In this document: positions 1 to 64,000 of the stretch, in pieces
Layout: each line of letters opens with the position of its first letter
Position numbering within the stretch: the first letter of the stretch is position 1
Assembly: GCA_003153435.1 (NCBI GenBank)
Contig: PLYR01000125.1
Span: 1 to 64,000 of the forward strand
Direction of reading: 5' to 3'
DNA from: Bacteroidota bacterium
GTDB lineage: Bacteria > Bacteroidota > Bacteroidia > Palsa-965
DNA length: 64,000 nucleotides
The notes under the pieces: generated by a model
What the model was told of the DNA's origin: nothing
Database searches by the model: none
The model's input: the letters and a program-made list of their open reading frames with translations, nothing else
Position numbers and translations under genes: made by a program

Positions 1-371
1 GCAGCTTTGTATGCATTGAATTCTATAATTGCTTCGTCGTAACGTTCTGCTTTTTTAAGAGCTTCGGCACGGTAGAGGTGAGCCTTTGGATCAGGATATT
101 TTGCTTTGATCGCTTTGCTGTACCAGCTTTCTTCTTGTTTGTTATCGTAAATAAACCTGTAACATTCTGCAACCATGTACGTACAACGAGCTTTCTCCTC
201 TTTCTTTTTCACCTTCGGAAGAGCCTTCTTATAAAGCTCTATCGCGTTGTAGTATTGCTTGTTTTTGTAAGCCAGATCTGCGTCTTTTACAAAGTTCTTT
301 TGTGCAAATGCAGATCCAAAAGAGAAGGCAAGCAACACAAACGTAAATGCGAATATTCTAAGTAGTTTCAT
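1..371 (-). CDS. TPR-repeat exported protein, N-terminal part only (runs off the window edge); possibly a PorE-like TPR/PD40/OmpA protein
   Basis: Minus-strand reading from ATG at 371 gives MKLLRIFAFTFVLLAFSFGSAFAQKNFVKDADLAYKNKQYYNAIELYKKALPKVKK...: signal peptide then TPR-like helices. Absent from the ORF track because it is open at the edge. PorE-like assignment is inference. Confidence 0.6.
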   Translation of the reverse strand, partial: MKLLRIFAFTFVLLAFSFGSAFAQKNFVKDADLAYKNKQYYNAIELYKKALPKVKKKEEKARCTYMVAECYRFIYDNKQEESWYSKAIKAKYPDPKAHLYRAEALKKAERYDEAIIEFNAYKA

Positions 372-587
372 ATCCTGATGACTTGTTTGTTTACGATGGG
401 TGTTTTACTATTGGGGTTAATGGGTGCTAAAATAATTAATTATTCCTGAGAAAAAAAAAATATCGGTGTTTTGAGGAAAAATACCTCTATCTCATCCCCT
501 TTTTAGGCAAATTCGTCTGTTTTTCAACAAGACACCGTCCATTAAATTAGATTTACCCCAAACGCTTGGTCTTTTCGCGATATAAAA

Positions 588-2777
588 CTATTTCGTAAAA
601 AGCAATTCCCGGTACTTCGGAAGAGGCCAGTTTTCATCATCGATGATCAGCTCCAGCTTATCTACATGGTATCTGATCTCTTCAAAATGAGTCTTTACTT
701 TCTCGCAATACATTTCTGCCTGTTTCTTGTGATCTTCAATGATATTCGCATTTTTTCGTTCTTCAACCATCGTATCTACATGACTCTTGATGGTTCCGAG
801 GTGGTCTGAGATTTCCATAATAATTTCCAGCTGAGGCCCTGCTACCTTCCCGAAATTTTTGCTGTCGAGGATATTCTTCAGTCCGGATACATTGTCGACC
901 AACACCTTCTGGTATTTAATGGCTGTAGGGATAATCTGGTTCATCGCCAGATCAGCCATCACCCGGCTTTCGATCTGAATTTTCTTGGTATAGTTCTCGA
1001 GATAGATGGCATGACGTGCCTCCTGCTCCCGCTGAGTCATTATACCATGTCTTTCGAACAAGGCCATTGCTGATTTGCTGATATAAGCATCCAGCGCTGC
1101 CGGAGTGGTGTTGAAGTTGTTCAGTCCGCGTTTTTTTGCTTCCTGCTTCCAGTCATCCCCATACCCGTTCCCTTCAAAAAGAATTTTCTTGGACTTCTTA
1201 ATATAGTCAACCAAAATCTGGAAGATGGCTTCATCTTTTTCGACCCCGCTTTCCAGCAACCGCTCCACATCCTTCTTAAAGAGCGTCAGCTGATCGGCCA
1301 TGATTGCATTCAGGACCGTCATGGCTCCTGCACAGTTGGCCGAAGAACCGACCGCACGGAATTCAAATTTGTTTCCTGTAAAAGCAAAGGGAGAAGTACG
1401 GTTCCGGTCGGTATTATCAAGCAGAATATCCGGGATCTTACCGATGTCCAGCTTCAGTGCGGTCTTTTCATCCGGAGTCATTTTCCCGGACTTCACTCTC
1501 TTCTCCAGATCTTCCATGATCTGTGTGAGCTGGCTTCCGATAAAGATACTCATGATGGCCGGAGGAGCTTCATTTGCGCCAAGCCGGTGGTCATTGCTTG
1601 CGGATGCGATAGACGCGCGAAGCAGATCGGCATTGTCGTGTACCGCTTTTATAGTATTGATAAAAAAGGCAAGAAACTGCAAATTGGTTTTCGGTGTCTT
1701 ACCCGGAGAAAGGAGGTTCTTACCAGTGTTGGTACCCAGACTCCAGTTATTGTGTTTGCCGCTTCCGTTCACTCCGGCATAGGGTTTTTCATGAAGCAAT
1801 ACTCGGAAGTTATGACTCCTTGCAACCTTCTCCATTACATCCATCAGCAACTGGTTATGATCCACGGCGAGGTTACATTCTTCAAAGACGGGTGCACACT
1901 CAAACTGATTCGGTGCCACTTCATTGTGACGGGTTTTAACCGGAATACCCAGGAGCCAGGCTTGTTTTTCAAAATCCCTCATAAATTCAGTGGCTCTTTC
2001 GGGTATAGAACCGAAGTAGTGGTCCTCCAGCTGCTGGCCTTTGGCTGGAGCATGTCCAAAGAGGGTCCTTCCGGTCATCAGCAGATCCGGACGGGCGTTA
2101 AACAACGCGGTATCTACGAGGAAATATTCCTGCTCCCAGCCAAGTGTAGCGGTAACTTTAGTGACGTTCTTGTCGAAATACTGACACACATCCGTAGCTG
2201 CTTTATCCAGCGCGCTGAGTGCTTTGAGGAGGGGTGTTTTGAAATCGAGTGATTCACCGGTATAGGAAACAAATATCGTAGGAATACAAAGTGTTGAACC
2301 GATCAGAAATGCAGGTGAGGTAGGATCCCATGCAGTATAGCCTCTTGCTTCAAAGGTGTTCCTGATTCCTCCGCTTGGGAAAGAAGAAGCATCCGGTTCC
2401 TGCTGAACCAACTGCCCTCCTCCGAATGTTTCCATCGCTTTCCCATTTTCAATTGGAGTAAAAAAAGCATCATGTTTTTCGGCAGTCGTTCCTGTCAAAG
2501 GCTGGAACCAGTGAGTATAATGGGTTGCTCCTTTAGCCATCGCCCAGGCCTTCATACTATTCGATACCTGTTCAGCCATTTTCCGGTCAATCTTGGTACC
2601 GGTCTCCATAGCACTCATCACACTTACAAAGGCTTCTTCACTAAGGTACTTACGCATCTCCTCCTTACCGAATACATTTTGACCGAAAAAGTCTGAAACT
2701 TTATCGGAAGGAAGTTTAACATCGATGGGGGTACGGGAAAGTACCTCTTCCAGTGCTCTGAATCTGTGAATGGCCAT
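588..2777 (-). CDS. glnN: Type III glutamine synthetase (GSIII)
   Basis: 729 aa; THWFQPLTGTTAEKHDAF, GWEQEYFLVD, RHNEVAPNQFECAPVFEE, NEAPPAIMSIFIG typical of GSIII. Confidence 0.96.
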   Translation of the reverse strand: MAIHRFRALEEVLSRTPIDVKLPSDKVSDFFGQNVFGKEEMRKYLSEEAFVSVMSAMETGTKIDRKMAEQVSNSMKAWAMAKGATHYTHWFQPLTGTTAEKHDAFFTPIENGKAMETFGGGQLVQQEPDASSFPSGGIRNTFEARGYTAWDPTSPAFLIGSTLCIPTIFVSYTGESLDFKTPLLKALSALDKAATDVCQYFDKNVTKVTATLGWEQEYFLVDTALFNARPDLLMTGRTLFGHAPAKGQQLEDHYFGSIPERATEFMRDFEKQAWLLGIPVKTRHNEVAPNQFECAPVFEECNLAVDHNQLLMDVMEKVARSHNFRVLLHEKPYAGVNGSGKHNNWSLGTNTGKNLLSPGKTPKTNLQFLAFFINTIKAVHDNADLLRASIASASNDHRLGANEAPPAIMSIFIGSQLTQIMEDLEKRVKSGKMTPDEKTALKLDIGKIPDILLDNTDRNRTSPFAFTGNKFEFRAVGSSANCAGAMTVLNAIMADQLTLFKKDVERLLESGVEKDEAIFQILVDYIKKSKKILFEGNGYGDDWKQEAKKRGLNNFNTTPAALDAYISKSAMALFERHGIMTQREQEARHAIYLENYTKKIQIESRVMADLAMNQIIPTAIKYQKVLVDNVSGLKNILDSKNFGKVAGPQLEIIMEISDHLGTIKSHVDTMVEERKNANIIEDHKKQAEMYCEKVKTHFEEIRYHVDKLELIIDDENWPLPKYRELLFTK

Positions 2778-2839
2778 TGTTGGGAGGGTTTAGTGTTTAT
2801 ATTTTCGGGTGAAACGTAGTTTTCATCTTTATTCGCACC

Positions 2840-2847
2840 CAAAAGTA
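2840..2847 (-). promoter_or_regulatory. Candidate Bacteroidota -7 box (TACTTTTG) for glnN
   Basis: Minus strand matches TAnnTTTG 62 nt upstream of the glnN ATG; no TTG at the expected -33 spacing. Confidence 0.4.
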
Positions 2848-2890
2848 TTCATTTTTCAAGCTCACTTTAAAAAAATGCAATTATTTTTAT

Positions 2891-2977
2891 TCACCCCCTC
2901 TATTTTTACCATTCCTGCCAAATAAAACATGATTTTATTGTGATCACCCCCTATTTTTATGGGTATAACTGGCAAAT
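2891..2977 (-). repeat. Two imperfect 33/34-bp direct repeats upstream of glnN (candidate regulatory element)
   Basis: Minus strand: ATTTGCCAGTTATACCCATAAAAATAGGGGGTGA (2977-2944) and ATTTGGCAGGAATGGTAAAAATAGAGGGGGTGA (2923-2891), 53 bp apart. Confidence 0.6.
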
Positions 2978-3103
2978 TATCGTTTTTTGTGTAAATGCTA
3001 GTCCGAGATTAAATGAGTTGAAAATAGGTGGATAAATGGAAATCAGTCTATTAGACTTTCCATCTGTGGGAGGGTAAAAAAAGGAGTAGGAATGGAAACT
3101 GGC

Positions 3104-3487
3104 TCAGGAATGATCCTTGGAAGGATCTTTCTTTTCTTCAGGCTCATCCGCACGAATCAGTTGAGGAGTGGGCTGAGGTGTTTGGGGCTCGGTATTCGAG
3201 TGAGAAGTAACGACTGGCGGAGCAGCAGGGTCTTCTTTCAGGTTCTGATCAAAATTTTTCAAAGCCTGGTCAACATTAGCATGACGTTCAATTTCCGTCA
3301 CACTTTTCTGAATTTCATCCTGAATATTGCCTGCAGCAGCTTTAAACTCTCGCATGCCTTTGCCCAGTACACGAGCCACTTCAGGGATTTTTTTCCCGCC
3401 GAAGAATATGATGATTACAAAAACAATCAGCATCACTTCGCCTGTACCAAGGCTTTCTAAGAATAAAAGGGGAAAATGCATACTCAT
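3104..3487 (-). CDS. tatA: Sec-independent translocase TatA/TatE family protein
   Basis: 127 aa; short N-terminal TM then FFGGKKIPEVARVLGKGMREFKAA, acidic/proline tail. Confidence 0.92.
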   Translation of the reverse strand: MSMHFPLLFLESLGTGEVMLIVFVIIIFFGGKKIPEVARVLGKGMREFKAAAGNIQDEIQKSVTEIERHANVDQALKNFDQNLKEDPAAPPVVTSHSNTEPQTPQPTPQLIRADEPEEKKDPSKDHS

Positions 3488-3511
3488 GGATACAAAGGTA
3501 CATAAACGAAA

Positions 3512-3540
3512 AGATCCCGCTTAAAAGCGGGACCTTTTTT
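3512..3540. terminator. Rho-independent-like hairpin between secDF 3' end and tatA
   Basis: GATCCCGCTTAAAAGCGGGACCTTTTTT. Confidence 0.6.
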
Positions 3541-3564
3541 ATTTATGATTAAAATCAAAAGATT

Positions 3565-6500
3565 TTATTTTTTCACAAGGGCATCATCCTTCTTATCAAA
3601 ATCCACTACAATCGGAGTAGCAATACAGAGAGAAGAATAGGTTCCGATAACCACACCAATCAACAGTGCAAAGGCAAAACCTCTGATTACGTCCCCACCG
3701 AAGATAAAGATGGCTAGCAGTACGAAGAAGGTAATCGCTGAGGTATTGATCGTACGGGTCAGGGTACTGTTCAATGCATAATTGATCATGCTGTGTTGTT
3801 CGGTCTTGGTCATGCTTTGTTTCTGGGTCAGGAATTCCCTGATCCTGTCAAATACAACCACCGTATCCGTCATAGAATAACCCATTACGGTCAGCAGAGC
3901 AGCAACGAAGTCCTGTCCAATCTCCAGGGAGAAAGGAAGGATCCCGTCAAAGATCACATAACAGGACATAACCACCAGCACGTCGTGGAACAGAGCCGCC
4001 ACAGCACCCAGTCCATACTGCCATTTCTTGAATCGTACCAGGATGAACAGGAACATCAGGATACAAGAGAAGAAGATAGCCAGAAGGGAAGCATAAACGA
4101 TGTCTTTTGCAATAGACGGTCCAACCTTGACAGAAGCCATCACCTGACTCATTTTAAAGTCGGGCTGAATATTTTTCAAACCTGTTTCCAGAGCTTTTTC
4201 AACTTTATCATCCACTGCAGGTCCGTTTTCGGTAATCAGATAAGTGGTAGTCACCTTTACCTGATTGGAAGACCCGAAAGTCTTTACTTCCGGCTCAGCA
4301 CCGAAACTTACTTTAAGTGCATTTCTGACACCTTCAACACTTACAGGTTTATCAAAACGGATCTGATAGGTACGTCCACCCTGGAAATCAACACCCAGGT
4401 TGAATCCTCCTTTTTTCACGAAGAAGATCAGTCCAATGAGGATTATAGTAGAAGAGAAAATATAGAAATATTTTCGTTTCCCTACAAAATCAAATTTCGC
4501 ATTCCGGAGCAGGTTTTCTGTTGCAGGAATAGAGAACTTGATAGAAGCATTGGGTTTCTTCAGCATCCGGTCGAAGATGATCCGGGAGATGAAAATTGCA
4601 CAGAAAAGTGAGGAAAGGATACCTATAATAAGAGTCGTTGCAAAACCCTGAACCGGTCCGCTTCCGAAGATGAAGAGGATCACTCCCAGAATAAGGGTGG
4701 TTAAGTTGGAGTCCAAAATGGATGACATCGCATGTTTGTAACCCTCGGATACAGCCAGGCTGATTCCTTTTCCTTCCCGGAGTTCTTCCCGGATACGCTC
4801 AAAAATCAGGATGTTCGCATCTACAGACAATGCAATGGTAAGCACGATACCGGCGATACCTGGAAGAGTAAGGATTGCTCCCAGGGAAGTCAATACACCC
4901 ATGATGAAGAATACGTTCACCAACAGTGCAATGTCGGCAACAATACCTGCACGGTTGTAGTAAAACGCCATGTAGATCAATACCACGATAAGAGCTACAA
5001 TAAAGGAAAGAAGTCCGTTATTGATTGCTTCCTGACCTAAGGTTGGACCAACCACTGTTTCCTGAACAATACGTGCAGGAGCAGGCAGCTTACCGATAGC
5101 CAGTACGTTTACAAGGTCATTCGCTTCGTTGATAGTGAAGTTACCGGTAATGGAAGAACGACCGTTTGGAATCTCTCCGTTAACTCTTGGTGCGGAGTAC
5201 ACATTATTATCGAGTACGATAGCAATGCACTTGTTGATATTTGCCTTGGTCAATATTCTCCAACGGTTAGCTCCGTCGGCGTTCATGGTCATCGAGATTT
5301 CAGGATTACCACCGCTTTGCTGGTTAAATTCAGTACGGGTATCTGTAACCACATCTCCTTCGAGTGCGGCTCTTCCGTCACGGTTAGTTACGCGGATCGC
5401 ATAAAGCTCATGTGCCGTAGATCCTTTCATCGGTTTAACACCCCAGAAAAAACGAACATTAGGAGGCAGGATCTGCGTTACCCGTTTCATATGGAGGTAA
5501 GCATTTACTTTGCCGGTATCTTTTGCTGCAGCAAAACCAACAACAGGCCCCGGTTGTGGAACATAATTATTGTTCTTGTCACGGCCCAGGTTAAGCTGGA
5601 AGATAGTCAGCAGAGGGTGATTCTTCTGGCTTTCTGCCAGATTCTCTTTTCCTCCTTTAAGCTTTCCTGCTTTGGAAGTATCTTTCTTTTCTTTGCTGGC
5701 AAGCTGATCGGCAAGTGATTTTCCTTTGGAAGCGGTATCCTTAACGGCTGTTTTTACAGTATCTTTTACTGCAATTTCCTTTCCGTGTTTGTCCTTCTTC
5801 GGTTTCACATTGGCATCTACAACCGCTTTATCATCAGTCTTGGTGCTGTCTTTCTTTTCAACTTTGGTGCTGTCTCCTCCGTTTAGCATTTTACCGAGTT
5901 TCTCATCGGCTGAAATGAGAGCATTATCCAGCTCTCCGCTTTCAAAGGTTTCCCAGAATTCCAGATTCGCTGTTCCCTGAAGGAGTTTACGTACCCGATT
6001 CTTGTCTTTTACACCTGGAAGTTCGATCAGGATCCGGCCTGAATTTCCCATCAGCTGAATGCTTGGCTGTGCCACACCGAATTTATTGATACGCTGTTCA
6101 AGGATAAGCTTGGCACGTTTCACGGCATCATTCGACTCATTCGAAAGCACTTTCAATACTTCCTGATTGGTGGAGTTAAAAGGGATTTTGGTTTTAAGCT
6201 CTACCGTCTGGAAGAATGCGGAGAGCTTGGCATTAGGACTATTTTTTTCAAAGGCTTTACCGAACAGTTCAACAAATGTCCCTTGTTGGGATTTAGACAT
6301 TTCAATGGCATCGCTTACTGATTTGTTGAATTCAGGAGAAGGGTTGTAATTGCTCATAGCCCGGATAATTTCAGGAACTGAAATTTCCATGGTTACGTTC
6401 ATACCACCTTTAAGGTCAAGACCCAGGTTGATGGCATGCTGACGAACCTGCGCACCGGTATATTTTATTAATCCGAGGTTATATACATTTTCGTTTGCAA

Positions 6501-6750
6501 TAGAATCGCTCAGGTAGAATTCTTCACGACGGGAACGAACAGAATCCAGATAGGCTTTCATCATAACCTGATCACCATGACAAGCACGGTTGGCACTATC
6601 CACAATAACTTTGCGACTGGAATACTCTTCCGCGTAAGCCTTTGCATCTTTATCAATGCCATTCGAAACGAACGTAAAGGAAAGGTAGAACAAACATGAC
6701 AGGGCCATTAAAACGGTAAACGCCCTGATTGCACCTCTTAAATTTTGCAT
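3565..6750 (-). CDS. secDF: Protein translocase subunit SecDF (fusion)
   Basis: 1061 aa; SecD half (LGLDLKGGMNVTMEI, PGIAGIVLTIALSVDANILIFERIREE) followed by SecF half (NLGVDFQGGRTYQIRF, MGYSMTDTVVVFDRIRE). Confidence 0.96.
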   Translation of the reverse strand: MQNLRGAIRAFTVLMALSCLFYLSFTFVSNGIDKDAKAYAEEYSSRKVIVDSANRACHGDQVMMKAYLDSVRSRREEFYLSDSIANENVYNLGLIKYTGAQVRQHAINLGLDLKGGMNVTMEISVPEIIRAMSNYNPSPEFNKSVSDAIEMSKSQQGTFVELFGKAFEKNSPNAKLSAFFQTVELKTKIPFNSTNQEVLKVLSNESNDAVKRAKLILEQRINKFGVAQPSIQLMGNSGRILIELPGVKDKNRVRKLLQGTANLEFWETFESGELDNALISADEKLGKMLNGGDSTKVEKKDSTKTDDKAVVDANVKPKKDKHGKEIAVKDTVKTAVKDTASKGKSLADQLASKEKKDTSKAGKLKGGKENLAESQKNHPLLTIFQLNLGRDKNNNYVPQPGPVVGFAAAKDTGKVNAYLHMKRVTQILPPNVRFFWGVKPMKGSTAHELYAIRVTNRDGRAALEGDVVTDTRTEFNQQSGGNPEISMTMNADGANRWRILTKANINKCIAIVLDNNVYSAPRVNGEIPNGRSSITGNFTINEANDLVNVLAIGKLPAPARIVQETVVGPTLGQEAINNGLLSFIVALIVVLIYMAFYYNRAGIVADIALLVNVFFIMGVLTSLGAILTLPGIAGIVLTIALSVDANILIFERIREELREGKGISLAVSEGYKHAMSSILDSNLTTLILGVILFIFGSGPVQGFATTLIIGILSSLFCAIFISRIIFDRMLKKPNASIKFSIPATENLLRNAKFDFVGKRKYFYIFSSTIILIGLIFFVKKGGFNLGVDFQGGRTYQIRFDKPVSVEGVRNALKVSFGAEPEVKTFGSSNQVKVTTTYLITENGPAVDDKVEKALETGLKNIQPDFKMSQVMASVKVGPSIAKDIVYASLLAIFFSCILMFLFILVRFKKWQYGLGAVAALFHDVLVVMSCYVIFDGILPFSLEIGQDFVAALLTVMGYSMTDTVVVFDRIREFLTQKQSMTKTEQHSMINYALNSTLTRTINTSAITFFVLLAIFIFGGDVIRGFAFALLIGVVIGTYSSLCIATPIVVDFDKKDDALVKK

Positions 6751-6976
6751 ATCGATATTAAATTTATTTAAAACAAAACAAGCTTACTTCCTATTTCTCA
6801 GGAACCTGTCTGAAAAAATTGAAGGTTGCAAATATAGAATTTCAATCATTATCAACCAACTTTACTTTATTGCACCGATATCGCTTCGATTTTGCTAATT
6901 TCAATGAACTAAGACCTGCATTTCGACTTCATTCTACCCATTTTTCGCTAATTTTGAAACAAATCGTTTAATTTGA

Positions 6977-9214
6977 ATGGTTCCCAAACGGATCTTTTGC
7001 CTCCTTCCCTTCCTTATCGTATGTCATTACTCTTTTTCTCAGATGAGTTTTCGGAGGAATGATTCAATTCCAGTGGTCTATGGCACCGATACACTTCCTA
7101 ATGCCTGGACCGGAGGACTCAATTTCTGCCAGTTTTCTGAAATCGATCTGAATCTCGACGGGATCATGGATCTGGCGGTCTTCGACCGTCAAGGGACGAA
7201 TGGTGGCCGGATTTCCTGCTTTCTGAATAAAGGCACGCTGAATCAGGTATCGTATGTAAATGCTCCGGAATATGTTTTCAGGTTCCCTCCTATTCAACAA
7301 TGGATGCTGCTGGCAGATTATAACTGCGATGGCAAAGCAGATATCTTTACGCATACCACCTTCGGCATCATGGTCTACGAAAATACCTCCACCATTGGGG
7401 GTGGTTTGTCATTTCGTCTCGCAACCGGACTGGTGTTTTCGGATTACGGAAGCGGAACCATCACAAATCTGTATGTGAGCACGGCAGATATGCCCGCTAT
7501 TGTTGACGTGGATGGTGACGGCGACCTCGATATCGTAACCTATTGCATTACCCCAACCGGTGTTGAATATCATAAAAACATGTCGATGGAACGCTACGGA
7601 CGATGCGACAGTTTGAACGCTTATGTATTAGACCACAATTGCTGGGGTGCATACTCCGATAACGGAACCAATTGTCAGAATTATATTACTACAGGAGTCA
7701 CGCCATGCCCTATCAACCGTTATGCAAACCCGGATACCGCTCATCAAATGGAGAAACATAGCGGAAACTGTATTCTTTGCTTCGAGGCCGACGGCGACAA
7801 GGATAAAGACATTATGATAGGACATGTAGGCTGCCCGAATATGACGGAAATGAAAAATACAGGTGACAGCGCCTCCGCTACCTTCGTCAACCCGGATTAT
7901 ACGTTTCCCTCTTATGATGTGCCTTTGAATATGAATGTCTTTCCCTGCGGGTATCTGGCGGATGTAGACAACGACGGGAGAAAAGATGTGCTTTTCAGTC
8001 CTAATAATGAGCAGGAAGGCGCGGCGGAGGATTTACAAAGTATTGCATGGTACAAAAATGTGGGCACGGCTGACTCCACGATATTAAGATTTCAGCAAAA
8101 TAACTTTCTTCAGAGTCAGATGATTGATGTAGGAGAAGGGGCCTTCCCGGTGCTTCATGATTATGATGGTGACGGTCTGGCCGATTTATTCATCGGAAAT
8201 TTCGGGTACTTCCATCCCGATACAACCCGGCCTATGATTGCCTGTTTCAGAAATACAGGAACTTCCACACATCCTGCCTTTACACTTGTGACCCGCGATT
8301 TTGCAGGCATCTCTGCTGCACTTCGCGGACTTACTGAATTTGCAATTACATTCGGTGATCTGGATGGAGATGGTGATGCCGACCTGGTGGTGGGTGATTA
8401 CCAGGGTCACCTCTATTACTTCGAGAAGTTCCCAGGTGCGCCTGATAACTATGTGTATCAACCAGGCTTCTTCCCAAATATCCATGTGGGAGGCTATGCC
8501 ACCCCTCAGCTCATTGATCTGAACAGAGACGGGAAACTGGACCTCGTCGTAGGTGCTCGGAATGGCAGGATTTACTATTATCAGAATACCGGCACTGCTA
8601 CAAGTCCTGCCTTCTCAGCCACTCCAACATCCGACTCCCTCGGTCGGATAAGCACCATAAAAACAGGCTATGTAACCGGTTATGCGGCCCCCTTCTTCTA
8701 CGACGAAGCTGGGTCTTACAAACTACTGATTGGTGAGGAGAGTGGAATCATAAGGAAATATGGAGATATAGATGGTAACCTCAATGGCGCCTTCACCCTG
8801 CTTGACCCACTCGTCGCTTATATCGGTGAAGGGGAACGCTCTGTACCTTTTGGTTATGATCTGAACGGAGACGGCCTCATGGATATGGTGGTCGGGAATT
8901 TCTCTGGCGGTGTCGAGTTTTATGCAGGCAGTAATGCTTTAGGAGTGTTTAACTATCAGCCTCCCGCCGGTTTCGACTTCTCCTTTATTCCAAACCCTTC
9001 CGAAAATGAAACCCTGCTTCAGATAAAGGATTTTAAGTTTGGAGAAAAATACAATTTCACACTGACTGATCTCCTCGGGAAAACTTTACGTGAATTCGAA
9101 TGCTGCTCTGAACAGATCATGATCCCAACCAGTGATCTTCCTTCCGGACTCTACCTCGGGAATGTATATTCATCCCACTCCTCTGCCCATCACAAACTGA
9201 TTGTGAGGCGATAA
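6977..9214 (+). CDS. FG-GAP/VCBS repeat secreted protein with type A T9SS C-terminal sorting domain
   Basis: 745 aa; signal peptide; nine DxDxDG-like Ca loops (e.g. DVDGDGDLD, DYDGDGLAD, DLDGDGDAD); C-terminus FIPNPSENETLLQI...LTDLLGKTLREF...SDLPSGLYLGNV...HKLIVRR. Confidence 0.9.
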   Translation: MVPKRIFCLLPFLIVCHYSFSQMSFRRNDSIPVVYGTDTLPNAWTGGLNFCQFSEIDLNLDGIMDLAVFDRQGTNGGRISCFLNKGTLNQVSYVNAPEYVFRFPPIQQWMLLADYNCDGKADIFTHTTFGIMVYENTSTIGGGLSFRLATGLVFSDYGSGTITNLYVSTADMPAIVDVDGDGDLDIVTYCITPTGVEYHKNMSMERYGRCDSLNAYVLDHNCWGAYSDNGTNCQNYITTGVTPCPINRYANPDTAHQMEKHSGNCILCFEADGDKDKDIMIGHVGCPNMTEMKNTGDSASATFVNPDYTFPSYDVPLNMNVFPCGYLADVDNDGRKDVLFSPNNEQEGAAEDLQSIAWYKNVGTADSTILRFQQNNFLQSQMIDVGEGAFPVLHDYDGDGLADLFIGNFGYFHPDTTRPMIACFRNTGTSTHPAFTLVTRDFAGISAALRGLTEFAITFGDLDGDGDADLVVGDYQGHLYYFEKFPGAPDNYVYQPGFFPNIHVGGYATPQLIDLNRDGKLDLVVGARNGRIYYYQNTGTATSPAFSATPTSDSLGRISTIKTGYVTGYAAPFFYDEAGSYKLLIGEESGIIRKYGDIDGNLNGAFTLLDPLVAYIGEGERSVPFGYDLNGDGLMDMVVGNFSGGVEFYAGSNALGVFNYQPPAGFDFSFIPNPSENETLLQIKDFKFGEKYNFTLTDLLGKTLREFECCSEQIMIPTSDLPSGLYLGNVYSSHSSAHHKLIVRR

Positions 9215-9223
9215 ATTCGCCTT

Positions 9224-10174
9224 CTAACTTTTGCTTTTGAAAAAAATATTCTGCTGAAGAGTGAAAAAGAAAGCAGGATCATTATGTGCCCATGACCTGT
9301 TGTAAATAGGTGTTGCAACAGAAAGATCAATCCGTGTATTCGAGTGAATAATAAATTGCACAGAAGGCCTGAACTCTACATAACTTCCTGATTCGAGAGC
9401 CGGAACATGATGGATCATGACCTCTCTTCCGTTTTCAGAAATCACGGCACCATCATAGGCCTTGCATTGAAACTCAGCATAGAGATTAATGTTCGTCTGA
9501 TTATAATTACGGTAGGTACCAGGGTAAACCAGATACCCTAAACTCAGATTCAGATAAGCTGCCTTTCCATAAGATATTGCAACACCAGAAAATGCATCTG
9601 TATAATCCGTAGGCACAATGCCACCTGTATTGATGGATACTGCAAATTTATGAAGGAGCAAGGTAGCAATGAGCCCTGCACCGGCACCACCGTTATCACC
9701 GATCAGTTCCGGCTCCGCTTCATAATGTGCTTCATTTCCACCCGCAAGATCCAGATAAGCCGCCATCCGGAAGTGCCTATGCTCCGAATCGTGACTAAGG
9801 AAACGGTATTTGATATTTACATCCAGAGACTCAAAGAGGTAAGGATAAGGACTTCCACGTTTAACCCCATTGGTGTATGGATTCCCCAGTGAGTCGTGTT
9901 GAATAAATCCTCCTGGAAGCCTAGGACTGTGATGATTTGAAAAACTGAATGTTTCAGTCAGCATCCACTTAGAGGATAGACCGAACATAAACTTATATGC
10001 CTGAAAACTCCGCGTCTGCCCTCCGTCTTCAAAAAATTCGGAAGAAGCTCTGACGGCAAGTACATTCTTCCCAACATTACTAGCTGGATCATTGTGAGGG
10101 AATAATTCCTGAGCACAAATGAAGGAATGGAGAAAACTTGAAAAGAGGAAAAAAAAGAGGAAACGATTCTTCAC
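9224..10174 (-). CDS. Predicted outer-membrane beta-barrel protein (paralogue of 11200..12180)
   Basis: 316 aa; signal peptide ...CAQELFPHNDPAS; alternating hydrophobic strands; GTG start overlapping the upstream TGA stop (GTGA). Confidence 0.7.
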   Translation of the reverse strand: MKNRFLFFFLFSSFLHSFICAQELFPHNDPASNVGKNVLAVRASSEFFEDGGQTRSFQAYKFMFGLSSKWMLTETFSFSNHHSPRLPGGFIQHDSLGNPYTNGVKRGSPYPYLFESLDVNIKYRFLSHDSEHRHFRMAAYLDLAGGNEAHYEAEPELIGDNGGAGAGLIATLLLHKFAVSINTGGIVPTDYTDAFSGVAISYGKAAYLNLSLGYLVYPGTYRNYNQTNINLYAEFQCKAYDGAVISENGREVMIHHVPALESGSYVEFRPSVQFIIHSNTRIDLSVATPIYNRSWAHNDPAFFFTLQQNIFFKSKS

Positions 10175-10698
10175 ATCACTACGAAGTAAATACGCCCGGA
10201 AGGGTTGGGTTTGGACTGAGAAGTCTCCGAATTGATATAAGCCTTATAAGGTTTGTATTCGCTTTTTTTCATGTATTTATCTGCTACGAACACCAGCTGC
10301 TTATCGCCTTTCAGTTCCACAGCATCTGTTCCAAGAATCATATAGGTATCAGAACCGGCCGACCAGGATTTTCCGTTTAAAACCTCATTTGTAAAATGAT
10401 AAGTAGCGGTGACCTTGCCGACAGAAAACCCTGCATCATATACTTTCAACACCAACTGGTCTATAGAAACAGCTTCCCCTGGTTTAAAGGTGATTTCTGC
10501 TATGTTTGAATTCAGGTCCATTTTCACATCCTGTACAAACTTGAGCTGACGAATGGAACGTTCTGTGGCATAAGAACAGGCGGAACATGTCAAACCTACT
10601 ACATTCAGCTTCGCTCCGCTGAACTGAGCCATGGCCGGGAGACAGAGCGTAAGTGCAATACTTAGGATTGCCAACTTTGAAAACAGAAATCTTGTCAT
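10171..10698 (-). CDS. Exported heavy-metal-associated (HMA) domain protein
   Basis: 175 aa; signal peptide then LNVVGLTCSACSYATERSIRQLKFVQDVKMDLNSNIAEITFKPGE (GxTCxxC HMA signature). Confidence 0.85.
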   Translation of the reverse strand: MTRFLFSKLAILSIALTLCLPAMAQFSGAKLNVVGLTCSACSYATERSIRQLKFVQDVKMDLNSNIAEITFKPGEAVSIDQLVLKVYDAGFSVGKVTATYHFTNEVLNGKSWSAGSDTYMILGTDAVELKGDKQLVFVADKYMKKSEYKPYKAYINSETSQSKPNPSGRIYFVVM

Positions 10699-10702
10699 AA
10701 CC

Positions 10703-10732
10703 CAAAGTTATTAATTCATTTCCTAATCTCAA
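10703..10732 (-). promoter_or_regulatory. Consensus Bacteroidota promoter (TTG-N19-TAACTTTG) for the HMA gene
   Basis: Minus strand TTG (10732-10730), 19-nt spacer, TAACTTTG (10710-10703), 4 nt before the ATG. Confidence 0.65.
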
Positions 10733-10789
10733 AAAACACCTCACTTATATTATGACAAATATCATCCCAAAAGCGGGGAAAAATATCCT

Positions 10790-10797
10790 TACCTTTG
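10790..10797 (+). promoter_or_regulatory. Candidate -7 box (TACCTTTG) for the lipoprotein/barrel gene pair
   Basis: TAnnTTTG match 19 nt upstream of ATG 10817; no clear -33 TTG. Confidence 0.45.
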
Positions 10798-10816
10798 ATC
10801 ATCTATCGATCGCTTC

Positions 10817-11200
10817 ATGAAAAAAATTATCGCCCTCTTGTTTCTGGCTTCAGTGGTCCTCGCCTTTAATTCATGCTGCAAAGGGGGATCGGGAGGAAAT
10901 GCCACTTTGAATTGCGCTATTTTCCATCATTCCAAACCTATTCCAGGAGCTACTTTGTATATTAAGTATAACGCCACCGAATTTCCAGGCACCGATGCAT
11001 CCTCGTACAGCGACCATAAAACGGCTGCAAATAATTCAAATGCGATCACCTTTGCCGGGCTTCACTGCGGAGACTACTATCTGTATGGAGTTGGATTCGA
11101 CTCTACACTTGGTCTTCCTGTAACTGGAGGGATCCATTTCCAGATTAAATATTCGGACCGAAGCCATACTGAATCCACCAATGTACCCGTGACTGAATAA
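10817..11200 (+). CDS. Small putative lipoprotein
   Basis: 127 aa; MKKIIALLFLASVVLAFNSCCKGG lipobox-like N-terminus; TAATG overlap with the next gene. Confidence 0.7.
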   Translation: MKKIIALLFLASVVLAFNSCCKGGSGGNATLNCAIFHHSKPIPGATLYIKYNATEFPGTDASSYSDHKTAANNSNAITFAGLHCGDYYLYGVGFDSTLGLPVTGGIHFQIKYSDRSHTESTNVPVTE

Positions 11201-12180
11201 TGTACCGGAGATTAATTATCATCGTTGCTTTTGGTCTTTCCTTTCAGGGAATCCTATGTTCACAGGAACTGTTTCCTACTTCAGAGCCAGCAAGTACCAT
11301 ACCCAAAGGTGTGATCGGAACAAGACTCACAACAGAATCTTATAAAGAAGTTTCGATATACAGAAACCTTGCTTCCGCAAGACTCATGTATGGCTTGTTC
11401 TCCAACTTAACAGTCATGGCTAATTTTACGGAATCTAACCACCACGGTGTTGATTTCCCTTCCGGCCTTGCTACACATACTCATAATGGCAACAAGTCTG
11501 TCTTCAGCAGCGGAAACTTTCAGAGAGGACTCGTTTATCCTTATCTCTTTACTGGTATAGATCTCTATGCAAAATTCCGCTTCTTTAACAGAGATGGTGA
11601 GCATAGTCATCTGCGGATGGCTCTGTATGGAGAGTGGTCGAATGTAAGTGTCGCTCATGATGAAGCTGAACCTACACTTCTTGATGATACAAAAGGCTAT
11701 GGCGGGGGACTCATCATTACGGTATTAAAGAATCATTTGGCTATTTCTTTAACAAGCGGAGTTATAATCCCGGGTTCATACGACGGCATGTCACCTGATC
11801 CGCTGGGAGGACCAGATGTACCTACCACACTTACCTATGGTAAGGCTGTAAAATATGATCTTTCAATCGGATACCTTTTATTCCCTGCCAAGTACCATAA
11901 CTACGACGAACCCAATATCAATGTATATCTGGAATTCAAAGGCAAATCATATGGAGAGGCTTCCATCGTCCAATATGGAATCAAACCAGTACCTATTCAG
12001 ACTCCTCTACTCCAGGCCGGCAATTATGTAGACCTGTTTCCGGGTATTCAAACCATTCTTCATTCCAATATGCGGATCGATTTTTGTGTGGGTTTTCCTG
12101 TAATCAACCAGAGTTATGCCCATTTTTACCCGGTTTATATGTTCGGAATTCAGCGGTATTTTTACCTCCATAAAAAGTAG
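11200..12180 (+). CDS. Predicted outer-membrane beta-barrel protein (paralogue of 9224..10174)
   Basis: 326 aa; shares with its paralogue QELFP..xPAS, SNHH, YPYLF, EHxHxRMAxY, HxEAEPxL, YGKA, NYxxxNINxYxEF, HSNxRID. Confidence 0.7.
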   Translation: MYRRLIIIVAFGLSFQGILCSQELFPTSEPASTIPKGVIGTRLTTESYKEVSIYRNLASARLMYGLFSNLTVMANFTESNHHGVDFPSGLATHTHNGNKSVFSSGNFQRGLVYPYLFTGIDLYAKFRFFNRDGEHSHLRMALYGEWSNVSVAHDEAEPTLLDDTKGYGGGLIITVLKNHLAISLTSGVIIPGSYDGMSPDPLGGPDVPTTLTYGKAVKYDLSIGYLLFPAKYHNYDEPNINVYLEFKGKSYGEASIVQYGIKPVPIQTPLLQAGNYVDLFPGIQTILHSNMRIDFCVGFPVINQSYAHFYPVYMFGIQRYFYLHKK

Positions 12181-12225
12181 GCAATTTGCATCTGCTATGC
12201 TTATCCGATCTTCTCTTTTTATGAC

Positions 12226-12233
12226 TACCTTTG
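12226..12233 (+). promoter_or_regulatory. Candidate -7 box (TACCTTTG) upstream of the short HTHC protein
   Basis: TAnnTTTG match 8 nt upstream of ATG 12242. Confidence 0.4.
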
Positions 12234-12241
12234 TAACATAA

Positions 12242-12577
12242 ATGAATCGCCTCCGCAAACCGATAGCTCTCTTCCTCATTCTGGTATTATGTTTTTACAT
12301 AGTTCCAAAAGAGTTTATCCATGAGCTTTATGGGCATACGGATACAACCGATTCTGCAGCGGAATCCTCTTCCACTGCAAAATCACCACTTTCTCTCAGC
12401 TCCCAGCATACGCATTGTGAATTACTGAATTTTGAGACGACAGTTTTTTATACTCAGGATAACCAACCTGTAATTGCCGTTCAGGCAATCGCTTTTTATT
12501 TCCAGTCCCCAACCCATGACAATTCCATACGAAACTGTCATGCCTTTATCTCTCTCCGCGGCCCTCCAAATTGCTGA
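12242..12577 (+). CDS. Short exported/anchored protein with a His/Cys motif, upstream of a TonB receptor
   Basis: 111 aa; hydrophobic N-terminus, FIHELYGH, SSQHTHCEL, C-terminal SLRGPPNC. Confidence 0.6.
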   Translation: MNRLRKPIALFLILVLCFYIVPKEFIHELYGHTDTTDSAAESSSTAKSPLSLSSQHTHCELLNFETTVFYTQDNQPVIAVQAIAFYFQSPTHDNSIRNCHAFISLRGPPNC

Positions 12578-12652
12578 GTTTCAGAATTCCTTGCGGAAGG
12601 ATCTTCTTCATTCCGGATGCTCCAGATTCTATAACTTTTAAATCATCAGCAA

Positions 12653-15163
12653 ATGAAAAATATTCTATATTTTTTAAATCTCTTTATGCTGCTTTCTGTC
12701 GGAAAAGAGAGTGTCGCAGGAATAGATTCCAGAATCCACTCTGCTTATCCAGAAGCAGGTAAAACAACTTTATCAGGCAAAGTAACCGACAAAAGCACAC
12801 AACAGCCCTTGCCCGGCGCTACTCTTTATATAGAAGAACTTAAAAGCGGGGCCGCTACCAATGCGGATGGCTTATATTTGATTAAAGACCTGCCTCAGAT
12901 TAAAGTCGTTCTCCAGGTTAAGTGCCTTGGCTACAAAACACTCCTCGTTAATATTGACTTGACACAGGTAAAAACCAAGGATTTCGAACTCGAACCGGCC
13001 ATTACCGAAGTGAATGAAGTGGTCATTACAGGGATGTCAAAAAACACAGAGATCAAAAGAAGTCCTGTGCCTATTGTAGTGGTGGACCAGAAATACCTTC
13101 AACAAAATCTAGGCACGAACGTGATCGACGGGATCAGTCATGTTCCCGGAATCAATGCGGTGACTACAGGACCCAATGTTTCCAAACCTTTTATCCGTGG
13201 ACTAGGTTACAACCGCGTACTAACGCTTTTTGATGGGGTCCGACAGGAAGGACAACAATGGGGTGATGAACATGGGATTGAAGTGGATGAATACGGAGTA
13301 GACCGGATTGAAATCATCAAAGGGCCGGCAAGCCTCACCTACGGTTCAGATGCAATGGCCGGTGTAGTCAATCTGCTGCCTCCACATCCGGCATTACCCG
13401 GAAGAATAGACGGAGAATTCTTCAATAACTATCAAAGCAATAACGGCCTCATCGGAAACTCCCTGATGCTTCAGGGCAACCAACAAGGGTTGGTATGGAG
13501 AGCAAGGGTTTCTCATAAGATGGCCACTAATTACGAAAACCCGATTGATGGACATGTCTACGGCACTGCATATCAGGAAACAGATGCAAGTGCATTTGTG
13601 GGATTGAATAAGGAATGGGGCTATTCCCACCTAAGCTTAACTGCTTATGACGACCTTCAGGAAATTCCCGATGGCAGCAGGGACTCTATCTCCCGCAAAT
13701 TCACTAAACAGATTACAGAAGCCGATACTTTTCGTCCTATCGTTTCGGATGCCGAACTGAAGGAATATAAAATTGCTATCCTTCACCAGCATGTACAGCA
13801 TTACCGCGTGTACTCCTCCAACAGTTTTGTGGTGGGAGAAGGCAAGCTTGAAGTGGGAGCCGGATTTCAGGAAAGCATCCGAAGGGAGTATGATCATCCC
13901 CAGGCCCCCGATGTGGCCGGTTTGTACTTGGTGCTTCAGACCTTTAATTACGATCTTAAATACCATCTTCCAGAATGGAAAGGATTTGAAGGCACGATAG
14001 GAGTGAACGGAATGTATCAGGAGAATGTTAATAAAGGAACAAATTTTATTATTCCTGATTACAATGAATTTGATATCGGGCCTTTTGCCTTTGTCAAGAA
14101 ATCATTTAATAAACTAGATATAAGCGGGGGTGTACGCTATGATAACCGCTCTTTCTCGAACACTGGAATGTATGTAAGACCTGACCCTGTAACCGGGTTC
14201 AGCACTCAGGTGCATACTCCCGACACTGCAGGTGCATCTCATCCTTTTTCAGATTACAAGCATACCTTCAGCGGGGTTTCAGCTAGCATTGGAGCTACCT
14301 ATATATTCTCTGACAATATTTCTTTAAAAGCGAACGTAGCCAGAGGTTACCGGGCTCCGAACATTTCTGAAATATCTGCCAACGGAGTTCACCCCGGCAC
14401 CAACCTTTATCAGATTGGCAATCCTGATTTTCAGCCTGAGTTCAGTCTTCAGGAAGATATCGGCTTGTTTCTTTATACCAAGCACGTTTCAGGCAGTATC
14501 GAATTGTTTAATAACAATATAAGCAACTATATTTTCGATCAGAAGTTACAGGGAGCAAATGGAAAGGATTCTGTGATCATTGCAGGAAACCAGACTTTTA
14601 AATACCAGGCAGTCAATGCACAGCTATACGGAGGTGAGTTAAGCATTGATCTGCATCCCCATCCTCTCGACTGGCTTCACTTTGAAAATGCTTTGTCAGT
14701 TATTTATGCAGTGAATAAAGGAGCTGCAGGAATTCAGATTCCTGATGATGCTAAATACCTTCCTTTTATCCCCCCTCTGCATACCCGCTCTGAACTTCTC
14801 GCTGAGTTCAAGAAAAAATTCAAACACTTTGCAGGCACCTTTGTTCAGTTTGGAGTTGAATATTATGCCAAACAGGACCGGGCTTTTACAGCTTACAATA
14901 CCGAAACACCCACTCCTGCTTATACGCTAATGAATGCCGGAATTGGAACTACCATCACCCGTGTTTCAGGTACAACACTTTTCAGGATTTCACTTCAGGG
15001 AAATAACCTCGGAGATGTTGCTTATCAAAGCCATCTCAGCAGACTGAAATATTTTGAACCCTACCCGAACAACGGATCCGGACATGCTGGAATCTATGAT
15101 ATGGGAAGAAACATCAGTGTCAAGCTGACTATTCCATTCGATGTTCAGAAGCCTAAAGCCTGA
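12653..15163 (+). CDS. TonB-dependent receptor with N-terminal carboxypeptidase-like regulatory domain
   Basis: 836 aa; LSGKVTDKSTQQPLPGATLYIEELKSGAATNADGLYLI; plug domain GTNVIDGISHVPGINAVTTGPNVSKPFIRGLGYNRVLTLFDGVRQEGQQWGDEHGIE. Confidence 0.93.
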   Translation: MKNILYFLNLFMLLSVGKESVAGIDSRIHSAYPEAGKTTLSGKVTDKSTQQPLPGATLYIEELKSGAATNADGLYLIKDLPQIKVVLQVKCLGYKTLLVNIDLTQVKTKDFELEPAITEVNEVVITGMSKNTEIKRSPVPIVVVDQKYLQQNLGTNVIDGISHVPGINAVTTGPNVSKPFIRGLGYNRVLTLFDGVRQEGQQWGDEHGIEVDEYGVDRIEIIKGPASLTYGSDAMAGVVNLLPPHPALPGRIDGEFFNNYQSNNGLIGNSLMLQGNQQGLVWRARVSHKMATNYENPIDGHVYGTAYQETDASAFVGLNKEWGYSHLSLTAYDDLQEIPDGSRDSISRKFTKQITEADTFRPIVSDAELKEYKIAILHQHVQHYRVYSSNSFVVGEGKLEVGAGFQESIRREYDHPQAPDVAGLYLVLQTFNYDLKYHLPEWKGFEGTIGVNGMYQENVNKGTNFIIPDYNEFDIGPFAFVKKSFNKLDISGGVRYDNRSFSNTGMYVRPDPVTGFSTQVHTPDTAGASHPFSDYKHTFSGVSASIGATYIFSDNISLKANVARGYRAPNISEISANGVHPGTNLYQIGNPDFQPEFSLQEDIGLFLYTKHVSGSIELFNNNISNYIFDQKLQGANGKDSVIIAGNQTFKYQAVNAQLYGGELSIDLHPHPLDWLHFENALSVIYAVNKGAAGIQIPDDAKYLPFIPPLHTRSELLAEFKKKFKHFAGTFVQFGVEYYAKQDRAFTAYNTETPTPAYTLMNAGIGTTITRVSGTTLFRISLQGNNLGDVAYQSHLSRLKYFEPYPNNGSGHAGIYDMGRNISVKLTIPFDVQKPKA

Positions 15164-15196
15164 GTCAAAAGGGCTTAATTTCGTAACTTTATAAAT

Positions 15197-16666
15197 GTGA
15201 AACGGTTCGTCCTTCTCGTTTTTATGCTCTCGCCTGCACTTTTTTTTCAAACCTGCAGGCATGATGATCCTGTGCTTGAAAACGCAGGGTACCCTAATTC
15301 GGTTGGGAAAATAATTGCAGGTAAATGTGCCGTCCCCGGTTGTCATAACTCCCAGAGCGCTGGAGCAGCTTCCGGCCTTGATCTTACCTCCTGGACGACT
15401 ATGTTTTTGGGTGACCGGAGCGGAAATGCAGTTACCATTCCATTCTCGCATAAATTCAGTACTACTTTTCTGTTCACCAACACCTTCCCCGATATGGGCA
15501 TAAGTACCATCCGTCCGACCATGCCTGTGAACGGAGCCCCCCTCTCCCGTGATGAAGAGGTGACATTAAGAAACTGGATTGATCAGGGTGCACCCGATCG
15601 AAACGGATTCATAAAATTTTCAGATAACCCAAGTCGCAAAAAATTCTACGTCGCAAATCAGGGTTGTGATGTAGTCACTGTATTTGATGAAGCGTCCTTA
15701 CTGCCGATGCGATATATCCCCATCGGTATCGGATCTCCTCATGATACTCCACATAATGTGAAGGTATCACCCGACGGGCAATCCTGGTATGTATGTTTCC
15801 TGGGTTACCCGTATCTTCAGAAATACAGCACTGCAGATGACCATTATGAAGGGGAGGCTTATCTGGGTTATGATGCTTACAATACTTTCACCATAACCAG
15901 TGATTCAAAAAAAGCATTTGTCGTTGGTTATAATGAAGGCAAGCTTGATGAAGTCGACCTCAACACCATGACTTCAATGGACACGCTAAATATAGGACAG
16001 AGCTATATGCACACCATTCTGCTGAACCCGGCTAATAATGCGCTTTACATAACAGTATCCTATGGAAATTATATTTTGCGGATATTTCCCTCTATAGATA
16101 GTCTCGCCAATTATAGCACGGTAGAGCTCGACGGCTCTCACACCCCTTCTTCCACAACCTTACACCGAATGGACGCCCACGACATGATCTTTTCTCCGGA
16201 TGGAAGCAAATATTTTGTCACTTGCCAGACCAGCAACGAAGTGGTCGTCATGAATGCCTCCAATGATGCCCTGCTTCAGCGAATTCAACTGCCTCCTTTT
16301 TCCAAACCGCAGGACCTGAGTGTCAGCGCTTCGAAGAACCTTGTATTTGTTACCTGTATGGAAGATACCATTTCTTTCCCTGGCATGAGAGGATCGGTGT
16401 TTCCAATTAATATGAGCAGTTTTCAATTGCTTCCACCAATCAATGTAGGATTTCAACCGCATGGACTAAGCGTAGATGATGTGAAAGGACTCGTCTACGT
16501 AGCCAACCGGAATATCGATCCAAATGGGCCTGCCCCCCATCATACTACCGATTGCGGTGGAAGGAATGGCTACCTGACAATCATTGATCTCAACACCTTG
16601 AATTTATTACCGGGGAAGAAAGTTGAACTTGCCAGTGATCCTTACTCTGTTTCAATCCGTAATTAA
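15197..16666 (+). CDS. YncE-like beta-propeller protein with N-terminal CX4CH cytochrome-like segment
   Basis: 489 aa; GTG start; IIAGKCAVPGCHNSQSAGAASGLDL...RNWIDQGAPDRNG then repeated VSPDGxxxYVxx / FSPDGSKYFVTCQ propeller motifs. Confidence 0.8.
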   Translation: MKRFVLLVFMLSPALFFQTCRHDDPVLENAGYPNSVGKIIAGKCAVPGCHNSQSAGAASGLDLTSWTTMFLGDRSGNAVTIPFSHKFSTTFLFTNTFPDMGISTIRPTMPVNGAPLSRDEEVTLRNWIDQGAPDRNGFIKFSDNPSRKKFYVANQGCDVVTVFDEASLLPMRYIPIGIGSPHDTPHNVKVSPDGQSWYVCFLGYPYLQKYSTADDHYEGEAYLGYDAYNTFTITSDSKKAFVVGYNEGKLDEVDLNTMTSMDTLNIGQSYMHTILLNPANNALYITVSYGNYILRIFPSIDSLANYSTVELDGSHTPSSTTLHRMDAHDMIFSPDGSKYFVTCQTSNEVVVMNASNDALLQRIQLPPFSKPQDLSVSASKNLVFVTCMEDTISFPGMRGSVFPINMSSFQLLPPINVGFQPHGLSVDDVKGLVYVANRNIDPNGPAPHHTTDCGGRNGYLTIIDLNTLNLLPGKKVELASDPYSVSIRN

Positions 16667-17070
16667 TGAAGAAAGAGGAAAAGATTATTGTACTCTTTGA
16701 TGGTGTCTGCAACTTTTGCAATGCGACAGTTAACTTCATTCTTCTCAGAAACAGGAAAGACCGTTTTCGTTTTGCGGCTCTTCAGTCGGATATTGGAAAG
16801 AAATTGCTGAAGGAATACCACCTTCCGGCAGATAACAACTCCATCGTAGTTATCTCAAACGGAAAAGTCTACCGGCAATCTGCGGCTATTTTGATAATCA
16901 CACGGAACCTTAGCGGGGCCTGGTCCCTATTATATGTTTTTGTAATCATTCCTCCTTTTATCAGGAATGGGCTCTACCGTTGGTTTGCACGCAACCGTTA
17001 CAAATGGTTTGGGAAAACAGAGCTTTGTATGATTCCGGATGAAAACGTAAGGAACAAATTTTTAGTCTGA
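16666..17070 (+). CDS. DCC family thiol-disulfide oxidoreductase (DUF393)
   Basis: 134 aa; IIVLFDGVCNFCNATVNFILLRNRKDRFRFAALQS; TAATG overlap with the upstream gene. Confidence 0.9.
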   Translation: MKKEEKIIVLFDGVCNFCNATVNFILLRNRKDRFRFAALQSDIGKKLLKEYHLPADNNSIVVISNGKVYRQSAAILIITRNLSGAWSLLYVFVIIPPFIRNGLYRWFARNRYKWFGKTELCMIPDENVRNKFLV

Positions 17071-17076
17071 GCGTTT

Positions 17077-17517
17077 TCATTTAATTGAAGGTATTTCGAG
17101 GGTCAAAATCTTCTTTTTATAATCAATCACTGCATTGTATTTTTTCAACATATCTCCTCCAATAACTCCGTCAATTGCTTTCATGTTCATTTCTTCATAG
17201 GAGGCATTAACATGACTTAGATCAAGCACAATGACCTTGAGTCTACGAAGCAAAATTTCACCAAATTCAAATTCATCGATGACAACAGAATGGCTTTCCA
17301 TTGAACTTGTGCCAAGGCCTGTACTCTTGTTATCACCCTGCTTGAGTTTAGGATCCGGAATGAATCTTTCAATCCTTGTTTTATCGAAGACTGTATTGGA
17401 GGCTCCTGTATCAACAATCAAAATGCCGGGTTTATGGTTTATCCTGAGTTTAATGAGGAGGTGCACTCCGCTATTGTTCAATCTGACAAATTTGATTTTT
17501 ATGGTCGTTTTTTTCAT
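17077..17517 (-). CDS. Retropepsin-like aspartic protease family protein
   Basis: 146 aa; GILIVDTGASNTVFD (DTGA active-site motif) and VIGGDMLKKYNAVIDYKKKILTL. Confidence 0.85.
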   Translation of the reverse strand: MKKTTIKIKFVRLNNSGVHLLIKLRINHKPGILIVDTGASNTVFDKTRIERFIPDPKLKQGDNKSTGLGTSSMESHSVVIDEFEFGEILLRRLKVIVLDLSHVNASYEEMNMKAIDGVIGGDMLKKYNAVIDYKKKILTLEIPSIK

Positions 17518-17550
17518 CCGGATTGATTTGAGAATAAACCTTTAAAATAA

Positions 17551-17593
17551 AAAAACCCCGGAACTCATACTTGATAGAGGTTCCAGGGTTTTT
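17551..17593. terminator. Bidirectional hairpin terminator between mdh and the aspartic protease
   Basis: AAAAACCCCGGAAC ... GTTCCAGGGTTTTT. Confidence 0.65.
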
Positions 17594-17608
17594 CAGGAAG
17601 TAAAATAA

Positions 17609-18550
17609 TTATTTCGCTACAACGTGCATATTGTCCAGCACATCCATCACTTCTTTCACAGATTTTGCAGAAGCATCCAGCAATTCTTTTTCTTCTTTAT
17701 TTAGCTTCAGCTCTATGATCTCTTCAATTCCGTTCTTACCAAGTTTGACCGGCACACCCAGATAGATATTTTTCAGGCCGTACTCGCCATTCAACAAAGC
17801 ACATACAGGGAAAATTCTTTTCTGATCGCGAACAATCGCTTCCACCATCTGAGCGGCGGCTGCACCAGGTGCATACCAAGCTGAAGTTCCTAGCAGATTA
17901 ACAATTTCTCCTCCGCCTTTCTTCGTCCGGTCAATGATTGCATCCAGCTTTTCTTTGGAAATAAGTTCTGTTACCGGAATTCCTCCGACAGTGGTATAAC
18001 GTGGAAGTGGAACCATGGTATCTCCATGGCCACCCATCAATACAGCCTGGATATCTTTGGGGGAACAGTTCAGAGCCTCTGCCAGGAAAGCCCTGTAACG
18101 GGCTGTGTCGAGGATACCTGCCATACCGAATACCCTTTTGGAATCGATTTTTGCAGTGAGATAGGCACAGTAAGTCATTACATCCAACGGATTGGAAACA
18201 ATAATGATAATCGCTTTCGGAGAATGCTTGATGATGTTTTCAGTAACGCTCTTCACAATTCCGGCATTGGTTGAAATCAAATCATCCCTGCTCATGCCCG
18301 GTTTTCTTGGAAGGCCTGAAGTAATGACCACTACATCGGAATTTGCAGTCTTGCTATAATCATTGGTGGATCCTGTCATCCGGGTATCATACATATTGAT
18401 TGGAGCCGTTTGCCAAATATCAAGCGACTTGCCTTCTGCAAAATTTTCTTTTATGTCTACCAGCACAACTTCGTTGGCTAATTCTTTATGAGCGATCACA
18501 TCGGCACAGGTTGCACCAACATTACCGGCTCCTACTACTGTAACTTTCAT
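17609..18550 (-). CDS. mdh: Malate dehydrogenase
   Basis: 313 aa; MKVTVVGAGNVGATCADVIAHKELANEVVLVDIKENFAEGKSLDIWQTAPI; MGGHGDTMVPLPRYTTVGGIPV. Confidence 0.96.
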   Translation of the reverse strand: MKVTVVGAGNVGATCADVIAHKELANEVVLVDIKENFAEGKSLDIWQTAPINMYDTRMTGSTNDYSKTANSDVVVITSGLPRKPGMSRDDLISTNAGIVKSVTENIIKHSPKAIIIIVSNPLDVMTYCAYLTAKIDSKRVFGMAGILDTARYRAFLAEALNCSPKDIQAVLMGGHGDTMVPLPRYTTVGGIPVTELISKEKLDAIIDRTKKGGGEIVNLLGTSAWYAPGAAAAQMVEAIVRDQKRIFPVCALLNGEYGLKNIYLGVPVKLGKNGIEEIIELKLNKEEKELLDASAKSVKEVMDVLDNMHVVAK

Positions 18551-18898
18551 AGTGTTTGTTTTAGAATGGTATATTGCTTTTTTAAATCGGGAGCTAAGTT
18601 AGAAAAGATTCATTCACCAAAAAATGACCGACTTCAACGCCAAAGTTCCTCTCATCACAAAATTCTTTACGATTACATAATACATCCTTTCAATCTCCAA
18701 TATTATCTTAACCAGAGGAGAAGCTAAGAATCATCTCTTTTACCTAATGATTTATTAACATTTGTCGTTTAATAGATCAATCTTATCGATAATAATAATA
18801 CCTTCGTCTAATTAATCCACCTATCCTTGTGCACCCCTTATAATATTCCGAAATTGTATGGTATTAAAATCCAACAATACCTGTTTTATTCCCAATTC

Positions 18899-21800
18899 AT
18901 GACGAAAAGATCTATTCGCTCTTTCGCAATAATTATGTTCTTTGCAGTTATTCTGCAATTTCCTTTCCATGCTTATTCTCAAACGGGTTGTCCAAGTGTA
19001 CTTGCCACTGGCAGCACCACTACTTGTCCTGGAAACTGTGTAACACTAAGTTCAACTCTTCAGGCAACCTTAGGAACCACCAACTATACGGTCGCAACGA
19101 TTCCATACGCCCCTTATTCTTTTACTGCAGGAACGACTGTCCTACTTGGAGTTGACGATATGTTTACTTCTGTGATTCCCATTCCTTTTAACTTTTGTTT
19201 TTATGGAAATACTTACAATCAGCTCGTAATCGGTGCAAATGGCGACATCACGTTTGACCTCACTCAAGCTGGTCTTATGGATCCGTGGAATCAGAGTGCA
19301 GGTCCGGCACCTAACTCTGCATATCCTATGAATATCATGGCTCCATATCATGATATAGACCCAGCTATTTCAGGCACCATTACCTGGGCTGTTTATGGGA
19401 CAGCACCTTGCCGGCAGTTTGTGATTAACTGGGACCAAGTTCCTATGTTTAGTTGTACCACTGAAATTGCAACTCAGCAATGCGTGTTAAATGAGACCAC
19501 GAACTACATTGATGTCTATATGCAGAACAAACCTTTGTGTAGTACATGGAATAACGGTGCTGCAATCCTTGGAATACAGGATCCTACATATACCACCGGA
19601 GTCTTTGTTGCTGGTAGAAACGGGACGCAATGGTCAGCTACGAACGAAGGCTGGCGATTTTCTCCTTCTGGCCCACCCAGCTATACTTTTAATTGGACAC
19701 AGGGCGCAACTAACCTAGGAAGCACTCCTACTATCAGTGTTTGTCCAACTACTACCACTACTTATACTGCCACCCTGGTCAACACGAATTGTGACGGAAC
19801 ACAGATCACACTCAATAGTACAGCCACCGTAACCGTAGGAGGAACTGCAGTTACTGTAAGTCCTGCGACAGCAAGCGTTTGTCCGGGCGGAACGGTGAAT
19901 CTTACAGCTACCGGAGCTACAACCTATAGCTGGAGTCCATCAGCGACACTCAACGTTTCCACTGGAGCGAATGTAACTGCAACACCTACCGCAACTACTA
20001 CTTATACCGTAACAGGATCCAGCGCAGGCTGTACTGGTACGGCAACAGCTACAATTACTTATGGAGCAGGACTTACCCTCGTTCCGACACACACTAATGT
20101 TTCCTGCACAGGAACACTCGGTACGGCATCCGTCACCGCCACAGGAGGGAATGCACCTTATACTTATTCATGGAGCCCTAGTGGGGGGACAGCAAACACC
20201 GCCAGTGGTCTTGCTCCCGGAACTTATACCGTAAATGTTATTTCTGCTAGCGGCTGCTCCTCTGACACCACGGTCATTATAACTCAACCCCCTCCACTGA
20301 GTGTTTCTCTTGCCGGAATTTCAACAACTTGTGCAGGAGGATGCGATGGACAGTTGATTTGTATACCCGCAGGCGGTTCTCCTCCTTATACCTATTCCTG
20401 GAGCTCAGGCTGTACCACTGCCAGTTGTAATAATATCTGCGCAGGAAACTACAATCTTACTGTTACTGATGCCACCGGCTGTACTGTTACGGGCACTGCT
20501 GCAGTCACACAGCCTGCTCCAATGGCGCTCACTCTCACTGTAGTCGGTTCGAGCTGCAATAGAGCAGATGGTAAGGATTCGGTGGCCGTGACCGGAGGAA
20601 CAGCGCCCTATACTTATGCATGGACTCCAGGTAGCGGTGCAACCACACCACAATATAACAACCTGGTTGCAGGTGAATATACTGTGACTGTACATGATTC
20701 AAAAAATTGTGCAGTGATTGATTCCAATCAGGTAACAAATGCAATGGCTTCTGTCGTCGCCTCTATCTCCGCTTCAACCAATATTAAATGTTTTGCAGGT
20801 ACCGATGGAAGTGCCACTGTAGCTGCAGCAGGAGGTACTGCTCCTTATCAATACTCCTGGTCTCCGATAATAAATACAACATCTGCCATTGCAAACGAAC
20901 CTGCAGGGGTTTATAACTGTACCATTACAGATGCGAATGGCTGCACTGGGCTGACATCCGTTACACTGGTTCAACCACCCCCTATCACGGTTACTCCAAT
21001 GCCATCGGTGACTATTTGTATCACACAGAGCTCCCCTCTTACAGCCACTGGTTCCGGAGGAAGTCCTGCATATACCTATTCATGGATTGATGCAACCGGT
21101 AATCCGGTTACTCCTCCTGTATCTCCGGTTGTAACCTCCACTTATATGGTTACTTGTACGGATGTAAACGGATGCACCAGTGCCCCACAGAACGTACAGA
21201 TCATTGTAAATCCTCCTCTGGAAGTCACCACCTCCACAAATGCATCCATTTGCCCAGGTGGTTCCACTACACTTTCGGCTACTGGAACGGGAGGAAATAC
21301 ACAGTATTCCTATTCCTGGATGCCAGCGGCTGGCTTATCAAATGCAAACATCGCTAACCCTACCGCATCTCCTTCGGCTACGACCACTTATACAGTCATC
21401 GTGAATGACAATTGCGGAACCCCGGTTGACTCCGCCACGGTCACAGTCACCCTTTATGCACCACCTGTGATTACCTTCTCTGCTACAGATACTGCAGGAT
21501 GTGCTCCTTTATGTACGGATTTTAGCTATACCTCTGCCCCTGCCTGTGCAAGCACAGTATGGCAATTTGGTGATGGTACCAATGGACTTGGATGCGGCCC
21601 TCAACACCACTGCTATGCAAATGCAGCTAGTTATACGGTGAAGCTGAAGCTTACGGATATCCACTCCTGTGTGGATTCAGTGGTACGGACGAACTATATT
21701 AATGTATTCCCTGTTCCTGTTGCTGCCTTTACTGCCACACCACAGGTCGTTTCCATTGTCAACCCTACTATTCAGTTTGCTGATCTCAGCACCTTTGCAA

Positions 21801-22249
21801 CCAACAGACTCTGGAGTTTCGGAGACTTGTCGGGCGCCTCTGACACCGCTAAGAACACACAATACACTTATCTGGACACGGGATGTTACAAGGTTACTCT
21901 ATATGTTCAAAATACATTCGGATGTAAAGACTCCACTTCCTCTGAAGTCTGCGTTCAACCAACCTTTACCTTTTATGCCCCGGATGCTTTTACTCCAAAC
22001 GGGGATGGATTGAATGATGTATTCCAACCGAAGGGAACTGGAATCGATGCAAATAATTATACCTTATATATCTTCGACCGCTGGGGAAATCAACTCTTTG
22101 AAAGTAAAACTTATAGTGAAGGTTGGGATGGTAGGGCTAACCATGGAATAAATATTTCTCAGGTAGATACCTACGTATGGGCAGTACATGTGCTCGATTA
22201 TAACGGCAAAAAACATGTCTTTACAGGAATGGTGAATCTCCTTAAATAA
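18899..22249 (+). CDS. Large surface protein with SprB repeats, PKD domains and gliding-motility-type (CHU_C, type B) C-terminal domain
   Basis: ORF opens at 18827, but the signal peptide MTKRSIRSFAIIMFFAVILQFPFHAYSQ begins at ATG 18899; repeated GGTAPYTYxWSP...AGxYxVTVxDxxGC; C-terminus FYAPDAFTPNGDGLNDVFQPKG...LYIFDRWGNQLFES...DTYVWAVHVLDYNGKKHVFTGMVNLLK. Confidence 0.93.
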   Translation: MTKRSIRSFAIIMFFAVILQFPFHAYSQTGCPSVLATGSTTTCPGNCVTLSSTLQATLGTTNYTVATIPYAPYSFTAGTTVLLGVDDMFTSVIPIPFNFCFYGNTYNQLVIGANGDITFDLTQAGLMDPWNQSAGPAPNSAYPMNIMAPYHDIDPAISGTITWAVYGTAPCRQFVINWDQVPMFSCTTEIATQQCVLNETTNYIDVYMQNKPLCSTWNNGAAILGIQDPTYTTGVFVAGRNGTQWSATNEGWRFSPSGPPSYTFNWTQGATNLGSTPTISVCPTTTTTYTATLVNTNCDGTQITLNSTATVTVGGTAVTVSPATASVCPGGTVNLTATGATTYSWSPSATLNVSTGANVTATPTATTTYTVTGSSAGCTGTATATITYGAGLTLVPTHTNVSCTGTLGTASVTATGGNAPYTYSWSPSGGTANTASGLAPGTYTVNVISASGCSSDTTVIITQPPPLSVSLAGISTTCAGGCDGQLICIPAGGSPPYTYSWSSGCTTASCNNICAGNYNLTVTDATGCTVTGTAAVTQPAPMALTLTVVGSSCNRADGKDSVAVTGGTAPYTYAWTPGSGATTPQYNNLVAGEYTVTVHDSKNCAVIDSNQVTNAMASVVASISASTNIKCFAGTDGSATVAAAGGTAPYQYSWSPIINTTSAIANEPAGVYNCTITDANGCTGLTSVTLVQPPPITVTPMPSVTICITQSSPLTATGSGGSPAYTYSWIDATGNPVTPPVSPVVTSTYMVTCTDVNGCTSAPQNVQIIVNPPLEVTTSTNASICPGGSTTLSATGTGGNTQYSYSWMPAAGLSNANIANPTASPSATTTYTVIVNDNCGTPVDSATVTVTLYAPPVITFSATDTAGCAPLCTDFSYTSAPACASTVWQFGDGTNGLGCGPQHHCYANAASYTVKLKLTDIHSCVDSVVRTNYINVFPVPVAAFTATPQVVSIVNPTIQFADLSTFATNRLWSFGDLSGASDTAKNTQYTYLDTGCYKVTLYVQNTFGCKDSTSSEVCVQPTFTFYAPDAFTPNGDGLNDVFQPKGTGIDANNYTLYIFDRWGNQLFESKTYSEGWDGRANHGINISQVDTYVWAVHVLDYNGKKHVFTGMVNLLK
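20070..20990 (+). repeat. Four consecutive SprB-type repeats (about 75 aa each)
   Basis: Successive units carrying TGGNAPYTYSWSP, AGGSPPYTYSWSS, TGGTAPYTYAWTP, AGGTAPYQYSWSP. Confidence 0.8.
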
Positions 22250-22271
22250 GCCTTCTTAATGGATAATAAAG

Positions 22272-22301
22272 AACCCCGGTCGCCAAACGACCGGGGTTTT
22301 T
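22272..22301. terminator. Bidirectional hairpin terminator between the SprB-like gene and gyrB
   Basis: AACCCCGGTCG CCAAA CGACCGGGGTTTTT. Confidence 0.8.
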
Positions 22302-22383
22302 ATTTGAAGCACCATCCAGGTGCTGGAAGTATAGGAGGAATTTACATTAACGCTCGCTGAAGTATCTTCTTGTAATAGGCCGG

Positions 22384-24451
<2,068 letters not shown>

Positions 24452-24532
24452 TAACATTTGTTCATAAAAAACGAACTAAAAAATTTGCCCTTTCAATTGT
24501 AATTTTAGGGATAAAATGCAGGCTTGGACGGC

Positions 24533-26221
24533 TCAAAAAAGGAAGTTGGCTCCGATTAGGAAATTGAAGCTCTGAGTTGGATAATCATTCCACTGATAGT
24601 ATTTCACAGCGCCTATATTATTGATGTGTACAAAGGCTGAAAGGGATTTACTCCACCTGTATTCAACTCCAAGATTGACGTCTACAAGGGGCTTTAAGGT
24701 TTTCGACTGCAGAGTCATCTGATAGGGCGCTTTTGTTTCCCTTGAGTATGTTGGAGCATATTGTTCGTTCAGGCCAAACAGATCAGCATTGACAATGATC
24801 TTTTCTTTTAAGCTATATCTGGCAGTCAGAGTCAGGCGGGTTGTTGGGGTATGCCATTGCTGGAGCTCATGATAGAGGTAATAACGAATATAATCTCCTT
24901 TCACAAGGAAACGAAGTTTCTCGGTCTTCTGATAGGCAATCTCTCCATGCGCTTTGAATAACCGTCCGTCGTCGTAGATCACGGTAAACTTATTGCGTTG
25001 AGGATCGAGTGTATCATTTACAAAGAATGCCGCATTCTCCACTTCACCATAAGATACATGTGCATCGTACGAAGTTGTGGAGCTAAGCAACCCTCTTATC
25101 CCCCCAAAGACAGAATATTTGTATCGGGTATTCTGAATACCACCAGCCACATTGGGGTTTACGAAAGGATTTTCTCCGGTAACCAGTCGGTAGCTGTTAC
25201 GCACAGTCCCATCTTCAAGCCCTGCATAAGGAGTCAGTATATGTTTATAAACATCGTAGCTAGCTTCTGCGTCCGGCACAAAAGAATAGAAGGGGGCATC
25301 TTTGCCGAATTCACCAAAAGCAGAGAGGCCGATTTTAAGGTCCCACTTCTCCCCTTCTGCTCCAATAAAAGGGTGAAGGTGAACAATGGTCATATTACTG
25401 GTATCATGCAGAGAATGATCGTTATAATAATCTGCGGACAGATCTATCCCTATGAGCTCTTCGTGCAGGTAGCGCCAGGCAGAACCTGAAAACTGAAGGT
25501 TGTTTTCGCTCGTATGGTAATGGTCATCCATGAATGAATATTTAAGGCGCACACTGTGATTTAGCATTTCCTTATCCTGATAATGGCTCAGTAATCCGAT
25601 ATTGGCAGTCACCGTATTAAAAGCTTGATGGATGGAATCTTTATTATGTTTGAAGCTTCCGACATCATCACCATAGAAATAGATTGAATTTCTGGAATAA
25701 TTAAGGTCTGCGTCAAGGGTATGTTTACCTATGAATTTCCTGGCGAAAAGATTGACATCATCATCACTATATCCACTAAATCCCGGAGTCCCACCTACAG
25801 AAGAAGAGGAAGAAAAATGCCTGACATGGGCTCCCCATACGTTTTCTTTCGATCTGGTAGAACAATAATCTCCTTCTCCATAGATACTTAAATAATTACC
25901 AACGCCCCCTTGCACATAACCATGCCTGAGCTTGTTCAACGCCTCTCCATCCATTTTCGCAGGTTTGATAGGATCAACAGCAAAGTAGGTATCGAATTTC
26001 CGTGGAGGCAATTTATACTCAATCACAGGAGCCGGAACAACCGTATCCAGAATAGAAGGTGTTTCGGTAATTTTTTTAGGATTCGGACGGATAGCAGGCT
26101 CGTATTGAGAAATGACAACGGTATGGACTTGATCACCAGGATCATTGGAGGATTGTCCAAAGACATAGCCGCTACTGAGGAGCAGTAATAACAGAGCAGG
26201 GAAAACGATTCGGTTCATCAT
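24533..26221 (-). CDS. Outer-membrane beta-barrel protein (TonB-receptor-like barrel without an evident plug)
   Basis: 562 aa; signal peptide; KLRHGYVQGGVGNYLSIYGEGDYCS; many amphipathic strands; C-terminal SLSAFVHINNIGAVKYYQWNDYPTQSFNFLIGANFLF. Confidence 0.7.
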   Translation of the reverse strand: MMNRIVFPALLLLLLSSGYVFGQSSNDPGDQVHTVVISQYEPAIRPNPKKITETPSILDTVVPAPVIEYKLPPRKFDTYFAVDPIKPAKMDGEALNKLRHGYVQGGVGNYLSIYGEGDYCSTRSKENVWGAHVRHFSSSSSVGGTPGFSGYSDDDVNLFARKFIGKHTLDADLNYSRNSIYFYGDDVGSFKHNKDSIHQAFNTVTANIGLLSHYQDKEMLNHSVRLKYSFMDDHYHTSENNLQFSGSAWRYLHEELIGIDLSADYYNDHSLHDTSNMTIVHLHPFIGAEGEKWDLKIGLSAFGEFGKDAPFYSFVPDAEASYDVYKHILTPYAGLEDGTVRNSYRLVTGENPFVNPNVAGGIQNTRYKYSVFGGIRGLLSSTTSYDAHVSYGEVENAAFFVNDTLDPQRNKFTVIYDDGRLFKAHGEIAYQKTEKLRFLVKGDYIRYYLYHELQQWHTPTTRLTLTARYSLKEKIIVNADLFGLNEQYAPTYSRETKAPYQMTLQSKTLKPLVDVNLGVEYRWSKSLSAFVHINNIGAVKYYQWNDYPTQSFNFLIGANFLF

Positions 26222-29200
26222 TTGGGGTTCTCCTCCTTTTCTTCTTCGAACAATTTCTTATCCTTATCACTATCTAACGGGACCACAATGTCTTTCTCCA
26301 GTTTGGCCTTTTCACGAGCCTTTTCCTCTTCCAAAATTTTGTTCAATTTATTCTGAGCTTCTGTTTTAAGATCTTCCAGTTCGGTATAAGAAATGAAATT
26401 GTTGAGCACATATTTGGCCTGGAAGGTATCACTAAGCGCCATATAATTATCAGACAGTAAGATGAAAGCCTTACCAACCCACTGCTTATATCCGGCCTGT
26501 TGCTTGATCAGCTCGAAGATGCTTTTTTCCGCGCCCTTGTATTCTTTGCGGAGATGCTGAATCAATGCTAGGTTATAGGCAGCTTCCGCTCCGTTCTCAT
26601 TCTTTGACCCGCTCATAGCAAGAGAATACTCATTAAACGCAAGGTCATAATTCTGTTTTACCATAGCCGAGCGTGCCACTATAAGATGGGCTTCATTAGC
26701 TACAGCTGAGGTTACATTATCTGAAGTAAGCACTTTGTTGGCATTGATGCTTGCATTGTCATAATCTTTCAATCCCCATGCGGACCTCATCATCCCGATC
26801 CGTGCATCATTTACAAATTCAGGATATGCTTCCAGTTTGGAATAATTATCGAATGCAGGTTTGAAATCATTCCGGTTAAAGCAGATGGCGGCGGCTCTCC
26901 GGATCGACATCTCGGTATTGGCTCCGGCGGGCTGGCTGAGAATGTAATTGTATCCTGCAAGGGCGGCATCAATGTCTTTATTTTTAAGATCACATTCTGC
27001 TTTTTTAAAATAGACCTCGAGAATTGCCATTCCAGAGGGAAATTTCGAAATGTATTTGGCAAATGCAGCGGAAGCACTCTTACAGTCTCCATCTGCATAA
27101 GCATCATTAGCTACCTTATAAGTTAGTGAATCGAGATGCGAGGTCGGGACATCCCTGCCATATTCCTTAAGCCATTTCCCATATCCTTCAGGATCTTTGT
27201 TGATATCGACATACAGATGCTCAATTTGAGGAATTGCATTTCCAGCCTCTTCAGAATTGATATCAATGCTTACCACTTTTTTGTAACAAGTCATTGCATT
27301 CTGGTAATCCCCTTTGTTATCATAGATCAATCCCATTTGATTATAACATCTCTTCACATAAGGGCTGCCGTTATTCTCTGCAATCAATTTCTGGTAAAAG
27401 GGGATTGCTTCATCCGGTTTTCCCACCAGCTGGTAGCTGCGGGCTGTTTCGAACTTGGAGGCGGCAGCATAGGTCGATTTAGGATAAGCAGTCAGTAAAG
27501 TTGTCAGAGCTTCAATTTTTTGTTCGTACTTTTTCTGGATTCCGAGCGACATGCCCCTTTGATAAAGGGCATAATCCTTGTCCCCTTTTGAAGTCGTTTT
27601 GGTATTGAAAGCCAATTCATAATAATCAGCTGCATTTACAAAATCCCTCGTCACATAATATCCATCACCCACACGCAGATATGCATTACTTATTTTATCG
27701 CTAGGCTCCTCCTTTTGCATGGTGTATTTGCGGAATGCTATAATAGCCTGGGGATAATCCTTCATCGAAAAATAAGCATAACCAATCTGATATTGGATCG
27801 CATTATACATAGAGGTTCTCGGAGCCCCTGGAGCAATCATATAAATTTTGTAATTATCAAGGGCGATCTCGTACAGATTCGGATCTCCTTTCAATAGTGC
27901 CTTTTGGTAGGATGCTTCTGCCGTCCAGTACTTTGCAAGGGCATTGGTTACCGGATCTATCGGATATTTCATGGTTTTTGCAAACAGTTTCAGGGCACCG
28001 TCATAATCAAAGTTATTGTAGAGTTCAACCCCTCTGTTATAAGCGATCTGCTGATAAATCGGTTTAAGCGGTTCACCCAATGTCTTTATACTCTCAATAG
28101 ATTTAAGCGCATCTTCATAGTTCTTGGTTACCAGATTTATCTTAACCAGAAAGGAATAAGCTTCATCAGCCCTTGGGGAACCAGGATATTCGGCTATGTA
28201 CTGTTGCAGAGCTTTGATAGCCTGACTAAAGGGACTATATGATAATTCATAGGTAAGTTCCGCAAAAGAAAAGAGTGCATCTTCCCGAATCTCCCGAATG
28301 AAATGCATTCGGGAAGCTTCTCCAAATGCATTCTGAGCAAAGTGTTTGTTTTGTTTTTGCAGGTAACAGGTGCCCAGGTGATAATAGGCGTTCTGGCTGA
28401 GGCTGTCATCTGCTCCGACAGCTTCTTTTAATGAAGGAATTGCATGATCATAATCCGCAATCATATAGTATGCATATCCCAGTTCATAAGCGTCGCTCCT
28501 ATTCAGTGATGTGGATTTCTTATAACGTTCGAGGAAAGGGATTGCCTCTTTGAACATGTTTGTTTTGAAATAAGATTCTCCTATCGTGCGTGCCAGTTCA
28601 GGGGCGCGTTTAGTACTTGCTGAATCGAGAACACTCGGAGCATATGAAATAACTTCTTCGTATTTTTTCTGGAGATAAAGTATCTGAGAGATATAGTAAG
28701 GAACAACGGTCCCGAAAGTTGGGTCTTTCAACAGCTTCTGAAAATCAATCAGAGCTGTCTCATATTTTCCTTCTCCGTAAAGAATATGCGCATAGTAATA
28801 GATCGCCGGAACCTGATATTTTCCTGCAGCATCCTTTATTTCTCCAAGATCACTTTTGGCTTTCTCCAAAGAATTTTTTTCCAGATAACTATACCCCCGC
28901 TTGAAATAAAATTCGTTTTTCTCAGCTTCATTCAGCTCATAGACATCAGCCAGGTTGAACCAAGTAATCGCATCATTATAATTCTTTTTCCGGTAATTGT
29001 ATTTACCCAGATTGAAATAAACGCTATGTACTCTGGGGCTTTCAGGATGATCCTTAATGAATTTTTTGAGTAGGAATTCCGCATCCTTATTAAATAGTTC
29101 CATAGAGCAGATGGCTGAGTAATAATCTGCCTCTCCACACAACAATGTATTCCGATCTCTCATTCCGTCGACAGCCACTATAAAGCAATGCTGGGCCTCA

Positions 29201-29352
29201 GCGTACTGGGCCTTATCAAACAATTCCAAACCTCTCTTGAACCCGGCGTCTATGTCAGTGTAAATGGCAGTTTTTTGTGCCTGAGCCTGGAGAATAAAAC
29301 CGAGAAGGACGGAAAGAATAAGGGAGAACCTCAATTCCTTGATTTTATTCAT
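26218..29352 (-). CDS. Large TPR-repeat protein
   Basis: 1044 aa; signal peptide and many TPR units (e.g. AYYMIADYDHAIPSLKEA, QIGYAYFSMKDYPQAIIAFRKY); ATGA overlap with the downstream barrel gene. Confidence 0.88.
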   Translation of the reverse strand: MNKIKELRFSLILSVLLGFILQAQAQKTAIYTDIDAGFKRGLELFDKAQYAEAQHCFIVAVDGMRDRNTLLCGEADYYSAICSMELFNKDAEFLLKKFIKDHPESPRVHSVYFNLGKYNYRKKNYNDAITWFNLADVYELNEAEKNEFYFKRGYSYLEKNSLEKAKSDLGEIKDAAGKYQVPAIYYYAHILYGEGKYETALIDFQKLLKDPTFGTVVPYYISQILYLQKKYEEVISYAPSVLDSASTKRAPELARTIGESYFKTNMFKEAIPFLERYKKSTSLNRSDAYELGYAYYMIADYDHAIPSLKEAVGADDSLSQNAYYHLGTCYLQKQNKHFAQNAFGEASRMHFIREIREDALFSFAELTYELSYSPFSQAIKALQQYIAEYPGSPRADEAYSFLVKINLVTKNYEDALKSIESIKTLGEPLKPIYQQIAYNRGVELYNNFDYDGALKLFAKTMKYPIDPVTNALAKYWTAEASYQKALLKGDPNLYEIALDNYKIYMIAPGAPRTSMYNAIQYQIGYAYFSMKDYPQAIIAFRKYTMQKEEPSDKISNAYLRVGDGYYVTRDFVNAADYYELAFNTKTTSKGDKDYALYQRGMSLGIQKKYEQKIEALTTLLTAYPKSTYAAASKFETARSYQLVGKPDEAIPFYQKLIAENNGSPYVKRCYNQMGLIYDNKGDYQNAMTCYKKVVSIDINSEEAGNAIPQIEHLYVDINKDPEGYGKWLKEYGRDVPTSHLDSLTYKVANDAYADGDCKSASAAFAKYISKFPSGMAILEVYFKKAECDLKNKDIDAALAGYNYILSQPAGANTEMSIRRAAAICFNRNDFKPAFDNYSKLEAYPEFVNDARIGMMRSAWGLKDYDNASINANKVLTSDNVTSAVANEAHLIVARSAMVKQNYDLAFNEYSLAMSGSKNENGAEAAYNLALIQHLRKEYKGAEKSIFELIKQQAGYKQWVGKAFILLSDNYMALSDTFQAKYVLNNFISYTELEDLKTEAQNKLNKILEEEKAREKAKLEKDIVVPLDSDKDKKLFEEEKEENPK

Positions 29353-29542
29353 TTATCGTGTCAAAAATTACCTGGTAAAGGTAAGGACGATAGGCGGATG
29401 GGTTTAGTCGTTAATTCTAAGTTATCAACGTGAAGATGTTAAGATTATTGCAGTTGCAAAGCTGGTTTTCTATGCGTATCCTCTTTAATTTTACATTTCA
29501 CCTTCCGGGTAGATTATTAGTTTACCCAGTTATAGCCATACC

Positions 29543-30241
29543 ATGACACTTGACCGGAGCATTACGCTTGATAAAGTTTCTATTTTTCAGGAACACAACC
29601 TGGTCCTCAGTAATCTTTCTTTTCATATCAACAAAGGTGAGTTGGTATACCTCCTCGGCAAGACAGGCAGTGGAAAGAGCAGTTTACTAAAGACACTTTA
29701 TGCTGACCTTCCCCTGAGCAGTGGCGAAGCAACCATATCGGGTTATAACCTGGCTTCCATCAAACGCAGAGAGATTCCTTACCTCCGGAGAAAACTAGGC
29801 ATCGTTTTTCAGGATTTCCAGCTCCTGACCGACCGGACGGTAAAGGACAATTTAAAGTTCGTACTCAAAGCAACAGGCTGGAAAAATAAAGCAGAGATGG
29901 AGCAGAGGATTGAAGATGTGCTCACAAAGGTCGGCCTTGTTACAAAGACTCATAAAATGCCTCATGAGCTTTCCGGTGGTGAACAGCAACGAATCGCTAT
30001 AGCCCGGGCCTTACTTAACGATCCTGAAGTTATTCTGGCCGATGAACCAACCGGAAACCTGGATCCAGAAACTTCGGAAGGGATAATTTCTATTCTTCTG
30101 GATATAAGCAAAAATGGACGGGCTGTACTGATCGCCACCCATGACATTATGATGTATCAGAAATTTCGTTCGAGGATTCTCAAGTGCGAAAATGGTTCGT
30201 TGTTGGATTCGAACCTTATGGAAGAAATGAAATTAAGCTGA
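29543..30241 (+). CDS. ftsE: FtsE-like cell division ABC transporter ATP-binding protein
   Basis: 232 aa; [76 protein letters not shown]. Confidence 0.88.
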
Positions 30242-31334
30242 GTACACTGGCTTGGTTTGAAAATCCAGCATTCAAGATTCTTTCTCTTTTTTCTATCTCT
30301 TCTTTAGCTACCGGAATCCTAAAAACCCTTTCTATCTCTTTCTTCATTCCGGCTGCACTATCCTCGGCTGAACATAATGATTCCAATCCGGTTTGCAATA
30401 CCATCTGGGAGTTTACGACACAGTGACGGCCATTATATAATGCTGCTAAAAGCTTCAGCTTTATTCCAGTTGCCTGGAAGGTAGGCAATACATTCACCTG
30501 GGCACGAAGAATCAGCTCATCAATCTCAGCGGTAGGTATATTGTCTTTAAGAGTAATATTTTTTTCTCCTGCTACAGCAGCTCGAAGCTCCGGGCTAGCG
30601 TTCTTGCCTGCAATAATCAAGGGAAAAGCTGATCCTGCAAAAACCTTTCGCACAAGGAAAAGGGCCGCTTCATTATTCTCCCCTACTTCCAGGTTTCCAT
30701 GATAAAGAGCAAACTCTCCCAGACCAGAAGGGATCACTACTTTCTCATTTGGATGAAAGGCAGGTAAAAGTCCAACCCGGGGATAGCGCTTTTTCAATTC
30801 AAGTTCATCTGCTTTTGAAATGGCAAAAACAGGATCGGCCAGATTCAGCACCTTTTCAAACTTCTTTAGCTTGACTGCTTCCCTTTTAAAATAGATTTTT
30901 TTAAAAAATCGCCTTTCAACCCGAGCAAGGTTCTCATAATAATCGTGTTCAATATTATGATTCCGGACCATCAATTTCCTTCCTCTCAACCTCTGTTCAC
31001 TAAGGTAGTAACAACTGTGAAGACCTTCGAATAATATGGGGTAGGAATCAAGAAGGAGCCTGTTTATCAAGTCCTCCCCTTTTCTTGAAATAACTATATA
31101 TGGTAGTGAGCTTAATAGAAAGCGTTTATTCATTTCCCGGCGATAGTAAAAAACTTCTACACAATATTTTTCTAGCTCCTCTGATCTGGGCCGGCCATAT
31201 TCAAAGCAGTGAAGGTGGACCTTTACTCCATTTGCTTGCAGGGCCTTTATTTTATAGAAAACATCGATCACGCCTCCATAATCAGGAGGGTATGGAACGT
31301 CAAAAGAAACGATATGAATGTGTTTAGGCTGCAA
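30216..31334 (-). CDS. Glycosyltransferase (group 1-like)
   Basis: 372 aa; PYPPDYGGVIDVFYKIKAL N-terminus, LIIAGKNASPELRA, LPTFQATGIKLKLLAALYNGRHCVVN; TTG start. Confidence 0.8.
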   Translation of the reverse strand: MQPKHIHIVSFDVPYPPDYGGVIDVFYKIKALQANGVKVHLHCFEYGRPRSEELEKYCVEVFYYRREMNKRFLLSSLPYIVISRKGEDLINRLLLDSYPILFEGLHSCYYLSEQRLRGRKLMVRNHNIEHDYYENLARVERRFFKKIYFKREAVKLKKFEKVLNLADPVFAISKADELELKKRYPRVGLLPAFHPNEKVVIPSGLGEFALYHGNLEVGENNEAALFLVRKVFAGSAFPLIIAGKNASPELRAAVAGEKNITLKDNIPTAEIDELILRAQVNVLPTFQATGIKLKLLAALYNGRHCVVNSQMVLQTGLESLCSAEDSAAGMKKEIERVFRIPVAKEEIEKRERILNAGFSNQASVLSLISFLP

Positions 31335-31386
31335 GGATCAACAAAATTAATTACCTATGGAGGAAATAGGGTTGCCGGACTTCAAT

Positions 31387-32526
31387 TCAATTGTGTTTCC
31401 CCTTAAAAAGAAACCCTTTGAAGACATCCATGATTCTTCCTTCATCCATTTCCCAGCAAAGTTCCTGGGCTGCAAGTTTAGTGTTTTCCTTCCATATTTT
31501 CATTTGCTCAGGATCATATAAAACTTTTTTCAATAATTCTGCCAGAGTATCTGACTTGGTATCTGTTAGGACTGCACCAATCTTATATTGTTCTATGATC
31601 TTCCTGACCTCCACAAGGTCTGAACCGATAACAGGAATCCCGGCATGGATGTAGTCGAACAACTTGTTGGGCAGGCTGTAGCGATAATTTATGTTCGAAT
31701 CTTTGTCCAAAGTGAGCCCGATATCAGCCAATCTGGTATACTGACAAAGTAGTGGAAAAGGAATCTTATCAACAAATCGCACTTTATCTTCCAGCTGGAG
31801 ATCCGCCACCATATTCTTCAGAGATGGGATTACATCCCCTGAACCGATAATAAGTAACATCGCACCTTCCATAAAACGCATTGCCCCAACCGCTTCTTCA
31901 GCTCCTCTATCGATGTTTATTCCTGCCCCCTGAAGTAAAATTATCTTTTTATCCTCCGGTAACCCGAGTTCTGCCTTTGCTAACTCTGTTGCTGGCCCCA
32001 AGGAGGATTGGCCTCTGGGCATATTACGTATCACCTGAACAGGTATTTTATATTCTTCCTGGTATATTTTTGCAATGGAGTCATTCACCGTAAACACATA
32101 TTTCATTTTCGGAAAGAGAAAACGCTCCAGTCCTTTCCAAATTTTCTTTTTCACGGAACTTTGTTGCAACTCTGGCACTTCACAGAATAATTCATGGGTA
32201 TCATAGATCAAAGGAATGCGTTTTATTCTTGAAACAAGATAGTTTGGAAATAAAGTATCAAGATCATTTGCTACCAAAACATCCACCTTTCGAAAAAGGA
32301 GTTGAAAGAAAAGCCTGATTTGGAAAAAGAAATAAAAGAGAGGCCCCTTCTCAAACAGAAGCGGCATCCGAGAAGTTTTGTATCTGCGGGGTGCAAGGGC
32401 CTGGCTCTGTTTTTGCTGCCGCCCAATGAGAAGTACGTTGAACCCCATCTCTTGTATTGTCGTGCACATTTTATGCACTCGCTGATCAGTGGACAGGTCA
32501 TTAATTACAGATGCAATTACAATCAT
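31387..32526 (-). CDS. Glycosyltransferase (group 1 family)
   Basis: ORF opens at 32535 with TTG; internal ATG at 32526 gives MIVIASVINDLSTDQRVHKM; YSLPNKLFDYIHAGIPVIGSDLVEVRKIIEQYKIG. Confidence 0.85.
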   Translation of the reverse strand: MIVIASVINDLSTDQRVHKMCTTIQEMGFNVLLIGRQQKQSQALAPRRYKTSRMPLLFEKGPLFYFFFQIRLFFQLLFRKVDVLVANDLDTLFPNYLVSRIKRIPLIYDTHELFCEVPELQQSSVKKKIWKGLERFLFPKMKYVFTVNDSIAKIYQEEYKIPVQVIRNMPRGQSSLGPATELAKAELGLPEDKKIILLQGAGINIDRGAEEAVGAMRFMEGAMLLIIGSGDVIPSLKNMVADLQLEDKVRFVDKIPFPLLCQYTRLADIGLTLDKDSNINYRYSLPNKLFDYIHAGIPVIGSDLVEVRKIIEQYKIGAVLTDTKSDTLAELLKKVLYDPEQMKIWKENTKLAAQELCWEMDEGRIMDVFKGFLFKGKHN

Positions 32527-32637
32527 ACAATGCAAGGATGAGGCTTACAAATATACACAGAGATATGAATAACTTGTTGTGTATAAAAGAGAGGGAGGAC
32601 AGCTCATTTCCCGGTATTCCTTGCTAAATTTGGTTCA

Positions 32638-33657
32638 ATGATTATCCTACGGGACCACCCCCTTTATAACCTGAATACTTTTGGCATAAAGGCCATCGCC
32701 AATTATTTTACAGAACTCACTTCCGCTGAGGAGATGAAGGAATTACTTCATCATGAATCCTACAAAACCATGCCCAAGCTAATTCTTGGCGGAGGAAGCA
32801 ATTTGCTCCTGATACAGGAAAACATAAATGGACTTGTACTGAAGAACAGTATCCATGGTATCTCCAAAGTAAAAGAAGATCGGGATTATGTATATGTTCG
32901 TGCAGGTGCAGGGGAGAGCTGGCATGGACTTGTATCCTACTGTCTTCAACACAATTATGCGGGAGTGGAAAACCTGTCGTTGATTCCAGGTAATGTAGGA
33001 GCGGCGCCCATGCAGAATATCGGAGCGTATGGCGTGGAGCTGAAAGATGTATTTTCAGAACTGGAAGCTCTAAATATTAATGACCTGAAAATGGAGATTT
33101 TCAATTCAGCTCAGTGCCGTTTTGGCTACCGGGAAAGTGTTTTCAAACATGAGTTAAAAGATAGGTACATTATCACTTCTGTTACACTAAGACTGAATAA
33201 AGTACCACGATTCAACACATCGTATGGAGCTATCACCCAGGAACTCGAATCAATGGGGGTGCAGGAAGTGTCGATCGCCGCTATCAGTGCAGCTGTATGC
33301 AATATAAGAAGGAGCAAGCTACCAGATCCTGCAAAGATTGGGAATGCTGGAAGCTTTTTCAAGAATCCAGAAGTTAAAACAGAAAAATACAATGCATTAA
33401 AATCAGTATTCCCTTCGATCGTTGGGTACCCACTTGAAAACGGAAACACAAAGCTTGCAGCAGGCTGGCTCATAGAACAATGTGGATGGAAGGGAAAAAT
33501 CATAGGTAATGCTGGAGTTCATAAACTTCAAGCCCTTGTATTGATAAACAACGGAAATGCCAGTGGGAAAGAAATCTATGAACTTTCTCGGCAGATCCTG
33601 GATTCTGTTCTTGAAAAATTTGGTGTTACGCTGGAAAGAGAGGTAAACATTTATTAG
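32638..33657 (+). CDS. murB: UDP-N-acetylenolpyruvoylglucosamine reductase
   Basis: 339 aa; LYNLNTFGIKA, LGGGSNLLL, IPGNVGAAPMQNIGAYGVE, GNAGSFFKNPEV, AAGWLIEQCGWKG. Confidence 0.96.
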   Translation: MIILRDHPLYNLNTFGIKAIANYFTELTSAEEMKELLHHESYKTMPKLILGGGSNLLLIQENINGLVLKNSIHGISKVKEDRDYVYVRAGAGESWHGLVSYCLQHNYAGVENLSLIPGNVGAAPMQNIGAYGVELKDVFSELEALNINDLKMEIFNSAQCRFGYRESVFKHELKDRYIITSVTLRLNKVPRFNTSYGAITQELESMGVQEVSIAAISAAVCNIRRSKLPDPAKIGNAGSFFKNPEVKTEKYNALKSVFPSIVGYPLENGNTKLAAGWLIEQCGWKGKIIGNAGVHKLQALVLINNGNASGKEIYELSRQILDSVLEKFGVTLEREVNIY

Positions 33658-34916
33658 GAATTCAGTTCTTCGATTACAAATCCTGCCGAACGAAGATCAT
33701 TCCAAAAGTTAGGGTAGGATTTCCGAACAACAGCTGGGTCTTTAATCTCCACAGATTTTCCCAAAATGGCTAACGGAGCAAACGACATCGCCATCCTGTG
33801 ATCCTCATAGCACTCAATCGGAGAATCTGGCACTACCCCAGCTCCTTCTGGAAGAATCTCAATAATACCATTATCTGTAATCTTTACCTCGGTTTTCATT
33901 TTCCCAAGTTCATTCTTCAGGGCAATCAGTCGGTTCGTTTCCTTAATAGTTAACGTTTCCAAACCATTGAACAGAGAAGGGATTCCGAGTGCAGCTACCA
34001 CCACCGACAAAGTCTGGGCAATGTCAGGACAATCGGAAAAATTATAAGCTAGGTTTTCCGCATTCACTTTTTCCCTGGTCAACCTGATACCTCCTTCAAT
34101 GAACTCCGTATGAACGCCAAAGAATTCAAATAGCTGAGTCACCACGGAATCACCTTGCAAGCTATGCTCTTTCAGTCCCATAATTGTAAAATCGACATGA
34201 GTAGCCAAAGCTGCGGCTGCATACCAGTATGATGCTGCGCTCCAATCTCCTTCAATTTTATATACATTACTCTCTGCTTCTTTCACAGAATATTGCTGGC
34301 TACTTACTGAAATGCAATCCTCCTGATATTGACCATAGACGTTGAAATACTCCATCATCTTCAGTGTCATATTTATATAAGGATGTGAAACTGGTCTGCC
34401 TCCGCTGAATCGGATGGTTAGGCCATGAGGCAACATAGGTACAATGAGGAGGAGCGCTGTCACAAACTGGCTGCTTATGGAAGGATCAAGTGTCGCTTCA
34501 TTTCCCTTAAGGGAGACTCCATGAATCCGAACCGGGGGAAAGCCTTCCTTTTCCGTATACTCAATCCTTGCACCTAGCTGCCTGAGGGCATCCACCAAAG
34601 GTTTTATAGGTCTTTTTTTCATCCGGTCTGAGCCCGTCAGGATCCTTTCTCCGGGAATAGACGCAAAGTAGGCGGTAAGGAAGCGGATAGTCGTTCCGGC
34701 TGGTCCAACATCATATACATCCTTGGGGTTTACTACGTCTGTTTCCAGTATCCGCTGTAAAGTCTGAGTATCTTCGGCCTCTGCCAGATTGGAGATGGTA
34801 AAATCCTCCTCACAAATGGCATGCATAATCAGTGCCCGATTACTCTCACTTTTGGACGCGGTAAGGTTTATGCTTCCTTTAAGTTCTCGCGTAGGGTGAG
34901 AAATTTTATATCTCAT
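33654..34916 (-). CDS. aroA: 3-phosphoshikimate 1-carboxyvinyltransferase (EPSP synthase)
   Basis: 420 aa; SKSESNRALIMHAI, GPAGTTIRFLTAYFAS, GDWSAASYWYAAAAL, IKETNRLIALKNELGKM, YEDHRMAMSFAPLA. Confidence 0.94.
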   Translation of the reverse strand: MRYKISHPTRELKGSINLTASKSESNRALIMHAICEEDFTISNLAEAEDTQTLQRILETDVVNPKDVYDVGPAGTTIRFLTAYFASIPGERILTGSDRMKKRPIKPLVDALRQLGARIEYTEKEGFPPVRIHGVSLKGNEATLDPSISSQFVTALLLIVPMLPHGLTIRFSGGRPVSHPYINMTLKMMEYFNVYGQYQEDCISVSSQQYSVKEAESNVYKIEGDWSAASYWYAAAALATHVDFTIMGLKEHSLQGDSVVTQLFEFFGVHTEFIEGGIRLTREKVNAENLAYNFSDCPDIAQTLSVVVAALGIPSLFNGLETLTIKETNRLIALKNELGKMKTEVKITDNGIIEILPEGAGVVPDSPIECYEDHRMAMSFAPLAILGKSVEIKDPAVVRKSYPNFWNDLRSAGFVIEELNS

Positions 34917-35172
34917 AATGAGTTTGAGGACATATTCTTGGGGCTAAGTTAATAATTCCTCCATTCAAAGTACTGAAGAAGTCGTTTTAAAGCATGAAAC
35001 AGGTTTTAAAAAACCTGAATCCTGAACTATGCTTTTCTCGCTTAATCCCTCAAATCATTTGTCTGGTTTGGGATTTTTGGTAATTTTATAAATAATAAAT
35101 CGTAGTTTTTTAGAATTTTATCCATTAACATCTGCCATTGTCTGGAAGAAGAGAGACTTTGCAAAAAAACAA

Positions 35173-36888
35173 ATGAAGACCGACTTAATCGAAAAAATGG
35201 AAGCTTTGCTTCTGACTGAAGATATTTTATCTGTATCCCATGAGGTACGCTCCATTCAGATTGCATTTGAAAATGAACTTGCAAAAGAAACAGAGGTTAC
35301 AAGACAGGAATTTACTGATAATGGTGGTAGTCCTCGCGACTTTAAACATGTGAAGCAGGCTGAAGACTTGAAACTAGAACAGCTGTTTAGCTCTTACAAG
35401 GAACAGAAAAAGGCACAGGAAAAAAAGATATTACTCGAACAATTACGCCATCAGGAAATAAAAGTTTCCATCATTGAAAAGATTAAGGCTCTTGGCGATA
35501 TTCAAACTCAGCCTGGGAAGGCCCTTAAAACTCTAAAAGATCTTCAACTACAATGGGCCCAGGCAGGAAATGTTTCTTCACATGCTTATAAAGACCTTCA
35601 GAATGAGTACAGTAAGGCTGTTGAGAAATTCTATTACAGCCTGGATATATACAAAGTACTTCAGGAGCATGATTTCAAGAAAAACCTGGAACTAAAAACT
35701 GAAATTGTTGGTAAGTTGCAGACTCTTATTCAGAATCCCCAGATCAAAGAAATAGAACGCCTTATCAAGGTCTATCGAGACGAATGGGATGAAGTAGGTC
35801 CTGTCCAGAATGAAAAATGGGAAATCCTCAAAGCACAGTGGAGGGGTGGATTGGATATTATTTACGCCAAACTAAAGGCTCATTATAAAGCTCTCGAGGA
35901 ACAAAAAGAAAGGAACCTGGCCCTAAAAGCCGAACTCCTTGCTAAAGCCAAGGAACTGGTTACAGATCTTCCAACGGATGAAGAAGGCTGGAAAAAAAAT
36001 ACGGACCAGTTACTGTCTGTTCAGAAAGAATGGAGATCGACAGGGTTTACGCAGAAGGGAAAAGGGGAAACCCTTTGGGCTGCATTCCGTGAGACCTGCG
36101 ATCAGTTTTTTGAAGCGAAGAATGTTTTTTATACTGCAATAAAAGAAAGCCGCAGCGGACTTAAAAAACAGAAACTAGATCTTATAGAAAAGGCAGAAGC
36201 TTTAAGTTCAAGCACCCTCTGGAAGGAAACATCGGATAAGATGATCCGGCTCCAGGCTGACTGGAAGAGAATTCCAAGCGCCGGATTACATGAAGAGCCC
36301 CGGCTATTTTACCGGTTCAGGAAAGCTTGTAACTTGTTCTTTGATAACAAGAAGAAACATTTCGAGGCTATAGACGCGGCTGCAGAAAACGAAAGCAAAC
36401 AAAAAGAAGAGCTCCTAACACGCTTTCAGGCCGAAAAGTTAAGCGGAGATCAGATATCAGACCGCGAAATGCTGCAAAAATACCGCACCGAATGGTTTAG
36501 CGGAGGACCCATTCCAATGAGAGACCGAAAGAGGTTGAATGACAACTTCTTTAAACACATGGAGGATTTGTACGGAAAGTTGAATGTAAATCAGGCAGAA
36601 CTTGCATTGATCTTGTTTTCGAATAAGCTCGACAGGCTTGAGCGGGAAGACCATACAGGCAACTTGCTTCAAAAGGAATTCGATTACATCAAAAAACAAG
36701 CAGAGCAAATCCATTTGGATATTCTCAAGTATGAAAACAATCTGGGCTTTTTCAAAACTACAAAAGGAGATAACCCTTTACTTAGTGAAATAAAAAATAA
36801 AATAGCTGCAGAAAAAGAAAGATTAACTCAACTCAAGGTGAAGCAAAAAATGGCGAGGGAAGTTTTAAACAGGCTCGTACAGCAATAG
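35173..36888 (+). CDS. DUF349 domain-containing coiled protein
   Basis: 571 aa; repeated W-x(n)-LW-xFR-xxCDxFF units (KGETLWAAFRETCDQFFEAKNVF; EPRLFYRFRKACNLFFDNKKKHF). Confidence 0.85.
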   Translation: MKTDLIEKMEALLLTEDILSVSHEVRSIQIAFENELAKETEVTRQEFTDNGGSPRDFKHVKQAEDLKLEQLFSSYKEQKKAQEKKILLEQLRHQEIKVSIIEKIKALGDIQTQPGKALKTLKDLQLQWAQAGNVSSHAYKDLQNEYSKAVEKFYYSLDIYKVLQEHDFKKNLELKTEIVGKLQTLIQNPQIKEIERLIKVYRDEWDEVGPVQNEKWEILKAQWRGGLDIIYAKLKAHYKALEEQKERNLALKAELLAKAKELVTDLPTDEEGWKKNTDQLLSVQKEWRSTGFTQKGKGETLWAAFRETCDQFFEAKNVFYTAIKESRSGLKKQKLDLIEKAEALSSSTLWKETSDKMIRLQADWKRIPSAGLHEEPRLFYRFRKACNLFFDNKKKHFEAIDAAAENESKQKEELLTRFQAEKLSGDQISDREMLQKYRTEWFSGGPIPMRDRKRLNDNFFKHMEDLYGKLNVNQAELALILFSNKLDRLEREDHTGNLLQKEFDYIKKQAEQIHLDILKYENNLGFFKTTKGDNPLLSEIKNKIAAEKERLTQLKVKQKMAREVLNRLVQQ

Positions 36889-36909
36889 CCCCAATTGTTT
36901 AACTTTTAC

Positions 36910-38001
36910 TCAGTTCCAGGATTGATAATCCCTGTAAAATTTAAGGGCTTCTTTAATCATGTAGGTATCAACAGTACAATTCACTTCGCAGGATCCAATA
37001 GCTTTTAATAGCGTAAAATTCAATTCTTCTCCAACATTCTTTTTATCATGCATCATAAGCTCCAGGAGTCTGTGATCGGCCATTGGCTCTAGGTCTTTGT
37101 AGCCGAAGCGCTCCATAATAAAATTACTGATCGATTTCAGGTCTTTATGAGAAAGCCCTGTCTTAAGATGGGAGAGATAAGCTTCCGTAATCATGCCGAT
37201 TGCCACTGCTTCTCCATGTAAAAGTTTCTGTGAAGGACTTTCGAGGTAAAAACTCTCGATGGCATGTCCAATAGTATGCCCGAAATTAAGCGCTTTTCTC
37301 AATCCTTTTTCATAAGGGTCAGCCTGAACGATACTGTTTTTAACGCGGATGGAGTACTCGATCATCTTCTGCCATACCGCTCCATCTGCTACATTCGTGT
37401 TGCGTACAAAATCCCAGTATGATGCGTCAGCAATCAGAGCATGCTTTACAACTTCAGCAAAACCGCTCATCATCTCTCTGCGGCTTAAAGTCTTCAGGAA
37501 ATCAGGATAGATGAATACGGCTTTCGGGCTGCTGAACACACCAATTTCATTCTTAAGGTGATCCAGATCTACGCCAACTTTCCCTCCAATGGATGCGTCA
37601 ACCTGAGAGAGTAAAGTGGTAGGTACATTTACAAAGGGAATCCCCCTTTTGAATGTGGATGCGACAAAGCCACCCATATCTCCAATTACTCCTCCTCCTA
37701 GGTTAATCAGGAGTGATTGGCGATCAGCTCCCATCTCCCCCAGGGTTTTCCAGAGGCGGGTACAGACCTCTATGCTCTTGCTTGCCTCCCCGCTTTCAAT
37801 CTCCAACACCTGAATTTCTTTGAATCGATCCACGAATGAGGAGACAATCGGCAGGCAATGTTCAGCAGTAAACTCATCTACGAGTGCAAAAAGACGGCTA
37901 TTGCAGAATTTGGGCTCCTGCAGGAAGGCATTCAGTTCCAGGATTGAACCCTTTCCGATAAATATATCATACCCGGTAGATTGAATGATTGAACTGCCCA
38001 T
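36910..38001 (-). CDS. aroB: 3-dehydroquinate synthase
   Basis: 363 aa; LINLGGGVIGDMGGFVASTFKRGIPFVNVPTTLLSQVDASIGGKVGVD; LNFGHTIGHAIE; LLHGEAVAIGM. Confidence 0.97.
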   Translation of the reverse strand: MGSSIIQSTGYDIFIGKGSILELNAFLQEPKFCNSRLFALVDEFTAEHCLPIVSSFVDRFKEIQVLEIESGEASKSIEVCTRLWKTLGEMGADRQSLLINLGGGVIGDMGGFVASTFKRGIPFVNVPTTLLSQVDASIGGKVGVDLDHLKNEIGVFSSPKAVFIYPDFLKTLSRREMMSGFAEVVKHALIADASYWDFVRNTNVADGAVWQKMIEYSIRVKNSIVQADPYEKGLRKALNFGHTIGHAIESFYLESPSQKLLHGEAVAIGMITEAYLSHLKTGLSHKDLKSISNFIMERFGYKDLEPMADHRLLELMMHDKKNVGEELNFTLLKAIGSCEVNCTVDTYMIKEALKFYRDYQSWN

Positions 38002-38113
38002 AGTTTAACAAAGGAACGAAAATTTAATACTCCGAAAAAGAAGGCCATCTGTTTCTTTCCGTTTTACGCATATTCGGGCTAAACCATATCTTTGTGACTT
38101 TAAAATTTAATGA

Positions 38114-39283
38114 ATGATGGTTTCTTTCAACAATACTGAGATTGCCTTTTCCGGAAAATCCCTTAAAGACCTGAATCGCTCTTATTGGCTGTTCAAAATG
38201 GTGAGCAATCCAAACCTTGTTGGTTTTGGAAAAACCATGACCGATTTTGCCATCAGAACCCACTTGCCTATTACAGGACTGATTAAGGCAACTATTTTCC
38301 GTCAGTTCGTGGGTGGCGAAGATATCAAGGAATGTATCCACACCATTGAATCACTGGGTGAGTACAAGATCGGCACCATCCTTGATTATTCAGTTGAGGG
38401 AGCAGAAACAGAGCAGGCTTTTGATTCATGCACGAAGGAAACGCTTGAAACGATTCAACTGGCCCGGACGAATAAACATATTCCATTTTGTGTTTTCAAG
38501 GTTACAGGCCTTGCCCGTTTTGATTTACTGGAAAAGGTCAGTTTGGGGTCTCTGCTCACCGAAGAGGAAAGACTTGAATATGATAGGGTAAAAAAACGGG
38601 TTTTTGAAATCTGTGCAACTGCATTCGATGCCGATGTGCGCATCTTCATTGATGCAGAAGAGAGCTGGATTCAATTGGCCGTTGACAACCTTGCTACTTC
38701 CATGATGGAGAAGTTCAACAAAAAAAGGCCGATTGTCTATAATACTTTTCAGCTCTACCGTAAGGACAGGCTGGGGTTCTTGAAATGGTCCTTTGAAGAA
38801 GCTGAAAAAAATGGATATCAACTGGGTGCTAAACTCGTCAGAGGCGCCTATATGGAAAAAGAAGAAACACATGCTGCTGAGAGGAATTATCCTAACCCCA
38901 TCCAGGGCAGCAAGAATGAAACCGACAAGGATTACAATGCAGCCCTTGAATTTTGCGTTAAACATATAGACTCAATAGGGCTTTGCGCCGGCACTCACAA
39001 TGAAGAGAGCTCCATGTTCCTCGTGAATCTCATGGAAAAAATGAATATACAGAGGGACCATCCTAATATCTGTTTTTCACAGCTCTTCGGGATGAGTGAC
39101 CACATAAGTTTCAACCTGGCCAAAGCTGGTTATCATGTAGCCAAATATGTTCCTTACGGGCCAGTCAGAGAGGTCCTTCCCTACCTCATAAGGAGAGCGC
39201 AGGAAAACACCTCTGTAAAAGGACAGACTGGCAGGGAGCTATCTTTGATCATCAAAGAAAAGGAAAGAAGAAAAACCAGATAG
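38114..39283 (+). CDS. Proline dehydrogenase
   Basis: 389 aa; YNTFQLYRKDRLGFL, GAKLVRGAYMEKE, CAGTHNEESS, QLFGMSDHISFNLAKAGYHVAKYVPYGPVREVLPYLIRRAQEN. Confidence 0.94.
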   Translation: MMVSFNNTEIAFSGKSLKDLNRSYWLFKMVSNPNLVGFGKTMTDFAIRTHLPITGLIKATIFRQFVGGEDIKECIHTIESLGEYKIGTILDYSVEGAETEQAFDSCTKETLETIQLARTNKHIPFCVFKVTGLARFDLLEKVSLGSLLTEEERLEYDRVKKRVFEICATAFDADVRIFIDAEESWIQLAVDNLATSMMEKFNKKRPIVYNTFQLYRKDRLGFLKWSFEEAEKNGYQLGAKLVRGAYMEKEETHAAERNYPNPIQGSKNETDKDYNAALEFCVKHIDSIGLCAGTHNEESSMFLVNLMEKMNIQRDHPNICFSQLFGMSDHISFNLAKAGYHVAKYVPYGPVREVLPYLIRRAQENTSVKGQTGRELSLIIKEKERRKTR

Positions 39284-39302
39284 GAATTCCGGCTTTATAG
39301 GT

Positions 39303-39716
39303 TTATTTGCAGTTACAGGTATCCTTCGGATTACCTGGTTCTAAACATGAGAGAATGTCTGTTTGCGTTGGACTGGCAGCACAGAGTATGCTTAGTTTAA
39401 GCCCTTTGGGAGTTTTACCTTCCATAACATATTTCGGAACTGGTTTTGCGTGTACATCACTCTTACCAAACATCACCTCTCCGTTTTTAATGACAAATTT
39501 AAGATCCTGAGCGGATATACCCCTGCATAACATCCAACGAGCCGTGCTTGCAGAGGGCACTTGCTTATTCGTATCCAGTTGCATAATCACCCTTTTAGAG
39601 GGCAACCAGGAGGTAAGGGCATCATCCGGGCGGTCTTTCATCAATCCAAACCAGACGATGATTGCGCCCAACGAAAAACCAAATAAATACAGGATAATTC
39701 TTCTTCCGAAATTCAC
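39303..39716 (-). CDS. Small membrane-anchored protein, possibly DUF4258-like
   Basis: 137 aa; N-terminal TM; ARWMLCRGISAQDLKFVIKNGEVMFGKSDVHAKPVPKYVMEGKTPKGLKLSILCA. Confidence 0.55.
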   Translation of the reverse strand: MNFGRRIILYLFGFSLGAIIVWFGLMKDRPDDALTSWLPSKRVIMQLDTNKQVPSASTARWMLCRGISAQDLKFVIKNGEVMFGKSDVHAKPVPKYVMEGKTPKGLKLSILCAASPTQTDILSCLEPGNPKDTCNCK

Positions 39717-39736
39717 TGGGTCGTTTTAAATCGTAA

Positions 39737-40954
39737 TCAGATTGCTGCCATGAGCAGATCTATATCTGTATAAGGCAGGCGGAAACAATCGGCCAGGTAT
39801 TTGTTGGTAAGAGATCCATAATAAAGATAAACGCCAAAGCGCACACCCAAATCGCTTTTCAGCATTTTATCCACTCCACCCTCTTCTCCTATATTAAGGA
39901 GAATTGGAGCAAAAATGGTACTGAAAGCATAACTGGCGGTACGTGCTACCCTCGAAGCTATATTTGGAACACAATAATGAATCACGCCATGTTTGCGAAA
40001 CACGGGGTTTGTATGATTGGTGACTTCAGAAGTTTCAAAGCAACCACCCTGATCTATACTCACATCTACAATGACAGACCCTACCTTCATTTCGCTGACC
40101 ATTTCTTCTGTAACCACACAAGGAGTCCGTCCCTGAGGTACTCGTATTGCACCGATCACCACATCCGCTGTTTTCAAATGCTTCGCAAGTACACGAGGCT
40201 GGATGATGGAAGTGAAGACACGGGTTCCAATAGCACTTTGCATCCGTCGGAGCCGGTAAACAGAATTGTCAAATACTTTAACGGAAGCACCCAGTCCAAG
40301 TGCAGCCCTGGTTGCAAATTCACCTACAGTACCTGCGCCTAGGATAACAACCTCCGTTGGAGAGATACCTGAAATTCCGCCAAGGATTGACCCCTGACCA
40401 TTATTAGCATTACTTAAATATTCCGCGGCAATAAGTATGGAAGTACCCCCGGCTATTTCGCCCATTGAACGGATAACAGGAAAAATCCCGTCTTCATCTT
40501 TGATCCAGTCAAATGCAATAGCGGTAATCCGTTTCGACATCAGTTCTTTCACAAAATTTTCGGGCTGAACGGTAAGCTGTAATGCGGAGAGTAAAGTCTG
40601 TTTAGGTTGCATCATCTCTATTTCCTGAAGGGAAGGAGGAGCAACTTTTAATATAAGATCAGCTTTGTAAACTTCCTGTGCACTGGTAGCTATCTGAGCC
40701 CCTGCCTCACTATAATCATGGTCTTGAAAATTTGCCATTTTACCGGCATTCGTTTCAACTACTACCTCGTGTCCGGCATTCACCAGCAGGGCCACGGCAT
40801 CAGGTACGAGGCCCACCCGGTTTTCCTGAAATGAAATCTCTTTGGGAATCCCAATGAATAATTTACCTTTTTTACGTTTAACTTCAAGCATTTCTTCCTG
40901 AGGGAGGAATGCGCTCTTAGCCAAGGTCGCCATCAATGATGTGGATCTGCTCAT
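39737..40954 (-). CDS. ald: Alanine dehydrogenase
   Basis: 405 aa; IGIPKEISFQENRVGLVPDAVALLVNAGHEVVVE; VVILGAGTVGEFATRAALGLGASVKVFDN; VDVSIDQGGCFETSEVTNHTNPVF. Confidence 0.93.
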   Translation of the reverse strand: MSRSTSLMATLAKSAFLPQEEMLEVKRKKGKLFIGIPKEISFQENRVGLVPDAVALLVNAGHEVVVETNAGKMANFQDHDYSEAGAQIATSAQEVYKADLILKVAPPSLQEIEMMQPKQTLLSALQLTVQPENFVKELMSKRITAIAFDWIKDEDGIFPVIRSMGEIAGGTSILIAAEYLSNANNGQGSILGGISGISPTEVVILGAGTVGEFATRAALGLGASVKVFDNSVYRLRRMQSAIGTRVFTSIIQPRVLAKHLKTADVVIGAIRVPQGRTPCVVTEEMVSEMKVGSVIVDVSIDQGGCFETSEVTNHTNPVFRKHGVIHYCVPNIASRVARTASYAFSTIFAPILLNIGEEGGVDKMLKSDLGVRFGVYLYYGSLTNKYLADCFRLPYTDIDLLMAAI

Positions 40955-41014
40955 ATACGGAGGGAAGCGGGGTGTTTCGTATCTGCCACACGCTAGCAGG
41001 CAAATATCGGAATT

Positions 41015-41455
41015 TTAGGTGGAAATAGGAAATGAAATGATCCTTTCTCCCTCTTTCACCGATAGGATAATCTCTATGTGGTCATTGGGCAGGAAAGAGC
41101 TTACTTTTTCGGCCCATTCAATGAAGCAATATGCACCAGAATCCAGATATTCTTCGAAACCCATATCAAGAGCTTCCTGTTGATTCTTGATCCTGTAAAA
41201 ATCAAAATGAAAAAGCCTAACCCCTTCCCTACCCTGGTATTCATTCACAAGAGCATAAGTAGGGCTTCCTGTTTTGTCTTCTACACCCAAGTTTTCACAT
41301 AGAATCTTTATAAAGGTTGTTTTCCCGCTTCCCATAGGGCCCGTAAAAGCAAAAACTCTGGCTTTGGGGTTCTCCTTCAGGATTATTGCTGCTACTCCGG
41401 GAAGTTCAGAAAGCTGGTTTATAGAAATAGATTTAGTCACTTTGATCATACCCAT
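41015..41455 (-). CDS. tsaE: tRNA threonylcarbamoyladenosine biosynthesis ATPase TsaE
   Basis: 146 aa; FTGPMGSGKTTFIKILCENLGV, SPTYALVNEYQG, LFHFDFYRIKNQQEALDMGFEEYLDSGAYCFIEWAEK. Confidence 0.95.
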   Translation of the reverse strand: MGMIKVTKSISINQLSELPGVAAIILKENPKARVFAFTGPMGSGKTTFIKILCENLGVEDKTGSPTYALVNEYQGREGVRLFHFDFYRIKNQQEALDMGFEEYLDSGAYCFIEWAEKVSSFLPNDHIEIILSVKEGERIISFPIST

Positions 41456-41476
41456 TTACATTTTGAACAGTCCTTC

Positions 41477-43030
41477 TTATTTAGGACTCATCACAATAAA
41501 AGGGATTATCATTTCCTCAAGCGAAATCCCTCCATGCTGAAACGTATTTCTGTAATAGCTTACATAGTAATTGAAATTATTAGGATAAGCAAAAAACTTA
41601 TCCTCTTTGATGAAAATAAAAGCGGAACTTACGTGTTGTTTAGGCAGATAAGCTTCCTCGGGTTTCCTGACCTCAAAGACATCCCTCTTTACATAATCCA
41701 GACTTTTCCCTTGTTTGTAACGGAGATTTGTATTTACATTTTTATCTCCTACCACTTTGGAAGGCTCGGTCACCTTAATGGTTCCGTGGTCGGTGGTAAT
41801 AATGAGTTTTGCTTTTTTTTCGGCAATCTGCCGGATAATATCATGCAGGGGAGAATGCTCAAACCAGGATACGGTAATGGAACGGTAGGCAGCTTCATCA
41901 TCAGCCAGCTCTCGGATCACTTCCATTTCAGTACGTGCATGCGATAGCATATCCACAAAGTTATAGACGATAACGTTTAATTTATTTCCCAAGAGGTTAT
42001 TAAAGTTCTCACTAAGTTTCTTTCCGGCTGCATGGTTGGTTATCTTATTATAACTGTGTTTAATATCTTTGCCCAGTCTCTTGAGGTTGGCAGCCAGGAA
42101 CACATCTTCAAACATGTTTTTGCCACCTTCTTCCTCATCATTTTTCCACTGATTCGGAAACATTTTTTCAATCTCTGAAGGCAATAATCCTGCAAAAATG
42201 GCATTTCGGGCATATTGCGTGGCCGTCGGAAGGATACTAAAGAAGAGATCTTCTGTGTCTGTTTTGAAATAAGTGTGAAGGATTGGCTGAAGCATTTTCC
42301 ACTGGTCATATCGCAGGTTATCTATAAGAATTAGGAAAACAGGGCCTTCTTGCTCAAGTTGGGGAATAACTTTATTTTTAAGCAATGTATGAGAAAGTGT
42401 TGGAGGATTTTTCTCCTTTCCGTTGAGCCAGCTGATGTAGTTATTTTCGACAAATTTTCCGAATTGGGCATTTGCTTCCCTTTTCTGCATCTGCAGGACT
42501 TCTGACATGCTCTGATCAGAAGATTTCTGGAGTTCAAGTTCCCAATAGACCAGTTTTTTATAAACCTCCACCCATTCAGTATGAGATAGGCGATCGCTCA
42601 TAGTCATGCCGATGCTTCTGAACTCCTGTTGATAACCAGAAGTGGTTTTTTCGCTGACAAGGCGCTTGTTATCAAGTATTTTCTTAAGTGAAAGTAAGAT
42701 CTGATTCGGGTTAACAGGCTTAATCAGATAATCCGAAATTTTCGAACCAATAGCATCTTCCATAATCCGCTCTTCTTCGCTCTTTGTGATCATGACCACA
42801 GGAAGGTCATTTTTAAGACCTTTTATTCGCGAGAGTGTTTCCAGGCCTGAAAGGCCAGGCATGTTTTCATCCAGAAAAACAATGTCGAAATTGTTTTTCT
42901 TTATTAGATCAAGGGCCCCGTCACCGCTTATGGCTGTCTGAACATCATAACCTTTTTCCTTGAGGAACAACACATGTGGCTTCAAAAGCTCTATTTCGTC
43001 ATCCGCCCAAAGAATTTGTATCTTTTCCAT
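41477..43030 (-). CDS. porX: PorX-type response regulator with PglZ/alkaline-phosphatase-like effector domain
   Basis: 517 aa; receiver domain ILWADDEIELLKPHVLFLKEKGYDVQTAISGDGALDLI...VFLDENMPGLSGLETL; PglZ part FLILIDNLRYDQWKMLQPIL ... IITTDHGTIKV. Confidence 0.93.
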   Translation of the reverse strand: MEKIQILWADDEIELLKPHVLFLKEKGYDVQTAISGDGALDLIKKNNFDIVFLDENMPGLSGLETLSRIKGLKNDLPVVMITKSEEERIMEDAIGSKISDYLIKPVNPNQILLSLKKILDNKRLVSEKTTSGYQQEFRSIGMTMSDRLSHTEWVEVYKKLVYWELELQKSSDQSMSEVLQMQKREANAQFGKFVENNYISWLNGKEKNPPTLSHTLLKNKVIPQLEQEGPVFLILIDNLRYDQWKMLQPILHTYFKTDTEDLFFSILPTATQYARNAIFAGLLPSEIEKMFPNQWKNDEEEGGKNMFEDVFLAANLKRLGKDIKHSYNKITNHAAGKKLSENFNNLLGNKLNVIVYNFVDMLSHARTEMEVIRELADDEAAYRSITVSWFEHSPLHDIIRQIAEKKAKLIITTDHGTIKVTEPSKVVGDKNVNTNLRYKQGKSLDYVKRDVFEVRKPEEAYLPKQHVSSAFIFIKEDKFFAYPNNFNYYVSYYRNTFQHGGISLEEMIIPFIVMSPK

Positions 43031-43125
43031 AGTATAATTTTAATTGGTAATAAAGGTAAGATAATCACTGCTAACCTGTAACCTAAACGTCCATATTCCT
43101 TTAATATTGCTTATTGATTAAAGAC

Positions 43126-43133
43126 TAACTTTG
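43126..43133 (+). promoter_or_regulatory. Candidate -7 box (TAACTTTG) upstream of the small ORF/HD operon
   Basis: TAnnTTTG match 34 nt before ATG 43168; TTG at 43107-43109 with a 16-nt gap. Confidence 0.45.
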
Positions 43134-43167
43134 CCACACCTGATTTTCAGGATAATTTGAAAAATAA

Positions 43168-43359
43168 ATGACAACGAAGCCTGACATCCTAAAGCAAAAA
43201 ATTGGCAGTTTATTGAGTCGTATTGACAACTCCGAATTTCTTGATGGCCTACACCTCCTGCTGAAAGAGCAACTGGAACAGGAGAAAAGAGAGCTGCTTC
43301 ATCAGGAAAACATGAAAAAAGTGCTCAAAAGAAAGGGACAAACTACACGAAATAAGTAA
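43168..43359 (+). CDS. Small helical protein (63 aa), antitoxin-like appearance
   Basis: MTTKPDILKQKIGSLLSRIDNSEFLDGLHLLLKEQLEQEKRELLHQENMKKVLKRKGQTTRNK; 9 nt upstream of the HD gene ATG. Confidence 0.55.
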   Translation: MTTKPDILKQKIGSLLSRIDNSEFLDGLHLLLKEQLEQEKRELLHQENMKKVLKRKGQTTRNK

Positions 43360-43368
43360 ATTGTGCCC

Positions 43369-44622
43369 ATGAATCCCGCAGTCCTCAAACGAAAAATATT
43401 CAATGATCCAATCTATGGATTCATCACAGTTCCGGATGAATTGACCTTTGCATTGTTAAATCACCCCTGGTTCCAGCGCTTACGAAGGATCAAGCAACTA
43501 GGACTCACAAACCTGGTTTACCCGGGGGCCCTTCATACCCGTTTTCACCATGCCTTGGGTGCCATGCATCTGATGACAGAAGCAATAGATTCCCTTCGCA
43601 TGAAAGGCCATCAGATATCGGAAGAAGAGGCACAGGGGGCAACCATTGCAATTCTACTTCATGATATCGGGCATGGACCTTTTTCACATGCCCTTGAACA
43701 TAGTTTAGTAAGCCACGTCTCACATGAAGAAATTTCAGAGCTCTTCATGGCCCAGCTGAATATTGAGTTTAAAGGAAGACTAAGCCTGGCTATCCGTATT
43801 TTTAGAAACGAATACAAGAAAAAATTTCTCCATCAGCTCTTGAGCAGTCAGCTCGATGTAGACAGGCTTGATTATCTAAAAAGAGATAGTTTTTTTACTG
43901 GCGTTTCTGAAGGCATTGTCAGCTCCGACCGGATTATAAAAATGATGAATGTCATAGACGATGAGCTGGTTGTGGAGCTAAAAGGCATTTATTCAGTAGA
44001 AAAATTTATCATAGCTAGAAGGCTGATGTATTGGCAGGTTTATTTGCATAAAGCCGTGCTGAGTGCTGAAAATTTACTCGTGAACATATTAAAGAGAGCG
44101 AAAGAACTTTCGGCTAAGGAACATGAAGAACTTTTTTGCACACCAGCCTTGCGTAGGTTCCTGTTTGGAAAAATCAATCGCAAATCCTTTATTGATGACA
44201 CTTCCCTACTTGGCATTTTTGCTGAACTCGATGATAACGATGTTATGACCTCTATAAAGGTATGGACGAAGCATTCGGATAAAGTACTTTCTCGGCTTTG
44301 TACCAACCTCGTCAACCGAAACCTCTATTGTATAGAGCTTCAGAAAAAGCCATTTCCCAAGAAACAAATCGATGAACTTCGGAAAAAGATACAAGACCGA
44401 TATAAGCTCGATGCGAAAGAAGCAGATTATTTTGTCTTCTCTGCAAATGTTTCGAATGACACGTACAGACCTGATAAGATCCGGATTAAAATCTTATCTA
44501 AAAATGGCTTCGTACAGGACATTTCTGACGCTTCAGACCAATTGGGTATAGATATGATTTCAAGGACAGTACGCAAGTTTTTTCTCTGTTATCCCAAAGA
44601 ATTCAGGGATAAAAAAGAATGA
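43369..44622 (+). CDS. HD domain (dGTPase/YdhJ-like) phosphohydrolase
   Basis: WFQRLRRIKQLGLTNLVYPGALHTRFHHALGAMHL, LLHDIGHGPFSHALEHS, QLDVDRLDYLKRDSFFTGVSEG; ATG 43369 preferred over GTG 43363. Confidence 0.92.
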   Translation: MNPAVLKRKIFNDPIYGFITVPDELTFALLNHPWFQRLRRIKQLGLTNLVYPGALHTRFHHALGAMHLMTEAIDSLRMKGHQISEEEAQGATIAILLHDIGHGPFSHALEHSLVSHVSHEEISELFMAQLNIEFKGRLSLAIRIFRNEYKKKFLHQLLSSQLDVDRLDYLKRDSFFTGVSEGIVSSDRIIKMMNVIDDELVVELKGIYSVEKFIIARRLMYWQVYLHKAVLSAENLLVNILKRAKELSAKEHEELFCTPALRRFLFGKINRKSFIDDTSLLGIFAELDDNDVMTSIKVWTKHSDKVLSRLCTNLVNRNLYCIELQKKPFPKKQIDELRKKIQDRYKLDAKEADYFVFSANVSNDTYRPDKIRIKILSKNGFVQDISDASDQLGIDMISRTVRKFFLCYPKEFRDKKE

Positions 44623-44734
44623 ATAACCTGTTGAACAATCTTTAGCCCTTATTTTCACTCCCTCCTCTGATATAAATCATTAATTTGGTTAATTTTGACA
44701 TCATTGAAATAATCAGCCAATCAGACATCTGTAG

Positions 44735-46156
44735 ATGGACAAACAACATACCTTAAAATCGCCAGTTACATTATCCGGAGTTGGACTTCATACCGGCAAA
44801 TTCACCACTATCACTTTTAAACCTGCTCCTGAAAATCATGGATTTAAATTCCAGCGAGTTGATTTGGAAGGCAAACCGGTTATTGATGCTGATGTTGACA
44901 ATGTAGTTGATACTTCCAGAGGAACAAGTCTCGAACAAAATGGAGCCCGAGTGAGCACAACCGAACATGCGCTAGGCGCATTGGTCGGGCTAGATCTCGA
45001 TAATATTCTTATTGAATTGGATGGGCCTGAAGTGCCCATCATGGATGGAAGCTCCTGGCCATTTATCCAGGCCCTTGAAAAAGCTGGAAAGATTGAACAA
45101 GAAGCTATTCGGGAGTATTATATACTCAAAGAGAACCTCACCTATGAAGACCCTGTTAAAAAGGTAGAAATGCTGGCAGTCCCCCAGGATGAATACCGGA
45201 TAACAGTAATGGTTGATTACAATTCCGACCTTCTAGGAACTCAGCATGCAAGTATGTATAATATCCGAGAGTTCAAAGACCAGATTTCAAGGTGCAGAAC
45301 GTTTGTTTTCCTGCATGAACTGGAAGCGCTTCTTAAGCATAACCTTATAAAAGGCGGCGATCTGAACAATGCGATTGTCATGGTTGACAAACCGATTTCC
45401 GATGAAACCCTCACTCACCTCCGAAAGGTTTTTAACAATCAAACCGTAGAAGTGAAAGGGCGTGGAGTATTGAACAATACTCAGCTTCACTTCTATAATG
45501 AACCTGCCAGACATAAGCTACTTGACATCGTTGGAGATCTTGCACTTATTGGTGTTCCTCTGAAGGCACACATCCTTGCAGCACGCCCGGGTCATGCCGG
45601 CAATGTGTCTTTCGCTAAAAAAATTAAAGAACTGATCAAGAAGGAGCGCTCTAAAAAGACCACCTTTTATTATGATCTGAACAAAGAACCCTTGTATAAT
45701 ATTCATGATATTATGCGGGTTCTACCTCACCGCCAGCCTTTCCTCCTCATCGACAAAATAATGGAGCTTACGCCCGAGTCTGTAGTCGGAGTGAAAAACG
45801 TAACGATGAACGAAGATTTTTTCAAAGGGCACTTTCCAGGAAACCCTGTTATGCCAGGTGTTCTGCTGATTGAAGCTATGGCCCAGACAGGAGGAATCCT
45901 TGTCCTATCCACCGTACCAGATCCAGAAAATTATCTTACTTTCTTCATGAAAATTGACAATGTCAAATTCAAACAAAAAGTATTACCTGGCGATACTGTG
46001 GTCTTTAATCTGAAGTTGCTTAGCCCTATCCGTAGAGGAATTTGCCATATGTCGGGAACAGCATATGTCAATGGCAAACCAGTGATGGAAGCCGAGATGA
46101 TGGCCCAGATAGTAAAAGTTAAAAACATTACCAAACCAGTACCTGTTACCGCTTAA
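44735..46156 (+). CDS. lpxC/fabZ: Bifunctional UDP-3-O-acyl-N-acetylglucosamine deacetylase / 3-hydroxyacyl-ACP dehydratase (LpxC-FabZ fusion)
   Basis: 473 aa; LpxC: TLKSPVTLSGVGLHTGKFTTITFKPAPENHGFKFQRVD, VSTTEHALGALVGL; FabZ: IMRVLPHRQPFLLIDKIMEL, GHFPGNPVMPGVLLIEAMAQTGGIL. Confidence 0.97.
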   Translation: MDKQHTLKSPVTLSGVGLHTGKFTTITFKPAPENHGFKFQRVDLEGKPVIDADVDNVVDTSRGTSLEQNGARVSTTEHALGALVGLDLDNILIELDGPEVPIMDGSSWPFIQALEKAGKIEQEAIREYYILKENLTYEDPVKKVEMLAVPQDEYRITVMVDYNSDLLGTQHASMYNIREFKDQISRCRTFVFLHELEALLKHNLIKGGDLNNAIVMVDKPISDETLTHLRKVFNNQTVEVKGRGVLNNTQLHFYNEPARHKLLDIVGDLALIGVPLKAHILAARPGHAGNVSFAKKIKELIKKERSKKTTFYYDLNKEPLYNIHDIMRVLPHRQPFLLIDKIMELTPESVVGVKNVTMNEDFFKGHFPGNPVMPGVLLIEAMAQTGGILVLSTVPDPENYLTFFMKIDNVKFKQKVLPGDTVVFNLKLLSPIRRGICHMSGTAYVNGKPVMEAEMMAQIVKVKNITKPVPVTA

Positions 46157-46159
46157 ACT

Positions 46160-46936
46160 ATGTCAAACCCTTCCGCCTATATTCACCCCGATGCAAAAAT
46201 CGGCCAGAACGTTGTCATTGAACCCTTTGCTTATATTGCCAAAGATGTAGTCATTGGGGATGGCTGTTGGATCGGGCCACACAGTTGTATTATGGATGGA
46301 GCCCGGATCGGCAAAAACTGTAAAATATTTCCCGGCGCGGTGGTTTCCGGTATTCCTCAGGATCTCAAATTTAACGGAGAAAAGACCGTCACCGAGATTG
46401 GTGATAATACCATTATCAGGGAATGTGTAACAGTAAACCGGGGTACAGAAGACAGGCACAAAACAGTTGTTGGCAAGAATTGCCTGCTCATGGCTTACGT
46501 GCATATTGCCCATGACTGTATCCTGGGAAACAATGTGATCCTTGCTAACAGTGTAAACCTAGCCGGTCATGTGACAATTGAAGATTTCGCAATTCTGGAA
46601 GGCTACGTAGGCGTTTCACAATTTGTATCGATAGGCGCTCATGCTTTTGTTTCCGGTCAGACAGGGGTTCGGAAAAACGTCCCTCCATTTACCAAGGCTG
46701 CCCGTGAACCCTTGCAATATGTGGGTGTGAACTCCGTTGGCCTACGAAGAAGGGGCTTTTCCAACGAATCCATTCTTCAAATCGAAGACATCTACAGAAC
46801 CTTGTATGTAAAAGGTCTGAACGTGACTAATGGCACTGCCGTCATTGAACAGGAAGCTCCTGCATCTGTCGAAAAAGAGCAGATTCTCAGATTCATTCGA
46901 AACTCGACTAATGGCATCATGAGGGGCCTTTCCTGA
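46160..46936 (+). CDS. lpxA: Acyl-ACP--UDP-N-acetylglucosamine O-acyltransferase
   Basis: 258 aa; IHPDAKIGQNVVIEPFAYIAKDVVIGDGCWIGPHSCIMDGARIGKNCKIFPGAVVSGIPQDLKFNGE hexapeptide repeats. Confidence 0.96.
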   Translation: MSNPSAYIHPDAKIGQNVVIEPFAYIAKDVVIGDGCWIGPHSCIMDGARIGKNCKIFPGAVVSGIPQDLKFNGEKTVTEIGDNTIIRECVTVNRGTEDRHKTVVGKNCLLMAYVHIAHDCILGNNVILANSVNLAGHVTIEDFAILEGYVGVSQFVSIGAHAFVSGQTGVRKNVPPFTKAAREPLQYVGVNSVGLRRRGFSNESILQIEDIYRTLYVKGLNVTNGTAVIEQEAPASVEKEQILRFIRNSTNGIMRGLS

Positions 46937-46974
46937 ACCTATAACCATAAAGGCTTACTCTTAGCGATCTGTTT

Positions 46975-47607
46975 ATGACCATCCACTTAACCAATGTTGG
47001 GAAAAAATTTAATCGAGATCGCATCTTCGGAAGGTTAAATCATACTTTTCAATCCGATAATCATACCGTTATATTGGGCTCTAATGGTTCAGGAAAATCC
47101 ACCTTGTTACAGATTATTGCTGGCAATGTCTCACCCAGTGAAGGTGAGCTCCGGTATTCCAGGAATGGCCAGACTATTTCTACAGAAAAACTATTCAATA
47201 GCCTGAGTTTTGCCTCCCCTTATATGGAGTTGCTGGAGGAGCTGACTCTTTCCGAGCATATTGCGTTTCATGGAGGCCTTAAGCCCTTTAGAAATGGCTT
47301 GGATGTCAAAGCCGTTGCAGAGCAATCCGGCCTTGCTACCTCTTTACGAAAGCAGATCCGGTTCTTTTCTTCCGGTATGAAACAGCGGCTTCGTCTTGCT
47401 TTGGCGATTCTCAGCGACACTCCGTTACTCCTTCTAGATGAACCCTGCAGTAACTTGGATCAGAAAACAGTACTCTGGTACCAGGACCTAATAAAGAATA
47501 ACAGTGAAGACCGCCTTATCCTCGTATGTTCTAATCAGCAGGAAATGGAGTACCCTTTCTGCAAGGAACGCATTCAAATGGAAAATTTCAGTCACTTATC
47601 CCCCTGA
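46975..47607 (+). CDS. ABC transporter ATP-binding protein with no adjacent permease
   Basis: 210 aa; LGSNGSGKSTLLQIIAGNVSPSEGE, FFSSGMKQRLRLALAILSDTPLLLLDEPCSNLD. Confidence 0.9.
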   Translation: MTIHLTNVGKKFNRDRIFGRLNHTFQSDNHTVILGSNGSGKSTLLQIIAGNVSPSEGELRYSRNGQTISTEKLFNSLSFASPYMELLEELTLSEHIAFHGGLKPFRNGLDVKAVAEQSGLATSLRKQIRFFSSGMKQRLRLALAILSDTPLLLLDEPCSNLDQKTVLWYQDLIKNNSEDRLILVCSNQQEMEYPFCKERIQMENFSHLSP

Positions 47608-47622
47608 AAAGCTGAATTTTCT

Positions 47623-47651
47623 TTGTTTTTTGGCTATAAGCCCTATCTTTG
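47623..47651 (+). promoter_or_regulatory. Consensus Bacteroidota promoter (TTG-N18-TATCTTTG) for efp
   Basis: TTG 47623-47625, 18-nt spacer, TATCTTTG 47644-47651; ATG at 47728. Confidence 0.65.
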
Positions 47652-47727
47652 CATTCCTAAATTCGGCTCATTGAATAGGGCCCAAACTTCTCGTTTTAAC
47701 TCTAATAATTAAAAATAATCGAATCCT

Positions 47728-48288
47728 ATGGCAGATACCGGAGATATTAGCATTGGCTCAGTTATCCGTTTTAACGGAGAGCTTTGCAAAATAGAAGAAT
47801 ACCAGCACAGAACTCCAGGTAACCTCAGGGCTTTTTACCAGGCAAAAATGCGGAACCTTAAGTCTGGCAAACTGGTTGAAAACCGTTTCCGTTCTGGTGA
47901 ACTGGTAGAAATTGTACGTGTTGATTATAAAGTACTCCAATACATCTATCCTGAAGGAGACTTCATTGTTGTGATGGACAATGAAAGCTTTGAGCAGCTT
48001 TACATCCCGGCAGCAATGCTCGGGAACAGTATGAGTTTCCTGAAAGAAGGAATGGAAGTGAAAATTTCGTTTGAAGGTGACACCCCAATTCTTGCAGAAG
48101 CGCCTGTGTTTGTGGAACTTGAAATTACATATTGCGAACCTGGCATGAAGGGTGATACTGCAACAAATACACTCAAACCAGCTACCATGGAAACCGGAGC
48201 TATTGTAAACGTTCCGCTGTTTGTTAACCAGGGTGAAAAAGTTAAGATTGATACACGTACCAATACCTACGTAGAGCGGGTTAAATAA
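47728..48288 (+). CDS. efp: Elongation factor P
   Basis: 186 aa; VIRFNGELCKIEEYQHRTPGNLRAFYQAKMRNLKSGKLVENRFRSGE. Confidence 0.97.
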   Translation: MADTGDISIGSVIRFNGELCKIEEYQHRTPGNLRAFYQAKMRNLKSGKLVENRFRSGELVEIVRVDYKVLQYIYPEGDFIVVMDNESFEQLYIPAAMLGNSMSFLKEGMEVKISFEGDTPILAEAPVFVELEITYCEPGMKGDTATNTLKPATMETGAIVNVPLFVNQGEKVKIDTRTNTYVERVK

Positions 48289-48293
48289 GACCT

Positions 48294-48332
48294 CCTGAAT
48301 AACCTACTCAGGTAGGTTATTCAGGTTTTTTT
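48294..48332 (+). terminator. Strong intrinsic terminator after efp
   Basis: Perfect 14-bp stem CCTGAATAACCTAC / GTAGGTTATTCAGG, loop TCAG, followed by TTTTTTT. Confidence 0.93.
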
Positions 48333-48391
48333 CGCCATTATTCTGGCTTTCGTTATCACTCCAGTCTCCGCTTTTCACACAACCATAATCC

Positions 48392-49321
48392 ATGAAAATT
48401 CCTCCACATAAACTGGAAATAATTGCCCAGCTGCTCCATGCGGAATTTATAGGAGAGGCCGATCACCTTATCACTGGAATTAACGAAATACATATTGTAG
48501 AGGCCGGGGACCTTGTGTTCGTGGACCATCCTAAGTATTACGAAAAAGCACTCCATTCTAAAGCTAGTACGATATTGATCAACAAGCTAGTGGATTGCCC
48601 TCCCGGAAAAACACTCATCATCAGTGAGGACCCATTCCGGGATTATAATAAGCTTATTAAACATTTTAGCCCCACTGCCTATAGCACTCACGGTCGGTCT
48701 CTCAAACCAAAGGTTGGTGAGGGAACAGTGGTTATGCCTGGAGTTTATTTAGGGCAAAACGTAACAGTTGGTAAGGACTGTTTACTGTTTCCGAATGTGG
48801 TCATTTATGACAACTGCATCATTGGTGACAGGGTTGTAATTCATGCAAACACAGTAATAGGGTCGGATGCATTTTATTATAAAAAGAGAAAAGATCTGCT
48901 CGACAAGCTCATTTCATGTGGTCGGGTAGTTATTCACGATACTGTAGAAATTGGTTCCTGCTGTACGATTGACAGGGGCGTTTCAGGGGATACAATCATC
49001 GGTGAAGGCACCAAAATAGATAATCAAGTGCAGATCGGGCATGACACTGTAATTGGCAAAATGTGTCTTTTTGCTTCTGGTGTTGGGATAGCCGGTGTTT
49101 GTGTTATTGAAGATGAGGTCACACTTTGGGGACAAGTTGGTGTCAAAAGTGATATTAGACTGGGTAAAGGATGTGTCGTGCTTGCTCAATCAGGAGTGGG
49201 AGATGATATCCCCCCGGGCAAAACTTGGTTCGGAAGCCCAGCAGGTGAGGCCTCAGAGAAAATGAAAGAACTGTTTCTGGTGCGGAGGATTCCCGACATT
49301 CTGGAAAAACTCAACAAATAA
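48392..49321 (+). CDS. lpxD: UDP-3-O-acylglucosamine N-acyltransferase (LpxD-like)
   Basis: 309 aa; hexapeptide repeats with IDRGVSGDTIIGEGTKIDNQVQIGHDTVIGKMCLFASGVGIAG. Confidence 0.85.
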   Translation: MKIPPHKLEIIAQLLHAEFIGEADHLITGINEIHIVEAGDLVFVDHPKYYEKALHSKASTILINKLVDCPPGKTLIISEDPFRDYNKLIKHFSPTAYSTHGRSLKPKVGEGTVVMPGVYLGQNVTVGKDCLLFPNVVIYDNCIIGDRVVIHANTVIGSDAFYYKKRKDLLDKLISCGRVVIHDTVEIGSCCTIDRGVSGDTIIGEGTKIDNQVQIGHDTVIGKMCLFASGVGIAGVCVIEDEVTLWGQVGVKSDIRLGKGCVVLAQSGVGDDIPPGKTWFGSPAGEASEKMKELFLVRRIPDILEKLNK

Positions 49322-49440
49322 TCTTATTTTAATCCCCTTTCTTTCCGATGCTTCCATAAATACTGGGGGCAATTTTAATCTTTTAATAAGCAATGAATTC
49401 TTCAAATTGCTTAACTTTGAGCTAAGTTCAATATCCGGCA

Positions 49441-50673
49441 ATGGCAGACGAAACGACAGGAAAATCGGGGATCTCGAGACCAAAGATCAAGGATATTAAA
49501 TTAAACTCCATTCTGGAGGTTACAAAGGCAATCAACCATAATTTTCCCACCGAAAAGCTTCTGGAAATTTTTGAAACCGTACTAAAAGTGCAGCTAAATA
49601 TTGGAAAGCTGGTACTTTTCAGCTACGATTCCGGATGGAAATGTCTTCTCAAATATGGTGTTGAAGATGAAATGGCAAACATTAATGTAAACCTGGAGTT
49701 TGGGCATATCAAGGAGATTAGCACAATTGACTATACATCTGCTGCTTCAAACCACACATTTGAAATTGTGATTCCTGTTTATCACAAATCCAGCCCCCTT
49801 GCCTATGTTTTGATAGGAGATTTGAACGAGGATAAACTCGAAGTGAGTGCTGCTATCAAGCATCTTCCATTTGTTCAGACTCTTGCGAATATTATTGTGG
49901 TTGCAATTGAGAATAAAAAACTGGCCAAGGATAATATCCGTCAGGCAGCTATGAGAAAGGAATTGGAGCTTGCCTCTGAAATGCAGAACATGTTGTTTCC
50001 AAGCTCTCTACCTAATAATAGCCACCTCCAGATTAGCGCTTATTATCTGCCTCACCAACAGGTTGGAGGAGATTATTATGATTTCATACAACTGGATGAG
50101 AATGAAATTGCTTTTTGTATGGCCGATGTGTCTGGAAAAGGAGTCCCTGCCGCTTTGTTGATGTCGAACTTCCAGGCAAACCTCCGAATCTTGTTAAATC
50201 ATATCTCTTCCCTGAGTGACCTTGTAAAGGAACTCAATAACAAAGTAATGCAGAATGCAAAAGGGGAAAAGTTCATCACCCTCTTTATCGCAAGGTATAA
50301 TATTGTCACGAGGATCCTGACTTATATCAATGCTGGCCATAATCCGCCTCTACTTGCCAACAACAATAGCATTTCTATGTTGCGCGTAGGATGTACTGGA
50401 CTTGGCATGTTCGATGAATTAAATAAGGTCAAAGAAGGCATAGTAAGCATTGATCCGGGATCTATACTACTCTGCTATACCGACGGAGTGGTTGAAATTG
50501 AAAATGAAAAGGAAGAAGAATTCGGGATCCAGAGCCTTAAGAATACACTCAAACGAAACTTTGGGTCAGATATGGAAAATCTCAACAAGGAAATTATTTC
50601 GGAAGTCATTGAATACAAAGGCAACATGCCTTATGTAGATGATATAGCACTATTCAGCTGTAGGATATTCTGA
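49441..50673 (+). CDS. PP2C/SpoIIE-type serine phosphatase with N-terminal GAF-like domain
   Basis: 410 aa; ELASEMQNMLFPSSLPNNSHLQISAYYLPHQQVGGDYYDFIQL, FCMADVSGKGVPAALLMSNFQA, YINAGHNPPLL, LLCYTDGVVEIENEK. Confidence 0.93.
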   Translation: MADETTGKSGISRPKIKDIKLNSILEVTKAINHNFPTEKLLEIFETVLKVQLNIGKLVLFSYDSGWKCLLKYGVEDEMANINVNLEFGHIKEISTIDYTSAASNHTFEIVIPVYHKSSPLAYVLIGDLNEDKLEVSAAIKHLPFVQTLANIIVVAIENKKLAKDNIRQAAMRKELELASEMQNMLFPSSLPNNSHLQISAYYLPHQQVGGDYYDFIQLDENEIAFCMADVSGKGVPAALLMSNFQANLRILLNHISSLSDLVKELNNKVMQNAKGEKFITLFIARYNIVTRILTYINAGHNPPLLANNNSISMLRVGCTGLGMFDELNKVKEGIVSIDPGSILLCYTDGVVEIENEKEEEFGIQSLKNTLKRNFGSDMENLNKEIISEVIEYKGNMPYVDDIALFSCRIF

Positions 50674-52104
50674 AATTTGCTTTTTCTCTTTCTCTCCTTT
50701 ATGATAAATATCCGCAGACACTATGATTGCTATGAATCCCCAGAAAGGGACTGAAGCTTTGTCGGTATCCAGGAAATTGTTCAGAGCCCCGTGAACTACA
50801 TAGGTGATCAGCCCTAATAACACAGCCAGGACAGTACTTCTGAGGCTCCCTTTTGGCAAGCTATAATATAATCGTGTGGCCGTTCTGATGGTAACGAGAA
50901 TAATTGCAATAAAAGACAAAGCTCCAAGTACACCTGATTCGCAGAGTGGGCCGATATACTCACTGTGAGCGTTCCCTTTATCACCAGCATTGGTACTTAT
51001 AATTGTCCTCTCACTGGAAAGCTGGAAAGGGGCATATTGAAAACTGTAAGTTCCTGGTCCCCATCCAAAAACTGGGCGTTCATGAAACATCCGCATCGCC
51101 GAATTCCATCGGTTTAACCGCTCCAGGTTTGATGCATCTGTTGATATATTAGATATAGACTGAACATGCTCCGTAAGGTTGGAAGATGAATCCTGTCTGT
51201 TTTTTTCCAGCTTCATAACCAAGTCTGACCACATCATACTTACAATTATTGCGATAGCGGAAATCGCAATGAGCAAGGTCTGCATCTTAATCCGGAGCAT
51301 ATAGATTCCCCACAAAACCAGAACGATGAGAAGGCTTACCCAGGCAGCACGTGTGTACGAAAAAATAAGGGCTATTGTAAATATTCCGAAAAGTATGACA
51401 GAAAACACCCGAACGGAAGGAGTTAAGGATTTGTTAAAAACAAACGAAACGATGAGAGGAAAAAACATAGCCAGAATTGCACCATACGCTGTATGGTCAT
51501 TATAAAAAGGAGCCATAACCCAGTGTGCGGGATCCTCCTTAAAACCAAATTCAGCATGGTTATACAAAGTATATCCGATAACAATGAGAAGAGGAATAAT
51601 ATACAACCAGATAAACCGGTGGATATTGGTTTTTTTCTGAAATATTTCTACAGCGATAAAATAGAAACAAGTCACAAACCACAGCCTAGCCAGCAAAAAT
51701 TTAAATGAGATCACTGGCATTTCGCTAGTGATACAAGTAACAAAAATCCAAATGAGGTTGATTAATAACGCTATGGTCACGGGGTGACGAATGATTCGGA
51801 GATCATATTTTCCTTCGTAGAGCATCTTGAAGAAGAAGAGCAACATAACCCCAATCATGAGTGGCTCTGTAGGCAGGCTAAGGCCCAACCGCACATCCGG
51901 ATCAGTTAGCGTAATGGAAAGTGGGGTACAAAATACAATGATCAGCAGCAGGGTATCAACCGATACAAAGGCAAGATATATAATGATAAGTGCAACCGGG
52001 ATGAGATTTAACCAGTAAAACTCAAAAAAACAACAAATCGAATTGAGCACCACAAAAGCAGCACTCAAACTGAATATCAGGCGGTGTTTTAATGTGTCGG
52101 TCAA
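50650..52104 (-). CDS. O-antigen ligase family membrane protein
   Basis: 484 aa; many TM segments; RLNRWNSAMRMFHERPVFGWGPGTYSFQYAPFQ ... GNAHSEYIGPLCESGVLGALSF. Confidence 0.9.
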   Translation of the reverse strand: MTDTLKHRLIFSLSAAFVVLNSICCFFEFYWLNLIPVALIIIYLAFVSVDTLLLIIVFCTPLSITLTDPDVRLGLSLPTEPLMIGVMLLFFFKMLYEGKYDLRIIRHPVTIALLINLIWIFVTCITSEMPVISFKFLLARLWFVTCFYFIAVEIFQKKTNIHRFIWLYIIPLLIVIGYTLYNHAEFGFKEDPAHWVMAPFYNDHTAYGAILAMFFPLIVSFVFNKSLTPSVRVFSVILFGIFTIALIFSYTRAAWVSLLIVLVLWGIYMLRIKMQTLLIAISAIAIIVSMMWSDLVMKLEKNRQDSSSNLTEHVQSISNISTDASNLERLNRWNSAMRMFHERPVFGWGPGTYSFQYAPFQLSSERTIISTNAGDKGNAHSEYIGPLCESGVLGALSFIAIILVTIRTATRLYYSLPKGSLRSTVLAVLLGLITYVVHGALNNFLDTDKASVPFWGFIAIIVSADIYHKGEKEKKQISEYPTAE

Positions 52105-52106
52105 TT

Positions 52107-53066
52107 TTAATCAAACTTGGTAAACTTTTCCCTGTTCTCATAAATGATGATGAGAAGCAGAGCAAATACGAAGGAAGTAACTGAAGAAATACAAAGAATC
52201 ACCCATCTGACAGGGGAAGATTTTTTGTCGGAGGGGTATGGTTTCGCAACAATATTGGCGTAGGTAAGCACTTTCCGGCTATCACTAACCGCTTTGTCAT
52301 ATTGAATACGAATTTCAGAATATGTCTCAAAAGCCCTTTGGTGCATTTGTTTTAGTGAAACCGATTGAGCTCCTCTTTCCGCAAGACTTTCCATATTTGC
52401 TTCAAGTTCCTTCAATTTATCCTTGGATGTAGAAGGATTGGTAATCAGTTTATAATACCTCTTTAATGCCTCCTTACTCTGAATATAATAATCGAGCAAA
52501 CCGTATTTAACACGAAGAACCCCAAGTGCATTTTCCAAAGAATCCATCTGGGCTTTCTTAAATGAAAGTTCATCCTTCAATATTCTTACAACCTCCATAG
52601 TCTTTGTGCGTTGAAGGTATCTGGCTTTAATATTCATCATACTGATAATACTATCCGCCATCTGACTAGCCTCCAATGGGTCCGTATCAAGGACATCAAT
52701 CTTCACTGACTCAAATTCTGTTTTTCGTACATCCACATTTTCGTTGTAGGTATCATACAAACTGGAAAGTCCTCCTTTTTTGGAGAGATTTATTTTGTAC
52801 TTCTCAGCAAGGTTAAACCGGTTGCAAATAGCGGTGCGTATATCTGCAGACTGAAGGAGCTGAACCAATTGTTCTGTTGCTGTTTCATTGCCGTAAGGAG
52901 TAAGATTCGCAGGATAAATAACCGCTGTTGATTTGTATTTGGGTTTCAAAAACCATTCACTTGAAAAAAGAAAGCCCAGAAACAATGAAATACATACCAC
53001 CGTTCCCAGTTGGAATTTCCATCTGAATAAGATTTTAAAGAATGATATGTTCCCGAATTGATTCAC
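52107..53066 (-). CDS. Wzz-like polysaccharide chain-length determinant protein
   Basis: 319 aa; TM near each end, YKSTAVIYPAN, central coiled coil, YPSDKKSSPVRWVILCISSV. Confidence 0.82.
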   Translation of the reverse strand: MNQFGNISFFKILFRWKFQLGTVVCISLFLGFLFSSEWFLKPKYKSTAVIYPANLTPYGNETATEQLVQLLQSADIRTAICNRFNLAEKYKINLSKKGGLSSLYDTYNENVDVRKTEFESVKIDVLDTDPLEASQMADSIISMMNIKARYLQRTKTMEVVRILKDELSFKKAQMDSLENALGVLRVKYGLLDYYIQSKEALKRYYKLITNPSTSKDKLKELEANMESLAERGAQSVSLKQMHQRAFETYSEIRIQYDKAVSDSRKVLTYANIVAKPYPSDKKSSPVRWVILCISSVTSFVFALLLIIIYENREKFTKFD

Positions 53067-54089
53067 TTACCTTCTTTGTTTTCTAAACCTATTAATACTA
53101 TCTAAGATAATAATACAAATTATTGAAATCAGCATTGCAGATAAAGTCGAACCGGTCACAATGATCCAGCGAACCGGGTATGATTTTTTTTCCGCAGGAA
53201 AGGCATTATTCACAATAAATTTATGGGGTATCTCCTGCTCCGCATCTACCTTTGCCTCCTCAAACTTAGTCTTTAGCATGTTCAGCTGTTTCGTCTGCAG
53301 GGTTAAATTATCCCGCACAGCTAGGTATGCGCTTCCGTATCGGGAAATGATTTCTAATTTTTCCTGAAGAGATTTCATAGCACGCTCATCACCACGGGAA
53401 ATTGCGATAGCATACTGTTCGCTGGTCACTTCCGACTGTGATTCATAATCGTACATGCCTTTTTCATTCAGATGATTCATGGAATCTGAGATGGCTCGCA
53501 CATCGTGTACTTTGGTCAGATATTCCTTTTCAACTATTCTGTAAGCTTTGGATGCTCTTTCACGTTGCATACGTGTAGTGGTTGTATCCAATAACTGGGC
53601 AATGCAGTTGGCGATATGTGCTGCAGTATCAGGATTTATATCCAGCACTTCCACTTTCACAGACATAAACTCGGTTCGCCGAAAAGTAATATTATTCTGA
53701 AATTCTTCAAAGAGTCTGGTTCTCTTATAACGATCTGTCGTGTCAATTTTATAATGCTGCATAAGACGGAACTTGCGACAGACTTTGTCCCTGATTTCGT
53801 CAGAGTTTAAGATCTGAAGCATTTGCTCCGCTTCTTCTTCTTGTCCGAATAATAGCACATCTTGTTTGGCGCTCGGATTCTCTGTAAGCAATGCCTTGGA
53901 GAGAGAACTGGTGGTAGCTGGAAACATGATAACCGTTGAACGGAACCGTTCCGGAATAACAAAAGAAACAATCCCGGAAATGATTGCTGCAAACAAGCCT
54001 ACTGTAAGGATCGGTTTACGCCATGTATAAAAGAAATAAATCAGGTTAGTTGAGTCGTTCTCTGTCAACTTTCCGGCATCATTCGTCAT
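53067..54089 (-). CDS. Wzz-like polysaccharide chain-length determinant protein (tandem paralogue)
   Basis: 340 aa; FRSTVIMFPAT, TEFMSVKVEVLDINPDTAAHIANCI, FPAEKKSYPVRWIIVTGSTL. Confidence 0.82.
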   Translation of the reverse strand: MTNDAGKLTENDSTNLIYFFYTWRKPILTVGLFAAIISGIVSFVIPERFRSTVIMFPATTSSLSKALLTENPSAKQDVLLFGQEEEAEQMLQILNSDEIRDKVCRKFRLMQHYKIDTTDRYKRTRLFEEFQNNITFRRTEFMSVKVEVLDINPDTAAHIANCIAQLLDTTTTRMQRERASKAYRIVEKEYLTKVHDVRAISDSMNHLNEKGMYDYESQSEVTSEQYAIAISRGDERAMKSLQEKLEIISRYGSAYLAVRDNLTLQTKQLNMLKTKFEEAKVDAEQEIPHKFIVNNAFPAEKKSYPVRWIIVTGSTLSAMLISIICIIILDSINRFRKQRR

Positions 54090-54121
54090 AGTTAGCTTTT
54101 GTTTGGCTTCATTAAGGAAGG

Positions 54122-54154
54122 CAAAAGTAGGAAAATTTACTTAAAACGGGGCAA
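54122..54154 (-). promoter_or_regulatory. Candidate promoter (TTG-N22-TACTTTTG) for the Wzz/ligase operon
   Basis: Minus strand TTG (54154-54152), 22-nt spacer, TACTTTTG (54129-54122). Confidence 0.45.
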
Positions 54155-54203
54155 TCCCGGTTATCAAGGCTAAATCACTGAAAAACAGATAAATATATGA
54201 TTT

Positions 54204-55769
54204 TTAACCGTATTTTATCATCCGAAAGATGGACTTGACACTGATTTGCTGTATTAAGAAAGCCCATACAATGCTGGCTCCTCCCATAAGGGCAAAATTG
54301 ATGAGCCAGTGATGATGTTCAGTATGAAATGCGAACATTCTTGACAAGATATTGATACCAATTACACCGACGATAAAAATGATCAGGGTAATAATCAAAC
54401 GGTAGTTAACACGGAAACGAAATACTCGCTGGGCAATAAGAACTTGGGATACAGCCATGATGATCTGAGTAGTAAGGCTGACAAAGGCAGAACCCATTGC
54501 TTTAAAATAAGGAATAAGTAACAAATTAAGCGAGATATTAATGACCATACAAGTGGCTGCTAAGGTATTAAGCTGCCTCATATTACCATTAGCTGTCAGC
54601 AGCGTTCCAAAAATATAATTTGTTGAGGTAGCAACGAAACAACACATAAGTGGAGCGAAGACAACAGCTGATTGATCAATATGTTCTTTATAGAGCAGGC
54701 TCATAATTTCATGACTATAAAAAGCACACCCAATTGCCACTACAAGAGCAGGAGTTATGATAAGAGTAAATGAAAGTTTAACCAGCGGTTCAATTGACTC
54801 CTTGTATTTTAACATTCTTGAAAATGTAGGTAAAAGGATCACTGAAAAGAGATATGCAATCATTGTAGCAGCATCAAGGAGCCTGAAAGCCTTGGCGTAT
54901 ATCCCTGCCTGATCCGGGCCATTTTGCATTACCTGCACATCGAGCTTATCAATCATACTGTGGAAAGGTTCAGTATTATAACCTGGAAGAGTCTTTAGGT
55001 GTGAAATTTTCGCCGCAAGCTCAACATTATATCGAGGGAGCATTCGTTCAACCATGACCTGATCAATCCTATTATAAAAGGTCATGAGTAAGACGAGGAT
55101 TGCAAACGGGAAGCTTTTCTTTAGAATCATCAATGCGAATGGATAACTCCAACTTAATTTGAGTGTTTCTGTTTTGCTGGCGACGATAATAAACGCTGTA
55201 AGTGTGGTGACCAAGTATGCTGCCGTTTGTATATAAGCAAAGAGCATCACATCCATCTTCACAGCGAACACGTGACCCCACAAAATCAACGCACAAATCG
55301 CAATCATGATCATTCTATCGAGAACTGAAACAATGCTGTCAATCTTAAAAAAATGCAATCCCTGCAAATTTGATCTGAGATAGAGTACCATGGAAATAAG
55401 AAACTGATTAAAGCCAAGAATTAACAACAGTTTTGTAAGTCGGGTATCATAACCGATGGCGAGTCCCACGACTATAGATCCCAATATATAAATGACTGCG
55501 AGGATAAGTTTAAGAACAAAAAGACTCGAGAAGTGCTTGGTCAGGAGGTGATTATTCTGAGCAATATTCTTGTTATTGAAATTGGTAATTCCAAAATCCA
55601 AAATGATATTCAACAGAAAGGAGAAATTAAAAAGAGCGGAAAATTCCCCAAAATTGTGGTTGCCAACCTGCTCCTGAACTGCTGGTTCAATCCCAAGTGT
55701 CCAAAATGGCTTCACCAGCAGGTTGAAGAACAATAGAATAGCCAGATTGGTGATAAATTTCTTTTGCAT
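54204..55769 (-). CDS. Wzx-like oligosaccharide flippase (MATE/PST family)
   Basis: 521 aa; about 12-14 hydrophobic segments; N-terminal domain resembles polysaccharide biosynthesis export proteins. Confidence 0.85.
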   Translation of the reverse strand: MQKKFITNLAILLFFNLLVKPFWTLGIEPAVQEQVGNHNFGEFSALFNFSFLLNIILDFGITNFNNKNIAQNNHLLTKHFSSLFVLKLILAVIYILGSIVVGLAIGYDTRLTKLLLILGFNQFLISMVLYLRSNLQGLHFFKIDSIVSVLDRMIMIAICALILWGHVFAVKMDVMLFAYIQTAAYLVTTLTAFIIVASKTETLKLSWSYPFALMILKKSFPFAILVLLMTFYNRIDQVMVERMLPRYNVELAAKISHLKTLPGYNTEPFHSMIDKLDVQVMQNGPDQAGIYAKAFRLLDAATMIAYLFSVILLPTFSRMLKYKESIEPLVKLSFTLIITPALVVAIGCAFYSHEIMSLLYKEHIDQSAVVFAPLMCCFVATSTNYIFGTLLTANGNMRQLNTLAATCMVINISLNLLLIPYFKAMGSAFVSLTTQIIMAVSQVLIAQRVFRFRVNYRLIITLIIFIVGVIGINILSRMFAFHTEHHHWLINFALMGGASIVWAFLIQQISVKSIFRMIKYG

Positions 55770-55864
55770 AACTCGGATAAGGGGAACTAAATTACTCTTT
55801 TTATCTCATTAACTTCCCAGAGTCTGGTTTCCGGAACGCAGGCGTGTATTATTTGAATATAAAT

Positions 55865-56611
55865 TTAAGCAGGGATGCCTTTGTAACCAGAGGGAAGAAA
55901 AATAAAATTCTGCTTATCCTGTTTCCTGAATTCAACCATTTGATTCTGCTCAATAACAAATACTGAGTAGCTCAGTTTTTTAAGTAGATCAAAGCATCGT
56001 GACCTATTTTCATTATCCCAAAGCTCTATATAGAGAATCGGATTGTTTTTTCGGAGCATTTCCTTTCCTCCTTCAAGTACGAAATATTCGAAATTTTCAA
56101 CGTCCATTTTTATGCCGGTAATCAGATCAGCTTGCATGACTTCCGGAATCAAATCAAGCTTATGAACCTCTACCGTGATCTTTTCACCCTCATTATTCTC
56201 CTGAATAGAATCATGGAGGACATGGCTCAGACCTTGCATCCGAACAGGACCGACCATAGGCATCACCATATTGACAGATCCTTCTTCATTTCCCAAGGCA
56301 AACTCCTTAACAGATACATTGGACAAATCATAGTGCTCAACAATTTTTATCAAGGCTTTCAGGTTTCGCGGCATGGGTTCGAACGCAATAACTTTCCGTT
56401 GCTTTTCACTTGCCAGGTGAACAGTCATAATGCCAATATTTGCCCCGATATCCAGAACGGTCCCTTCTTTGGGAAGAAGATTCAGGAAATAGAAAAAATC
56501 ACCTTCCTTTCGATCCTTTTTCAGGGTACGGATTTTGTACCTCGAAAAAAAATAAAGATAGTTCTCAAATCCCAGGATCGCCTGAAGGAAGTATTTTACG
56601 GCAGTCTTCAT
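55865..56611 (-). CDS. FkbM family methyltransferase
   Basis: 248 aa; EGTVLDIGANIGIMTVHLASEKQRKVIAFEPMPRNLKALIKI; IKMDVENFEYFVLEGGKEML. Confidence 0.9.
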   Translation of the reverse strand: MKTAVKYFLQAILGFENYLYFFSRYKIRTLKKDRKEGDFFYFLNLLPKEGTVLDIGANIGIMTVHLASEKQRKVIAFEPMPRNLKALIKIVEHYDLSNVSVKEFALGNEEGSVNMVMPMVGPVRMQGLSHVLHDSIQENNEGEKITVEVHKLDLIPEVMQADLITGIKMDVENFEYFVLEGGKEMLRKNNPILYIELWDNENRSRCFDLLKKLSYSVFVIEQNQMVEFRKQDKQNFIFLPSGYKGIPA

Positions 56612-56690
56612 AAAGCGGTCAAAATTATCACAAAAAGCGGAAGGAGAACATAGATTTTCGCTTAATTTCGTTTTCTCTTAATTACCCGCT

Positions 56691-57830
56691 TTGGAAATAG
56701 TTGTCAATACAAGGTTACTTATTAAAGATAAGCTAGATGGAATCGGCTGGTTCACCTATGAGACAATGAAACGGATTACCCGAGCTCATCCGGACGATCA
56801 TTTCGTTTTCGCGTTCGATCGTCAACCTGATCCAGAGATGATTTTTTCGGACAATATCACTCCACTTGTCCTCGCTCCGCAGGCCCGACATCCGATACTC
56901 TTCTGGGTATGGTTTGAGTTTTCAATAGGGAAACTGCTGTCTGATTTTAAACCTGATCTTTTTCTTTCCCCCGATGGTTATGTTCCATTACGTGGTTCTA
57001 CAAACAAACTGGCGGTCATTCATGATCTCAACTTTGCTCACTATCCTCAGGATTTGCCACGCTCGGTGCGTCTTTACTATAATTATTTCTTTCCACGCTT
57101 CGCCCAGAAAGCTACCCGCATCGCGACTGTTTCGGATTTTTCAAAAAAAGATATCATGCATACCTATGGAATTGCAGAAGATAAAATCGATATCGTATAC
57201 AACGGAGTTGGCCTGGGTTACAAGCCACTGGATTCAGTTTTGATTTCTGAGACGAGGAAGAAGTATACTAAGTCCTGCCCCTATTTTCTTTTTGTAGGAT
57301 CATTGCACCCTCGTAAAAATATTGGAAGGCTTATGCAAGCTTTCTCCCGGTTCAAAGAAAAAAGTTCTTCTCCAATAAAGTTACTCATCGTTGGTCATCG
57401 ATATTGGTGGACGAGTGAGCTGGAAGAAACATACATTACTCTTCCTCATAAAGACGAAGTAATTTTTACTGGTCGGCTGCAACAAGAAGAATTATATAAG
57501 GTGATGGCTTCTGCATTCGCACTCACGTATCTTCCTTATTTCGAAGGATTCGGAATCCCTCTCCTGGAAGCAATGAATTGTGCAGTGCCTGTCCTTTGCG
57601 CTGACACCTCCTCCCTCCCGGAAGTCGCAGCTCAGGCAGCCCTACTGGTAGATCCATTTTCTGTCGAAGCTATCACAGATGGTATGTTGAAGTTGAGCAA
57701 TGATGAAAATTTCAGGAATGGACTCATTGAAGCAGGGAATAAACGCAAGCAAGATTTTTCATGGGACAGAACGGCAAGTCTTCTCTGGGAATCTATGGAA
57801 AGAGCAGTTGCAGGAGGCAGGAAACAGTAA
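56691..57830 (+). CDS. Glycosyltransferase family 4 protein (TTG start)
   Basis: 379 aa; ISTRLL-like start MEIVVNTRLLIKDKLDGIGWFTYE; FVGSLHPRKNIGRLMQAF; PYFEGFGIPLLEAMNCAVPVLCADTSSLPEVAAQAALLVDP. Confidence 0.92.
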   Translation: MEIVVNTRLLIKDKLDGIGWFTYETMKRITRAHPDDHFVFAFDRQPDPEMIFSDNITPLVLAPQARHPILFWVWFEFSIGKLLSDFKPDLFLSPDGYVPLRGSTNKLAVIHDLNFAHYPQDLPRSVRLYYNYFFPRFAQKATRIATVSDFSKKDIMHTYGIAEDKIDIVYNGVGLGYKPLDSVLISETRKKYTKSCPYFLFVGSLHPRKNIGRLMQAFSRFKEKSSSPIKLLIVGHRYWWTSELEETYITLPHKDEVIFTGRLQQEELYKVMASAFALTYLPYFEGFGIPLLEAMNCAVPVLCADTSSLPEVAAQAALLVDPFSVEAITDGMLKLSNDENFRNGLIEAGNKRKQDFSWDRTASLLWESMERAVAGGRKQ

Positions 57831-57845
57831 AACAGATTAAAACAT

Positions 57846-58445
57846 ATGCTAAAGGGGAACCTGGATAAAACACGGAGAGAGGCTGGCTGTGATGAAGCCG
57901 GAAGAGGTTGTCTCGCCGGACCTGTGTTTGCAGCAGCGGTGATCCTTCCTACTAAATTCAAGCATCCCTTACTCAATGATTCTAAACAAATAAGCGACAA
58001 AGTACGCAAACTTCTCAGGCCTATTATTGAAGCAGAAGCACTTGCCTGGAATGTTTCACGCGTTGAGGCGGCTGAAATAGATGAGATCAATATCTTACAA
58101 GCTTCTATATTGGCCATGCACAGAGCGGTAAAAGGATTAAAGTTACCTCCTGAATTTCTACTCATTGACGGAAACCGCTTCAATAAGTTTGACAAAATTT
58201 CTCATCAGTGCATTATAGGTGGTGATGGGATCTACTTGAGTATAGCCGCAGCATCCGTTCTGGCAAAAACTTACAGAGATGATTATATGGATACTCTTCA
58301 CGAATCCTTTCCACATTATAACTGGTTAAGAAACAAAGGTTATGGAACCCTCTCCCATAGAAATGCCATTCGGACCTATGGCCCTTGTGACCATCACCGA
58401 AAATCATTCCGGCTTCTTCCTGACCAGCTCCAAATTAGTTTCTAA
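57846..58445 (+). CDS. rnhB: Ribonuclease HII
   Basis: 199 aa; [65 protein letters not shown]. Confidence 0.96.
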
Positions 58446-58572
58446 TCCATGCGGATTCGATCATTCCTTCAAATAGGAAGATCAATCGTCTATTTCTGAT
58501 CACAGAATATGAAAATTAGCTGATGACCTTGGTAACTAAGGCCTTATATGATTTTAGACTATGGGCCGGGAT

Positions 58573-58602
58573 TTGATTTTGAACATTATAATGTTAAATT
58601 TG
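58573..58602 (+). promoter_or_regulatory. Consensus promoter (TTG-N19-TAAATTTG) with a 14-bp palindrome in the spacer
   Basis: TTG 58573-58575; AACATTATAATGTT 58582-58595; TAAATTTG 58595-58602; ATG at 58643. Confidence 0.6.
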
Positions 58603-58642
58603 AGTTACCAAAAAGTCAATTCTGAGTACCTAAATTAATTCT

Positions 58643-59911
58643 ATGAATTTAAGATTTATTTATACAGCTGCCTTGTCGGCTATTCTTTTCAATTTCACAG
58701 CAAAAGCCCAGGTCGTAAAGATTCTTTTTGACGGAGCTCATGCGGAAACATGCAGTAATGCGGATTGGATTCCAGATGCTGATGTTGATGATATCAGTTT
58801 TTCAGGAGGACCAGCTTCTTGCTGCAGTGGAACCAAGTCTGACCCGCAGCGTTACCCTACCCCTGCTCAGTCTACTGTTACCGCTGGTACAGCCGAAAAC
58901 TATTGGAAAGGCGGGCTATCTGCATGGGGAATTGACTGTGCCAAGCACAATTACCAAGTTGAGTCCCTTCCGTGGAATGGAGTTTTAACCTATCAGGATG
59001 GGACCAATGCACAGGATCTGAGCAACTATACGATTCTCGTTATAGATGAACCCAATATAAAATTTACCACGGCTGAAAAAACAGCAATGATGACCTGGAT
59101 CCAAGCTGGAGGAAGACTTTTTATGATCTCTGATCATACCGGATCAGACAGAAATAGTGATGGCTGGGATTCTCCCATGATCTGGAACGATTTTCTTACA
59201 AACAATGGAGTGAACAACAATAACCCCTTTGGAATAAGTTATGACCTTGCAAATTTCTCTCAAACTACTACAAACGTTGCTAACCTTCCCGGCGATTCAT
59301 GTCTTCATGGACCAATGGGAAATGTCACAGAAGCGATGTGGAGTAATGGAACATCCATGACCATTGATCCAATAGCGAACCCTGCTGTCAAAGGAGTCAT
59401 TTATATGACGGGATCCTCAAATACAGGGAACACTGGAGTTATGTTTGCGCATTCCCGCTGTATGAAAGGAAAAATTGCAGCGATGGGTGACAGTTCTCCT
59501 CCGGATGATGGTACAGGCAACACTTCCTGTACACTTTATAACGGATATTTCTCCGATGCTGCGGGCAACCATCAACTCCTTATCATGAACGCTACTATTT
59601 GGCTTGCGACTAACGATGCACCACTGGATGTCTTCTCTCCTTCCTCCTTTATAAATGATGTTTCTTTTTTTCCAAATCCTGCCAATATTACTGCCAATAT
59701 TCGTTTCAGACTTGAAAACCAGGAAAAGATAAACATTACAGTTTGTGATTTGACAGGGCGGGAAGTGATGAAAGTGTCTGATGAGAATCTGTTGCCTGGA
59801 GAAAATGGAGTCACTTTCAGTACAGAGGCTCTTTCCGGTGGAGTCTACATATTTAAGATTGGCAGTTCTACCGGATGTTCTCAGGGTAGATTTGTCGTGG
59901 CACAACACTAA
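58643..59911 (+). CDS. Secreted T9SS (type A CTD) protein with DUF4350/GATase1-like N-terminal domain
   Basis: 422 aa; signal peptide; KILFDGAHAETCSNADWIPDADVDDISFSGG; LSNYTILVIDEPNIKFTTAEKTAMMTWIQAGGRLFMISDHTGSDR; CTD VSFFPNPANITANIRFRLEN...TVCDLTGREVMKVSD...LSGGVYIFKI. Confidence 0.8.
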   Translation: MNLRFIYTAALSAILFNFTAKAQVVKILFDGAHAETCSNADWIPDADVDDISFSGGPASCCSGTKSDPQRYPTPAQSTVTAGTAENYWKGGLSAWGIDCAKHNYQVESLPWNGVLTYQDGTNAQDLSNYTILVIDEPNIKFTTAEKTAMMTWIQAGGRLFMISDHTGSDRNSDGWDSPMIWNDFLTNNGVNNNNPFGISYDLANFSQTTTNVANLPGDSCLHGPMGNVTEAMWSNGTSMTIDPIANPAVKGVIYMTGSSNTGNTGVMFAHSRCMKGKIAAMGDSSPPDDGTGNTSCTLYNGYFSDAAGNHQLLIMNATIWLATNDAPLDVFSPSSFINDVSFFPNPANITANIRFRLENQEKINITVCDLTGREVMKVSDENLLPGENGVTFSTEALSGGVYIFKIGSSTGCSQGRFVVAQH

Positions 59912-59963
59912 GCCAGACCAGAAAAATTCAGGAAATTCTGTACTTTAGCATTGCAAAACCGCC

Positions 59964-62672
59964 ATGCTGAGAAAATTATTGATTTCCTTTCTTGCAATCT
60001 TCCTAATTATAGCCTGCATTTTTTTTTACCAGAATCTACGCCAATCAAGGCCCAGTTCAGTGAATGCACTTGTCGCTATTCCCACAGATGCAGTATTTAT
60101 ATTGGAATCAAAGCAGACTCATACTCTTTTCAGACGGTTTGAAGAATCTAACATTATTTGGGAAGACCTGAAAGTAACACTTACCTTCCGTGAGCTCCGG
60201 AAAAATCTTTTATTTCTTGATTCATTACTCCAGGGAAACACCAAACTTTTGAAACTGGGGCTCGATGATCACCCCTTATATATATCTGCTCATCCAACGG
60301 AGAACACCTGCGCCTTTTTATTTTCCTATGCACTCCCTGACCTTAGTTTCAAAAATTCCTTTGAAGAAATTCTCGCCGCCAACTTTCACACAAAGTCTTT
60401 AAGGGATGAGGTCCTTTCATTAAGCACGAATGATCGCAAAGATATTTGCTACTACGCGTATACAAACGGTGTCCTGCTCTTTTCTCCAAGCGAAAACCTC
60501 ATCCGAAAAGCAATCTTACAAAGCAAGACGAATACTTCAGTGCTCAATGACAAAGGATTTGCCGAGGTGTACAATACATCCAAGTCCTCACGCTTTGATC
60601 TCCGGCTCTTCGTTAATTTTTCGAAGATTGCTTTATGGACCGGAGCCTTCTTGAATACCCATTATACTGACCTTCTCCGAAACGACTTTCCCATAGGAGG
60701 ATGGGCTGCAATGGATGCAAGCTTGAAACCGAAATCTGTCCTTCTGGATGGATTTGTTTCATATCATGCAGATTCTTGCTATCTAAATCTTTTCGCGGGC
60801 CAAGAAGCCCAGCATATGGATGCGTTAGGCGCAATGCCCTCCAATACAGCCAGTTTTATTTACGAAGGTTTTAGTGATTTTCATGATTACTACACAAAAT
60901 TTTCAGCTGTCCGGAAAAAAAGCATGCAAAATCAGCTTGACTCGATCAGCAAAAGGTACACAACAGATTTCTCGGCCCTATGCTCATCTTGGATAGAAAA
61001 TGAAGTGGCTAGTCTTATCACAGAACCTGGACCAGGTGCCATGGATTTAAGTTCCTGTACATTCATTCTGCTGAGATCCAACAATATCGAACATACCACT
61101 GCTGAGCTCTCAGCCCTTTGCGGTCTGGTATGTAAAACAGACAGCCTCAAAGCAGACTCGTCAGTGGTTGGAACGCATGTGATCAGGCATTTGAAAATAA
61201 GAGGAATACTCCCCCTGCTCTTGGGAGAATCATTTGCCGTTACAGAAAATTACTATACGGTTCTTGATAATTATCTCCTTTTCGGGAATAGTCCTGAAGC
61301 ATTGAAAAACTACCTTCATTTCATAGATAATGACCATTTCCTAAATAAAGACGGACATTATAATGAGTTCTCCTCTAACCTTTCTACGAAATGCAATCTG
61401 TTTGTTTATTCCAATATTGCGCGATCAACAGGTATCTACCAATCCTTCGCTTCGGAACAAACAGCGAAAGATATCTTTGCTTACTCCGATCTTTTCATAA
61501 AGTTTGAAGCCATAGGAGTACAATTCTCCTCGCAGGGAAATCTTGTTTATAACTCTACCTACCTTGAAGAAAACCCGATTTACAAGAAGGAAACTTCAAC
61601 TTTGTGGGAAACAAGACTTGACACTACCTTTCATAGATCACCTCAATTGCTTTTCAATCATCAGACACATAACCTGGATGTTTGTGTCCAGGATGACGGG
61701 AATAAGCTTTATCTGGTGAGCAGCACCGGCAAGATTCTCTGGAGCCGGAGCCTGACTGAAAAGATACAGGGGAAAATAGTTCAGGTGGATGCATTCTCCA
61801 ACAAAAAATTTCAAATGCTTTTTAATACACGAAACAGCATATACCTCATCGATCTGAATGGAAAAAATGTTGAAGGCTTTCCGGTCCAGCTCCCCTCACC
61901 TGCCTGTAACGGACTTACAGTAGTTGATTATGAAAACAAATCTGACTACAGAATCCTGATTGCATGTGCCGATAAACATATTCTGAATTACACTATTCAT
62001 GGAAAAAAGACCGAAGGATGGAAGGTTCCTGCAACTTCCGACACCGTTGTGGCTTCTATCATTCACGGTGTAGCGGGTCGTAAGGATTATATTATCGTGG
62101 CAGATCTTGGGGGTAAACTTTATGTTTATAATCGACATGGAGAGCCCCAGATTGAGTTGCATGAAAAGCTACCAAAACCACTTTACGGATTTAGTGTTGA
62201 TCCCGGAAGGGACCTAGCCCATTACAGAATTATAACCACCGATTCCTTAGGAAATATCTGCCGAATTTCTCTGGACGGGAAATCAGAACACATTTCCTTT
62301 AAGTTATTCAACACTAAACCTTGGTTCCTCTTTAGCGATTTGAATGCTGACCATATTCCTGAATTCATATTTCAGGAAGCGAATGAAGTGACTGTTTTTA
62401 CAGAAGACAAATCAGTCTTGTTCTCCTATCACTTTGATGATACGATTTTTCAACCCCCATTTTATCTTCAGGACCCATCTGGACACGGGCGTGTAGGGGT
62501 AGTGAACGAGAGCAAGGATGAGCTTTATCTTCTGAACGAAAGCGGAACCTTACCGGAAGGATTCCCATTGAGAGGTACTATACCCTTCTGCATTGGGGAC
62601 CTGAACCGTGACAATACCCTGCAATTAATTACAGGGGAAGGCAAAAATATATACGCTTACTCTATTCCCTAA
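59964..62672 (+). CDS. DUF3352-like anchored protein with C-terminal beta-propeller-like region
   Basis: 902 aa; N-terminal TM; ALVAIPTDAVFILESKQTHTLFRR; C-terminal PQLLFNHQTHNLDVCVQDDGNKLYLVSSTGKILWSRSL...FIFQEANEVTVF. Confidence 0.7.
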   Translation: MLRKLLISFLAIFLIIACIFFYQNLRQSRPSSVNALVAIPTDAVFILESKQTHTLFRRFEESNIIWEDLKVTLTFRELRKNLLFLDSLLQGNTKLLKLGLDDHPLYISAHPTENTCAFLFSYALPDLSFKNSFEEILAANFHTKSLRDEVLSLSTNDRKDICYYAYTNGVLLFSPSENLIRKAILQSKTNTSVLNDKGFAEVYNTSKSSRFDLRLFVNFSKIALWTGAFLNTHYTDLLRNDFPIGGWAAMDASLKPKSVLLDGFVSYHADSCYLNLFAGQEAQHMDALGAMPSNTASFIYEGFSDFHDYYTKFSAVRKKSMQNQLDSISKRYTTDFSALCSSWIENEVASLITEPGPGAMDLSSCTFILLRSNNIEHTTAELSALCGLVCKTDSLKADSSVVGTHVIRHLKIRGILPLLLGESFAVTENYYTVLDNYLLFGNSPEALKNYLHFIDNDHFLNKDGHYNEFSSNLSTKCNLFVYSNIARSTGIYQSFASEQTAKDIFAYSDLFIKFEAIGVQFSSQGNLVYNSTYLEENPIYKKETSTLWETRLDTTFHRSPQLLFNHQTHNLDVCVQDDGNKLYLVSSTGKILWSRSLTEKIQGKIVQVDAFSNKKFQMLFNTRNSIYLIDLNGKNVEGFPVQLPSPACNGLTVVDYENKSDYRILIACADKHILNYTIHGKKTEGWKVPATSDTVVASIIHGVAGRKDYIIVADLGGKLYVYNRHGEPQIELHEKLPKPLYGFSVDPGRDLAHYRIITTDSLGNICRISLDGKSEHISFKLFNTKPWFLFSDLNADHIPEFIFQEANEVTVFTEDKSVLFSYHFDDTIFQPPFYLQDPSGHGRVGVVNESKDELYLLNESGTLPEGFPLRGTIPFCIGDLNRDNTLQLITGEGKNIYAYSIP

Positions 62673-62715
62673 ATGCTTAATTTAGACGATATTTGCGAAA
62701 CTCAGTCAACCCCCT

Positions 62716-64000
62716 ATGCTTAAAAAACTTACACTCCTCTTCTCATTCGTTTGTGTTCTGATATCCGGAATAAAAGCCCAGGATTTTATGGGATATTCTA
62801 TGAGCAATTATTCGGGGATCACTGGTGCATTTGTGAACCCCGCCAATATCGCTGACAGCCGATACCGCTTCGATATGGAACTGGCAGGTCTCGACTTTGG
62901 ACTTTCAAACAATTATGTTGGTTTGCTTAAGCAGCCTATAAATTACCCTCATCTCTTTACTAGCGACAAAAATTTCAAGGATGATTATCTGGTAGAAAAC
63001 CAAGCTAATGACAACAAAGCGATGTTATTGGTTGCGAGTATCCACCTTCCATCCTTTATGGTACGCATTAACCCAAAGAATTCGATTGGCTTCGAGTGTC
63101 GTGAACGGAATTATGTTCAATTCAATGGACTGGAACCTAATCTGGCCAAGCTTATCTACAATGGGTTCCACGACTCTACGCAGCTCCTTCAGACCTTTTC
63201 GAACAAAAATCTGAATCTCGACTTCAATTCCTGGATAGAATACGGATTAACCTTTGCACATGTGATCAGGAACAAGGACGAGCATTTTCTGAAAGCAGGA
63301 ATCACACTAAAGCTTCTTCAGGGTCTGGGAGGTGGTTATGCTTATATCAAGAACCTGAATTATAGGGTTACCACCAAAGACACACTCGACTTTTTTAACA
63401 CACAGATAGGATACCGTTATTCAAACAATTTCCCAACCACAGCAACACAGACTTACCAGGTAGGTTCGACCTATGGCTTTGGTGGAGACATTGGTGTGGT
63501 ATATGAATATCGTCCCGATTATGACAAATACAAATATGATATGGACGGGGAAACAAACCTGGACATGCGATGGAAAAACAAATATAAATTCAAGTTCGGT
63601 CTGAGTCTCCTTGATGTCGGAGGCATACGCTACACAAAAGGAGCAGGAGATGATCTCAGCGCTAATGTAAATCTTTGGGATGTTGCGAAATCGGGAGTGA
63701 AGAATCAACAGCAACTTGACTCCACCCTTCAAACCAAATTCGTAAAAACACCGAGCAGCAACACTTTTTATATGCGGCTGCCTACCACCATTAATTTTCA
63801 GGCCGACTATTGCATCTGGAAAGACTTTTATGCCGGTCTGATGGGAGTATATGCATTTCAATTCTCCAGTGATGTCAATAAAGTTTCAGAATTATCTAAA
63901 ATTGCAATTGTTCCCCGCTGGGACCATAAATGGTTTGGTGTTTACGTACCTGTATCTTATGATGCTTTCAAGAATTTCAATTATGGGATCAACCTTCGAC
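62716..64000 (+). CDS. DUF5723-like outer-membrane protein, N-terminal part (runs off the window edge)
   Basis: MLKKLTLLFSFVCVLISGIKAQDFMGYSMSNYSGITGAFVNPANIADSRYRFDMELAGLDFGLSNNYVGLL...; open to the window end, absent from the ORF track. Confidence 0.7.
   Translation, partial: MLKKLTLLFSFVCVLISGIKAQDFMGYSMSNYSGITGAFVNPANIADSRYRFDMELAGLDFGLSNNYVGLLKQPINYPHLFTSDKNFKDDYLVENQANDNKAMLLVASIHLPSFMVRINPKNSIGFECRERNYVQFNGLEPNLAKLIYNGFHDSTQLLQTFSNKNLNLDFNSWIEYGLTFAHVIRNKDEHFLKAGITLKLLQGLGGGYAYIKNLNYRVTTKDTLDFFNTQIGYRYSNNFPTTATQTYQVGSTYGFGGDIGVVYEYRPDYDKYKYDMDGETNLDMRWKNKYKFKFGLSLLDVGGIRYTKGAGDDLSANVNLWDVAKSGVKNQQQLDSTLQTKFVKTPSSNTFYMRLPTTINFQADYCIWKDFYAGLMGVYAFQFSSDVNKVSELSKIAIVPRWDHKWFGVYVPVSYDAFKNFNYGINLR

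Follow-up and report, generated by a model that had tools for sequence, protein, structure and literature searches.

A conserved gene pair for an exported HMA protein and an outer-membrane barrel in Bacteroidota: a candidate soft-metal conduit beside an older surface block

Described outer-membrane metal systems and the layout of the locus

In the PcoA-PcoB and CopB systems for copper tolerance, two coupled genes encode a periplasmic copper protein, which in the case of PcoA is a multicopper oxidase, and an outer-membrane barrel. The pcoAB genes of Caulobacter have been reported to overlap by 4 nt (PMC12509749), a role in letting copper in has been proposed for PcoB (PMC9210255), and the direction of flux through PcoB is debated (PMC9210255, PMC12509749). 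An inventory for one member of the Bacteroidota contains no dedicated porin (PMC11213822). Barrels with 12 strands are also found in the COG4313/PF13557 (Phenol_MetA_deg) group, and in one of its members, Pput2725 (COG4313), a segment N-terminal to strand 1 folds into the lumen (PMC4493636). MerP, CopZ and Atx1 are metallochaperones that have the HMA fold with a CXXC motif. Further copper proteins are those of the MbnP/MbnH, CorA/CorB and MopE types, the copper role of MbnP in Bacteroidota being itself inferred.

Here we describe a block of eight genes within the window, by which we mean the whole stretch of 64,000 nucleotides that was analysed (Table 1). Two of its genes recall PcoA-PcoB in coupling a putative periplasmic metal protein to a predicted outer-membrane barrel; the partner of the barrel is an HMA protein and not a multicopper oxidase. 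The HMA gene and barA lie on the minus strand and the remaining six genes of the block on the plus strand. Gene families were assigned by Pfam and NCBIfam profile searches, and all eight genes of a preliminary description were recovered together with their motifs, namely GLTCSAC in the HMA protein, SNHH in both barrels, CAVPGCH in the propeller protein, CNFC in the DCC protein, and EHxHxRMA and HxEAEP, which read EHRHFRMA/EHSHLRMA and HYEAEP/HDEAEP in the two barrels. Where several 4-nt overlaps had been reported, the overlap of the HMA gene with barA is indeed 4 nt and likely reflects translational coupling, but lipoprotein/barB and propeller/DCC overlap by 1 nt each.

Table 1. Genes and promoter-like sites of the locus, by position in the window
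Feature	Positions	Strand	Remarks
FG-GAP repeat protein, type-9 secretion sorting tail	6977-9214	+	Recurrent syntenic neighbour
barA	9224-10174	-	Predicted 12-stranded outer-membrane barrel; AF2 pLDDT 93.3; no Pfam/NCBIfam family
HMA-domain protein, exported, 175 aa	10171-10698	-	PF00403, 32.7 bits (gathering cut-off 24.8); AF2 pLDDT 90.5
TAACTTTG, Bacteroidota-type -7 promoter-like site	10703-10710	-	12 nt before HMA gene; site and distance identical in sister species
TACCTTTG promoter-like site	10790-10797	+	27 nt before lipoprotein-barB; kept in sister species
Lipoprotein (Cys20; invariant HH, H37 H38)	10817-11200	+	Partner of propeller gene in other genomes
barB, second barrel	11200-12180	+	39% identity to barA; separate supported clade
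TACCTTTG promoter-like site	12226-12233	+	16 nt before HTHC-TonB
HTHC micro-protein, secreted, Cys/His-containing, C-terminus RGPPNC	12242-12577	+	No family match
TonB-dependent receptor	12653-15163	+	PF00593, PF07715, PF13715; TonB barrel 122 bits
CX4CH cytochrome c-like domain fused to YVTN-type propeller, lipoprotein	15197-16666	+	
DCC1-like thiol-disulfide oxidoreductase (CNFC)	16666-17070	+	PF04134, 111.2 bits (cut-off 27.8)
Retropepsin-like aspartyl protease	17077-17517	-	With malate dehydrogenase, far edge of the old syntenic block

Promoter-like sites of the Bacteroidota -7 type (TANNTTTG) stand before the HMA, lipoprotein and HTHC genes and before no internal gene, which suggests that the locus may be read as three transcripts. 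Only the position of these sites counts, because the motif occurs no more often in the window than expected by chance (49 found, 56 expected). Across 78 loci the motif lies near 28% of HMA starts; the corresponding figures are 10% for barrel starts and 8% for random positions.

The HMA-barrel pair

Barrel homologues were found in 47 of 396 Bacteroidia genomes, and in nearly all of 40 sampled regions an HMA protein is encoded immediately ahead of the barrel in the same orientation. Scanning named genomes returned at least 568 relatives, essentially all in Bacteroidota, with soil and water members as hosts of the pair. Among the best 80 of these loci, 77 barrels are full-length; the HMA gene is directly upstream of 68 of them, frequently with a 4-nt overlap, and an adjacent HMA gene is missing for nine. 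The HMA protein and the barrel are thus a real two-gene unit. The suggestion that the locus is a metal-handling envelope locus with a conserved neighbourhood, which loss of this neighbourhood in related genomes would have contradicted, is supported by the persistence of the pairing across Bacteroidota and by the copper or zinc genes that adjoin its relatives. Searches of open-licence papers yielded no description of the pair. One barrel (L152) lies on a contig labelled Williamsia, a member of the Actinomycetota and hence of a phylum without such outer membranes, and probably comes from a contaminated or mislabelled bin.

In the window, barB is preceded by the lipoprotein gene and not by an HMA gene. 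A sister species (L044/L083) has a matching locus in which the order of lipoprotein and barB is preserved and a Met-rich PF13557 barrel and two MbnP genes stand between the HMA and lipoprotein genes; barA was not found in the incomplete genome of this species.

The HMA protein has a signal peptide, an HMA domain at about residues 25-91 that carries the GLTCSAC motif, and a C-terminal domain (residues 92-175) without a clear relative. Its CXXC is conserved in 92 of 92 relatives, and the HMA part of the model, and this part only, matches the folds of MerP, Atx1 and CopZ, from which the protein differs in its signal peptide and extra C-terminal domain. In sequence it matches mostly HMA domains of copper proteins, although the HMA type does not determine the metal, and it falls below every NCBIfam equivalog cut-off. 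A mercury (MerP) assignment was rejected: TIGR02052 scored 28.4 against 92.55 bits, and none of the neighbours that were recognised is a mer gene.

For barA, barB and 40 barrel homologues, no convincing Pfam or NCBIfam family was found, and a sequence search of the barrel against the PDB returned no match. The CopB/PcoB family (PF05275) matches none of these sequences and occurs in none of the 396 Bacteroidia genomes, so that membership of the barrel in CopB was rejected. The AlphaFold2 model built on 67 family sequences shows 12 strands by DSSP (pLDDT 93.3), and the best Foldseek matches are FapF, an amyloid secretion channel (TM about 0.5-0.58), and the COG4313 channel 4rl8 (TM 0.54-0.56). 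Homology to a family with an unrelated role, which would have spoken against a metal function, was not found at the level of sequence families, but the fold is common to COG4313 and FapF. With COG4313/PF13557 barrels the family shares the strand number and a conserved N-terminal segment before strand 1. It differs from them in its metal-gene neighbourhoods, in its own set of invariant residues and in lacking a PF13557 match in 40 members; a profile comparison ties it to the PF13557-type Met-rich barrels of the same neighbourhoods (91% probability). In contrast to FapF, no Fap genes were recognised nearby and metal genes are found instead.

Eighteen residues are invariant in the barrel family, a single His (H134, 67 of 67 sequences) and 17 others; they include D129, R136, E234, Q273 and an N-terminal QEL..PAS segment, modelled at pLDDT 80-95 just before strand 1, and comprise no Met or Cys. 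With both termini set in the periplasm, inner and outer positions were assigned from the order of the DSSP strands and topology rules. Under this topology the long loops face outside, and each of the 18 invariant residues is predicted to sit mid-strand or further towards the periplasm, in a turn or in the N-terminal segment. The outer positions N80, H81, H82, H150, E152 and E154 are present in 42 of 42 members of the clade of the window's barrels and have largely disappeared from the other clade. Together with the constancy of H134, the conservation of H81, H82, H150, E152 and E154 in this clade indicates that the SNHH, HxHxR and HxEAEP motifs are not due to chance. The barrels had been called His-rich, which holds for the window's clade, where His makes up 5.5% and Met 1.2% of outer-loop residues, but not for the sister clade, which has fewer His (2.7%) and more Met (5.0%). 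Within the locus, barA and barB fall into two distinct clades, both supported and old, so that a recent duplication was rejected, and barB represents a different ancient subfamily from barA.

The surface block of TonB receptor, lipoprotein, propeller and DCC protein

The second part of the locus recurs, whole or in part, in genomes without a barrel, in an old syntenic order that runs SecDF, FG-GAP protein, small Cys/His protein, TonB receptor, (MbnP, MbnH, PF13557 barrel), lipoprotein, propeller, DCC, aspartyl protease and malate dehydrogenase. The propeller and the lipoprotein occur together in 82 genomes (p=6e-57). The propeller is found in 103 of 396 genomes and the barrel in 47, and their overall association is not significant (p=0.12), although p falls to 0.001 for close barrel homologues. 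The eight genes had been taken as a single joint module, a view that their distributions and their own promoter-like sites do not bear out; since the old block recurs without the barrel and the co-occurrence of barrel and propeller is weak, the block is better described as two units, one formed by the HMA protein and its barrel and one by the HTHC, TonB, lipoprotein, propeller and DCC genes.

Small genes related to the HTHC gene precede the TonB receptor at other loci (L232, L237, L238 and others). The HTHC micro-protein does not match the HYC_CC_PP model (NF047658), whereas a different small gene adjoining sister-clade barrels does. In the plug of the TonB receptor, W203 and H207 are invariant, and no conserved Cys was found among 14 sequences; the receptor scores far below the model TIGR01778 of the copper receptor OprC, which binds through a Cys/Met site (44.5 against 472 bits), and that of the zinc receptor ZnuD (87.1 against 950 bits). 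The propeller protein, whose family is unnamed, combines CX4CH with an invariant Met, M109, which is likely a heme ligand. Four blades each carry a His at the matching position of the blade (186, 272, 328 and 422); 30 of 33 homologues have these His residues, and the other three lack every one of them. This joint loss suggests that the four form one shared site, possibly a metal site beside the CX4CH heme; the homologues without them are divergent and include two of one family, which limits their independence. We hypothesize that the propeller protein acts at the cell surface in redox reactions or metal binding, with cupric reduction as one candidate. A reading as L-NosZ, the clade III nitrous-oxide reductase (NF052460), was rejected at 15.9 against 700 bits.

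MbnP and MbnH genes recur in these neighbourhoods; the window has none, but they are found at other places in its genome, on contigs (L165, L166) that carry MbnH-MbnP and a cluster of cytochrome, MbnP, PF13557 barrel and small Cys protein. An unnamed small secreted protein with a conserved HCNGKCHL-like Cys/His motif (cluster c4; L046, L060 and others) adjoins MbnP/PF13557 barrels and looks like a metal-binding peptide family.

Metal identity and the proposed conduit

Sister-clade barrels and members of the barA subfamily have CopA-type multicopper oxidases, HMA-AraC regulators, MbnP/MbnH and Cu-type ATPases as neighbours. An AraC-type protein of this kind, its N-terminus formed by an HMA-like domain (about 186 aa), recurs beside L061, L067-L082 and others and is a possible cytosolic copper sensor. 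A copper-only reading was rejected, as the ATPases beside barB-side relatives are of the Zn/Cd type by motifs and models: all seven metal P-type ATPases near these barrels are PIB-2 (CPCALVIS/CPCGLVVS), and that of L086 scores 500 bits with the cadmium-family model and 351 with the copper model. This weakens the metal claim, as does a P-type ATPase near L110, which is a calcium-type pump. The metal of the barrels is thus taken to be copper and/or zinc. Because barA and barB fall into separate clades with different metal neighbours, the window holds, in barA, an HMA-coupled member of a copper-associated subfamily and, in barB, a barrel whose metal may be copper or zinc. A zinc or cadmium (or cobalt) substrate in place of copper, for barB at least, would also agree with Czc-type RND genes at two loci of its wider group and with the His/Glu character of the outer site; we regard it as unlikely, since the zinc-neighbour cases come from only about two lineages, the nearest relatives of barB (L084, L085) adjoin MbnP and a Met-rich barrel and not zinc genes, and the HMA partner resembles mostly copper proteins.

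It is similarly doubtful that all eight genes make up a single system for copper uptake, in which the TonB receptor and surface cytochrome-propeller would reduce and import copper, the barrels would be accessory entry channels and the HMA protein a periplasmic acceptor. TonB, MbnP, MbnH, lipoprotein, propeller, DCC and HMA-barrel genes do co-occur at several loci (L060, L048/L084, L096, L109), and such an entry would fit the copper admission proposed for PcoB, but barrel and propeller occur independently, the promoter-like sites are separate and many barrel relatives adjoin exporters and oxidases. The COG4313/FapF fold also serves hydrophobic or polypeptide cargo, so that the barrel could be a channel of this kind with the HMA protein as metal-regulated cargo or sensor; its best fold matches and its profile likeness to PF13557 barrels are consistent with this, and the metal-gene neighbourhoods, the exchange of His and Met in the loops and the absence of a PF13557 match make it rather improbable. 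A chance neighbourhood, with the pair merely inserted into an unrelated surface block, would explain why barrel and propeller are weakly associated among genomes and why the old block exists without barrels; we consider it very unlikely, as the propeller lies within 12 kb of six and the lipoprotein within 12 kb of seven of 19 close barrel loci, and the lipoprotein-barB order is the same in the sister species.

We lean towards a core two-gene HMA-barrel soft-metal unit with an older surface block at its side, the probable task of which is the acquisition or redox processing of copper, a reading to which we give somewhat better than even weight. By analogy, the unit is best read as a chaperone-fed outer-membrane metal conduit, PcoA-PcoB-like in its working and outside that family. 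Its conservation, gene coupling, predicted fold and neighbourhood are shown by the data above; its membrane orientation, metal binding, hand-over, direction and metal identity are, as we infer them, the following. The exported HMA protein would bind a soft metal through its CXXC in the periplasm, and the barrel would take the metal at its periplasmic mouth (D129, H134, R136, E234, Q273 and QEL..PAS) and pass it to or from the outer His/Glu site (H81, H82, H150, E152 and E154). The route of the metal through the pore is speculative, because H134 is the only His that is invariant in the family, and no Met or Cys is. Most likely the unit would support metal tolerance or efflux, of copper in the case of the barA type, and the TonB receptor, lipoprotein, cytochrome-propeller and DCC protein would form the surface block. 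More tentatively, and with slightly less than even confidence, we propose that the pair represents an undescribed class of outer-membrane soft-metal conduit that stands in for CopB/PcoB in Bacteroidota. In this class the HMA protein would deliver metal directly to a 12-stranded barrel with a plug, and the outer site of the barrel, His/Glu or Met, would have been retuned between clades for different metals.

The passage of copper and zinc across the outer membrane of Bacteroidota is poorly known, and the pair provides a defined, testable candidate, with Pedobacter, Mucilaginibacter and Chitinophaga among its culturable hosts. Its barrels offer a natural His-to-Met series for asking how the choice of metal is set, and many genes now annotated as hypothetical proteins could be named through the HMA-barrel family.
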